DNA from: a virus
Virus record (IMG/VR): IMGVR_UViG_3300036979_000283
Span: 1-39,539 of that record
Reading direction: 5' to 3' (one strand)
Length of the DNA: 39,539 nt
Shown here piece after piece: positions 1 through 39,539 of this stretch; positions within the stretch are counted from its first letter, which is position 1; each line of letters opens with the position of its first letter. Made by a program: the position numbers and the translations under genes. The notes under the pieces were generated by a model. The model worked only from the letters and a program-made list of their open reading frames with translations, did not search any database and was not told the origin of the DNA.

Positions 1-105
1 TTTAACGAAGTAACTTACTTGCTTTGGCTCCGTAGCCCTAACGTAGTCTTCAAGGTAAACTAGGTTAGCACCTATATCATCAGCGTAGGGAACGTTGTAT
101 TTCTC
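1..105. repeat. Terminal direct repeat, left copy (equals 39435-39539)
   Basis: The first 105 bases are identical to the last 105. The repeat lies inside an HTH gene that becomes one continuous reading frame when the ends are joined. This favours an assembly overlap of a circular or circularly permuted genome over packaged terminal repeats, which would normally lie outside genes. Confidence 0.9.
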
Positions 106-180
106 TAGCCACCGCTTCATTGTCTTCACTGTGACTCCCTCGTTCACAGCTAACTGCTTAACTGAAATCATCTTACTCAT
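1..180 (-). CDS. Tandem helix-turn-helix early regulator, N-terminal part (crosses the circular junction)
   Basis: First 60 codons of a 120-residue protein whose remainder lies at the right end of the window. It starts at ATG 180 after the Shine-Dalgarno sequence TAGGAGGTG. Residues about 4-45 (VKQLAVNEGVTVKTMKRWL, then a wing-like stretch) look like an excisionase/MerR-type HTH_17 domain. A second HTH follows in the C-terminal part (YTLDEACEILKISRSTMYRR). It is the first gene after the promoter at 202-229 and lies next to the CAAGAGATT box array, so it is a natural candidate for the protein that binds those boxes; this is inference. It heads the early minus-strand operon. An excisionase-like or origin-binding role is also possible. 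Confidence 0.8.
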   Translation of the reverse strand, partial: MSKMISVKQLAVNEGVTVKTMKRWLEKYNVPYADDIGANLVYLEDYVRATEPKQVSYFVK

Positions 181-201
181 AGACTTTCACCTCCTAGATT
201 A

Positions 202-229
202 ACTATGACACACTGTAACCCATAGTCAA
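202..229 (-). promoter_or_regulatory. Sigma70-like promoter for the early minus-strand operon
   Basis: On the minus strand TTGACT (229-224), a 16-base spacer and CATAGT (207-202) lie just upstream of the TAGGAGG Shine-Dalgarno and ATG 180. The -10 box CATAGT recurs in three other promoters of this phage (31.1, 37.2 and 16.0 kb). Confidence 0.7.
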
Positions 230-282
230 GTACACTGAGTCAAATATTTCATTGGTCTTTTGATAACAATGACACACATAGG

Positions 283-524
283 ACATCTCTTGGAAAATCT
301 CTAAACACTCAGTATTTCTATGTCGTAGTTATCTTTGTGCGCCTTGATCTCTTGGTTCTATAGAACGCAAAGTGCAAAAATCTCTTGGTCAAAGTGCGCT
401 GTTACCAAAGCTTTCTCTTAAATCTCTTGCATCTCTTGCATTTATATAACCTGAAGTATTAGAACTTTTTTTAAAGTGTATTTGTACCCTCGAGCCTTGG
501 AGGCCAGAGATCAAGAGATTAACC
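283..524. promoter_or_regulatory. Control region I: array of CAAGAGATT boxes between the divergent arms
   Basis: Noncoding. Minus-strand CAAGAGAT boxes begin at about 438, 429, 387, 354 and 292; one opposite-facing copy lies at 511-518 beside the plus-strand promoter. Weaker relatives (TAAGAGA, TTAGAGATT) sit at about 414-420 and 296-303. An A/T tract (TTTAAAAAAAGTT on the minus strand, about 464-476) precedes the close pair. The order inverted box, A-tract, pair 9 bp apart, then spaced single boxes is repeated at 15668-15912. The most likely reading is binding sites for a phage regulator or replication initiator. Confidence 0.75.
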
Positions 525-553
525 TTGATGGATTGTCTAGCAATGTTTACTAT
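525..553 (+). promoter_or_regulatory. Candidate promoter for the plus-strand structural operon
   Basis: TTGATG (525-530), a 17-base spacer and TACTAT (548-553), with a start expected near 560 and ATG 576 after GGGAGAGAG. The inverted CAAGAGATT box at 511-518 abuts the -35 side, so a box-binding protein could act on it. Confidence 0.5.
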
Positions 554-575
554 GTGCAAAGGGAGAGAGATTACT

Positions 576-1115
576 ATGCATAATGAAATCATTGATAATG
601 CATTAACAAGGATACGCCAGCGAGAGGTTACTTGGTACCCTAGCGACTCTGAGCTTGAACTTATTGAAAACTTTGGATTCATCGGACTTACTGATCCTAA
701 GGAAATGGCTTCGATACTAGGTGTTAAAGTATCAGAGTTTACTCACTCAGGTGTCATGGTTCCTTCGATACTTGAACGCTTCAACTTAGGTAAGTCTAGG
801 GCACACTTTGCAACTAAGAGCGCATTAATGATGATGATATCAGGGGACATGGAGATATCGAGGTTTCCTGCGGTTCGGTATGCATTACAGAGTCGCTTTG
901 GTAGCGATGAGCACGCAGCAGCTAACTTACAAGCGTTAAGCCTGTCACTTCGTAAACTAAAGCTTGAAGAGGACAAGGTGACGATTGCTAAACGAGCATT
1001 CAATCATAGTCGCAAGGTTCACAGTGACCGCATTGACCTCGAAACTACTAAGATGACATTAGGTCTTAGCACAGACGAGTTGAACGCAGTAACTAAAGGA
1101 GATAACGAACTATGA
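576..1115 (+). CDS. Putative terminase small subunit
   Basis: Protein of 179 residues. ATG 576 is chosen because GGGAGAGAG lies about 9 bases upstream and the upstream in-frame ATG at 525 falls in the promoter -35 box. A segment near residues 40-60 (LTDPKEMASILGVKVSEF) resembles a helix-turn-helix, followed by helical charged sequence (SLRKLKLEEDKVTIAKRAF). Position two genes before the large terminase, and a DNA-binding plus oligomerising helical layout, fit a small terminase that recognises the packaging start. The sequence itself is not one I recognise, so the call rests mainly on place. Its stop overlaps the next ATG (ATGA). Confidence 0.55.
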   Translation: MHNEIIDNALTRIRQREVTWYPSDSELELIENFGFIGLTDPKEMASILGVKVSEFTHSGVMVPSILERFNLGKSRAHFATKSALMMMISGDMEISRFPAVRYALQSRFGSDEHAAANLQALSLSLRKLKLEEDKVTIAKRAFNHSRKVHSDRIDLETTKMTLGLSTDELNAVTKGDNEL

Positions 1116-1375
1116 AAGATTGTATTTTAACCAGTAAAAGAGACTTGAAAGTTAAGTGGATTAGCGCCAAAGGTAAGATTGTTAATCAATTGAACCACAA
1201 ATGTGGTAATGCTACTTGTTCTAACCTTGAACATGTTTACGACGGTACACAGGCCGAGAACATGAGAGACAGGTCAATTCACCACATGCATAGTAATTCT
1301 AAGCTCGAAAGCTTCCAGTGTTACGTAGAAAACCCTGTTAGTATCTTAGACGCATTGGACTCTATATTAAAGTAA
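1112..1375 (+). CDS. Small HNH-type endonuclease or remnant
   Basis: 87 residues. The stretch around residues 28-52 (NHKCGNATCSNLEHVYDGTQ followed by ENMRD) matches the C-terminal half of His-Me finger HNH nucleases of the form H-C-x5-C-N-x-EH-x5-T-x2-EN. The N-terminal half seen in full-length free-standing HNH proteins (about 150-180 residues) is missing, so this may be a shortened homing endonuclease or a small packaging-associated HNH protein. It lies between the terminase genes and is translationally coupled to the upstream gene (ATGA overlap). AAAGGAG precedes the start. Confidence 0.6.
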   Translation: MKDCILTSKRDLKVKWISAKGKIVNQLNHKCGNATCSNLEHVYDGTQAENMRDRSIHHMHSNSKLESFQCYVENPVSILDALDSILK

Positions 1376-1385
1376 GAGGCATACT

Positions 1386-2864
1386 ATGAAACCAAGCGAA
1401 CAAGTAATTCGCAAAGCTAAACTACGTCTCGCTGCAATCGCAGAGCGCACGCAGAATCAGCGGCCCGTATATAACCTCACAGATAGATTGATTCCAGAGC
1501 AATACAACTTTATTACCAGTAAGGCTAGGTACAAAGTGGCTCGTTGTTCACGACGTGCAGGGAAGTCTACGGGACTAGCATACTACATGCGCGAGGTGGC
1601 TCGTTCAGGTAAACAATGGAACTGTGCCTATGTGGGCAAGACAATCGCTGTTGCAAAGCGAACCATATGGGACGCTCTGAAGTCATTGGTCAAAGAGGCC
1701 AATGATAACGTGAAGATCAATGAGAGCGAGCACTGGGTCTACTTCTACGATACACAGAGTTACATATGGCTCTTTGGTGCCAATGACTCGAAGCAAATAG
1801 AGAAGATGCGTGGTTTGTTCTTCAAGCTTGCCCTTGTTGACGAAGCACAGATGTTCCCTTCCTATCTGCAAACATTGATTGATGAGGTCATAGATCCAGC
1901 TCTCGGTGACTTACAAGGTACTCTATGTCTCACTGGTACACCGAACGCCTCTTGTAGCGGTGTTTTCTATGATAACGATAAGAGCGATGGGTGGGAGTCA
2001 CATTACTGGACGTGGCGTGAGAACACCTTCTTCGTTAACAAAGCTATGGAGAATAACCCAGCAATCACTGACCCAATGGACATCATGCGTTCATCATTAG
2101 CTCGTCGTGGCGTTGCTGAAGAAGACCCTGTGGCTCAACGTGAATGGTTTGGTCGCTGGGTTAAGTCCGATGACTTACAGGTCTACAAGTACGACGAGAC
2201 TAGGCAACACTATGAGTCAATGCCTACAGGTAAATGGAAATACGTCCTTGGCGTTGACCTTGGCTTCGATGATAGCGACGCCATCGTTGTTGTAGGGTTT
2301 AACGATGCACATAGAGAGACGTACCTAGTGGAAGAGTTCAAAGAGTCAAAGATGGACATCACAGCGCTAGCAGAGAAGATAAAGTTCTTCAAGGCCAAGT
2401 ACTCGCCGTATTACATGGTCATTGATGGCGGCGCACTTGGTAAGAAGATTAACGAAGAGCTCAACCAACGACACTCGTTGTTCCTTGAACCAGCGGACAA
2501 GGTGAACAAGTTTGCTTTCATAGAGCTGTTGAACTCTGATCTGCGCCTAGGGCACATTAAGATACGTCGTGACAGTGCTCTCGCAGGTGAGATGAAACAA
2601 CTGACCTACGACGAAAAAGAGTTTACAGAGAACAAGAAGTTCGTTGAAGATAGTTACTTAGATAACCACCTTTGCGACGCTTACCTTTATGCGTGGAGAT
2701 ACATCTACTCCTACGTTTGGAAGCCAGCTATCAAGGAGCCCGATGTTGATAGTCCTGAGTGGTACGCTCGTGAACAAGAGAACATGGTAAACAATGCAAT
2801 AGAGAGGTCAAAGGCAGCCAATGAAGACAGAAATACAATCGAGTTCAGTGGTGGATGGGGTTAA
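1386..2864 (+). CDS. terL: Terminase large subunit (packaging ATPase and nuclease)
   Basis: 492 residues, normal length. The ATPase domain has Walker A CSRRAGKST near residue 56, Walker B LALVDEAQMF near residue 145 and a coupling motif LTGTPNA near 180. The C-terminal RNase H-fold nuclease begins VLGVDLGFDDSDAIVVV near residue 288 (first catalytic Asp), with VIDGG near 345 and a late acidic YLDNHLCDAYLYAW near 440. It pumps DNA into the procapsid through the portal and cuts concatemers. Its start follows AAGAGG. Its 3-prime end overlaps the next gene by 44 bases. Confidence 0.95.
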   Translation: MKPSEQVIRKAKLRLAAIAERTQNQRPVYNLTDRLIPEQYNFITSKARYKVARCSRRAGKSTGLAYYMREVARSGKQWNCAYVGKTIAVAKRTIWDALKSLVKEANDNVKINESEHWVYFYDTQSYIWLFGANDSKQIEKMRGLFFKLALVDEAQMFPSYLQTLIDEVIDPALGDLQGTLCLTGTPNASCSGVFYDNDKSDGWESHYWTWRENTFFVNKAMENNPAITDPMDIMRSSLARRGVAEEDPVAQREWFGRWVKSDDLQVYKYDETRQHYESMPTGKWKYVLGVDLGFDDSDAIVVVGFNDAHRETYLVEEFKESKMDITALAEKIKFFKAKYSPYYMVIDGGALGKKINEELNQRHSLFLEPADKVNKFAFIELLNSDLRLGHIKIRRDSALAGEMKQLTYDEKEFTENKKFVEDSYLDNHLCDAYLYAWRYIYSYVWKPAIKEPDVDSPEWYAREQENMVNNAIERSKAANEDRNTIEFSGGWG

Positions 2865-3246
2865 CCTATTTAAGCATGCGTATGTGCAGAACATGAAGGG
2901 TCTGAGCTACTACAGAAACGTGAAGTCTAGGATACAGATTCTCTCAGCAAACGCTGAGTATCTGGCTCACAATGCTGAACTGGTCTACTTGTGTGACAGC
3001 GAGTACCCAGAGATTGTGTACAGCGTGTTGTGCTATTCGCAGGCTCCAAATAAAACCATTGTCTACTTCGCATACACCAAGTACAATTTCAGAGGTTACG
3101 GGTTTTGCAGTAAATTACTAAGGCACATAGATAACGGAAGTCCTAAGTATCATTGTGTACCCCGTGTCCTTACACCTAAGTGGGAGAGACTATGGAAACA
3201 GTATCAACAACTACCGCCCCTGTATTGCCCGACATCAGAGACCTAG
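2821..3246 (+). CDS. GNAT-like acetyltransferase-fold protein
   Basis: 141 residues. The segment IVYFAYTKYNFRGYGFCSKL near residues 77-97 has the shape of GNAT motif A (beta strand, then R-G-x-G-x, then helix) that binds the acetyl-CoA pyrophosphate. It overlaps the end of terL, and a second protein of similar type lies at 13078-13434, so the phage carries two of these among its virion genes. The substrate is unknown. Both could be degenerate folds with structural rather than catalytic roles. Confidence 0.5.
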   Translation: MKTEIQSSSVVDGVNLFKHAYVQNMKGLSYYRNVKSRIQILSANAEYLAHNAELVYLCDSEYPEIVYSVLCYSQAPNKTIVYFAYTKYNFRGYGFCSKLLRHIDNGSPKYHCVPRVLTPKWERLWKQYQQLPPLYCPTSET

Positions 3247-3416
3247 ACAGGATTCTCGGCGTGTTACAGAGCCACCACGTTTACTCATTCAAATGCAATG
3301 GCATAGAAATACTATTGTCACCTAAGCCACTAGAAACATCACAAGCAGCGCCACTAGAGTCTAGTAATGAAGATAGTGGTAACTACGGTATTTGGTCATC
3401 TAAGGAGCTCGCATGA
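3192..3416 (+). CDS. Small protein of unknown function upstream of portal
   Basis: 74 residues from ATG 3192, which follows GGGAGAGA. It overlaps the end of the GNAT-like gene and ends in an ATGA overlap with the portal gene, so it is part of one translationally coupled run. The middle (RILGVLQSHHVYSFKCNGIE) could form a helix and two strands; the C-terminus is serine-rich and polar. I do not recognise a family. Confidence 0.7.
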   Translation: METVSTTTAPVLPDIRDLDRILGVLQSHHVYSFKCNGIEILLSPKPLETSQAAPLESSNEDSGNYGIWSSKELA

Positions 3417-5302
3417 TTGATAGGAAACCAAAGGGTTCAAAGAAGATTGATCAACGTAAAGGTGTTGGCAGTGGTCAAACTACATCATGGTGGGCTGGTG
3501 ACAAAGACAACTGTCACGTAGACGTCCATGCAACCATCGCTTTCCTTAAGCGTCAGTGGTCATCGTTCTACAATGAGATTATACAGCACATTCGTCGCTA
3601 TGAGGACAAAGGCTACAGTATATTTAGTAGCAACCCATACGGAAAGATCATTGGTAACAAGACTCTTAATCTCAATGTTACAGCGAGCTGTGTAGATACG
3701 TTGGTGTCAAAGCTTACTAAGAACACGCCTACAGTGCAGTACTTAGCCAACTCTAGTGACTACGCTACACAACGCCGCGCCAAGGAGTTGCAGAAGTATA
3801 TACATGGACACTTCAACTACACCGGAGCCTACAAACTATGCGTTACAGCCCTCGCAGACGCTTGTAAAGCAGGAACAGGGTTCATACATGTAAAGCAGAA
3901 GAATGGCAAAGTATTCTATGAGATCGTGAAGCCATATGAACTCATTATCGACGTAGACGAAGCAGGCTTTGGTGAACCTATGGACATGCACATAGTAAAG
4001 CTTGTGAATCGTTTCCAGCTCATCTTGGACTACCCAGAACACCAAGAGGCGCTGTTAAAGACCTCTGAGTTCAACCCTGTGTACTCTGGAACTAAGCCTT
4101 ATGCTAACAATATGGTCCTTGTGACTGAGAGCTACAGCAAGTTTGCTAAGCGTCATGCTATCTGCGTTGACAACGCTACCCTCTGCGACGAGGACTGGGA
4201 CCTCGAGGACAAGTACGGTGAGTTCGCATTCCCCCTTGTGTCCATTAAGTTCAAAGAAGGTGATAGAAACTTCTTTGGCATAGGTCTTAGCGAAGAGCTC
4301 AAGGCTATACAGAATGAACTTAGTAGCCTTGTGCAAAGTGCTCAACGTGCCACTAGGTTACTTTGTGTACCAAAGATATTCTATAACCGCTCGTCAAACA
4401 TAGTTAAAGCACACTTTGACAACGATATCGGTGGTCTCATTGGCTACGATGGTAACCAAGTTCCTGTATCAATGCCACTAGGAGCTGTCCCTGTGGATCT
4501 ATATAATCAGATTGAGAACTTCTACAAGAAGGCCTATGAGATAGCAGGGTTATCCCAGTTATCGTCGTCTTCCCAGTTACCATCTGGGTTACAACAGGCT
4601 TCTGGGAAGGCGTTGGAGACGTTCTACCAGATAGAGAGCGATAGGTTTCAAACTATAGGTAAAGAGTACGAAGACCTCATCATCAAGCTTAACGATAAGA
4701 CCATTGACTTCATGAAGATGCTCAGTGATCAAGGGATTCTACGTACAAGTAAATACTATGACAAGGACAGTTGTAAGAACATTGATTGGTACGACGTTAA
4801 CATAGATCGTCAAGACTATGCTATTCAAAGCTTCCCTGTGTCACTTCTCCCATCGACACCTGAAGGAAAGTTCCAATTCGTTAACGATATGCTCCAAGTA
4901 GGTCTCCTTGACCCTGTGAGTGCTAAGAAGTTAATGCAAATGCCAGATACCGATGGTTACTTAGACCTACAGAATGCCCCTGTAGACTTCATTATGAGCC
5001 ATATTAGCGATATGCTCGAGGGTAACGAAGTCGAGCCTGACATCAATCAAGACTTTAATCTCAGCTTAGACCTAGCTACTAAGGCTTACCAGCTTTACTC
5101 TGTGAAGAAAGTTAAACCTGAGTGCCTTGTACTACTTGAGAACTATATTAATGCCGTGAATAGAATATCTATTGCCAAGCAAGCTCAACAACAGTTACTA
5201 TTGCAAAGTGCAATGGCAGCCCAACAGCAAGGAGGAGGCGTTAACAATGACGGACTTAGTAGCGGAGAACCAAGCGGATTCGCCACAAGTGGAATCCAAT
5301 GA
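3413..5302 (+). CDS. Portal protein
   Basis: 629 residues, the size of podoviral portals. The N-terminal part is DNA-channel and wing-like, followed by a long helical core. KIIGNKTLNLNVTASCVDTL near residue 80 and the central GIGLSEELKAIQNELSSLVQ near 287 resemble the P22/N4-type portal region where helices line the tunnel. The C-terminus is rich in Gln and Ala, typical of a crown or barrel helix. It forms the dodecameric ring at one vertex that couples terminase and tail. The start overlaps the upstream stop (ATGA) with GGAG before it. Order terL-portal-scaffold-coat supports the call. Confidence 0.88.
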   Translation: MIDRKPKGSKKIDQRKGVGSGQTTSWWAGDKDNCHVDVHATIAFLKRQWSSFYNEIIQHIRRYEDKGYSIFSSNPYGKIIGNKTLNLNVTASCVDTLVSKLTKNTPTVQYLANSSDYATQRRAKELQKYIHGHFNYTGAYKLCVTALADACKAGTGFIHVKQKNGKVFYEIVKPYELIIDVDEAGFGEPMDMHIVKLVNRFQLILDYPEHQEALLKTSEFNPVYSGTKPYANNMVLVTESYSKFAKRHAICVDNATLCDEDWDLEDKYGEFAFPLVSIKFKEGDRNFFGIGLSEELKAIQNELSSLVQSAQRATRLLCVPKIFYNRSSNIVKAHFDNDIGGLIGYDGNQVPVSMPLGAVPVDLYNQIENFYKKAYEIAGLSQLSSSSQLPSGLQQASGKALETFYQIESDRFQTIGKEYEDLIIKLNDKTIDFMKMLSDQGILRTSKYYDKDSCKNIDWYDVNIDRQDYAIQSFPVSLLPSTPEGKFQFVNDMLQVGLLDPVSAKKLMQMPDTDGYLDLQNAPVDFIMSHISDMLEGNEVEPDINQDFNLSLDLATKAYQLYSVKKVKPECLVLLENYINAVNRISIAKQAQQQLLLQSAMAAQQQGGGVNNDGLSSGEPSGFATSGIQ

Positions 5303-5996
5303 GGCGGCGGCGGCGGATAAACAGCTCGCTGAATCTAGGGATAAGGAGAAACAGAAGTATCAACGTGAACAGCAATTACGCCGTGAACGTGATGAACTTC
5401 GTGCTCAACTTGAAGAAGTAGAGAAGGTAAAGCAAACGATACTTAGAAACGGATGGGACATAGGGGCTCTTACATCGATTAAGAACTCTAACGTTGCTTC
5501 CGTTGATAACCCGTTAATTGATGAGTTACAAGCGCAGATTAAGAATCTACGTGAAGAGAACAGTCGACGTGATCAACAAATCTCTGACGACAGAGAGTTG
5601 AAGAACATTGCAGAGTATGTACGCAGTGACGAGAAGTACGAGTTGATACAAGCGTTTAAACTGGAAGGCGAAGTTCAATCATTGATTAAACACACTTTCA
5701 AAGAGAACGGCAAAATACTTAGTTACACTGAAGCAGCCGATTTGATTGAGAAGCACCTAGAAAAGCAAGAGAGAGAACATGCAGTGCTTCTTAAGAAAAC
5801 AAAGAAGGCAAAGTCCTTGTTTGAAGGAATCGATGTGGCCGATGTTAAAGTCGCCAAGAGTAAAGGCGTTGACGTGAAGGAAGTGGATAAAGTTATACAG
5901 TCATCAAAGAAAAACGATGACAAGCAAACTAAGTCTACTGTAGTTTCTAGTAAGAACGATTTAATTAACAGCTTGATTGCCAAGCACAAGAAGTAG
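5247..5996 (+). CDS. Capsid scaffolding protein
   Basis: 249 residues. ATG 5247 is preferred over earlier in-frame starts because GGAGG lies just upstream. Almost entirely charged helix and coiled coil: an EKQKYQREQQLRRERDELR run near residue 35, a Glu/Lys-rich centre and a basic C-terminal tail (SLIAKHKK) like those that bind coat protein in P22-type scaffolds. It sits between portal and coat, overlapping the portal end, the usual scaffold position. It would guide coat assembly and leave before or during packaging. Confidence 0.82.
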   Translation: MTDLVAENQADSPQVESNEAAAADKQLAESRDKEKQKYQREQQLRRERDELRAQLEEVEKVKQTILRNGWDIGALTSIKNSNVASVDNPLIDELQAQIKNLREENSRRDQQISDDRELKNIAEYVRSDEKYELIQAFKLEGEVQSLIKHTFKENGKILSYTEAADLIEKHLEKQEREHAVLLKKTKKAKSLFEGIDVADVKVAKSKGVDVKEVDKVIQSSKKNDDKQTKSTVVSSKNDLINSLIAKHKK

Positions 5997-6006
5997 GAGA
6001 TAGAGA

Positions 6007-7233
6007 ATGGTTGTAGCCAGTAGAAGTTATAACATAGTTAATGAGTTTCAACCTTATGAAGCGATACTCAAAGAATACTATGAGAACATGACCCCAGAGA
6101 ACTTGACTTATAAGAAGCACCCTTTGTTAGCAATGTTAGAGAAGAACCCTAATTTACAAGGTAAAACATTCCCTGTTCCAGTTCAATATGGTAACCCTCA
6201 AGGTACGTCTAACACGTTTACCAACGCCAAGGCGAATCAATCACGTAACCGCTATGACAAGTTTAACTTGTACACCACGTTCAAATACTCCTTTGCTACA
6301 CTTGAGCGCATTATGTTCAAGGCTGCAAAGTCTGACATTGGTTCCTTTGTGAAAGAAGCAACAAAGATTATAGACAACTCCATCATAACTCATATGCAAC
6401 AACTACAGGCTGACTTATACGGCGATGGTTCGGGTTCTATTGGTCAAGTTGGTTCAATCGTTGGACAAGTTATTACATTGTCTAGCGTTGAAGACTGGTT
6501 TAAGTTCTCCAAAGACCAAACATTAGTATTCTGTGCTACTAAATCAGGCGGTACTGTAAGTAACAAAGTAACTGTATCAGCACGTGGTACTAGTAAATCT
6601 GGTCAAATCACAGTTACAGGATCCTTAGCAGGTGTCTCCGCTAACTGGTTCATATTCCGTGACGGTGACTATGGGAATGCGTTAATGGGTCTCTCTGGTT
6701 ACGTCCCTGAAGTAGCTCCAATTGCAGGTGATAACTTCTTCGGCATGGATAGAAGTAACGACGTGGAAATGTTAGCTGGTGTTCGTCTTGACGCTCAAGG
6801 TTCCAACATTATCGAAGGTTTAATGGAACTTGCGTCTATGATTGAAGCAGTTGAAGGTGAACCAGACTATGTGTTCATGAACCACTTAGATATCACTGAC
6901 GTTGAGAAACAGTTAACAAACAAAATTGAGTACACAACTGTTGATTTAACTTTAGCTAGCGGTGTCCCAATTGCATTCAAAGGTATTAAGTTACCAACTC
7001 ACCGTGGTGAAGTTACAGTTATCGCTGACCCGTACCAAAGACGTCGCCGTGCTCACATGTTAACATTGAAATCTTGGGAACTAGCATCCATAGATAAGAT
7101 TGCTAACATGATTGATGATGACGGTGTTTCTATGCTTCGTGCGTCTGACCAAGACGCTTTCGAAGTTCGTATTGCGAGTTATCCTCAGTTAGCTTGCTAC
7201 GCTCCCGGACACAACGGTGTTTTCACTTGGTAA
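6007..7233 (+). CDS. Major capsid protein
   Basis: 408 residues, with TAGGAGA before the start. The layout fits the HK97 fold: an N-terminal arm (about 1-80), a long helix (residues 105-140, IGSFVKEATKIIDNSIITHM), a beta-rich inserted segment near 170-220 with Ig-like repeats (VTVSARGTSKSGQITVTGSL), and a C-terminal A-domain ending in FEVRIASYPQLACYAPGH. It follows the scaffold and is followed by a terminator-like hairpin, as is common after coat genes. It is the most abundant virion protein. Confidence 0.9.
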   Translation: MVVASRSYNIVNEFQPYEAILKEYYENMTPENLTYKKHPLLAMLEKNPNLQGKTFPVPVQYGNPQGTSNTFTNAKANQSRNRYDKFNLYTTFKYSFATLERIMFKAAKSDIGSFVKEATKIIDNSIITHMQQLQADLYGDGSGSIGQVGSIVGQVITLSSVEDWFKFSKDQTLVFCATKSGGTVSNKVTVSARGTSKSGQITVTGSLAGVSANWFIFRDGDYGNALMGLSGYVPEVAPIAGDNFFGMDRSNDVEMLAGVRLDAQGSNIIEGLMELASMIEAVEGEPDYVFMNHLDITDVEKQLTNKIEYTTVDLTLASGVPIAFKGIKLPTHRGEVTVIADPYQRRRRAHMLTLKSWELASIDKIANMIDDDGVSMLRASDQDAFEVRIASYPQLACYAPGHNGVFTW

Positions 7234-7239
7234 TCATAG

Positions 7240-7264
7240 AGAACTCCGATTAAGGGGTTCTTTC
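7240..7264 (+). terminator. Weak intrinsic terminator or attenuator after the coat gene
   Basis: AGAACTCC (7240-7247), loop GATTAA and GGGGTTCT (7254-7261) form 8 pairs including one G-U, followed by only a short TTC tail. It would trim rather than stop transcription and so raise coat over downstream head genes. Confidence 0.6.
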
Positions 7265-7278
7265 AATAAGGTGTAATT

Positions 7279-7734
7279 ATGATACAAAATAACACGCTCT
7301 TTATACCCTATGAAAGCCACGCTGACGGTTTAATTGAGTACTATGGATTCATAGCAGCCAATGGTTCGGTTACTACAGGGGCACGTGGTGTCACTGTGGC
7401 TAGGACTGGAACAGGTTCTTATCGTTTATCTTTGATTGACCAAGTTCCTGTGTACGCCGCTGACTTAGCTGACACCAACATGGCTGCGTCTGCCAATGGT
7501 ACAGGAGTTACAAAGACCTGTGCTTGTCACGTTAATGCAGTTTCTGCTGGAGTTGCAGCGACTAACTTAATGAGCTCTGCCTACGCAGGTGAACCCGTAC
7601 TAAGTACCAATGGTTCCGTTATATTCAACGTAATCACCGCACAAATGCCGGCCGCTGGTGGTGCTAGCGTTGTTGCAGATAATGCGTTCTACTTTAAAAT
7701 CGTTGTTTCTTCGATGGCTAAGGAGGCTAAGTAA
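7279..7734 (+). CDS. Small head protein A (possible decoration protein)
   Basis: 151 residues, beta-rich and rich in Ala, Gly, Ser and Thr (SVTTGARGVTVARTGTGSYR near residue 30). No known family recognised. It is the first of three similar-sized genes between coat and head-tail adaptor. In many phages this interval encodes capsid cement or decoration proteins or fibres. It has two near-adjacent cysteines (TCACHV). The start follows AAGGTG. Decoration is an inference from position and composition. Confidence 0.6.
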   Translation: MIQNNTLFIPYESHADGLIEYYGFIAANGSVTTGARGVTVARTGTGSYRLSLIDQVPVYAADLADTNMAASANGTGVTKTCACHVNAVSAGVAATNLMSSAYAGEPVLSTNGSVIFNVITAQMPAAGGASVVADNAFYFKIVVSSMAKEAK

Positions 7735-7735
7735 C

Positions 7736-8176
7736 ATGGTGTTTGCTTTAGCCAGAGTACTGGCACAAAATCATTTTAGTAAACAGACGAATGCAGTAAA
7801 GATCAATGCAAGCTACGACCCAACTGGCGGTGTCAAAGGTGGTCTTAAGTTTTGTTCCATTATTCCCAGTGGCACAACAGGGATTTACTACGTTCAATTG
7901 AAAAACATTTTCTACCGTAAAGATGGTATAACATCGATAACCGATGGTGACAAATCATTCCCAATGAGCAACGTAACCTATTTCACATGCGAAATCGTAG
8001 GGCAAGCACCTACGCCGACACTAGCTAACGCTGGTTTTAGTACTTCAAATGTATATGACGCTGCAAACAATAGATACAACGTATATGTTTACGACGCTAC
8101 TGGGTTAAAAGATGTACCAGCGGGTTCTAGGTTATCCTTAGAAATCACATACAAGAAATTCGCGGGGGCTAGGTAA
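7736..8176 (+). CDS. Small head protein B (possible decoration protein)
   Basis: 146 residues from ATG 7736, which follows AAGGAGG; in-frame codons upstream of it lie inside the previous gene. Beta-strand pattern with Thr/Asn/Tyr-rich turns (SGTTGIYYVQLKNIFYRKDG). Its fold pattern resembles its two neighbours (7279 and 8176), which together form a run of three. It ends with a taATG overlap to the next gene. Function unknown; capsid surface is the best guess. Confidence 0.6.
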   Translation: MVFALARVLAQNHFSKQTNAVKINASYDPTGGVKGGLKFCSIIPSGTTGIYYVQLKNIFYRKDGITSITDGDKSFPMSNVTYFTCEIVGQAPTPTLANAGFSTSNVYDAANNRYNVYVYDATGLKDVPAGSRLSLEITYKKFAGAR

Positions 8177-8592
8177 TGATAGGTAATAAAGTCTATGGTA
8201 TAGCTCCGAGGCATTGCCCTCACTTTAGAACAGTGATTCATGAAGTTGTAGTTGATTTCACATCGGGTTCCCCAGTGGTCAACGATAACGATTGTATTAT
8301 CGGGATCCCATCGTCAAACTCATTCATATTTAACTTAGTTAAGAACGTTAACCGTGTTCTCTTTGTTAACTTTCAATATCAACCTGCTGCGGCTCCAGCG
8401 GCTCCAGCGGACTTCAATGCAATAGGTATAGGTTCTGTAACCGTTGCTAACAAGTTTCTAGGTAACGCGTTTGGAACACATAAGTGTGTTGCATTCAATT
8501 TTTCACTTAGAAACTTAGTAGACGGTACATTGAAAGCTCCAACAGGGAAAATCTTTTTTGAAGTGGTAATGCAACAAAACGAGGCTCAATAA
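8176..8592 (+). CDS. Small head protein C (possible decoration protein)
   Basis: 138 residues, coupled to its neighbours by taATG overlaps at both ends. It holds a short Ala/Pro-rich hinge (AAAPAAPA) encoded by a duplicated GCTCCAGCG unit near 8392, between beta-rich halves (NVNRVLFVNFQYQP and VAFNFSLRNLVDG). I recognise no family. Place and size match a minor capsid or decoration role. Confidence 0.6.
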   Translation: MIGNKVYGIAPRHCPHFRTVIHEVVVDFTSGSPVVNDNDCIIGIPSSNSFIFNLVKNVNRVLFVNFQYQPAAAPAAPADFNAIGIGSVTVANKFLGNAFGTHKCVAFNFSLRNLVDGTLKAPTGKIFFEVVMQQNEAQ

Positions 8593-9284
8593 TGAGTAGA
8601 CTTGTAACATTGCAAGAGTTGATGGATAGGTCACGCCAATATGCTGATATGCAGAACAATAACTTCATCAGCGATAGTGAACTTACTCTCTACATTCGTA
8701 ATGCGTGCACCAAGTACTGGAACTTAATGAACCAGTTTTGCCAAGACTACAATATGATTACGTCTCCAACACAAGTATTTGTAGCAAACGTTAAAGAGTA
8801 CACCTTACCTACTGACTTTCTACACATGAGAGGTGTAGACTTAGCGCTCTCTGCAGCCCCGTCACCTAACGATATATGGATCAATGTTAAACCGTTTCAA
8901 TTCTCAGAGAGAAATAGGTTTCAAGGTTATCCTTATTTCACTGGTTGGGGTATAGCTACGTATCTGCGCTACAAGATTAAGAACAATGTAATCATGTTTG
9001 ACCCCTACCCACAGGGGTACGGTAGCTTTCGTATACATTATACCCCTGTTATGCCTGACTTGGTTGCAACCACTGACACGATAGACGGCGTGAATGGTTT
9101 CGAGGATTACATTGCCCTTAAGGCAGCAGAACGTATGTTGGCTAAGGAAGAATCCGATGTGTCTTGGATAATAAAGGAAACACAGGAGTTCGAGGCTCAG
9201 ATACGTCAAGCTGCGAACGATAGGAACAGGGACCGTAGTGACAGAGTGCAAGATATTAACGCAGATATCAGTGGGTGGTACTAA
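8592..9284 (+). CDS. Head-tail adaptor (connector) protein
   Basis: 230 residues. The N-terminal helical part (LVTLQELMDRSRQYADMQNN and ISDSELTLYIRNACTKYWNL) matches the start of podoviral adaptor proteins of the P22 gp4/T7 gp11 class, where two helices are followed by a beta segment (VKEYTLPTDFLHMRGVDL) and C-terminal helices (FEDYIALKAAERMLAKEESD). It would sit under the portal ring and receive the tail hub. Next-door genes are head and tail genes, which supports the role. Confidence 0.78.
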   Translation: MSRLVTLQELMDRSRQYADMQNNNFISDSELTLYIRNACTKYWNLMNQFCQDYNMITSPTQVFVANVKEYTLPTDFLHMRGVDLALSAAPSPNDIWINVKPFQFSERNRFQGYPYFTGWGIATYLRYKIKNNVIMFDPYPQGYGSFRIHYTPVMPDLVATTDTIDGVNGFEDYIALKAAERMLAKEESDVSWIIKETQEFEAQIRQAANDRNRDRSDRVQDINADISGWY

Positions 9285-9841
9285 TGCTTCTAAACACTGG
9301 AGTGAAGTTAACATCGCAGGCGTATACTACGGTTACAGACTCTATGAGTCTAAATACTGATGAATTTCACACGAGTCAGTTGTATCAGAACATGGGTACC
9401 ACTGTTGACAGTATTAACAATGTAATTCACAACTTGAACCACAAGAACATTGTGTGTAACTTGAACACAGCGGTAAACCCATCACAAAACGTTGCTAACG
9501 GAGATACGCTAGTCTTTGTAGACAAAGTATCCGACCCTTTTCAATCGTATGACAACGTTACTGGAGTTATTACGTGCCCTATTGACGGAATGATTACCAT
9601 ACGTCTCAATGGGTCGACTAACGCTGGAGGTATGGACTTTAGAATCATAGTACAGGGTTCTTCAGCTAAGGGTGATGTAAACTCTGAAATCTTCCGCACC
9701 TATCTTACTGGTAACAGCTACCAAGTATCGACCAACTATGCCTATGTAGGTAACGCTGGTGACAAGATTAAACTTGTCGTATCTACGACAGCCACTGTAT
9801 CATTACCCTATAGTTTTCAGATGTCCATAACATGGGGTTAA
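9284..9841 (+). CDS. C1q/TNF-like jelly-roll virion protein
   Basis: 185 residues if started at ATG 9284, which overlaps the upstream stop (taATG); an in-frame GTG three codons earlier lies inside that gene. The C-terminal 120 residues (KVSDPFQSYDNVTGVITCPI through FQMSITWG) have the spaced beta pattern of C1q-like trimeric domains found in phage fibres and collar proteins. The N-terminus (MSLNTDEFHTSQLYQNMGTT) could be a virion anchor. It could be a short tail spike, collar appendage or receptor-binding part. Confidence 0.6.
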   Translation: MLLNTGVKLTSQAYTTVTDSMSLNTDEFHTSQLYQNMGTTVDSINNVIHNLNHKNIVCNLNTAVNPSQNVANGDTLVFVDKVSDPFQSYDNVTGVITCPIDGMITIRLNGSTNAGGMDFRIIVQGSSAKGDVNSEIFRTYLTGNSYQVSTNYAYVGNAGDKIKLVVSTTATVSLPYSFQMSITWG

Positions 9842-9842
9842 C

Positions 9843-12800
9843 ATGCTACAAAAACAAGTCATCAGCTTACCATTGGCTACAGGTATAGACACAAAGACAG
9901 ATAGTAAGTTGGTTCAAGGTAAACTACTCCAACTCGTAAACGCTGAGCTTAAGAACGGCGTTGTCGTTAAATCTACTGGATACGTCGCTTTAGACTCCAC
10001 CTACTCATCGAATTCAACAGTTAGCAACAAGGCAGTCTTGTCTGTCAATGGTTCATTTGCCCTCGTTGACAACGATAAAATAAGCATCTACGACTCATCA
10101 TCATCAAAATTTAGATATATTGACAGCTTTGGGAGCTGTGGGAAGTCTGTAATCACTGTTGATAGTAACATTGAAGACATGCCTAAGTTAGCTGATGGTG
10201 GCCTCGCAATAAAAGGGGTAGCTACAGGTGAAAGCAGTAAGTACATAGTGACAGCTAGCTTTGTAATCAACCGTTCTGCAATTAATACTTCATATGACTT
10301 CGTTGGTTGGAGTATATCGATTACTGTGATAAACAAGTCCGACTATTCCGTGGTTAGAAAATATACAAAGGTAAACGAGTTTGCTCCTACAGCGGGGTCA
10401 TTTTTAACTAATGGTACCTTGCACGTATGTTGTACAGATACCAATTTTGCCATCTATCACTTTGGTTACAATGTTCAAACTGTTCTCGAGGAAGTCTACG
10501 ACTACAGTCTTAGTCAACCAGTATCATCTGAATTCGTTGTAATAAATCGTAGTGGTACTGCATATGCTGGCGACGTATCTATGGGTGTAACTAACGTGGG
10601 CAGCAAGGCTTACATCACAACAATTGAAAAACCTGCGGCTACGTCAACCCCTACGGTAACAGTGAGAGACTTCTCCACACGTACTACAACGTTTACAGGG
10701 ACGTTTCCACAGTTAACCGTAACCCCTGATTACAATAACCCTGCAAGCTTTACAGTTGTGAACAAAGTAATCAACGTGAGTGGTGTGAACTATGTGGCAA
10801 TAAACTGTGGCCTAACGTTTGTGCTACTAAATCCCACAACGAACACAGTGTTCAAATCGTTCAGCATAAGTACAGCTCAAACAATGAGTGTAGTAGCTCT
10901 AGGATATCTAAGTGCTACAAATGAATTCATCATACTAAAGTCCTACGTAGGAATGATAACCGCACCTCAGACTAGGATACCAGTGATTAACAGATATAGT
11001 CTTACAACCAACTCTTGGACAGTGTTAACAGATGTAACTAGGACAAAACAAGTCACAGTTAATGGAGTAACTACAAACGAGTTATCCAACTACTTTGGCT
11101 ATGACGCTAACAAACAATACGGTGTGCACGAAGCAGTAGGTGCACTCATGTGCTCTGATAGCAAGGCTTACTACTTACAGAAGTACTTAGCTCATCCAAT
11201 CATTAAGACAACGGACGTTGTTTACCCTCTAAACGTCCCTGTAGATACTGTAGCAAGGAACTACTACCCCTCGCTGTCCGAGATAAAGTGTTCAGTGCTG
11301 TTAATGGACTCCGATTACAATGTTTGCGATAGGGTTGTCGAATACAATGGGGCCATTGACGCTAGTGATAGACAATTCTGCTCCGCAGTAACATCGTCTC
11401 AATTTAACTCTGTGAACTCTGGGGACATAGGTCTAAGTTCAATAAACTTAGCATATCCTGTAGTAACCCGAATAGTTGCAGACTATGTTAATTTGTCAGA
11501 TTCGCAGTACTATGGTTGCCCACAAATGGCGTATGACGTAGTCTGCTCACGGTTAACTCTGAGTAACAACTACCCTATACGGTCTAATCGTATTAACAAC
11601 TGTGCAGTGATTACATCACCATCGTTCTTCGAGGTTAACAACAACCAACTCACTGAGAACAATTTCTATGATTTCCCGCAAATACTTGTAGGTAATGCTA
11701 CTGGGACTGGTACTTTCACTGGTACATATAGTTACAAAGCAATCTACGAATACACAGACGCCTCTGGTAACTTGGTTCGTAGTAGCGAAAGTATTGCCAA
11801 AGGGATAACTTTATCTAATCAAAAACCTATAGTATCAGTGAGTATACCTCCATGGTTCTCTAAGAAGAAGCTACAACGAGTCAAAATATTTCGCACACTA
11901 AATAAGGGTAACTCATATTACTTGGCAGATACGTTTACTCAACTTACACAACCTGTAACCAACACAGCTGGGTTCTACTCCCCATTTGCAAAAAACATAG
12001 GTAATGTGCCTCAGATTTCATCGTGGGTTAACAATGTACCAGATGACCTTATTAAGAACAAGGAGTTGATATACACAGCAGGTGGCGTATTACCAGCGTT
12101 CCCGTTACCATCGTCAATAACGAGCATAGTTCATAATAACCGTATTTTCTGCGTACCACATGCTAACAAGAACTTAGTTCGCTACACCAAGGTGTTACAA
12201 CCCACAATAGCCACAGAGTCTTTCATTGGACTCGACTTAATCTTTGAGTCAAGGGGTGGTGATATCGTTGAACTAGCAAGCCTTGACGAAAAGCTCATAG
12301 TATTTAAGAAAACCAGCATTTATGGTGTACAAGGGGACGGTGCAGACGCTGTAGGTAATAACACAACGTTTAGCTTACCTTACCTGATTAACTCTCCCGT
12401 TGGTTGTACTGACCCACTAAGCGTTGTTCGAATTCCTGATGGTATTATGTTCAAATCCAGTAAAGGTATTTACCTGTTGAATCGTTCACTAAGTGTTGAG
12501 TACATAGGAGCTGATGTAGAGAAGTACAATGGTGAAAAAGTCATCTCAGCCAACCTGATTGACGCAGAGAACAAGGTTAAGTTCACCACAAGCGCTGGTA
12601 ACATATTGACCTATGACTTCTACTATCGAGTTTGGTACGTAGAGTCAGGGTTAAGTTTTGTATCCACGTCACTTCTTAATGGTAGGCTTGTAGGTGTATT
12701 TAACACTGGTAAAGTATGGTCCAACGATCCATCAACGTATCTAAGGGACGGTGCACAGTACCAGATGACAATACAGACAGGGTGGCTAAAAATGAGTGGT

Positions 12801-13121
12801 TTACAAAGTTATGCTAGGGCCTACAGACTTATGCTACTTGGTGACTATAAGGATGCTCACACAGTTAACTTTGATGTTAGCTACGATTACGTTGAAGCAT
12901 CGGCACATTCGAGTTCATTTACACCAGTAAATGTTGCTGGCCAACCTGTACAGGTACGTGTTAACTTCGAGAGGCAGAAGTGCGAATCAGTGAGGTTAAC
13001 GTTCACTGACACTTCGACAGGAGCGTCTGGGAACTCGTTCACAATGACTGACTTAAGTATACTTGCAGGAGTTAAGAGTGGATTCAACAAAGTGTTACCA
13101 AGTAAAACCGTCTCTGTTTAG
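9843..13121 (+). CDS. Large tail nozzle/hub protein, beta-propeller type
   Basis: 1092 residues. It begins with a short strand-rich anchor (SLPLATGIDTKTDSKLVQGK) like podoviral nozzle and DNA-stabilisation proteins, then long repeated beta blades. The C-terminal third has the signature seen in T7 gp12/P22 gp10-like proteins: IVHNNRIFCVPHANKNLVRY, FESRGGDIVELASLDEKLIV, then VVRIPDGIMFKSSKGIYLLN and a final FN-like jelly roll. It would continue the tail tube below the adaptor and close the DNA channel. It ends in TAG and overlaps the next gene. Confidence 0.75.
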   Translation: MLQKQVISLPLATGIDTKTDSKLVQGKLLQLVNAELKNGVVVKSTGYVALDSTYSSNSTVSNKAVLSVNGSFALVDNDKISIYDSSSSKFRYIDSFGSCGKSVITVDSNIEDMPKLADGGLAIKGVATGESSKYIVTASFVINRSAINTSYDFVGWSISITVINKSDYSVVRKYTKVNEFAPTAGSFLTNGTLHVCCTDTNFAIYHFGYNVQTVLEEVYDYSLSQPVSSEFVVINRSGTAYAGDVSMGVTNVGSKAYITTIEKPAATSTPTVTVRDFSTRTTTFTGTFPQLTVTPDYNNPASFTVVNKVINVSGVNYVAINCGLTFVLLNPTTNTVFKSFSISTAQTMSVVALGYLSATNEFIILKSYVGMITAPQTRIPVINRYSLTTNSWTVLTDVTRTKQVTVNGVTTNELSNYFGYDANKQYGVHEAVGALMCSDSKAYYLQKYLAHPIIKTTDVVYPLNVPVDTVARNYYPSLSEIKCSVLLMDSDYNVCDRVVEYNGAIDASDRQFCSAVTSSQFNSVNSGDIGLSSINLAYPVVTRIVADYVNLSDSQYYGCPQMAYDVVCSRLTLSNNYPIRSNRINNCAVITSPSFFEVNNNQLTENNFYDFPQILVGNATGTGTFTGTYSYKAIYEYTDASGNLVRSSESIAKGITLSNQKPIVSVSIPPWFSKKKLQRVKIFRTLNKGNSYYLADTFTQLTQPVTNTAGFYSPFAKNIGNVPQISSWVNNVPDDLIKNKELIYTAGGVLPAFPLPSSITSIVHNNRIFCVPHANKNLVRYTKVLQPTIATESFIGLDLIFESRGGDIVELASLDEKLIVFKKTSIYGVQGDGADAVGNNTTFSLPYLINSPVGCTDPLSVVRIPDGIMFKSSKGIYLLNRSLSVEYIGADVEKYNGEKVISANLIDAENKVKFTTSAGNILTYDFYYRVWYVESGLSFVSTSLLNGRLVGVFNTGKVWSNDPSTYLRDGAQYQMTIQTGWLKMSGLQSYARAYRLMLLGDYKDAHTVNFDVSYDYVEASAHSSSFTPVNVAGQPVQVRVNFERQKCESVRLTFTDTSTGASGNSFTMTDLSILAGVKSGFNKVLPSKTVSV

Positions 13122-13434
13122 CCAGTATAACTCTGAGTACCAAGACTCAGAGACCCTCGAAGAGGTCTATGGTTTCATGACCTTCAGGGTAGTCGGTGTA
13201 GAGTGTCACATATTCACAATGTTTGTAAGCAAGGAGTACAGGGGTGCTAAGTACTCAGCGGAGATGGCAGCTAAGATAGAAGAGGTTGCAAAGGAACGTG
13301 GATGCAAAGTCCTCGTGGGCTATGTGAACATACCTTCACCCTATCCAGAGGTTAGCCTTGCTTGTCAGTTCAAGTATGGTTTCAAGATTGCCGTAGTAAA
13401 CGCTAATCAAATTGTCCTAAGAAAGGATTTGTAA
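13078..13434 (+). CDS. GNAT-like acetyltransferase-fold protein, second copy
   Basis: About 118 residues from GTG 13078, which has GGAG six bases upstream; a TTG at 13063 is the alternative. The core CHIFTMFVSKEYRGAKYSAE and the following helix match GNAT motif A (R-G-A-K in place of R-G-x-G), then a strand CKVLVGYVNI and a C-terminal FKYGFKIAVVNANQIVL typical of the GNAT end. Related in kind to the protein at 2821-3246. Role in the virion or host unknown. Confidence 0.55.
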   Translation: MDSTKCYQVKPSLFSQYNSEYQDSETLEEVYGFMTFRVVGVECHIFTMFVSKEYRGAKYSAEMAAKIEEVAKERGCKVLVGYVNIPSPYPEVSLACQFKYGFKIAVVNANQIVLRKDL

Positions 13435-13435
13435 C

Positions 13436-14233
13436 ATGGGTGGTATAATTGACAAAACACAGAGTTTCATTGGCGGCGGTACAGGGTACACACAGGCTAC
13501 TGGGAACATTGATCCGTATAAGGAGATAACTGCACAGCAAATAGACCCAAGGCAGTTGCAACAAAATATCTCAGATCAAGCAGGGCAGCAAAAAGAACAG
13601 AACATAAACTCTTTCAATTCTGCCGTGGCGTCACAACGTGGAGTATCACCTACATTGTCAGCGATGCTTATGGGTAACAACTTGGCGAATGCTAACCAGC
13701 AAGCTTCCCAAGTAGCTTCAAACCTAGGAGCTCAAGCAGGTTTCCAAGCTCAACAGGCTAATCAACAAGCCAACCTGCAAGCTCACCAGATAAACTCTAA
13801 CAACTACAATGCTAGTAAGGGTATGAATCAGGCTAGCTCCGAGAACGCAGCTAACCGCTCCACACAGCTGATTGGTGGCGCTATGTCAGGCGGTGCTGCT
13901 GCGATGACCCTACTCAGTGACGAGAGGATCAAGGAGAAGAAGAAAAAGCTTAACCCTGATGACGATGATAATGCTGTTAATGAATTCTTAGATTCACTGA
14001 CACCACATTCATATCAGTACAAAGAAGGCAGCGACGGGGATGACGGTGGCCGTAAGCACTTAGGCATAATGGCACAGAACGTAGAAGGCACTGAAGCCGG
14101 TGAAGGTATAGTTGGTGAGAATGGCAATGGAACTAAGCAGCTGGATGTTGCACAGTTAACAGGGTCACTTGCAGCAGGGTTAGGTGCGATACACAGACGA
14201 CTAAGGCAGATTGAAGGAAGGAGTGGTAAATAA
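13436..14233 (+). CDS. Virion protein with C-terminal S74 chaperone domain
   Basis: 265 residues. The N-terminal half is Gln/Asn/Ala-rich helix (QQANQQANLQAHQINSNN). The C-terminal half begins LLSDERIKEKKKKLNPDD near residue 160 and continues SLTPHSYQYKEG, HLGIMAQNVE, AHRRLRQIEGR-like heptads: the intramolecular chaperone auto-processing domain (peptidase S74), with the catalytic SD pair in LLSDERIK. In fibres and spikes this domain helps trimerise and then cleaves itself off at the Ser. Here it is fused to a short, internal-protein-like partner instead of a long fibre, as in several podoviruses. The next gene starts at the overlapping taATG. Confidence 0.8.
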   Translation: MGGIIDKTQSFIGGGTGYTQATGNIDPYKEITAQQIDPRQLQQNISDQAGQQKEQNINSFNSAVASQRGVSPTLSAMLMGNNLANANQQASQVASNLGAQAGFQAQQANQQANLQAHQINSNNYNASKGMNQASSENAANRSTQLIGGAMSGGAAAMTLLSDERIKEKKKKLNPDDDDNAVNEFLDSLTPHSYQYKEGSDGDDGGRKHLGIMAQNVEGTEAGEGIVGENGNGTKQLDVAQLTGSLAAGLGAIHRRLRQIEGRSGK

Positions 14234-15666
14234 TGGCAGAGATTAGCAATGAGTCTAAGAAACGGATGAGTATACTGGGAAGCCTTGGTTCTTGGAATGG
14301 GCCTAAGGGTCCGCAGGATACTTCACCCTCTGCATTCGACGCCTTCAAGGCAAAGATGGAAGGTGGTTCCAAGTTTTATGCAGCGGACACAGATCAAACT
14401 GCGAGAATACCTACACAACCAGTTGGAATAATGCCTGCACAGTCACAAGCTCCATTACACGAGTCTACAATACCTGCGGCTATTAGCGACAGACTTAATC
14501 AAAGAATGCCTACGGGAGCGGTGTCTAACTTGTACACACCGTCAACCAACGTACAACCTAACCAACTTCAATCACTGAACCCATATGCTGGTGTTCAAAT
14601 TGCTGGTGTATCACAGGCTCCTTTTGCGCAGGAACAGCGTGCACTAAGTAACCAAGGATCTACGCTTGCTAAGGCTACTGCGGAACAAGGTAAATCTATG
14701 CAGAATCTTAGTTCACAGCAAGGCAAATATTTCCAAGACTTGCAAGGTAAGAGTGCAGCGAACATAGATAAGTACAAAGATGAGACTAAGAACTTTGATT
14801 CGCAGTTGGACCAGATTAACAAACAGTACCCGTTGTTAAACCGTAAGCAGGTACTTGATAACATGAGCGTTGGTGACAAGATATTTAGTGCCATAGGTAC
14901 CATATTCGGTGGTGCTGGTGCAGGGATGACAGGTGGCAGCAATGTTGCCTTGGACTTGGTGAATAAGAACATAGATTCCATTATTAACACCAATTCTGCG
15001 AACTACCAACGTGCCGTAGAGACTTTGAACTCGAAGAGAGCTAAGTCAGCAAGTGACTTTGAAATGACAAGGCAGTCACTCAATGACAATGCCACAATGC
15101 AAAACAATATATTCCAGTCTGTTAAAGATCACATTGATGCTAAGTACAAGGAGACGTCGTCACCCGCTGTTAAGTATCAACTAGAAGCGGCTGGTGCCCA
15201 AGTAATGCAGAGAATGGCTAGCATGAATCAGCAGAATGCTTTGCAGAACATGCAACTGCAGTTACAAGGTAGACAATGGGCTGCGCAGATGGCAATGAAT
15301 CCTCGTGCTGTTCAACTTGGCACAGATGCAATGGGTAAACCTATTCAAGGTGTTGCTGCGAGTGATAAGAGTGCTGAGGTACTACGTGAACAACTTCCAC
15401 AGTTAGAGAACAAGATATCAACTGTTAGGGACATGATTAACTACTTAAACCAAGCACCTAATTCCGCTGGTAAGTCGCAGAGCTTGATTGGTAACAACTT
15501 GGAAGGTATGAAGCAGAACGTAGCTAAAGCGTTTGGCTTAGATCCAAAGGAAATGCCAGACATTGTTAAGACCGCTGGTAGAGATGCTACGGACTTCTAC
15601 AATCAACTTTTGTCACAGGCTTCGAAGAACAAGCAAGATGTCATCAACGCGAATGTGATCAAGTAA
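14233..15666 (+). CDS. Internal virion (DNA ejection) protein, 477 residues
   Basis: Gln/Ala/Ser/Asn-rich, mostly helical, with one glycine-rich hydrophobic stretch near residues 215-235 (IFSAIGTIFGGAGAGMTGGS) that could insert in a membrane, and long amphipathic helices either side. No enzyme motif seen. Composition and place (between the S74 protein and a second large internal protein) fit the ejected internal proteins of podoviruses that form a channel across the cell envelope. It ends just before control region II. Confidence 0.65.
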   Translation: MAEISNESKKRMSILGSLGSWNGPKGPQDTSPSAFDAFKAKMEGGSKFYAADTDQTARIPTQPVGIMPAQSQAPLHESTIPAAISDRLNQRMPTGAVSNLYTPSTNVQPNQLQSLNPYAGVQIAGVSQAPFAQEQRALSNQGSTLAKATAEQGKSMQNLSSQQGKYFQDLQGKSAANIDKYKDETKNFDSQLDQINKQYPLLNRKQVLDNMSVGDKIFSAIGTIFGGAGAGMTGGSNVALDLVNKNIDSIINTNSANYQRAVETLNSKRAKSASDFEMTRQSLNDNATMQNNIFQSVKDHIDAKYKETSSPAVKYQLEAAGAQVMQRMASMNQQNALQNMQLQLQGRQWAAQMAMNPRAVQLGTDAMGKPIQGVAASDKSAEVLREQLPQLENKISTVRDMINYLNQAPNSAGKSQSLIGNNLEGMKQNVAKAFGLDPKEMPDIVKTAGRDATDFYNQLLSQASKNKQDVINANVIK

Positions 15667-15667
15667 C

Positions 15668-15912
15668 CAAATCTCTTGCCGAAACGTCCTTCCAAACTTT
15701 CTGCCAATACAGATTCTTTAAAAAAAGTTGGACTTATTGAGGTATAGTAATTTTCAAGAGAACCAAGAGATTTCAGTGGTACCAACAACATCGACCAAGA
15801 GATTTTGCGTATTCGACTAATAGAGAACCAAGAGAAAGGTCAATTCACTACTCTTGCATACAAAAGTGCCTTGTTACCTTAGACCCAAAAAGACACTTTA
15901 TCAAGAGATTCC
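15668..15912. promoter_or_regulatory. Control region II: second array of CAAGAGATT boxes
   Basis: Noncoding, inside the structural arm. An inverted ATCTCTTG lies at 15671-15678, an A-tract (TTTAAAAAAAGTT) at about 15718-15730, then plus-strand CAAGAGA boxes begin at about 15755, 15764, 15796, 15829 and 15902. Order and the 9-bp close pair copy control region I, which faces the other way. A TATAGT hexamer at 15743-15748 could be a weak promoter -10. The rest up to 15975 shows no gene. Confidence 0.75.
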
Positions 15913-15975
15913 ATTTTTTAACAAATCTTTTCACAGTTTGCCAATACAACAAAGTTAATTTTGACACTACGTTCC

Positions 15976-16004
15976 TTTACTATGTATTCCATTAATGGCA
16001 TAGT
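15976..16004 (+). promoter_or_regulatory. Promoter for the AntA regulator
   Basis: TTTACT (15976-15981), 17-base spacer containing TGTATTCCA, and CATAGT (15999-16004). The spacer element and the -10 box are shared with the early promoters at 31.1 and 34.3 kb. Transcription would start at about 16011, at the GTGGGG hairpin. Confidence 0.65.
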
Positions 16005-16009
16005 AACTA

Positions 16010-16046
16010 TGTGGGGATGTTCCCACTGAAGCGAGGAGGCTTTATG
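16010..16046 (+). repeat. 37-bp leader repeat, copy 1 (5-prime hairpin plus Shine-Dalgarno)
   Basis: Identical to 37203-37239 on the minus strand. It starts at the predicted transcript start with GTGGG-GATGTT-CCCAC, a 5-bp hairpin, and continues to GCGAGGAGGC and the start codon. The sequence is also open from its own ATG (MFPLKRGGFM), so both leaders could begin translation earlier, but the ATG after GAGGAGG is the better start. Confidence 0.8.
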
Positions 16047-16685
16047 TTAGTTAAGATTAAGTTCGACAGTGTTCTCAAAGTAAACAGTGTTGACGCTAGG
16101 GAGTTGCACAAGGTTCTAGAATCAAGGCAGGATTTTTCCACTTGGTTGAAAACAAGGCTTGACGATACTATGGCAGAAGAAAACGTTGATTTCTCGCCTC
16201 CACAAAATAATGGAGGGGCCAATAAAGGAAAACTTTCCAATAAAATTGTTGTTAAACTATCACTCAACCTTGCCAAAGAAATAGCAATGCTCGAAAGAAA
16301 CGAAGTAGGTAAAAAGGTTCGTAAGTACTTTATTCAATGTGAAGAGGAACTTAGAAACCGCCGTAGCAAAGGAGATGAGCTTTCAGTGTTAAACAGTGTC
16401 TCTAGGGAGCTTTGCGCTGCTAAGAGACTAGAGCTCGAAGGGAAAACAGATAACTTAGGTTACTTCATAAATATTGCTAAGGTAGAAAACAAGTTGGCCT
16501 TTGGTTACCATGAAACCGATATGAGACGAAACCTTAGTCAAGCTCAGCAAGCAAGGCTTAACAGCGTCCTCAAAGATGTGGCTTTGCTCGCAGCGTTACG
16601 AGGTATAACGAATCCCACTGAGGTCTACAATGCTTTGATTTCTAAGTATCCCCTAGATGCTGACAAGGTTGCGTTGGTTGTCTAG
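16044..16685 (+). CDS. AntA-domain antirepressor-like protein
   Basis: 213 residues from ATG 16044 after GAGGAGG. Residues about 10-105 are an AntA/AntB domain: VNSVDARELHKVLESRQDFS, TWLKTRLDD, ENVDFSPP, then LSLNLAKEIAMLERNEVGKK and YFIQCEEEL. The C-terminal part (LELEGKTDNLGY, HETDMRRNL, RGITNPTEVYNALISKYPLD) is shared with the truncated Rha-like gene just downstream. Such proteins inactivate or replace repressors and drive lytic genes. It ends in TAG, followed in frame by a fragment of another regulator (DNLAAEFSAVNY). Pieces of this gene recur at 24.5-24.9 and 31.3 kb. Confidence 0.85.
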   Translation: MLVKIKFDSVLKVNSVDARELHKVLESRQDFSTWLKTRLDDTMAEENVDFSPPQNNGGANKGKLSNKIVVKLSLNLAKEIAMLERNEVGKKVRKYFIQCEEELRNRRSKGDELSVLNSVSRELCAAKRLELEGKTDNLGYFINIAKVENKLAFGYHETDMRRNLSQAQQARLNSVLKDVALLAALRGITNPTEVYNALISKYPLDADKVALVV

Positions 16686-16722
16686 GATAACTTGGCGGCT
16701 GAGTTTTCAGCCGTGAACTACC
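16686..16722 (+). other. Rearranged fragment with conserved hairpin
   Basis: GATAACTTGGCGGC onward encodes DNLAAEFSAVNY in the AntA frame after its TAG stop. The same segment lies inside the complete Rha gene at about 24.35 kb, but there it is downstream of the KIAEFTGKEH motif, whereas here it lies upstream. GGCUGA-GUUU-UCAGCC forms a hairpin that is also kept in the 24.35 kb copy. Confidence 0.7.
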
Positions 16723-17328
16723 ACAAGTTTGAAGATTGCAGAGTTTACAGGTAAGGAACACAAACATGTGTTAAGGGATGTAGAAAACCTTGTTAACAGT
16801 GGTAAACTAGATCGGTCCAATTTTGGGCTCTCTAACTACAAGACTTCACAAGGAAAATTAATGCCGATGTACATATTGGACGAAACCTTTACCACAGTAT
16901 TACTTATGGGTTTCACAGGCGAAAAGGCTCTAGATTGGAAACTAGCGTACACTAAGGCTTTCCAAGAAATGCGCAGTGAACTCAGTAAACCTAAAACTGT
17001 GAAACGTGTGAAGGGTGACGACGTGTCAGAGCTCAATCGTCTCATGCTTGATCTTGGGGTACAAAATAGAACTAAGTTGGAAGGTAAAACTGACCACAAA
17101 GGATACTGCATACAAACGGCTCGAATTGTAAACATACTATGCTTCGGTGAGCACAGAGAAGGTATACGTCAAGACCTGAATGTAGAGACTCAAGCTAGAC
17201 TAAATAAGATACTAGGTGACGTAGCTAGACTAAGTGTAAGAGGTATCACTAACCCTACACAGGTCTACAATGAACTTGAACCTAAGTATGGTTTGACCAA
17301 GTACATCTCCCGTTGTAGTATTGCGTAA
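16717..17328 (+). pseudogene. 5-prime-truncated Rha-family regulator
   Basis: The open frame reads TTTSLKIAEFTGKEHKHVLR and continues through PMYILDETFTTVLLMGFTGE, WKLAYTKAFQEMRSELSKP, which is the Rha (phage regulatory protein) domain. It then carries the same C-terminal domain as the AntA gene (LEGKTDHKGYCIQTARIVNI, RGITNPTQVYNELEPKYG). Full paralogs at 24.4 and 32.1 kb have about 20 more N-terminal residues (M-x3-VK-x-E...ATTSLK); here a TGA stands just before ACT ACC ACA AGT, and there is no ATG or Shine-Dalgarno. A TTG at 16729 is the only start. Broken, or possibly expressed by an unusual start. Confidence 0.7.
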
Positions 17329-17340
17329 CAGGGAGAACTT

Positions 17341-20322
17341 ATGACCATACGCGTAATTAACAACAAAACAGGTACACCCGTTAACGACGTAAGCGTAGAT
17401 AACCTTAAGTCGTTCATGGGTAACCCAGAGTTCAGTATTGATTCAACGTCCCTTGTTCCCGTAGATATCGGTGGTAAGCAGGACGTTATTCCTATTTCCC
17501 AGTTTGACCAGTCCACTATGAAACTTAGGGACGGTAACTACGAATCCAATTATCAGAAATATAGTTCCGTTGGTGCACAGTCACAGAACATTGCTCGTCA
17601 GATGGCCAATGCATTCACGCTTGGTGGATACGCTGTTGTCGCGGACAGGTTCAAGACAGACGAAGAGCTCAATGACGCGAAGATGCGTGAAGCCTTTAAC
17701 CCAGTAGGAACGTTCGTTGGTCAAACATTACCTTACCTTGTACCCTTAGCTGGTGAAGCTCTAGGTGCTGCAAGAGTAGGAACTACGGCACTGCGCATCG
17801 GCGAAATAGCTACAGCGGGTATGCAGAGCAGTGTGGCCAAGACTGTGGCAATGGCTGCCGCTGATGGCGCAGCACAAGGTTTCACAGTTGGTGTTAACGA
17901 AGCAAGCTTGGACAACGAGCTTACACGAGAGACACTTGGTAACGTTATGTTCAACACTCTTCTAGGAGGTGCCGCAGGTGCCGCTGTTGGCGGTGTAGTC
18001 GCTGGTATAGGTAAAGCTACCAGCAATGCTTTCGAGGGGCTTGGTGAGCAACTGGCAAAGGGTAAGAAGCCTGTAGATAGGTTTAAGAGCGACTTGTCCC
18101 GCGTGGTAGACGACGCCAGCGCGGCTGAGACTGAGTTGTTTCAAAGGAACAAGAACTTAGATACGTTGCAACAAATGTCACAGAAGATGGAGACCAATGC
18201 TCGCACTGTAGCAGAGGGCGGAGCTCCCAACGCGGACCTTGCAATATCCAATGAAGTCTTTGCAGGATTAGCGTCCAACGAAAAGCTACTTAACGATGCC
18301 GTCAACGGAAAGGTTGACTTAGCTACGCATGTTGACAACCTATACAGATACAAAGAACTTAGTAAACAAGCTGGACAACAATCAGGATACGTTGAATCTA
18401 ATCCTAGACAAATGTTATCTAATGATTTCCACAATAACATTGAGTCAATACAAAGTGTTACCAAAGAGTTCAACAAAGCCTCTGTGGCCTTTGAAAAGAA
18501 CTTGATTTCAGAGAACCTAAATAACCCAGTCCTCAATGCTAACTTTGATAACGTGTACACTAAGATATATGGTGGAGAAAACAGCTTGTCAAAGAATGCA
18601 CTAAGAACCATTGATAGCTATGGTACCCCTGAAGGTATCTTTGAAAGGCTAAACAAACAGTTCCCAAATGCAAGCAAGGATACAATAAAGTCCGTCGTGG
18701 CGTCGGAACAAAGTGAATATAGTAAGACTCTGTTGGCCTCGTTTAAATCCGCCATTCAGAAACAAGGACTTGAGCTAGAGAACGTTGTGAACAAGAGTAC
18801 ATCGGATATCTACAAGTTCGTAGATGGCGCTGTGTCTGAGTTAGACGCTGCTTGGAGTGCACACAAGAATTCCTTACCTCTAGGAACAAAACCTAGTCCC
18901 AAAGAAACAAAGTTGTTCATGGATATAAAGCAACCACTGTACAATGAAATCGCCAGTTCAGAGGCTACTGCGTCATTCGGTGAAGTCGCTGTTAAACGTG
19001 CTCAGACAAAGCAAATCAGGGCACAACTGATGAGCGCAGAAGGCGAGCTAAAGCGTCTTATTGGTCAAAAGGGTAGTGGTGACATAGACCTTAAAAAGCT
19101 AAACAAGCTTAAATCAGTAGGAATGGGTCAAGGTAATACAGAGTTATCACGCAACGCTGAGAAGGTCGTTGGTAACTACTTAGCACAGATTAAAGAGATT
19201 ATTCCACGCCTTCAGCAAGTATACCCTGACTTAGATGGCGCAGCTCTCGGCGTACTCAAGCAGAAAGCTGTTAACGCCGAACAGAATCTTCGTGACATCA
19301 TGCTTGTTAACGACAAACGTGTTAACGACTTCTGGAAGGCTACTGAGAAAGCTGCGGGACATGATGAACTAGGTCACGTGTCTGGCAAAGTGCGCGGTAT
19401 TCGTATTGCTCACGATTTGCTCGAAGGCAACTTCATGTACGCTAAAATGCAAGTCATGGGATTATTGTCAGACAAGATAAGCGGTAAGGTCATTGACTCG
19501 CTAACTAAGGCGTCTACACCACAAGAAGTAATACAACGTAGGCTTAGAGCCATTAACGCAATAAAGAAGACAAATGATGGTATAACCACAAAGATAGCTG
19601 AGGTAGCAAAGAGCATTGCAACTAGACCTATGAAGATCGGTGCAATATCATCAGCAGCGTTACCCTACATGAGCCTTAGTAAGATGGATAAGTCATCGAA
19701 GTCTGAGATTGACAAGAGATACTCTGAAGTCACAGGTCAGATCAATGGGTTAGTTACGCAGACTCAAGATAGAATACTGCAATCAGATGCCCATATGAAG
19801 TCATTGCAGACACTGACTCCTCAGTTACATGGTGCAATTCAGCAAGACTTGTTACAACGTTCAGGGTTAATCGCCAAGGCGTTACCTAAGCAATCACCGG
19901 CAACCTATGGTAAAGCAGACCTTACAACTGCGGAGAAAGCGCACTTCCTTGACCAAGTAGACGCAGGTACAAACCCTGAGAAGATGTTGGACCTTATGCA
20001 AAATGGTACCATCACCCCGTCACAACTGTCTGTGTTTCAGCAAATGTACCCTGTTATGTTCTCAAGGCTTAAACAGCAAGCTCTTACCCAACTTTCACTA
20101 AATAACAGTGGAACACCGCCACAAAGTAAGGCTAAGATATATGGTATGTTTGGAATAACAACGTCGCCTAATTTCAGTGCGGACAGTTTAATGAAGGACT
20201 TAATGGTACAGCAGCAGCAGCAACCAAGTAGCGGCGGCGGTGGCGGCGGTGGAGGTGTTAGGCAGAATCCAAAGGGTAACAAAAGTTTGACAAACAATTA
20301 TACAATGAGTAATAAACCTTAA
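17341..20322 (+). CDS. Large internal virion (DNA ejection) protein, 993 residues
   Basis: Start after GGGAG. An Ala/Gly-rich hydrophobic region near residues 135-235 (GTFVGQTLPYLVPLAGEALG, LLGGAAGAAVGGVVAGI) resembles membrane-inserting parts of ejection proteins. A long helical coiled-coil body (about 240-800) follows. The C-terminus has Gln runs and an eight-glycine stretch. No lytic transglycosylase motif was seen. With the 477-residue protein upstream it likely forms the transenvelope channel for DNA. The two are separated by control region II and the AntA/Rha genes, so those regulators look inserted into the tail operon. Confidence 0.68.
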   Translation: MTIRVINNKTGTPVNDVSVDNLKSFMGNPEFSIDSTSLVPVDIGGKQDVIPISQFDQSTMKLRDGNYESNYQKYSSVGAQSQNIARQMANAFTLGGYAVVADRFKTDEELNDAKMREAFNPVGTFVGQTLPYLVPLAGEALGAARVGTTALRIGEIATAGMQSSVAKTVAMAAADGAAQGFTVGVNEASLDNELTRETLGNVMFNTLLGGAAGAAVGGVVAGIGKATSNAFEGLGEQLAKGKKPVDRFKSDLSRVVDDASAAETELFQRNKNLDTLQQMSQKMETNARTVAEGGAPNADLAISNEVFAGLASNEKLLNDAVNGKVDLATHVDNLYRYKELSKQAGQQSGYVESNPRQMLSNDFHNNIESIQSVTKEFNKASVAFEKNLISENLNNPVLNANFDNVYTKIYGGENSLSKNALRTIDSYGTPEGIFERLNKQFPNASKDTIKSVVASEQSEYSKTLLASFKSAIQKQGLELENVVNKSTSDIYKFVDGAVSELDAAWSAHKNSLPLGTKPSPKETKLFMDIKQPLYNEIASSEATASFGEVAVKRAQTKQIRAQLMSAEGELKRLIGQKGSGDIDLKKLNKLKSVGMGQGNTELSRNAEKVVGNYLAQIKEIIPRLQQVYPDLDGAALGVLKQKAVNAEQNLRDIMLVNDKRVNDFWKATEKAAGHDELGHVSGKVRGIRIAHDLLEGNFMYAKMQVMGLLSDKISGKVIDSLTKASTPQEVIQRRLRAINAIKKTNDGITTKIAEVAKSIATRPMKIGAISSAALPYMSLSKMDKSSKSEIDKRYSEVTGQINGLVTQTQDRILQSDAHMKSLQTLTPQLHGAIQQDLLQRSGLIAKALPKQSPATYGKADLTTAEKAHFLDQVDAGTNPEKMLDLMQNGTITPSQLSVFQQMYPVMFSRLKQQALTQLSLNNSGTPPQSKAKIYGMFGITTSPNFSADSLMKDLMVQQQQQPSSGGGGGGGGVRQNPKGNKSLTNNYTMSNKP

Positions 20323-20333
20323 GGAGATTTAGG

Positions 20334-20723
20334 ATGACAATCAACTCTCAGTACGGCACACTACTATCAGGCGTTTCTGCCGCGTCTAACCAAGTAAGTC
20401 AACCAATTATAGTTGATATGATGAACCAAGTAATTCTGGACTTCGACTTCACTGGTACCTTCACAGGTGTTCTGGCAATCGAGTCATCTACAAGCGGTGT
20501 AGCAAGACCACTCGATTTAGTCAAAGGACCGTCGGCAAATACGATACGCTGGAAGAGAATAAAGACGTTAGCAATTACCAATGGAATCACACCTGCCCCA
20601 GATTCAAATCAGTTTTGGTGGGCTGAAGTTCTAACGTCAGCAAGTTTACTTAGAGTTTCCTATACATTTACGTCTGGTACAGGTGTTATCAACTGTAACT
20701 TTATGGGGAAATCATATGGCTAA
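20334..20723 (+). CDS. Small beta-rich virion protein
   Basis: 129 residues, strong AAGGAG start. Strand-rich with Thr/Ser/Gly (NQVILDFDFTGTFTGVLAIE near 33-52), ending ITPAPDSNQFWWAEVLTSAS and a final strand pair. It has the look of a small trimeric jelly-roll domain. It opens the receptor-binding gene cluster, so an adaptor for fibres or a short appendage is likely. No named family. Confidence 0.6.
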   Translation: MTINSQYGTLLSGVSAASNQVSQPIIVDMMNQVILDFDFTGTFTGVLAIESSTSGVARPLDLVKGPSANTIRWKRIKTLAITNGITPAPDSNQFWWAEVLTSASLLRVSYTFTSGTGVINCNFMGKSYG

Positions 20724-20735
20724 AGGAGATACTGG

Positions 20736-21275
20736 ATGACGGTTACGTTTTTCTCATGGGCTGACACTTTCTACAGTGGAGGCGGTGGAGGTTCTGTTAC
20801 AGGAGCCATAACCGCTTGGGATAACACCGTAGCATATGCGGTAGGAGACTGGGTCGTGTCTTCCAATGCAATTTGGATATGCCGTACCGCTGGAACCAAC
20901 CTTCAACCCAGTCTTGCAACGAATACATGGCGACAAGTAGCTAACGTAGATACTGCAACACAATGTATATTCAATGGGTCCATTATTACCGCAACTACTT
21001 ACAATTTCCCGATATCTCAAGCGGCGGCTCAATTCGATTCTACGGCTGCGAGTATCGTTGTAACAATGCCTTCTATCGCTGCGTTGTCTAGTACTGATAC
21101 CTCTGGTAGAACCCAGCTATTTAGATTCCTCAAACGTGCTCAAGCCAACAGCGTGACAATTAACCTTGCCGCAGGTAACACATTCCTAGATGGTTCTACG
21201 TCATGGGTTATTACGGCTCAAGGTGTTTATTCTATGTATGCAATATTTCAAAGTACATTATGGAGTAAAGGCTAA
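20736..21275 (+). CDS. Receptor-binding protein with a chitin-binding-like module
   Basis: 179 residues after AAAGGAG. Residues about 27-68 (ITAWDNTVAYAVGDWVVSSN then AIWICRTAGTNLQPS and WRQV) match the CBM5/12-like pattern of spaced Trp/Tyr, V-x-Y-x-x-GD-x-V, W/Y-x-C and a final W. Such modules bind polysaccharides. A glycine run (SGGGGGS) links it to an N-terminal peptide, and a beta-rich C-terminal half (SVTINLAAGNTFLDGSTSW) follows. Likely a tail-fibre component that contacts surface sugars. Confidence 0.65.
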   Translation: MTVTFFSWADTFYSGGGGGSVTGAITAWDNTVAYAVGDWVVSSNAIWICRTAGTNLQPSLATNTWRQVANVDTATQCIFNGSIITATTYNFPISQAAAQFDSTAASIVVTMPSIAALSSTDTSGRTQLFRFLKRAQANSVTINLAAGNTFLDGSTSWVITAQGVYSMYAIFQSTLWSKG

Positions 21276-21277
21276 CT

Positions 21278-21970
21278 ATGAGTTACAATCCAATAACGGA
21301 AAACTTATCCTACGATTATCAACCTAATGCCATAGGAAGCGATACAACGATTAACTATTGGCGTAGACAACTTTTCGATGTAATTGCCACATCAGGGAAT
21401 GTAACGATTACATTACCACCGAACCCTATAGGTTTGAATACCATAGAGATGGGTTCCATATTCCTACGAAGATTAGACACCGTAGCTGCTCACACTGTTA
21501 CCGTTGTGGCGGTGATAAACGGAGTAATGCAGAATATAAAGCTACCTGTGGGTACTGATGTAATTCACCAATTTACCTCAGTGTTCGATGGGGAATTAGG
21601 GTCAACTACGTTTTATTTTCAGCAGAGTAGTGCAAATTTAATCAATGCTAACAGAGTAACTAGACCACTCGTTTTTACTGCGTCAGACTATGACTTAGAC
21701 ATAACATCTACAGGTTTCATAGGTCTTAGCGTAAACGGATGGAGCTTAAATTCAGGAGATGAACTTGCCATTATAGGCCAAGCTAACCCTGTGGAAAACG
21801 GAGTTTACGTAGTCGAAGGTACAGGTGCAATTACTAGACGTAGAGATTTTGCCATAGGTACTAATGTGGATAGTTACATTGTCCCTATAGCACTTGGTGA
21901 CTATGCAGGGTACGTATTAATCTTCACAAACATAGCGTCTGGTGGAGGGTTCCCAGCAATCGCAGGTTAG
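21278..21970 (+). CDS. Tail-fibre protein, ends at an in-frame amber codon
   Basis: 230 residues. The segment GDELAIIGQANPVENGVYVV near 168-187 and ITRRRDF is a recurrent tail-fibre motif. N-terminal half strand-rich (NVTITLPPNPIGLNTIEMGS). The frame stops at TAG (21968-21970) and then stays open in the same frame for another 124 codons to TAA 22343-22345, with fibre-like sequence and no new Shine-Dalgarno. So either a nonsense mutation or amber readthrough gives a longer product (about 355 codons). Confidence 0.7.
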   Translation: MSYNPITENLSYDYQPNAIGSDTTINYWRRQLFDVIATSGNVTITLPPNPIGLNTIEMGSIFLRRLDTVAAHTVTVVAVINGVMQNIKLPVGTDVIHQFTSVFDGELGSTTFYFQQSSANLINANRVTRPLVFTASDYDLDITSTGFIGLSVNGWSLNSGDELAIIGQANPVENGVYVVEGTGAITRRRDFAIGTNVDSYIVPIALGDYAGYVLIFTNIASGGGFPAIAG

Positions 21971-22345
21971 GACGCAATCAACGTTAGTCCTTACATATCT
22001 ACACCAACTCCGTACTACCTTGGTATTGAAAAGTATAAACAAATTTTAGATGACGATTACACCGCTTTACCGTCAGACACCAATATAATGGTAACATTGT
22101 TATCAGGGACAGATAGAACATTAACATTACCTGCGTTATCTGACCTACTTAGCACTTACACAACAAAAATGGTTAAGAAGTATAAAATATTTAAATTAGC
22201 ACCGTCAGGGGCATTAACGGTTTCTTGTAGAGCGGGGGATACATTTGGGGACGGTGACACTTCGTTAAATTTGAAGAAAAACGGGGACAATGTATCTTTA
22301 TGCGGTATAATCGCTCCAACTGCCTCTTTTTGGCTAATAGAGTAA
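21971..22345 (+). pseudogene. In-frame continuation of the tail-fibre gene beyond amber
   Basis: Same frame as 21278-21970: begins DAINVSPYISTPTPYYLGIE and ends LCGIIAPTASFWLIE. Repeats the beta pattern of the upstream fibres (ALTVSCRAGDTFGDGDTSLN is close in form to SVTINLAAGNTFLDGSTSW of the 20736 gene). The internal ATG at 22088 has no ribosome-binding site, so independent translation is unlikely. Confidence 0.65.
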
Positions 22346-22346
22346 A

Positions 22347-23003
22347 AACAATATGGATTATCTATCAGTTAAGAAGTGTGCCAAATCAAAACATTACTAC
22401 GGTTACAACAACAATCTAGTTTCAATCATCAAACACTGGTTATGTTACCTATGACCCTCTAGGGATTCATAGTGCCACGTAAAGACTTTGGTATCTTGCG
22501 TTGCTGGAGACTACTTGGAATTGTGGGCTGACACTAACTCAAGTCCAGTTGTATATACCTTCGCCTATTTCAACGTAAAACTTGGTCAAGGAATTCCTAG
22601 TAACCTCCGATCACTAGGTTCCGCTGGACAAGTTCTAACTGTCAACGGTTCTGGTAACGGGTTACAGTATTCGACGATAGCGAATACATCGGTTACTGGT
22701 TCACCAATGACAATCACAGTTTCATACTAAGTGGCATGGACAACAACGAATGATTCAGGACAACGTTACATATGGATTCAAAGGAATTCTACGTCTACCC
22801 GTGTAGCTATGGTTACATCTGTGCCATTTGGTGGCGGTGATGGATGTGTTCAATCATCGTCCGCAACGTCCTCATTGGATAGTGGCGAAGTATTCGTTAT
22901 AAGAGTTTATCAGAACAGCGGGGCAACGTTGACGTTGAATGCAGCGGGTATTGGGTTGAACGTAGGCTACATAGGTAGGTTACAAATTACAAGAATAATA
23001 TGA
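22347..23003 (+). pseudogene. Decayed C1q-like tail-fibre gene
   Basis: Three stretches look like parts of C1q-like fibre domains. One frame gives QLRSVPNQNITTVTTTI, TAG, FQSSNTGYVTYDPLGIHSAT, TAA (about 22347-22480). The next frame gives VSCVAGDYLELWADTNSS through QVLTVNGSGNGLQYSTIANT to TAA 22728-22730. In the same frame VAWTTTNDSGQRYIWIQRNS continues to TAA 23001-23003. The frame shift, deleted middle and three stops within the stretch indicate decay. GTG 22731 has no Shine-Dalgarno. Confidence 0.65.
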
Positions 23004-23103
23004 GTTGATGGTAACCCATCCCATTGATATTATGCCACTAGGAAAACTAAGCCTAGATCGGAGACTATATGCAATGGGAAGAACAAGGAAAGGATTGATT
23101 ATT

Positions 23104-23463
23104 ATGTCAGGCGGGAGACAACAAGCAGCAAATGGTGGCGGCGGGGGTAAGAAGGTTGTGACGAAGCGAAAATACACTAGACGAGCACAGTATACGGAAA
23201 TACCGGCAAACAATGTGACGTTGATTGCTAGGCTTCTCGATGGTAAGAATGCTCACCTTGTGGTAATTTTAATCATAGTTTTATCAGTTGGGTATGGTAT
23301 TTTTACGTTTGGGAGGGATATGCAGAAGGATTTTATGGCGAGGATAGATAAGACCAATGAGAACATAGTGTCTCTAACCGAGGCTGTCAGAGAGTTAGGA
23401 GTAAGCCAACAGAGAAAGCGCTTATCGGCTTATCAACGAGATGGCCAAGATTCACTGAACTAA
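23104..23463 (+). CDS. Single-pass membrane protein, candidate holin
   Basis: 119 residues from ATG 23104 (AAAGGA about 10 bases upstream). The N-terminus is glycine-rich and basic (NGGGGGKKVVTKRKYTRR), one membrane segment follows near 54-75 (HLVVILIIVLSVGYGIFTFG), then a coiled coil (KDFMARIDKTNENIVSLTEA). It is the last plus-strand gene and its end overlaps the facing membrane-anchored gene near the lysozyme, so a holin or spanin-related role fits. No holin family is clearly recognisable. Confidence 0.5.
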   Translation: MSGGRQQAANGGGGGKKVVTKRKYTRRAQYTEIPANNVTLIARLLDGKNAHLVVILIIVLSVGYGIFTFGRDMQKDFMARIDKTNENIVSLTEAVRELGVSQQRKRLSAYQRDGQDSLN

Positions 23464-23881
23464 ATAACCAGATATTACCTAAGGTCCTATATCCAGCAAC
23501 GATCTCCCAGTTTTCTAGGCTACTGGGATTTATTTGACTTAATGAGAAGCCAAGCAACCACGAATCATTCCTTTCCTTGATTACTTGTTCTGTGGAGCTA
23601 GTAGCGTAAATCTTTGTATCTACTCCAAGGTTAAACTTAGAAGTACTAAGATCCACTGTAGTCGTAGTGTCCCTAGTAATTACCTGACCACTAGGAGTAA
23701 GTACCTCCGAAACCTTGACCGTCTTAACGTTGTTACTCTTAGCTTCAACGTATACTTTCTGAACTTTCTCAACCACTTCAGTCTTTGTAACATACTTCAC
23801 CTCGGTAATTGGTTTCATAGTTAACTTTGCCACAGTGAATCCTATGGCACAAGTTACTACAGGTATTACATATGCTTTCAC
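23387..23881 (-). CDS. Membrane-anchored envelope protein of unknown function
   Basis: 164 residues. GTG 23881 follows AAGGAG. An N-terminal hydrophobic anchor (YVIPVVTCAIGFTVA) precedes a Lys/Glu/Val-rich stalk (TEVKYVTKTEVVEKVQKVYV) and a C-terminal beta-patterned region ending in FSVGLLLTL, all probably periplasmic. It closes the early arm next to Rha and lysozyme. A spanin-like lysis part is possible but the usual proline-rich Rz1 partner is not seen. Confidence 0.6.
   Translation of the reverse strand: MKAYVIPVVTCAIGFTVAKLTMKPITEVKYVTKTEVVEKVQKVYVEAKSNNVKTVKVSEVLTPSGQVITRDTTTTVDLSTSKFNLGVDTKIYATSSTEQVIKERNDSWLLGFSLSQINPSSLENWEIVAGYRTLGNIWLFSSVNLGHLVDKPISAFSVGLLLTL
23505..23535 (+). terminator. 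Candidate terminator of the plus-strand arm
   Basis: TCCCAG (23505-23510), 12-base loop, CTGGGA (23523-23528), then TTTATTT. It lies about 40 bases past the last plus-strand stop, inside the convergent minus-strand gene. Confidence 0.45.
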
Positions 23882-24489
23882 GTTAACTCCTTTGTCCTAA
23901 TTAGCTCACCGATTTCCTTTGGTTTACTCAGACCATCGGCAATGGCTAAGCCTGCCTGAGTTAACTTCTTCCTAAGTACATATGCTTCGTCCTCAGTCAT
24001 ATGTTGCCGTATATCTTTTTCATGGTGGCCAAAGGTTGCAATGTTTACTTCTCGAGCTAAGTTAGAGTAATCGAAGTGACAAGGTTTACGATGTTTAATT
24101 TGTCTCTCAAGTAACCCGTTAACTAAGCGGTTGAGGTCACTAGGTTCATCACCCTTCACACGTTTCACAGTTTTAGGCTTATTGAGTTCACTTCGCATTT
24201 CTTGGAAAGCCTTTGCGTACTCTAATTTCCACTTAATAGCTTCAGTTCCATTAAAGCCCATCAACAATACTGTGGTAAATAATTCATCCAAAATATACAT
24301 TGGATAACTCTTACCTCTGTTCTTATACTCCCCCTTAACAAAGTTGGCGGCGGAAAACTCCGCCGCCAAGTTATCTATGGCCTCCAATACATCTTTGTGC
24401 TCCTTACCTGTAAACTCTGCAATCTTCAAACTAGTGGTCGCTGCCACTTTATTACTTCCCACTTCTTCGATTTTAACTAAGATACACAT
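23878..24489 (-). CDS. Rha-family regulatory protein (complete copy)
   Basis: 203 residues from ATG 24489 after GGGAGGAGGG. The Rha domain runs about 20-115: ATTSLKIAEFTGKEHKDVLE, SYPMYILDELFTTVLLMGFN, WKLEYAKAFQEMRSELNKP. The C-terminal domain (CHFDYSNLAREVNIATFGHH then EKDIRQHMTEDEAY) is related in form to that of the 16.0 kb AntA and 16.7 kb Rha genes. A perfect 11-bp hairpin (loop GTTT) lies in its DNA at 24344-24369. Rha proteins affect the lytic/lysogenic balance in temperate phages. Confidence 0.85.
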   Translation of the reverse strand: MCILVKIEEVGSNKVAATTSLKIAEFTGKEHKDVLEAIDNLAAEFSAANFVKGEYKNRGKSYPMYILDELFTTVLLMGFNGTEAIKWKLEYAKAFQEMRSELNKPKTVKRVKGDEPSDLNRLVNGLLERQIKHRKPCHFDYSNLAREVNIATFGHHEKDIRQHMTEDEAYVLRKKLTQAGLAIADGLSKPKEIGELIRTKELT

Positions 24490-24908
24490 TGTTAACCCTC
24501 CTCCCTCGCTATGATAGAAATAACTCCCGTTCTTTGGCCAAGTTGAGTTATAGTTTAACAACAATTTTATTGGAAAGTTTTCCTTTATTGTCCGCTCCAT
24601 TATTTTGTGGAGGCGAGAAATCAACGTTTTCTTCTGCCATAGTATCGTCAAGCCTTGTGCTTTGCTACCCCACCAACATTTTCCGATGAGAGTTGTTCAG
24701 TGTTCTTCGACTCCCCAAAACTGGGGACTCGATAAAATCTACGTTTTATTCTGCCATCGTATCGTCAAGCCTTGTGCTTTGCTACTCCACCAACATTTTC
24801 AGACGAAAGTTGTTCAGTGTTCTTCATTGCTTTTTTTTCAGTAATGAAGAAATCTACATTACTTTCTACCATTGTATCGTCAATTCTGGATTTTACCCTC
24901 CTCCCTCA
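24490..24908 (-). pseudogene. Array of AntA gene fragments between lysozyme and Rha
   Basis: No intact gene. The minus strand holds about 130 bases nearly identical to AntA (16152-16280), then two more divergent units, each with the TTGACGATAC-x-ATGG core, spaced about 117 and 115 bases (cores near 24650, 24767, 24880). Units read LDDTMAEENVDF, LDDTMAE-stop-NVDF and IDDTMVESNVDF, followed by differing sequence (one shared piece reads NTEQLSSENVGGVAKHKA). Reading frames are broken by stops and shifts. The block is bounded by 42-bp direct repeats (24495-24536 and 24895-24936). Confidence 0.8.
24495..24536. repeat. 42-bp direct repeat, copy 1
   Basis: Matches 24895-24936 with one difference, exactly 400 bases apart. 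On the minus strand it carries the last codons of lysozyme (KERELFLS-TAG) plus the GGGAGGAGGG that serves as the Rha ribosome-binding site. Lysozyme and Rha were probably adjacent before the AntA debris entered. Confidence 0.85.
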
Positions 24909-24936
24909 CTATGATAGAAATAACTCCCGTTCTTTG
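24895..24936. repeat. 42-bp direct repeat, copy 2
   Basis: The copy that forms the true 3-prime end of the lysozyme gene. The other copy stands beside Rha. The join between AntA debris and copy 1 falls at a shared CAAAGAA, indicating microhomology recombination. Confidence 0.85.
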
Positions 24937-25367
24937 TCTCTACGTTCACTCAGTCCACGTAGAACACGTTTGTTCTGCTTATTCCACTTAGGAAACTCGT
25001 CCGCTGCGGCTTCAAAGTCACCGCTGTTCACCAAGCGAAGCAGTGTCGATGACCTAAGGTTACCACCACCAATATTGTACGTGAGGCTGACGAGAGCACT
25101 GAACTGATTGGGACTTAGTTCAACCCTCACAGCGTTACTAACTGTTTCCTCAAACTTAGGAACAATGTGTTCCTTGAACAATGCGTCACCCTCTGCTTTG
25201 GTCATTGTATCCCCAGCTTTCACAGGGTCACCGTTAGCGTAGTAAGTGAAACCGTAGCCAATACTAAGTAAACCTCGTTTACGCTCTTCCTCTGTGGCGT
25301 AGTATGCTTTACTACTCCAACCTTCGCTACTTGTCATTATGGACAACCCAGACGCATTAGTTTTCAT
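24909..25367 (-). CDS. Endolysin, T4-type lysozyme (GH24)
   Basis: 152 residues from ATG 25367; an ATG further upstream lies inside the preceding gene and lacks the GGAAAGG found here. SSEGWSSKAYY carries the catalytic Glu; LLSIGYGFTYY is the GH24 glycine-rich beta hairpin; FSALVSLTYNIGGGNLRSST is the conserved helical core; SERRDKERELFL is the usual end. The second and third residues of the classic E-D/C-T triad read Thr and Ser, with a 4-6 residue insertion (EEERKR). No signal peptide, so a holin is needed. It cleaves peptidoglycan at the end of infection. Confidence 0.88.
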   Translation of the reverse strand: MKTNASGLSIMTSSEGWSSKAYYATEEERKRGLLSIGYGFTYYANGDPVKAGDTMTKAEGDALFKEHIVPKFEETVSNAVRVELSPNQFSALVSLTYNIGGGNLRSSTLLRLVNSGDFEAAADEFPKWNKQNKRVLRGLSERRDKERELFLS

Positions 25368-25368
25368 G

Positions 25369-25602
25369 TTAAGCACCCTTTCCTGAGTGGTCACGACTAG
25401 GCCAAGAACCCCAGTCAGTATCTAAGTCTCTACCGTATTGCTTAGAAGTCTTGCACTCAGTGCATATTCTGTTTCCATTGAAATCGCTCATAAACTTATT
25501 ATCACAACGTAGGCATGTACGAATCTTGCTTTTCTCTGCATACATTGTTTCTACTATCTTTTGCTGACTCATTGTTGCTTGTAGTTTAAAAATATGTTTC
25601 AC
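25369..25602 (-). CDS. Small zinc-ribbon protein
   Basis: 77 residues. GTG 25602 has a strong GGGAGGGG and overlaps the upstream stop (GTGA). Two CxxC pairs (CLRCDNKFMSDFNGNRICTEC) form a zinc ribbon. Similar small ribbon proteins are frequent in phages, where they may bind nucleic acid or host transcription factors. The function here is unknown. Directly upstream of lysozyme. Confidence 0.7.
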   Translation of the reverse strand: MKHIFKLQATMSQQKIVETMYAEKSKIRTCLRCDNKFMSDFNGNRICTECKTSKQYGRDLDTDWGSWPSRDHSGKGA

Positions 25603-25937
25603 TTAGCACCCCTCCCAAAAAATTGTTTAACTTCGGTTTCATATTGTTCACGGTGTTTATGTATTATCATGCAGTTGGTTGCAATGCAAATTACGGTCGG
25701 TGTTCCTGATTCATTGTCAACTAGGATACCTCGTGCCAAATCCATGGTGTGACGAATCAGGGAATTGTGAGCTTGCTGTATCACGGAGTCAAACTTGTAC
25801 CAGTAGTTAGGCCTACCGTCTTTATCTGGGTACTTCTCAGCGCTCTTACTCATGTGAATCATGATTTCGTTTACAAAGTCCCAGTCTAACTGGGATGGTC
25901 TAGGTTTACCGCTGTTTTTCCGGTCAGCTTTAATCAT
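25599..25937 (-). CDS. MazG-like / dATP-dGTP diphosphohydrolase-domain protein
   Basis: 112 residues. RKNSGKPRPSQLDWDFVNEI resembles the opening K-x-N-x-GK-x-R-P of DUF5664-type all-alpha NTP pyrophosphohydrolases. SAEKYPDKDGRPNYW and the later helix LIRHTMDLARGILVDNESG followed by a further helix fit the four-helix plan with acidic metal ligands (E, D, E). Such enzymes hydrolyse (d)NTPs to monophosphates; in phages they trim purine dNTP pools. The exact substrate cannot be read from sequence. Confidence 0.6.
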   Translation of the reverse strand: MIKADRKNSGKPRPSQLDWDFVNEIMIHMSKSAEKYPDKDGRPNYWYKFDSVIQQAHNSLIRHTMDLARGILVDNESGTPTVICIATNCMIIHKHREQYETEVKQFFGRGAK

Positions 25938-25944
25938 AGTTACC

Positions 25945-26175
25945 TCATATTACGATGTTTGGTGCTATTGCGTTACATGCTCTAATTACTCTACGTTTAC
26001 CCTCCTCACCACCTTCAACCAATGTGTAGAAGTAATGACGTATCTTAGAATCTTTGAAGAACCTTTCCTCAATGAGAGATTCAGCTACGTTCTCAGCGGC
26101 AATTCGACCCTTTGCTGAAAATGTATGTTGCCAAGTAACATCATGGGTTTCAAAGCTTACAGTGTATACTTTCAT
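25945..26175 (-). CDS. Small protein of unknown function
   Basis: 76 residues, coupled to the upstream HNH gene by an ATGA overlap; GAGG precedes it. VSFETHDVTWQHTFSAKGRI then AENVAESLIEERF suggests two strands followed by a helix, as in small dsRBD-like or phage modulator proteins. No family recognised. Confidence 0.6.
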   Translation of the reverse strand: MKVYTVSFETHDVTWQHTFSAKGRIAAENVAESLIEERFFKDSKIRHYFYTLVEGGEEGKRRVIRACNAIAPNIVI

Positions 26176-26531
26176 TTCTTGGTCCTCGCTTTTAAAAGTT
26201 TCTTACGTTCCTTGTTCTCCAGTTTACTCTTCTCTTGGTGACAATTAATGCAAAGTACCTGTAGGTTGCTTAGTAGGCATAAGTGAACACGTTCATAGTA
26301 TTCAGTTATGCTTAAGTCATAGGAACTAAGTCCCAGTGGAACCACAGGATCAATATGATCTATCTCGACCTTCGCTGAAGACTTCTTACACTTAGCACAG
26401 TCCCAGCGTTTACCACCGCGTACACCTTTTTCAGTGGAGTACGCAGCATTCTTTATCTCGTTGTAAACATCTGATTGTCTAAATGTATTACGGATTGCTC
26501 TGTTTATCGCGTTGCGAGTATATTTATCCAT
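26172..26531 (-). CDS. HNH endonuclease
   Basis: 119 residues. Classic HNH core: WDCAKCKKSS, VEIDHIDPVVP, LLSNLQVLCINCHQEKS, with zinc-binding CxxC pairs and the H, N and H residues in place. It is complete in motif. Context next to another HNH gene with different architecture suggests selfish homing genes, though small HNH proteins also assist packaging. Confidence 0.85.
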   Translation of the reverse strand: MDKYTRNAINRAIRNTFRQSDVYNEIKNAAYSTEKGVRGGKRWDCAKCKKSSAKVEIDHIDPVVPLGLSSYDLSITEYYERVHLCLLSNLQVLCINCHQEKSKLENKERKKLLKARTKK

Positions 26532-26535
26532 AGTT

Positions 26536-27027
26536 TTACCTTTTTATGTTATTTTTTTCCTCAAAGAGTAAAACGTTTTTAAATGCTTCCTCCTCTGTAT
26601 TGTATCTCCCTATGGTAACATCCCTATCTTGAAAACATATTCTCGCTACCCATTTTTTGCGTGAATTACAATAGTGAGTATTCCTTAATCCACCATTTCT
26701 ATTCCTTTTGTTATTTATTAAATTTTCACTATTACTAACGTCCCTTAAATTTTGAATCTTGTTATTTAATCGGTTACCATCGATATGGTCTATAACTTGC
26801 TTAGGTTCGGTTCCGTAATACATTAACCAAGCTAACCTGTGAGCAAGAAACCTTTTTCTTTTAAAACAAAGTATTAAATACCCGTCGCTTGCTAGGTGTC
26901 CAGAACTTAAACCAGCTTTAGAATTACCCGTAGTTACTAATTTTGTAAATTCCCCTGTCTCTGGGTCATATTTAAATAACTTTTTAAGTTCTTCTAGGCT
27001 AGGTAATTTATTTATATACTTCGCCAT
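26536..27027 (-). CDS. HNH homing endonuclease with AP2-like C-terminus
   Basis: 163 residues from the second ATG (27027), 7 bases after AGGAG. FKYDPETGEFT is the usual opening of HNH_3 homing enzymes; LAHRLAWLMYYG and VIDHIDGNRLNNKIQNLRDV form the nuclease core. RNTHYCNSRKKWVARICFQD is the AP2-type DNA-binding strand set. The DNA is visibly more AT-rich than its neighbours (many ATT and AAA codons), a sign of recent entry. Confidence 0.85.
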   Translation of the reverse strand: MAKYINKLPSLEELKKLFKYDPETGEFTKLVTTGNSKAGLSSGHLASDGYLILCFKRKRFLAHRLAWLMYYGTEPKQVIDHIDGNRLNNKIQNLRDVSNSENLINNKRNRNGGLRNTHYCNSRKKWVARICFQDRDVTIGRYNTEEEAFKNVLLFEEKNNIKR

Positions 27028-27292
27028 CATCGTCTCCTTTCAACCAAGATTGTAAAAGGTCTTTGGGAAACTCTTTACCTTTTAGAGACGCGTACACAGC
27101 GACTAACTTCTCGTACTTACTATTCACAAGAATCATTGTTGCAGGGTATTTCTCTGATTTAACCACTTTACACACTAGAGACTTGTTGTACCCTGTTCTC
27201 GCTACCATCTCCTTCACAGTGATGAATCCTTGCATACCTGACAACAGTTGAAGGAACGTCTCTGACGTCGGTCGACCATTCAATTTCTTCAT
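27008..27292 (-). CDS. Putative HTH protein
   Basis: 94 residues. GFITVKEMVARTGYNKSLVC near residues 18-37 fits a helix-turn-helix followed by KVVKSEKYP. It overlaps the next gene's start region and the upstream gene (ATG-to-stop overlap at 27289-27292). A DNA-binding or regulatory role is likely, with unknown target. Confidence 0.6.
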   Translation of the reverse strand: MKKLNGRPTSETFLQLLSGMQGFITVKEMVARTGYNKSLVCKVVKSEKYPATMILVNSKYEKLVAVYASLKGKEFPKDLLQSWLKGDDDGEVYK

Positions 27293-27504
27293 AATTTACC
27301 ACCCCTTGCTAAGTAATCAGCGATATATGATTTCACATCAATCTTAATTTGTAATGTGTTACTGACTGGCTCGTATCTAGGTGATTCTGTGATTTTCAGA
27401 GAATAACCTTCATCTGCAGAGAATATCATAAGGTCAGCGTTGTCATAGTCTTCGCTGTTCTCACACTTTACAAATAACTCTTTACTGATTTTACTAAGTT
27501 TCAT
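27289..27504 (-). CDS. Small early protein of unknown function
   Basis: 71 residues, in a tight run of overlapping early genes with GGAGA before its start. Strand-rich centre (ADEGYSLKITESPRYEPVSN then TLQIKIDVKSY). No family recognised. Confidence 0.6.
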   Translation of the reverse strand: MKLSKISKELFVKCENSEDYDNADLMIFSADEGYSLKITESPRYEPVSNTLQIKIDVKSYIADYLARGGKL

Positions 27505-27863
27505 TATTTATCTCCTAAGTTATCGAGTTTTTTATTAATAACATCGAGTATTTTGTCAGATACTTGCTGAATCTTTGGGTCCTTTGATAAATCACTTACT
27601 ACACTCGAAGCTACCATTAATCGCATTGATTGCTTAGATGGTATGAGTACTAGGGGTATTGAGCACAATAATAGTATTAACACATTGATCTTAATAAACT
27701 TAGATATCCTACCGTCTTCTTGGATGCTATCATTAGGGTCAGTGAATACATATACAGCTACCAGTAAAAGTAAAGTAACTATACCTACGACAAATATGGG
27801 AACTAGTACTCCAGTTAGATTGCATAATAGTTCTATGACGTACAATGTTGTAGTTAAACTCAT
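27504..27863 (-). CDS. Two-pass membrane protein
   Basis: 119 residues. Hydrophobic spans near 12-38 (NLTGVLVPIFVVGIVTLLLL) and 58-75 (INVLILLLCSIPLVLI) are joined by an acidic loop (FTDPNDSIQEDGR). A polar helical tail follows (KIQQVSDKILDVINKKL). TAGGAG precedes the start. Possible superinfection-exclusion or early membrane-modifying protein. Function not readable. Confidence 0.6.
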   Translation of the reverse strand: MSLTTTLYVIELLCNLTGVLVPIFVVGIVTLLLLVAVYVFTDPNDSIQEDGRISKFIKINVLILLLCSIPLVLIPSKQSMRLMVASSVVSDLSKDPKIQQVSDKILDVINKKLDNLGDK

Positions 27864-28060
27864 TCGCAGCTATCTCCTATGTTAAGTTCCTCTTGGAGTA
27901 ACTCGTAAACCTCGCCACGAGCACCTTCTAGTATCTTTATGCGATTGATATCCATATCTGTAATCTTGTCAACCTTAGCTAACCTGTGGTACAGGTCCAA
28001 AGCATGATCAATGATTACTATGTGATATTCATATGCTTCGAGTAACCTACTGCATGCCAT
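27860..28060 (-). CDS. Small helical protein of unknown function
   Basis: 66 residues, mostly amphipathic helix (LLEAYEYHIVIIDHALDLYH and DINRIKILEGARGEVYELLQ). Its stop overlaps the next gene start. GAGGAG precedes ATG 28060. No family recognised. Confidence 0.6.
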   Translation of the reverse strand: MACSRLLEAYEYHIVIIDHALDLYHRLAKVDKITDMDINRIKILEGARGEVYELLQEELNIGDSCE

Positions 28061-28067
28061 ATACTCC

Positions 28068-29132
28068 TCACTTTCTGTAGTACCACTCTGGTAAACTGAT
28101 TTCTAAACAACCGGTGCTATCAATACTTGGCCACACACCACTGTTCTGACACTTGGCAATCTCGCGAAGAGTTTGTCTGCGTTTCTTTATGGCATGCTCT
28201 ACGGCTCTAGGGTCTAGTTTTACAAGGACAACTTCGTGCGGTGCTTGCTTTGCAACGTATAGGAAAGCAAAGTGTTCATAGGTCCCAGCGCCGTCTATAA
28301 GATTTGCTGTCTCAAGATACTGAGCATGCTGAGCAGCATAGCCATACTGTGTAAACGACTTCTGTATGTTGTCTAAGTCACAAGTCTCAGTTGTTTTCAC
28401 ATCGATGAAGTAACCATTGCCTTTCCAGTCTCCTCGTATATTTAGGTAAAGACCTGTCTCTGGGTCCTTCGCTACGCCGCTTAACTCAGACACACCGTCC
28501 TTCAGTAACCCCCCAGCAACTTTGTGAGCTGCAACATTCTTCTGCATTGTTCTAAGCATTACCATTTCTTTAGGCGTTACAACAAAGTACTCAACGTCAC
28601 CTTTAATGTAGGCACCGTTCTTATCAGTTACTAAGTTCCAAGTACCTTTGACCTCGGACTCCTTCTCAAGTTTCTTCAAAGCAGCCTTGGTGAGTGGTTT
28701 GTTACTTACTACATCGGGAACAATGGCACCATCGACTACTTCTTGTTTAACCTCAGGTAACTTAGGGAACGGCTTAAACTCTGGAACAAAGGTACCGAAC
28801 TTTTCGTTAAGCCAATCTTTGTAAGCATTGGTGCGTTGGTCTAAGTCACATACAACTACTGTTGACTCAAATTTCTCAGGTTCTAGTATTGCCATGTGAG
28901 CAATGGTACCTATTACAAAGGCCTTGTTTACCTCGAAAGGCGATGGTACTCGTTTACTGACGTACTTCGCCTCCCAGTAACTGGGTGAGCAACTAGCCCA
29001 CGACTTAATCTTTGTTGCTGAGATGGCTCGCATACTGTGGTGCTGTGCATTCGATATGTTTGGTAGCCATCGATTTGTTGGGTCATTGTTATAAGGTGAT
29101 GTGATTAATCTTGATTCAGTTGTTGGTAGCAT
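28068..29132 (-). CDS. RecE-like PD-(D/E)XK exonuclease
   Basis: 354 residues. The C-terminal core has the family pattern: SATKIKSWASCSPSYWEAKY (N-terminal SxLxxxxxCPxxF-like helix), FVIGTIAHMAILEPEKFE (GxxxH), NIRGDWKGNGYFIDVKTTET (D then D-x-K) and FTQYGYAAQHAQYLE (QxxxY). This matches phage RecE / DUF3799 nucleases. It would digest one strand for single-strand annealing or process replication ends. Next upstream gene is SSB-like, which fits a recombination module. Confidence 0.82.
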   Translation of the reverse strand: MLPTTESRLITSPYNNDPTNRWLPNISNAQHHSMRAISATKIKSWASCSPSYWEAKYVSKRVPSPFEVNKAFVIGTIAHMAILEPEKFESTVVVCDLDQRTNAYKDWLNEKFGTFVPEFKPFPKLPEVKQEVVDGAIVPDVVSNKPLTKAALKKLEKESEVKGTWNLVTDKNGAYIKGDVEYFVVTPKEMVMLRTMQKNVAAHKVAGGLLKDGVSELSGVAKDPETGLYLNIRGDWKGNGYFIDVKTTETCDLDNIQKSFTQYGYAAQHAQYLETANLIDGAGTYEHFAFLYVAKQAPHEVVLVKLDPRAVEHAIKKRRQTLREIAKCQNSGVWPSIDSTGCLEISLPEWYYRK

Positions 29133-29155
29133 ACGTCGTCCTCCCAGACTACTTA

Positions 29156-29632
29156 TTAAAATGGACTCGATTTCTTAGCAGTTGCAGGTGCTGCACTAAA
29201 TGAACCGAAGCTTGGTTTAGGTTTAGGAGCCGCAGCTACTCCACCCATTATTGCTGCAATAGCCTGTTGCGCAGCTTCATTTGGAGAGTAGTTAGGATCT
29301 ACTTGAACTTGATACTGAACAACGGTTTTACCAGCGCCACATTTAGCCTTAGCAGATGATAAGAACCTTCCAGCTAGTTGTATTGCTACACGGGAACCTA
29401 CTTTAGCACCACTCTCTACCAAGCCTTGCTGAATAGAATGGCAACCGAAGATTATTGTCTCTACTCCATCTACTTCGTCAATAAACACATAGATGTCTTT
29501 ACCGCCTTTACTTTGTCTTGCTCCTGCAAATAATCCCATGAAAACATCACCTACTTGGTTGTTATCACGGCCACCGAATACTTTGTTATCAGATTTAGAG
29601 TTAGCAATTGGTGCAAATGTTCCGAAAGTCAT
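29156..29632 (-). CDS. Putative single-stranded DNA-binding protein
   Basis: 158 residues. The N-terminal 110 are strand-rich and OB-fold-like (YVFIDEVDGVETIIFGCHSI, VGSRVAIQLAGRFLSS). The tail is Ala/Pro/Lys-rich and ends SSPF, without the usual acidic tip. It stands immediately upstream of the RecE-like nuclease in one transcription unit. SSB is inferred from size, layout and place. Confidence 0.55.
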   Translation of the reverse strand: MTFGTFAPIANSKSDNKVFGGRDNNQVGDVFMGLFAGARQSKGGKDIYVFIDEVDGVETIIFGCHSIQQGLVESGAKVGSRVAIQLAGRFLSSAKAKCGAGKTVVQYQVQVDPNYSPNEAAQQAIAAIMGGVAAAPKPKPSFGSFSAAPATAKKSSPF

Positions 29633-29701
29633 AGTGTTATCCTTTTTATTAAAATGTTTAATTTGTTAACTAAATCGTAGTAAGTTAGTTTACTAAGGTA
29701 G

Positions 29702-30373
29702 CTATACGTTGCAAAATAGTTTTACAAAAGACCTGTATACCTCTGGATGTTTGACTCTGTGCTCTTCTATTAGTTCTTCTATTAAATTAGGCCACTCAGT
29801 TTTTAAATGTTGCTGACACCCTATCCTCATGTGATTATCAGTTATTGTTATAATGTGCTCTTCAAATACAAAATTATTACAAAAATCAGAGACTATAACG
29901 TCACCAGAGACATCCGCGAGACCGGAGACCATACCTTTAACACAGACTGTAGAGTTACCACAGACCGTAGATTCACCACAGATCATAGAGTAACCAGAGG
30001 TCATAGCGTTACCAGAGACCTTAGCTTTACCAGATATCTTAGTGTAACCAGAGATCCTAGCGTTACCAGAGACCGTAGAGTTTTCACAGACCCTAGAGAA
30101 ACCAGAGATCCTAGAGTTATCAGAGACCTTAGAGTTATCACAGACCCTAGAGTTATCACAGACCCTAGAGTTATCACAGACCCTAGAGTTATCAGAGACC
30201 TTAGCGTCACCATAGACCATAGAGTTATCATAGACCATACAGTCACCATCATGACTTAGGTTTTTTTCACTTTCAATGAACCCACCAATATAGTTGTCAT
30301 GCAATCTCCTTACCCTATATAAAGTTTTGCCATCAACTGATTTTGTTTCAGTGGTTAGCTCATATTTTCTCAT
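29702..30373 (-). CDS. Left-handed beta-helix repeat protein
   Basis: 223 residues. About 20 tandem six-residue units of the form V-[SC]-[GD]-N-[ST]-x run from residue about 45 to 165 (SRVCDNSRVCDNSRVCDNSK). Hexapeptide repeats form a left-handed beta-helix, as in acyltransferases; similar repeat proteins occur in many phages with no known role. The flanking ends (N-terminal 40 and C-terminal 55 residues) are non-repetitive. The 18-bp DNA units are nearly identical in the middle, so unit number may vary by slippage. Confidence 0.8.
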   Translation of the reverse strand: MRKYELTTETKSVDGKTLYRVRRLHDNYIGGFIESEKNLSHDGDCMVYDNSMVYGDAKVSDNSRVCDNSRVCDNSRVCDNSKVSDNSRISGFSRVCENSTVSGNARISGYTKISGKAKVSGNAMTSGYSMICGESTVCGNSTVCVKGMVSGLADVSGDVIVSDFCNNFVFEEHIITITDNHMRIGCQQHLKTEWPNLIEELIEEHRVKHPEVYRSFVKLFCNV

Positions 30374-30375
30374 AA

Positions 30376-30453
30376 TTATTTCCTTTCGTTAAGCTGTTTA
30401 CATGCTTTGTAAACTACGTAACATAATACTGTGAATGCAATGAAACTAATCAT
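30376..30453 (-). CDS. Tiny membrane peptide (25 residues)
   Basis: ATG 30453 overlaps the upstream stop; frame MISFIAFTVLCYVVYKACKQ then LNERK. It has one short hydrophobic span and a basic tail, filling the gap between 30446 and 30373. The ribosome-binding site is weak. Plausible early micro-protein. Confidence 0.4.
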   Translation of the reverse strand: MISFIAFTVLCYVVYKACKQLNERK

Positions 30454-30661
30454 TTATGTACTTCGATTCTATGGCCCGTTGTATTGCTGTTAACCTGTCA
30501 GCCATGTTGACAAGGACAGCTTCTTTGTCGATAAGACTACCGTACTCATCGAGCATGTACTGTATTTCATCAATGTAGTGCTGCTTGCAACGTTGCAAAG
30601 TACCTACGTTAAATGACTCGTAATAGAGTTGTAACCTAGCAATCTTATCGACGTAGCTCAT
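30446..30661 (-). CDS. Small helical early protein
   Basis: 71 residues, overlapping the upstream gene start (ATGA). Predominantly helical (DKIARLQLYYESFNVGTLQR). GGGGAGG precedes it. No family recognised. Confidence 0.6.
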   Translation of the reverse strand: MSYVDKIARLQLYYESFNVGTLQRCKQHYIDEIQYMLDEYGSLIDKEAVLVNMADRLTAIQRAIESKYIND

Positions 30662-30900
30662 TTGACTAACCTCCCCAAGTATTCATCGAATACAAGATCA
30701 AATTTTTGTTTAAGTACTCTAGTTAAGAACAAGTAAGTATAATCTCCACGACCTTCAGATAGCGTATTAACATGTACATCAAGCAACCCTGTTAACACTT
30801 CCATTTCGTTCAGCAGTTTCTCTTTTGCATAAGACTGAATGTCTAAGTAATACTCACTTAGTTCCGCAGACTCTTCATCTAACCATTGGTCATTCTTCAT
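30658..30900 (-). CDS. Small acidic early protein, first gene after leader A
   Basis: 80 residues, helical and acidic (WLDEESAELSEYYLDIQSYA). Start ATG 30900 follows GGGAGGAGA. It is the first gene of the transcript beginning at 31.09 kb, behind a structured leader of about 185 nt. Function unknown. Confidence 0.65.
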   Translation of the reverse strand: MKNDQWLDEESAELSEYYLDIQSYAKEKLLNEMEVLTGLLDVHVNTLSEGRGDYTYLFLTRVLKQKFDLVFDEYLGRLVK

Positions 30901-30969
30901 ATATCTCCTCCCAGAGAAAACGGTGCTTACACAATGTAAACAGCGTTTCCAGTGAAAGCGATTTTCACT

Positions 30970-31085
30970 TACCCAGTACTCTCGGGCTCAGGTCAACACC
31001 TGTATAGTCGGTGTCCCATTTACTTGCTAAGCTACTGTTCGCTGCTGCTTAGCCCTCTCGGTGCTCTGGGTTCTATCGTTCCCAT
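30970..31085 (-). ncRNA. Structured leader RNA A (paralog of leader B)
   Basis: Begins at the predicted transcript start. Stem II GCUAAGC/GCUUAGC (31053-31047 with 31032-31026) encloses a 14-nt loop containing GCAGCGAAC. Stem III ACACC/GGUGU (31014-31010 with 31000-30996) has a 9-nt loop. UGACCUGA and a GC-rich stem IV follow. Leader B (34194-34315) has the same order with different stem bases that still pair. Downstream, AGUGAAA-AUCGC-UUUCACU makes a further hairpin before the first gene. Confidence 0.7.
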
Positions 31086-31091
31086 ATAATT

Positions 31092-31120
31092 ACTATGCCA
31101 TACGTGGAATACAAAGTCAA
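31092..31120 (-). promoter_or_regulatory. Early promoter upstream of leader A
   Basis: Minus strand TTGACT (31120-31115), 17-base spacer with TTGTATTCCAC, CATAGT (31097-31092). Almost the same as the 34.3 kb promoter. It lies in the 3-prime end of the 31117-31305 gene. Confidence 0.75.
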
Positions 31121-31305
31121 GCGATGGGGTCAACTTTTTTCTCTGTGAACCAATCAGCGTCTACTTTGACAGCTTTACCGCTGTTATCAAGGACAATTAC
31201 TTCGTCATACTGTTGCCAGATTACAAAGTACTCATCACCATGTGTCAAATTAGAATCTGCATATCGCCAGTAGTCGAACACAACAACTTTACCTAATAAA
31301 CTCAT
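31117..31305 (-). CDS. Small protein of unknown function
   Basis: 62 residues, strand-rich SH3-like pattern (GKVVVFDYWRYADSN, YFVIWQQYDEVIVLDNSGKA). ATG 31305 follows TAAGGAGG, which derives from a fragment of the AntA gene lying just upstream. Its last codons overlap the promoter of leader A. Confidence 0.6.
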   Translation of the reverse strand: MSLLGKVVVFDYWRYADSNLTHGDEYFVIWQQYDEVIVLDNSGKAVKVDADWFTEKKVDPIA

Positions 31306-31309
31306 AAAA

Positions 31310-31364
31310 CCTCCTTACCTACATCGTTTCTCTCGAGCATTACTATTTCTTTGGCAAGGTTCAA
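31310..31364 (-). pseudogene. AntA gene fragment serving as a 5-prime leader
   Basis: About 55 bases, roughly 90 percent identical to AntA bases 16263-16317 (encoding LNLAKEIAMLERNEVGK). Starts TTGAACCTTGCCAAAG and ends at the GTAGGTAAGGAGG that acts as ribosome-binding site for the 62-residue gene. Confidence 0.75.
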
Positions 31365-31415
31365 TGTTACTATATAGTCAATACGAATTACACAGTTCTT
31401 CTTTTAACCTAGTAG

Positions 31416-32138
31416 CTAAGCTCCTAGAATCTCCTCACGTATGCTTGTAGGCCACTCGATACTTTGTCTCATCTTACCGCCGCCTTCCTGCGATACTATT
31501 TTACCACCGGCTCCAATGCCCTTTGGCGTCAGTGCCCAGTTACCCGCGACATCCTTTGCAATGAAACCCTCGTCTAGTAGAATTTGGTTTCCTTTGCGCC
31601 CTGAAATCCCTGTACCTTGTAATATATCGGATATACACATAGTCTTAGCTTCAACCTCGAACTTAATCTCCATAAGGGCTAGAACATCGTCGCCTGTCTT
31701 CTTCCTTGTGGCATGGTTTGCATGGATAGCCGCTTGTTCAGCTTTGAGACCAAGAACCTCAGCGATACTGTGGAAATCCTTGAAAACGTCCCCAGTGGTT
31801 AACGAAGCTGTCTTAGGCTTGCTAAGTTCACTACGCATTTCTTGGAAAGCCTCAGTGTATGCAATCTTCCAATCAAGAGCCTTTTCGCCTGTCATTCCCA
31901 TCAAAAGAATTGAAGTAAATTTTTCATCAAGAATGTATGACTTTCTTTTTTCTCCTTTTTTATCTTTGTAATCGACGGGCTGAAAATTCAGCTCGTTAAA
32001 TTTACCGCTTGGAATAAGGTTTTCTATGCTTTGTAAAACATTCTTGTGTAGTAACCCTGTAAACTCTGCAATCTTCAAACTTGTTGTAGCGTTAACATTG
32101 TTACCAGCAATCGACTCTAACTTAACTAACTGTGACAT
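31416..32138 (-). CDS. Rha-family regulatory protein with a distinct C-terminal domain
   Basis: 240 residues from ATG 32138 (AGGAGG upstream). Rha domain at about 1-105: VNATTSLKIAEFTGLLHKNV, SYILDEKFTSILLMGMTGEK, WKIAYTEAFQEMRSELSKP. The C-terminal half differs from the other paralogs: VLALMEIKFEVEAKTM, a predicted winged-helix or KilA-C-like part (ILQGTGISGRKGNQILLDEG, WALTPKGIGAGGKIV). It is the promoter-distal gene of the unit beginning at 34.3 kb, and is probably an antirepressor or early switch. Confidence 0.85.
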   Translation of the reverse strand: MSQLVKLESIAGNNVNATTSLKIAEFTGLLHKNVLQSIENLIPSGKFNELNFQPVDYKDKKGEKRKSYILDEKFTSILLMGMTGEKALDWKIAYTEAFQEMRSELSKPKTASLTTGDVFKDFHSIAEVLGLKAEQAAIHANHATRKKTGDDVLALMEIKFEVEAKTMCISDILQGTGISGRKGNQILLDEGFIAKDVAGNWALTPKGIGAGGKIVSQEGGGKMRQSIEWPTSIREEILGA

Positions 32139-32206
32139 AAACATCCTCCTTGTTTGTGAAATAATCAATTTAATTATTGTGCATCTTTTAACATGTGTTT
32201 AACACT

Positions 32207-32518
32207 TTAGACCTTGTGTGAGAATAAAACACCTAGAGTTAAGCGGAAGTGGTTACGTAGTTCATTGAGCACATTGCGCCTAGAATACGTTGACTCGTTG
32301 CACATCCATGCTTTGTACTGAATCTTACGATTCACTGCACTTAGCTCCCTCTCAACTTCGTTCAGCAAGTGTATTTCGCAGGTTAGGAGGTAATCATCAG
32401 CCAATTTGTTAGCCACGGATCCTCTGTGCTTAGATACAAATTCTGAATAAGCTTTCTTAGTCTCTGCTGGTAGTTGGTTGTACACTGACTCATATCCCAA
32501 AGTTTTGAATTCAATCAT
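32207..32518 (-). CDS. Small protein of unknown function
   Basis: 103 residues; ATG 32518 is preferred because GGGAG lies upstream. Helical (TKKAYSEFVSKHRGSVANKL, ECEL-like acidic runs). Its start overlaps the end of the upstream 58-residue gene. No family recognised. Confidence 0.6.
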   Translation of the reverse strand: MIEFKTLGYESVYNQLPAETKKAYSEFVSKHRGSVANKLADDYLLTCEIHLLNEVERELSAVNRKIQYKAWMCNESTYSRRNVLNELRNHFRLTLGVLFSHKV

Positions 32519-32687
32519 TGCTAACATCTCCCTTCGCTATAACTTCAACTATGTTTTCAATTTGTATAGTTTGTGGTCTACGTTTTCTCTGTATATCGTC
32601 ACCAAATACCAAGCCACCAACTATATGGTCAACTAAGTACATTGCACCATTTGCGTCTATTACAAAGTCACCTCTTTCAATTTTCAT
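32511..32687 (-). CDS. Small protein (58 residues)
   Basis: ATG 32687 to TGA 32511: MKIERGDFVIDANGAMYLVD then GDDIQRKRRPQTIQIENIVE. It is coupled by ATGA to the upstream gene and overlaps the next start, so it fills an otherwise empty stretch exactly. Strand-rich SH3-like small protein; function unknown. Confidence 0.7.
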   Translation of the reverse strand: MKIERGDFVIDANGAMYLVDHIVGGLVFGDDIQRKRRPQTIQIENIVEVIAKGDVSND

Positions 32688-32932
32688 AGTGTCACCTCAT
32701 TACTTACTTTAGTGTTGAACTCGTGTAACTCGTCCATTGTATGACGAAGCTTACTTGCATCTAGGAAAGGTTGTACCAAGCGTTTGTAAACGAATACTTG
32801 GAGTATTAGGTTAGGAGTACGCAGCTCACTGAGTGGTACACCGTTTGCGTAAATCACGTCTCCCACTTTGAAATCAACTACCAAGTGGTCTAGGTACTCT
32901 CTCTTACTAATTTCAACGTTTGCTAATCTCAT
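32684..32932 (-). CDS. Small early protein of unknown function
   Basis: 82 residues, AAGGA before ATG 32932. VDFKVGDVIYANGVPLSELR near the centre, helical second half (KLRHTMDELHEFNTKV). Overlaps both neighbours by 4 bases (ATGA). No family recognised. Confidence 0.6.
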   Translation of the reverse strand: MRLANVEISKREYLDHLVVDFKVGDVIYANGVPLSELRTPNLILQVFVYKRLVQPFLDASKLRHTMDELHEFNTKVSNEVTL

Positions 32933-33396
32933 TTGTATATCCTTACAAAATTGTCAACTAAGTTATTATATGAAGTCTCACCGTACACTCTGATCAACCC
33001 TGAAGTCATTAAGTCCCAACCGTTACTATGCTTAAGCCCATAAGCGCAGTGCCCTGCCTCGTGTATTAACAGGGATTTGCGCTCCCAGTGATTCAATCGA
33101 TTCCAACCTTCTCTGTTTATTGTAATGTGGTTACCTTGGTCTCGTTGTGCTAAGTTAAACTCTAGGTCACTGTCGCCATGTTTACAGGAGCCGTAGTCAC
33201 CTGTGAACTTATCATCGCTGAACTCGTAGCTATCCACGTTAGTCCAAATCTTTGTAGTATTGAACCCACGGCTATCTAAGTCAGACGATGCCTCGACGAG
33301 TACTTTGTGTAACTCAGGGTCTTTATTCTGTTTTCCACGGTGAATACCACATGAACTTACCACTCCTAACAAGAACACGCTGATTAATATTTTCAT
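32929..33396 (-). CDS. Predicted lipoprotein metalloprotease (HExxH)
   Basis: 155 residues. ILISVFLLGVVSSCG is a lipoprotein signal with lipobox V-S-S-C (lipidated Cys at residue 16). LLIHEAGHCAYGLKH near residue 111 is a zinc protease motif HExxH with a third His seven residues on, followed by GWDLMTSG, which resembles the methionine turn of metzincins. It would be exported to the periplasm or outer membrane. It lies among early genes of the 34.3 kb unit. A cell-envelope protease in a phage is unusual; target unknown. Confidence 0.75.
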   Translation of the reverse strand: MKILISVFLLGVVSSCGIHRGKQNKDPELHKVLVEASSDLDSRGFNTTKIWTNVDSYEFSDDKFTGDYGSCKHGDSDLEFNLAQRDQGNHITINREGWNRLNHWERKSLLIHEAGHCAYGLKHSNGWDLMTSGLIRVYGETSYNNLVDNFVRIYK

Positions 33397-33535
33397 CTTT
33401 GAAGCCTTTCTCTTTGCTTTTTAAGTACTTAGCATATGCGGCCAGTTCCGCGTTTCTCTTTAGCTCACCATGTAATTGCATTGCGTCAATGCTTTCTTTT
33501 CTTAACAACGCCCAAGCTTCTTTTTCATTGCACAT
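33323..33535 (-). CDS. Small protein overlapping the lipoprotein gene
   Basis: 70 residues from ATG 33535 (GGAGGA upstream). Lysine/glutamate-rich helix (ESIDAMQLHGELKRNAELAA). Its 3-prime end overlaps the first 74 bases of the lipoprotein gene in another frame. No family recognised. Confidence 0.55.
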   Translation of the reverse strand: MCNEKEAWALLRKESIDAMQLHGELKRNAELAAYAKYLKSKEKGFKDENINQRVLVRSGKFMWYSPWKTE

Positions 33536-33740
33536 AGTCTGTGTCCTCCACTGCATAGTGGGCTAAATCCTTAACAGACCATATGATTAGCCCAAGTGTT
33601 TCCATGTCCCCAACCCATTCATTAAACATTTCATTCAAGTCAGCCTTACTTACTTCGTTTTCAATACCCTTAGCTCCGACGTCTACTATGTAATTGTGGA
33701 ACATTAGTTCTAAGTCTTCTTCGTATAGTAGTTTTGGCAT
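33525..33740 (-). CDS. Small acidic early protein
   Basis: 71 residues, acidic and helical (NEVSKADLNEMFNEWVGDME). Start ATG 33740 after GGAAGAG. Overlaps the next gene by a few bases. Function unknown. Confidence 0.6.
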   Translation of the reverse strand: MPKLLYEEDLELMFHNYIVDVGAKGIENEVSKADLNEMFNEWVGDMETLGLIIWSVKDLAHYAVEDTDYVQ

Positions 33741-33741
33741 A

Positions 33742-33906
33742 TTAACTCTTCCATGTTACAAGGTTAGAGTCTATGCTTACTGCTCCTTTACCTTTAACAA
33801 GTATTGTAAGCTTAGTGTCTCCTTCAAACATATGGTCACAGACTTTGTAGTCTTTGCCGTCTATTTTAACAGTGTCTTGTGGTTCGAGAACGATTGGTTT
33901 AGTCAT
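33742..33906 (-). CDS. Small protein (54 residues)
   Basis: ATG 33906 to TAA 33742: MTKPIVLEPQDTVKIDGKDY then MFEGDTKLTILVKGKGAVSI. It overlaps the upstream stop (ATGA), has a compact beta pattern, and precisely fills the interval. Function unknown. Confidence 0.7.
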   Translation of the reverse strand: MTKPIVLEPQDTVKIDGKDYKVCDHMFEGDTKLTILVKGKGAVSIDSNLVTWKS

Positions 33907-34040
33907 TTCTTATTCTCCTTATTCTTCTTTGCAACGTAGATTCTATACAACGTGTACTCTTCCTCGGTCATAGCTATAATGTCATCAAGTGTAGCTTTAT
34001 CCCACCTAGCATTACGCTCACGTCTCTCCTTTCTAGTCAT
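33903..34040 (-). CDS. Small basic early protein, first gene after leader B
   Basis: 45 residues from ATG 34040 (TAGGAGATA upstream): MTRKERRERNARWDKATLDD, acidic middle, then a lysine-rich end. First gene of the 34.3 kb transcript, behind a leader of about 275 nt. Probably binds nucleic acid or a host protein, by charge only. Confidence 0.6.
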   Translation of the reverse strand: MTRKERRERNARWDKATLDDIIAMTEEEYTLYRIYVAKKNKENKK

Positions 34041-34166
34041 AGTCCTATCTCCTAATGTTAAAGTGCAATGTGACGAAGATAACTTAGCATTTCGACTCAA
34101 TGTGTTAATGTTTAACGTGGTGAAACCGCACCACAGAATCTACTTTACTTTGTTTTCTTAGTCATC

Positions 34167-34190
34167 GTTGCAATCTAATTAGATTGTAAC
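34167..34190. promoter_or_regulatory. 24-bp near-perfect palindrome in leader B region
   Basis: Core CAATCTAATTAGATTG is a perfect 16-bp dyad, extended to 24 bp with one mismatch. It could be an operator for a dimeric regulator or form a hairpin in the RNA between leader B and the first gene. Confidence 0.55.
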
Positions 34191-34193
34191 ATT

Positions 34194-34315
34194 GGCCTAA
34201 CATATAGTAGGCTTCAGGTCAAACCCTCTGTAGTGGGGTTCCCTTGTACTCCTAGAGGCACCGTTCGCTGCTTCCCCTAGACTCTCGTTGCTGTGGAGAG
34301 GTATCCCTCTTCCTT
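34194..34315 (-). ncRNA. Structured leader RNA B (paralog of leader A)
   Basis: Begins at the predicted start of the 34.3 kb transcript. AGAGG-GAUA-CCUCU hairpin; stem II CUAGGGG/CCUCUAG (34280-34274 with 34258-34252) with a 15-nt loop holding GCAGCGAAC; stem III AACCC/GGGUU (34240-34236 with 34226-34222) with a 9-nt loop; UGACCUGAAGCC; stem IV GCCUA/UAGGC. Loops and joins are conserved with leader A while stem bases change in pairs. Confidence 0.7.
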
Positions 34316-34321
34316 ATTTAT

Positions 34322-34350
34322 ATAATGCCACGAGTGGAATACAAAGTCAA
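34322..34350 (-). promoter_or_regulatory. Early promoter upstream of leader B
   Basis: TTGACT (34350-34345), 17-base spacer with TTGTATTCCAC, CATTAT (34327-34322). It restarts transcription right after the polymerase terminator. Confidence 0.75.
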
Positions 34351-34374
34351 GCACCGAGTCAAAGTATTTCTACC

Positions 34375-34405
34375 TAAAAGAAAAACCCAGTTGTTACACT
34401 GGGTT
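34375..34405 (-). terminator. Intrinsic terminator after DNA polymerase
   Basis: Minus strand AACCCAG, loop TGTAACAA, CTGGGTT, then TTTCTTTT. The stem begins inside the last codons of the polymerase, whose TAA lies in the loop. Confidence 0.85.
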
Positions 34406-35014
34406 AATGTGGATGTTCTCAATCTCAGGTGGCTTCTTGAACTTCTCAGGACAGGGGAAACCTAGTTCCTGTGTTATCCTGCGATACATTGTCTCACCCC
34501 TAGAGTCGTAGTACGGAGTGTCATTGGTGAATATCTGAGTCGCAGTTCCCATGTGTTTACCGAACTCCTCACCCAGCGTATCTATACTGGCTTGAACCAT
34601 TGCAGCACTGACTTTAGTTGCTAACTCAACTGCCTCGCTCTCAGCGCATTCAAAGTAAACAGCGTCATGCAGTGGAATAACCCATACGTTGTAATCCTCG
34701 ATACAATAGTTACTAGCCCTGCGGGTCATTGCAGCACCGTTACCTTGCATAGGGAGATTCTTTGCAGAGTTGAGGCGCATCCCCCTAGTGTAGAAGTATT
34801 TCCAGTGGTCTACAGTCTCTATGACTTTTTTCACTTGTAAAGTACCTAGGTTCTTCTCAACAAACTTATAGTAAGCTTTGTACGCTTGCTCGTGCTTAGT
34901 TAAGAATCTCTCTGCGTCTTTGTGACACTGATTCATAGACTTCTCAGTCCCCAAAGTTTTCCAGAAGTTATAGAAGTGAATTGACAATGACTTTGCTTGC
35001 ATTCCAAAACTTGT
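34394..35014 (-). CDS. DNA polymerase family A, exon 2 (C-terminal)
   Basis: 206 residues joined in frame to exon 1 after intron removal. It opens T-S-FGMQAKSLSIHFY, completing the O-helix (motif B) that exon 1 begins (RNNFKPVVLG). MQGNGAAMTRRA is the Q-GxxA/D-type helix, and VIPLHDAVYFEC is motif C with the catalytic HD (third residue Ala instead of Glu). Without splicing, this piece lacks the exonuclease, motif A and half of motif B and cannot act as a polymerase. Ends in a terminator. Confidence 0.9.
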   Translation of the reverse strand, partial: TSFGMQAKSLSIHFYNFWKTLGTEKSMNQCHKDAERFLTKHEQAYKAYYKFVEKNLGTLQVKKVIETVDHWKYFYTRGMRLNSAKNLPMQGNGAAMTRRASNYCIEDYNVWVIPLHDAVYFECAESEAVELATKVSAAMVQASIDTLGEEFGKHMGTATQIFTNDTPYYDSRGETMYRRITQELGFPCPEKFKKPPEIENIHINPV

Positions 35015-35746
35015 CGCATTGTCCACGGTTTCCCGTGGTGCTGACTATTCCTTAGGTGTATCAATTACTCCAACAACTTTGCCATTGGAGTCTCGGATAA
35101 ACTTGCGTTGTACCCGTGAGAAGTAATCCTTCGCTGCCTTGCGAGGATCACCGAAGTTGTTTTCTAGCTTGTGTTCCCGTGAGTGACAGCTTCTACAAAT
35201 AACAATTAGGTTTTCTAGTCTATTGTCGCTACGGTCTTCATTTATGTGGTGAACACATAGTAATCTAAACTCTTCTTCACCACACTTAGCGCAAATGCTC
35301 TCTTTGCCTCTTAGTTTACCGTACGAACCAATACCATTCTTCCAGTTGTTATTCTTTGACCCTGATTGACAACCTTTCTCTCTAACACCGTAACCCTTGC
35401 GTCTTCTGTAAGCTTCTTGAGCTTTGTTAGATACTTCTTTTGACCTAACTAAAGAACAATTGTAACAGTACTTTTGAGCTGGGTTCTGTCTTTCTACAAC
35501 AGAGCCGCATACACCACAGATAACTACACTACAAAACTTCTTCTGGTTTCCCATGATAACCTCTCCCCTTTTAAGCCCTTTCGGGATTCCTAGTAGTAGA
35601 AGGACTTTCTACCCTATGAGTCGATACACTGCCCTTCCGATTCCTCAGAAGTATAGCTCGAGATTGCCATACCAATCAAGCGATTAGTTTAGGGTTCCTC
35701 GAATTGAGGGAGTTTTGATTTACGTGTTGAGCCCAAGTTACACTTA
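35015..35746 (-). other. Group I intron in the DNA polymerase gene
   Basis: 732 nt. P1 pairs exon end GUGUUGGGU (35755-35747) with GCUCAACAC (35732-35724): 9 pairs with the conserved U-G at the 5-prime splice site. P10 pairs exon 2 CAAGUU with intron AACUUG just before P1. The last intron base is G (35015). CCACGG-GAAA-CCGUGG near the 3-prime end is a P9-like GNRA hairpin, and GACUCAUAGG...GUAGAAAGUCC at about 35620-35600 looks like the P7/S region. An HNH gene is nested inside. Confidence 0.9.
35045..35554 (-). CDS. Intron-encoded HNH homing endonuclease
   Basis: 169 residues, GGGGAGAGG before ATG 35554. N-terminal zinc finger (CGVCGSVVE and CYNCS), basic linker, then HNH core ICAKCGEEEFRLLCVHHINE, NRLENLIVICRSCHSREH with zinc cysteines. 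It would cut intronless alleles and spread the intron. Phage group I introns with HNH enzymes in DNA polymerase genes are known, e.g. I-HmuI in SPO1. Confidence 0.92.
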   Translation of the reverse strand: MGNQKKFCSVVICGVCGSVVERQNPAQKYCYNCSLVRSKEVSNKAQEAYRRRKGYGVREKGCQSGSKNNNWKNGIGSYGKLRGKESICAKCGEEEFRLLCVHHINEDRSDNRLENLIVICRSCHSREHKLENNFGDPRKAAKDYFSRVQRKFIRDSNGKVVGVIDTPKE

Positions 35747-37024
35747 ACCCAACACGACCGGCTTAAAGTTGTTACGCATGACACTATGACTCTTCTTAGT
35801 TGCTCCTTCTGGTATAAACCCAGTCTTTATACCTTGACCTAAGTAAATGTCGGTCATGTAATCCTCAAGCATTGAGTAGTCCTTAGATAACGCCGCAGCA
35901 ACCAACACTTCCTGTGACTTGAAGTCAATAGTAACAAGGGCACGACCCGCTTGAGGCTTGCAGAGCATGCGTAACCATGGGCATAGGTTCATAATGAAAC
36001 CACGAGCCGGTTTAGGTGATGTTCTCGAAGTCTTCTGGTTGTAGGGAAAGTAGTCAGGGCGTATGAAACCATCCGCGTCCATTATTGCACTGAGATCAGT
36101 GGAGTTTAGCTGCTTAAGTGAGTTGCGTGCCAAATACACAGGCTCAATGATTGTTTTGTACCCACTGACCATCTCGTCAACGTAGTCTTCTTCCATACAT
36201 AGTCTACCAGCGTCTGTACGTTTCCAAGAGTGAAGTAGATTCTTAGACTCAAGGTAATCAGCGAATGCGCTGAAGCTAAAGCTGTAGTGGCTGAATACCT
36301 TGTCCTTACCTCTACCCTTAGTATTCTCTTTGTACACAGGGAACCCCGTGAGCTCGTTGCACTGCTTGCTAAGTGCATTACGTAACTGTTGTCTACTACC
36401 AAAGACAGCTTTGGTTAGCTCCTTGTCCATAGGGAAACCACGGGACATAAACTGTGATACACCTACGTTGCGGCAATAGCGTCCACGTTCAATCATATCG
36501 TCAAGGGTTACGCCGTAATCTTGACCAATAATGAACAACTTTCTCATTAGTGGACGAAGTGCGCGAACATCGGCTTCACAGTACTTGATAATCTGAGCCA
36601 TTTGGGAGTCTGTGTACTCATCGTTACCCAATATAATCTCACGTGTTCCTTCTTTATCAGCGTCATAGGGTATCTCAAGCATTTCGATTGCAGTGGCAAA
36701 CCCTGTTTTCTGTGACTGGTATTCTGGGTGAGTCATTGCATACATTTTAAACTCAGCCCAACCATCGACCCATTGAGTACCTAGAACCCATTTGTGCCCC
36801 ATTATCTGAGTAAGGCATTGAGCTTCGGCACCGCTGATGTTGCAGCCGATGAACAACTCTTTTTGCAAAGGGTTAATGAAGTTATGGAATGCGCCGTAGT
36901 TTTGGTACCGAAGGTCGAAGCTTGTCATAGTTTCATCAATCTCAACGCTTGCGCAGATAAAGTTGAAACGCCCTGTAACTTCGTCTTTCCTGTATTCAAA
37001 GTCTACATACACGTTACTTGTCAT
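35747..37024 (-). CDS. DNA polymerase family A, exon 1 (exonuclease and palm/fingers)
   Basis: 426 codons. Proofreading domain: VYVDFEY (Exo I, D-x-E), FIGCNISGAEAQC (Exo II-like, with Glu where Asp is usual), YCEADVRAL (Exo III). Palm motif A is VTIDFKSQEVLVAAALS with the catalytic Asp and Glu. Motif B starts RNNFKPVVLG, then the intron interrupts after the glycine. The residue aligned with E. coli Pol I Phe762 is Leu. The joined protein is 632 residues, a usual phage length. AAGGAG precedes ATG 37024. Confidence 0.92.
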
Positions 37025-37205
37025 TCTCTGTCTCCTTGTTTGCTATGTTTTTAACTGTTTCACGAGATAATGCAATCATCACTACTATTACTAATGGCCA
37101 CAGTGTAATACAAGCGACGGCGTAGAATACTCTACCGCCATGGGTCAATGCTGACACTGTGAATAGGAAAAACATGAAACCAAATGATACATATGCTACT
37201 TCCAT
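37014..37205 (-). CDS. Small two-pass membrane protein
   Basis: 63 residues from ATG 37205 after GCGAGGAGG. Hydrophobic spans VAYVSFGFMFFLFTVSAL and VFYAVACITLWPLVIVVMIA, polar acidic tail. It shares its promoter type and 37-bp leader with the AntA gene at 16.0 kb. Stop overlaps the polymerase start. Function unknown. Confidence 0.65.
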   Translation of the reverse strand: MEVAYVSFGFMFFLFTVSALTHGGRVFYAVACITLWPLVIVVMIALSRETVKNIANKETENDK

Positions 37206-37239
37206 AAAGCCTCCTCGCTTCAGTGGGAACATCCCCACA
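37203..37239 (-). repeat. 37-bp leader repeat, copy 2
   Basis: Identical to 16010-16046. The 5-prime hairpin GTGGG-GATGTT-CCCAC and the Shine-Dalgarno GAGGAGG are both included. Confidence 0.85.
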
Positions 37240-37244
37240 AAATA

Positions 37245-37273
37245 ACTATGCCATGCATTGATAATTAAATCAA
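37245..37273 (-). promoter_or_regulatory. Promoter for the small membrane protein and DNA polymerase
   Basis: TTGATT (37273-37268), 17-base spacer ending ATGG, CATAGT (37250-37245). Same -10 box and flanking ATGG as the 16.0 and 31.1 kb promoters, without the TGTATTCCA spacer element. Confidence 0.65.
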
Positions 37274-37329
37274 GGACACGGCGTAATAATTTGTTGACGA
37301 TGTGTTCTCTGTGAACGTACGGTTAGAAT

Positions 37330-37405
37330 ACGGCAACTACTAGGGTTCCTCCTCCTCCCAACCCTAGTGACCGCCAGCCCCCATAAGACAATGGGGGTCT
37401 TTTTA
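37330..37405 (+). ncRNA. Candidate anti-Shine-Dalgarno small RNA
   Basis: On the plus strand, against the direction of local genes: TAGAAT (37324-37329) or TTGACG (37294)/TACGGT as promoter, then CUAGGGUU (37340-37347), loop CCUCCUCCUCCC (37348-37359), AACCCUAG (37360-37367), then a terminator: AGCCCCCAU (37376-37384), loop, AUGGGGGU (37391-37398), C, UUUUU. The T-run exists only for this direction. The open loop is complementary to GGAGG-type ribosome-binding sites of the phage itself. About 70 nt. Confidence 0.5.
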
Positions 37406-39013
37406 TTTGCTGACTAAGTCTTTGTATAAGTCATCTTTGAAGTAAATCCTAGTAATCTTAGCAGTCTTTCCGCGTTTAACGAGGACGTCTTCGTTAGTCT
37501 TTTGCCTAATGTCAAACTGAGCAATTACCGGTTCACAGCCCGGCACAATCTTAGGCTTACACTCTATGCGGTAAGCGTCCTGTAAGTCACCGATTGTAAT
37601 GTAATGTGAGTATCCAGAAAACTTCTCCTCTGCAGTAAAGTTACTAGGTTCACTTAGTACCACTTCCATCATGTCAACGAACCAGTTCGGGGAACTCGCA
37701 GATACAATTGTCTTTGCCTTGTTGCGGTTAACATGTGCCTGTGATTTAACAATTGGGTCACAGTTTCCATCTTTATATATGTTAGCTAAGAAACTGAACA
37801 GGTTGAAGGTTAACTCATGAATCTCATCTTCAAGCTCCTCCGACGGGTTTAACCTATCTAATGTGTCTTTGTCAAACTTCACAACAATATCCTCCAATAC
37901 TTTGATTTCTTTGTTAGCAAGCCTATCATCGGTTACACCAAGAAACGAAAACCTGCGTTCATTGCTGAAATCCATACCTTTTATCGAGTCTAAGTGGTTC
38001 GCAGTGTACATAAGACTATGTGTTTTGCGTATTGTTTTAAACTTCTCGTTCTTATCATTAACACGAATATAGTTATCCGTAGAGTTCTTCAAATTTTCCA
38101 TCTGCTGTGGTGACGTAATCTTACCTTCGTTCACGCTGACACCACGTTTGTTAACAAAGTGAGCCATGGAGAACTCCCCATCCAGAGCACTTGCATTCAT
38201 TGGAGCCCAGTTATTGTTACCGAGCATACGAGCCCATATGTTACTTAGGATAGTCTTCCCAGTACCGCCGTTACCAAAAAGCAATGGGATAGTTTCACAG
38301 TGCTCAAAGAGTGAAAACGCTAACCATTGTAATAGGTAAACTCTGTCACTTTTGTCTGGCAACAAGTGAATGAAGTAAGCCTGTACTACTGGGTCAAGTT
38401 CATCAAACGTATGTATGGGTAGTAGTGGTTCACTTGGAATAAACCCGTAGTAACGCTCCATGTACATAGATGGTCTGTACATGTTAAGAAAGTAATCTTC
38501 TTTACCTTTGTCGTGGAATAACACTTCACGGTTAAAGGGAGCATATGTTTCCAGTGCGTACAATGTTTGAAATGGGTCTTGGCCTCGCTCACCTGCGGGT
38601 AGTAAGTGAAGACCCAGCTGACAGCGTTTGTATTCGATACTTTGAAAAGTCTTGCCAACTTTGTAATCACCACTGGGGTACTGAGATAACTTGTAACCAC
38701 GCGCAGGACTTGCGGGTTGTGTGACAACAAATGTCTCAGCGGATAACTTGTCTAAATAATCAGAGTCATAGGACGATGTGTGCATTGACCTAGCAATGCT
38801 GCGATTCTCATTCAGTCTCTCAGTCAACCTAGGTACTAAGTTACCAAATTGCTTTGGATTCATGTTCTCAATGGGGGAAAGCACTGCGCTCAATGTAGTA
38901 GCGGGTACTAGCTTCCCAAGGTCATCCCTAGCAACTAAGTCACCTTTCTTACTTAGTGACAGCTTATACTTAGTAATTGACTCAATATCTTTAACTATGT
39001 TACTGTTAGTCAT
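37403..39013 (-). CDS. Replicative helicase, SF3/D5-like (primase-helicase type)
   Basis: 536 residues, GAAAGGGA before ATG 39013. Walker A LLFGNGGTGKTILSNIWARM near residue 245; Walker B-type VNKRGVSVNEGKI near 290; sensor/motif C SLMYTANHLDSIKG near 330; arginine-rich SNERRFSFLGV. The N-terminal 200 residues have no clear primase motif. It matches DUF5906-type phage helicases that accompany family A polymerases. It would load at the origin and unwind DNA for the polymerase. No separate primase was found in the window. Confidence 0.85.
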   Translation of the reverse strand: MTNSNIVKDIESITKYKLSLSKKGDLVARDDLGKLVPATTLSAVLSPIENMNPKQFGNLVPRLTERLNENRSIARSMHTSSYDSDYLDKLSAETFVVTQPASPARGYKLSQYPSGDYKVGKTFQSIEYKRCQLGLHLLPAGERGQDPFQTLYALETYAPFNREVLFHDKGKEDYFLNMYRPSMYMERYYGFIPSEPLLPIHTFDELDPVVQAYFIHLLPDKSDRVYLLQWLAFSLFEHCETIPLLFGNGGTGKTILSNIWARMLGNNNWAPMNASALDGEFSMAHFVNKRGVSVNEGKITSPQQMENLKNSTDNYIRVNDKNEKFKTIRKTHSLMYTANHLDSIKGMDFSNERRFSFLGVTDDRLANKEIKVLEDIVVKFDKDTLDRLNPSEELEDEIHELTFNLFSFLANIYKDGNCDPIVKSQAHVNRNKAKTIVSASSPNWFVDMMEVVLSEPSNFTAEEKFSGYSHYITIGDLQDAYRIECKPKIVPGCEPVIAQFDIRQKTNEDVLVKRGKTAKITRIYFKDDLYKDLVSK

Positions 39014-39034
39014 GTGTGTGTTCCCTTTCTTAAG

Positions 39035-39062
39035 CCTCGTTACTGCAATAACGGGGTTTTTT
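39035..39062 (+). terminator. Plus-strand intrinsic terminator antisense to the early operon
   Basis: CCTCGTTA (39035-39042), loop CTGCAA, TAACGGGG (39049-39056), then TTTTTT. The T-run is on the plus strand only, although both neighbouring genes are on the minus strand. Confidence 0.6.
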
Positions 39063-39255
39063 ATTTGTTAATGTACCCAATAACCTCATCTAAATTACTA
39101 AACAATTCCTCTGAGTTATTACCTAGTTCTACGCTGAAATAAGTTTTACCTGATAGATATACATCAAACTTGTCACCTGAAACAACAATACTCCTCACAT
39201 ACTTTATATTCAATGCTAGAACTTCTTCACCATCTACTACATAAATAAATTTCAT
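39061..39255 (-). CDS. Small early protein of unknown function
   Basis: 64 residues, second gene of the early operon, with its ATG overlapping the stop of the HTH gene. Strand-rich (MKFIYVVDGEEVLALNIKYV) with acidic end. No family recognised. Confidence 0.65.
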   Translation of the reverse strand: MKFIYVVDGEEVLALNIKYVRSIVVSGDKFDVYLSGKTYFSVELGNNSEELFSNLDEVIGYINK

Positions 39256-39539
39256 AATTTCTCCTTGTGAAGTTTAGGGAAGTCATAGGACTCTATGCAT
39301 GTGTGACGCTGAGAATCTACAACCCTTGATAGCGTCTTAATACCGGTTTCTTGTATACGTCGGTACATTGTACTTCTGGAAATCTTTAAAATCTCGCAAG
39401 CCTCGTCCAAAGTGTATACAGCGTTCGCACGTTGTTTAACGAAGTAACTTACTTGCTTTGGCTCCGTAGCCCTAACGTAGTCTTCAAGGTAAACTAGGTT
39501 AGCACCTATATCATCAGCGTAGGGAACGTTGTATTTCTC
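39252..39539 (-). CDS. Tandem helix-turn-helix early regulator, C-terminal part
   Basis: Continuation of the gene that starts at 180; bases 39435-39539 repeat 1-105. Unique part 39252-39434 encodes the last 60 residues with the second HTH (YTLDEACEILKISRSTMYRR). The stop overlaps the next start (ATGA), so the two genes are translationally coupled. Confidence 0.8.
   Translation of the reverse strand, partial: EKYNVPYADDIGANLVYLEDYVRATEPKQVSYFVKQRANAVYTLDEACEILKISRSTMYRRIQETGIKTLSRVVDSQRHTCIESYDFPKLHKEKL
39435..39539. repeat. Terminal direct repeat, right copy (equals 1-105)
   Basis: Identical to the first 105 bases. Removing one copy gives a 39,434-bp circle with every junction-spanning frame intact. 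Confidence 0.9.

Follow-up and report, generated by a model that had tools for sequence, protein, structure and literature searches.

To our knowledge, very few phage RNAs located at the 5′ ends of early transcripts act without a protein partner, and the put RNA of phage HK022 is the textbook case. Antitermination by put needs only RNA polymerase and its β′ zinc-binding domain. The stabilizing elements of ompA-like messages are hairpins at the extreme 5′ end of the mRNA. HK022 put is a two-stem-loop RNA with an A3-G7/C15-U19 duplex (PMC9378689). In Bacillus, the eps-associated RNA (EAR) is situated between eps genes two and three and causes antitermination at intrinsic terminators farther along the operon (PMC7858274).

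The window analyzed here is the whole of a 39,539-base virus record with a 105-base direct end repeat, in which two structured leaders, A and B, follow early promoters. The initial annotation drew an analogy to HK022 put. The analogy holds for the placement, namely a phage RNA directly behind early promoters, present as two related structured copies and presumed to act in cis, and in this placement the two paralogues resemble putL and putR (PMC9378689). However, put spans ~70 nt and two stem-loops, whereas the principal domain of the leaders, domain I, spans ~115–121 nt and contains stems II–IV and a pseudoknot; neither the A3-G7/C15-U19 duplex nor the two-stem-loop fold of put is found in it. 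Covariance model R1, built from five distinct sequences of the leaders, has no match at E ≤ 10 in the whole HK022 genome, in which putL was located. By the tests run, the leaders are not put members; by analogy, they may work like put.

Other described systems share some features with the leaders. As proposed for EAR, a structured cis-acting RNA would serve a whole operon, but the present RNA belongs to phages, begins at +1 and precedes operons without clear terminators; a search of operons A and B for distal intrinsic terminators of the kind that EAR overrides returned no convincing example. Leaders of the riboswitch type, such as SAM-II, likewise combine a long structured 5′ untranslated region with a pseudoknot and invariant unpaired letters. 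A conserved aptamer-like fold is borne out by covariation, but a link to the genes of one pathway is not seen, the first genes being unrelated. Compared with ompA-like hairpins the leaders are far more elaborate, with conserved sequence and a pseudoknot. The initial annotation had pointed to no named family with the stem II loop, and a search of Rfam 15 gave no family match, with none to E 5 over positions 30890–34360. Nor did any Rfam family match the whole HK022 genome; put is thus outside the coverage of Rfam, and the missing match does not exclude it.

Location and architecture of the leaders

The minus strand is the reading strand over 23–39 kb of the window, and the two leaders lie on it where the initial annotation had placed them, behind near-identical promoters that are sigma70-like by sequence (Table 1). 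Domain I is predicted to begin at the transcription start set by the promoter sequence. The 17-mer TTGACTTTGTATTCCAC occurs exactly twice in the window, and allowing up to three mismatches yields three matches compared with 0.15 expected. Leaders A and B are 72% identical in DNA sequence, and R1 detects no window copy beyond them. At promoters C and D, all that follows is the short hairpin GUGGGGAUGUUCCCAC, a Shine-Dalgarno sequence and ATG. The 5′ untranslated region is modular, comprising in order a 5′ hairpin, domain I, hairpin V and, in the B type, a covarying rod before the Shine-Dalgarno sequence.

Table 1 Features of leaders A and B and of related promoters in the window.
Feature	Position	Strand	Basis or remark
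Early promoter A	31092-31120	-	TTGACT-17-CATAGT, TG before -10, sigma70-like
Leader A, domain I, whole	30971-31085	-	R1, 96.5 bits
Leader A, 5′-terminal hairpin I	31067-31084	-	Loop GAUA; 6/7 pairs change on both sides (homologue alignment)
Leader A, mini-hairpin CC-GAGA-GG, GNRA-type loop	31054-31061	-	RNAalifold; C-G to A-U covariation
Leader A, stem II GCUAAGC/GCUUAGC, AGCGAAC-containing loop	31026-31053	-	7/7 pairs covary
Leader A, pseudoknot strand AGU in linker	31022-31024	-	Alignment pair count
Leader A, stem III, GA bulge, 9-nt loop	30991-31017	-	Alignment pair count
Leader A, stem III loop ACU, pseudoknot partner	31006-31008	-	Alignment pair count
Leader A, stem IV	30971-30987	-	Alignment pair count
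Leader A, hairpin V	30952-30968	-	Conserved in L029 A
Leader A, short rod hairpin, before Shine-Dalgarno of first gene	30916-30950	-	Conserved in L029 A
First gene behind leader A, 80 aa, no assigned function	30658-30900	-	
Early promoter B	34322-34350	-	TTGACT-17-CATTAT, TG before -10, sigma70-like
Leader B, domain I, whole	34195-34315	-	R1, 119.4 bits
Leader B, hairpin I, loop GAUA	34295-34312	-	Alignment pair count
Leader B, mini-hairpin AC-GAGA-GU	34281-34288	-	RNAalifold and alignment
Leader B, stem II CUAGGGG/CCUCUAG	34252-34280	-	Alignment pair count
Leader B, pseudoknot, stem III loop ACU with linker AGU	34232-34234 with 34248-34250	-	
Leader B, stem III	34217-34243	-	Alignment pair count
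Leader B, stem IV	34195-34212	-	Alignment pair count
Leader B, hairpin V	34171-34186	-	
Leader B, rod domain, ends just before Shine-Dalgarno	34066-34170	-	Outer tip stem, 5/5 pairs covary
Leader B, three-way junction at rod tip	34093-34140	-	
First gene behind leader B, 45 aa, no assigned function	33903-34040	-	
Intrinsic terminator of DNA polymerase operon, just upstream of promoter B	34384-34405	-	
Promoter C, same type; simple 5′ hairpin and Shine-Dalgarno, no domain I	37235-37275	-	
Promoter D, same type; simple 5′ hairpin and Shine-Dalgarno, no domain I	15975-16015	+	

Elsewhere in the window, the gene for the family-A DNA polymerase is interrupted, at a site of high conservation, by ~0.7 kb (35026-35744, minus strand) that includes an HNH endonuclease open reading frame. 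The gene is unsplit in the related contigs L029 and L032, and the insert is probably an intron, with a weak group I match (14.1 bits compared with a gathering threshold of 50). Repeated CAAGAGAT motifs (CCAAGAGAT) occur in the divergent control region (1-460) and before promoter D (15716-15930) and are perhaps operator or origin repeats. Four Rha/AntA-type antirepressor genes are found at 16011-17328 (plus strand), 23878-24651 and 31416-32168 (both minus strand), some of them inverted near-copies with up to 96% identity over 129 nt, and repeats of 45 and 91 bases (24492-24936, 92–96% identical) adjoin a decayed antirepressor copy. At 29851-30282 (minus strand), 18-base tandem repeats encode a DNSRVC-type repeat protein, and the opposite strand also contains a long open frame.

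Structure of domain I

Domain I comprises hairpin I, a mini-hairpin with a GAGA loop, stem II, the pseudoknotted stem III and stem IV. The fold was evaluated with an alignment (A6) of seven distinct sequences, in which 34 pairs in seven helices were counted and the letters of the first five rows were checked against their source. In this small alignment, made by hand with the stems in mind and containing some closely related sequences, 94.9% of the cells pair and 24 of the 34 pairs change on both sides. The covariation score of 0.685 compares with 0.213 in shuffles, none of 500 shuffles reaching it, and pairing falls to 28–50% in controls with slid partners (28–53% when a further count is included). 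Changes on both sides affect all seven pairs of stem II and four of the five pairs of stem IV. Stem II reads GUUUAAC/GUUAAAC in G006 and GUCUAAG/CUUAGAC in G005, two copies found by the model and outside its training set. The covariation beyond chance that the initial annotation had proposed from A and B is thus upheld, and the homologues, examined for loss of pairing, retain it in seven distinct sequences. Judged from the sequences, A and B are confirmed as members of an RNA family with a selected fold.

The 7-bp stem II, the 9-nt loop of stem III, the intervening UGACCUGA and stem IV read as first described, and several details are revised. The letters CGAGAG form the mini-hairpin (C/A)C-GAGA-G(G/U), which RNAalifold recovered independently. 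Stem III retains its 9-nt loop but in fact has 8 bp with a GA bulge and is part of a pseudoknot. The linker between stems II and III, AGU (CGU in L029 A and AGC in G005), pairs over 3 bp with ACU (ACG and GCU, respectively) in the stem III loop, two of the three pairs covarying; as read from the alignment, the linker and the loop make an H-type pseudoknot. The segment UGACCUGA is present in A and B but is shortened to GACC in some relatives. The loop of stem II extends beyond GCAGCGAAC, with GCGA as its sole invariant part. A helix of 2 bp within this loop is tentative, since its pairing is imperfect in G005 and G006. The invariant unpaired letters suggest a binding partner.

Occurrence in other phages

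With the C-terminal part of the polymerase as query, five related contigs were found. An exonuclease query gave no relatives, a primase query recovered the 36-kb relative alone, and the polymerase query found no relative among genome contigs. The covariance-model search proposed in the initial annotation yielded six further copies on five other viral contigs. Leader B is kept in G001 (L029), G002 (L030) and G004 (L032), leader A is kept in G001, and R1 scores on the known copies range from 96 to 119 bits. The 36-kb contig G005, a distant relative whose polymerase is 57% identical, carries a copy with 75 bits and E of about 1e-16. A scan for conserved motifs followed by R1 revealed a copy with 88 bits and E of about 2e-19 on the 158.9-kb contig G006. 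A sigma70-like promoter directly precedes the domain I (class I) RNA in the window, L029, L032, G005 and G006 (at 5334).

The window and G006 have few DNA regions in common, namely Rha-type antirepressors (68–82%) and the leader, which has 80% identity across 134 bases and in which 39 bases around stem III are identical. At the protein level they have a few tail, peptidase-like, lysozyme and HNH proteins in common. This sharing suggests a shared host or gene exchange. The nearest isolate polymerase is that of a Silvanigrella phage (26%) for the group of the window and that of Myxococcus phage Mx1 (29%) for G006; the RNA was found in neither phage. One antirepressor is common to the window and the 159-kb phage G006 at 78% DNA identity. 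G006 (L071–L078) also encodes a DnaE-type polymerase, a T5-like DNA transfer protein, a GroEL-like chaperonin and a nicotinamide phosphoribosyltransferase.

Phage and plasmid collections contained no recognizable copy, and 379 genomes of one bacterial phylum, which may not be that of the host, gave no match. A loose pattern scan returned 25 contigs, which is at chance level, and the covariance model finds the RNA in none of them; it also rejected ten pattern matches. A 29-nt match in a Roseobacter phage was taken as an AT-rich chance match. Homology between the small genes that precede promoter A and the class I leader of the 159-kb phage was not supported.

Rod domain and exchangeable leader classes

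The rod of B-type leaders ends in a three-way junction. Across seven sequences, including G005 and two G006 leaders, all five pairs of its outer stem covary, and the overall covariation score of the rod is reached by none of 500 shuffles. A-type leaders possess a different, shorter rod. A SAM_alpha match in the rod of L031, considered as a possible SAM-II relationship, scored 11.9 bits compared with a gathering threshold of 36 (E of 4.1) and was attributed to chance.

At its site B, L031 (G003) retains the rod together with the promoter and 5′ end but has unrelated sequence in place of domain I. The 159-kb phage has eight early promoters of one type between 3.8 and 16.4 kb, near-identical ones preceding class I at 5334, class II at 5924, 7041 and 8546, and a third class at 3808; the remaining promoters are followed by little beyond a 5′ hairpin or by the rod alone. 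The class II motif AGUUA(U/C)UUGACAA occurs at exactly four places in the 382 kb examined (overlapping loci included), once in L031 and three times in G006, each 67–72 bases after the start of the -35 element, and the slot for class I in L031 is therefore occupied by a class II leader. Class II homology is seen for the first 50 bases, and no reliable structure emerged from the class II alignment past its 5′ part. The class III leader (L071:3808-4150) is an unrelated structured leader whose promoter is identical to that of the class I leader. At L071:16414-16560, a promoter and a short 5′ part are followed by the three-way-junction rod alone, and thus the rod can occur independently of domains I, II and III.

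By BLASTP, the first genes behind the class I copies are mutually unrelated, and the first gene that follows class II in L031 is 94.5% identical to the one that follows class I in L032. With different genes behind one class and one gene behind two classes, the leader is therefore gene-independent and exchangeable, and its function is exerted per transcript rather than per gene. A gene-specific riboswitch is disfavoured, the leader being tied to no single gene.

Possible functions of the leaders

Our preferred reading, which we nonetheless consider somewhat likelier wrong than right, is that the leaders, a new RNA domain at the predicted 5′ end of early mRNAs, act in cis via a host factor, with the elongating polymerase as the likeliest target. 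Domain I would fold on leaving RNA polymerase, its invariant loops would contact the host factor, and it would act in cis for whichever operon follows. The effect on polymerase might be put- or EAR-like anti-pausing, or long early operons made up of tiny genes might be protected from Rho; both the identity of the partner and the effect are conjectural. A cis-acting element of the nascent transcript, as first proposed, is inferred here as well, and the placement at +1, the unrelated genes and the exchangeable classes fit it. That promoters C and D in this genome lack domain I is counted as support, as is its occurrence in phages with few other genes in common. The put-like model is favoured because of the +1 position, the paralogues at two early promoters and a fold more elaborate than end protection would need. 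However, no strong coding-strand intrinsic terminators were found in the operons behind leaders A and B, and only weak candidates in those of the 159-kb phage, which leaves antitermination without an evident purpose; the lack of homology to put also counts against the model. In the 159-kb phage, leaders recur every 0.6–1.5 kb and may serve only one to four genes each. The unclear terminators and this close spacing weaken the put-like model, which is placed narrowly ahead of an mRNA shield.

As a shield, the folded 5′ end would block decay that depends on the 5′ end, by RppH/RNase E or RNase J, or a defence that cuts RNA, and early polycistronic messages would survive. The location at the extreme 5′ end, the presence of at least a 5′ hairpin at every window promoter of this type, the gene independence and the filling of one slot by different folds (classes I, II and III), as a shield allows, are all in keeping with this, but a plain 5′ hairpin like those behind promoters C and D ought then to be enough, and the conserved loops, the GNRA-type mini-hairpin and the pseudoknot are left unexplained; taken as a whole, the explanation is on the unlikely side. 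A regulated switch, in which domain I binds a small molecule or host factor as an aptamer or protein-binding site and the rod serves as a common output module governing translation of the first gene, is less likely still. Its architecture would be aptamer-like, with a pseudoknot and invariant unpaired letters, exchangeable upstream domains sit on a conserved downstream rod, and the rod ends right before the Shine-Dalgarno sequence. Nonetheless, the first genes are unrelated, the rod of leader A differs and is shorter, and pairing of hairpin V with the Shine-Dalgarno sequence is notable in G006_5334 alone (8 of 500 shuffles) and not in nine others; with one leader of ten, no general switch of this kind was found.

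Several copies per genome and horizontal spread among phages would also suit a trans-acting RNA, processed from the leader into a stable form that titrates a host protein or a defence RNA-binding factor. This is quite improbable, for no terminator follows domain I, and every copy runs on into an mRNA that has a Shine-Dalgarno sequence. The similarity of A and B could in principle reflect a recent duplication of the promoter region with pairing by chance, given their common promoters and DNA identity, but we accord this next to no likelihood: stem II is fully different between the copies yet paired, the covariation is beyond all shuffles, and the RNA also occurs in distant phages, the homologues having already refuted such an origin.

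Beyond the role of domain I itself, phages sharing a host may trade structurally unrelated, interchangeable leader modules (I, II and III) that all serve one function early in infection, for instance altering the host polymerase without a protein or guarding against a defence that targets RNA. Each module would be inserted behind a standard early promoter and ahead of a shared structured domain. Taken as a whole, this reading is possible but rather more likely false than true.

The leaders constitute a covariation-backed, uncatalogued family with several copies per genome that crosses largely unrelated phages, and as such a testable set of elements, with the swap in L031 providing a natural experiment on leader function. 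If the leaders are put-like, RNA-only antitermination would be greatly widened; if they are a shield or a sensor, phages would have a novel form of early defence or regulation.
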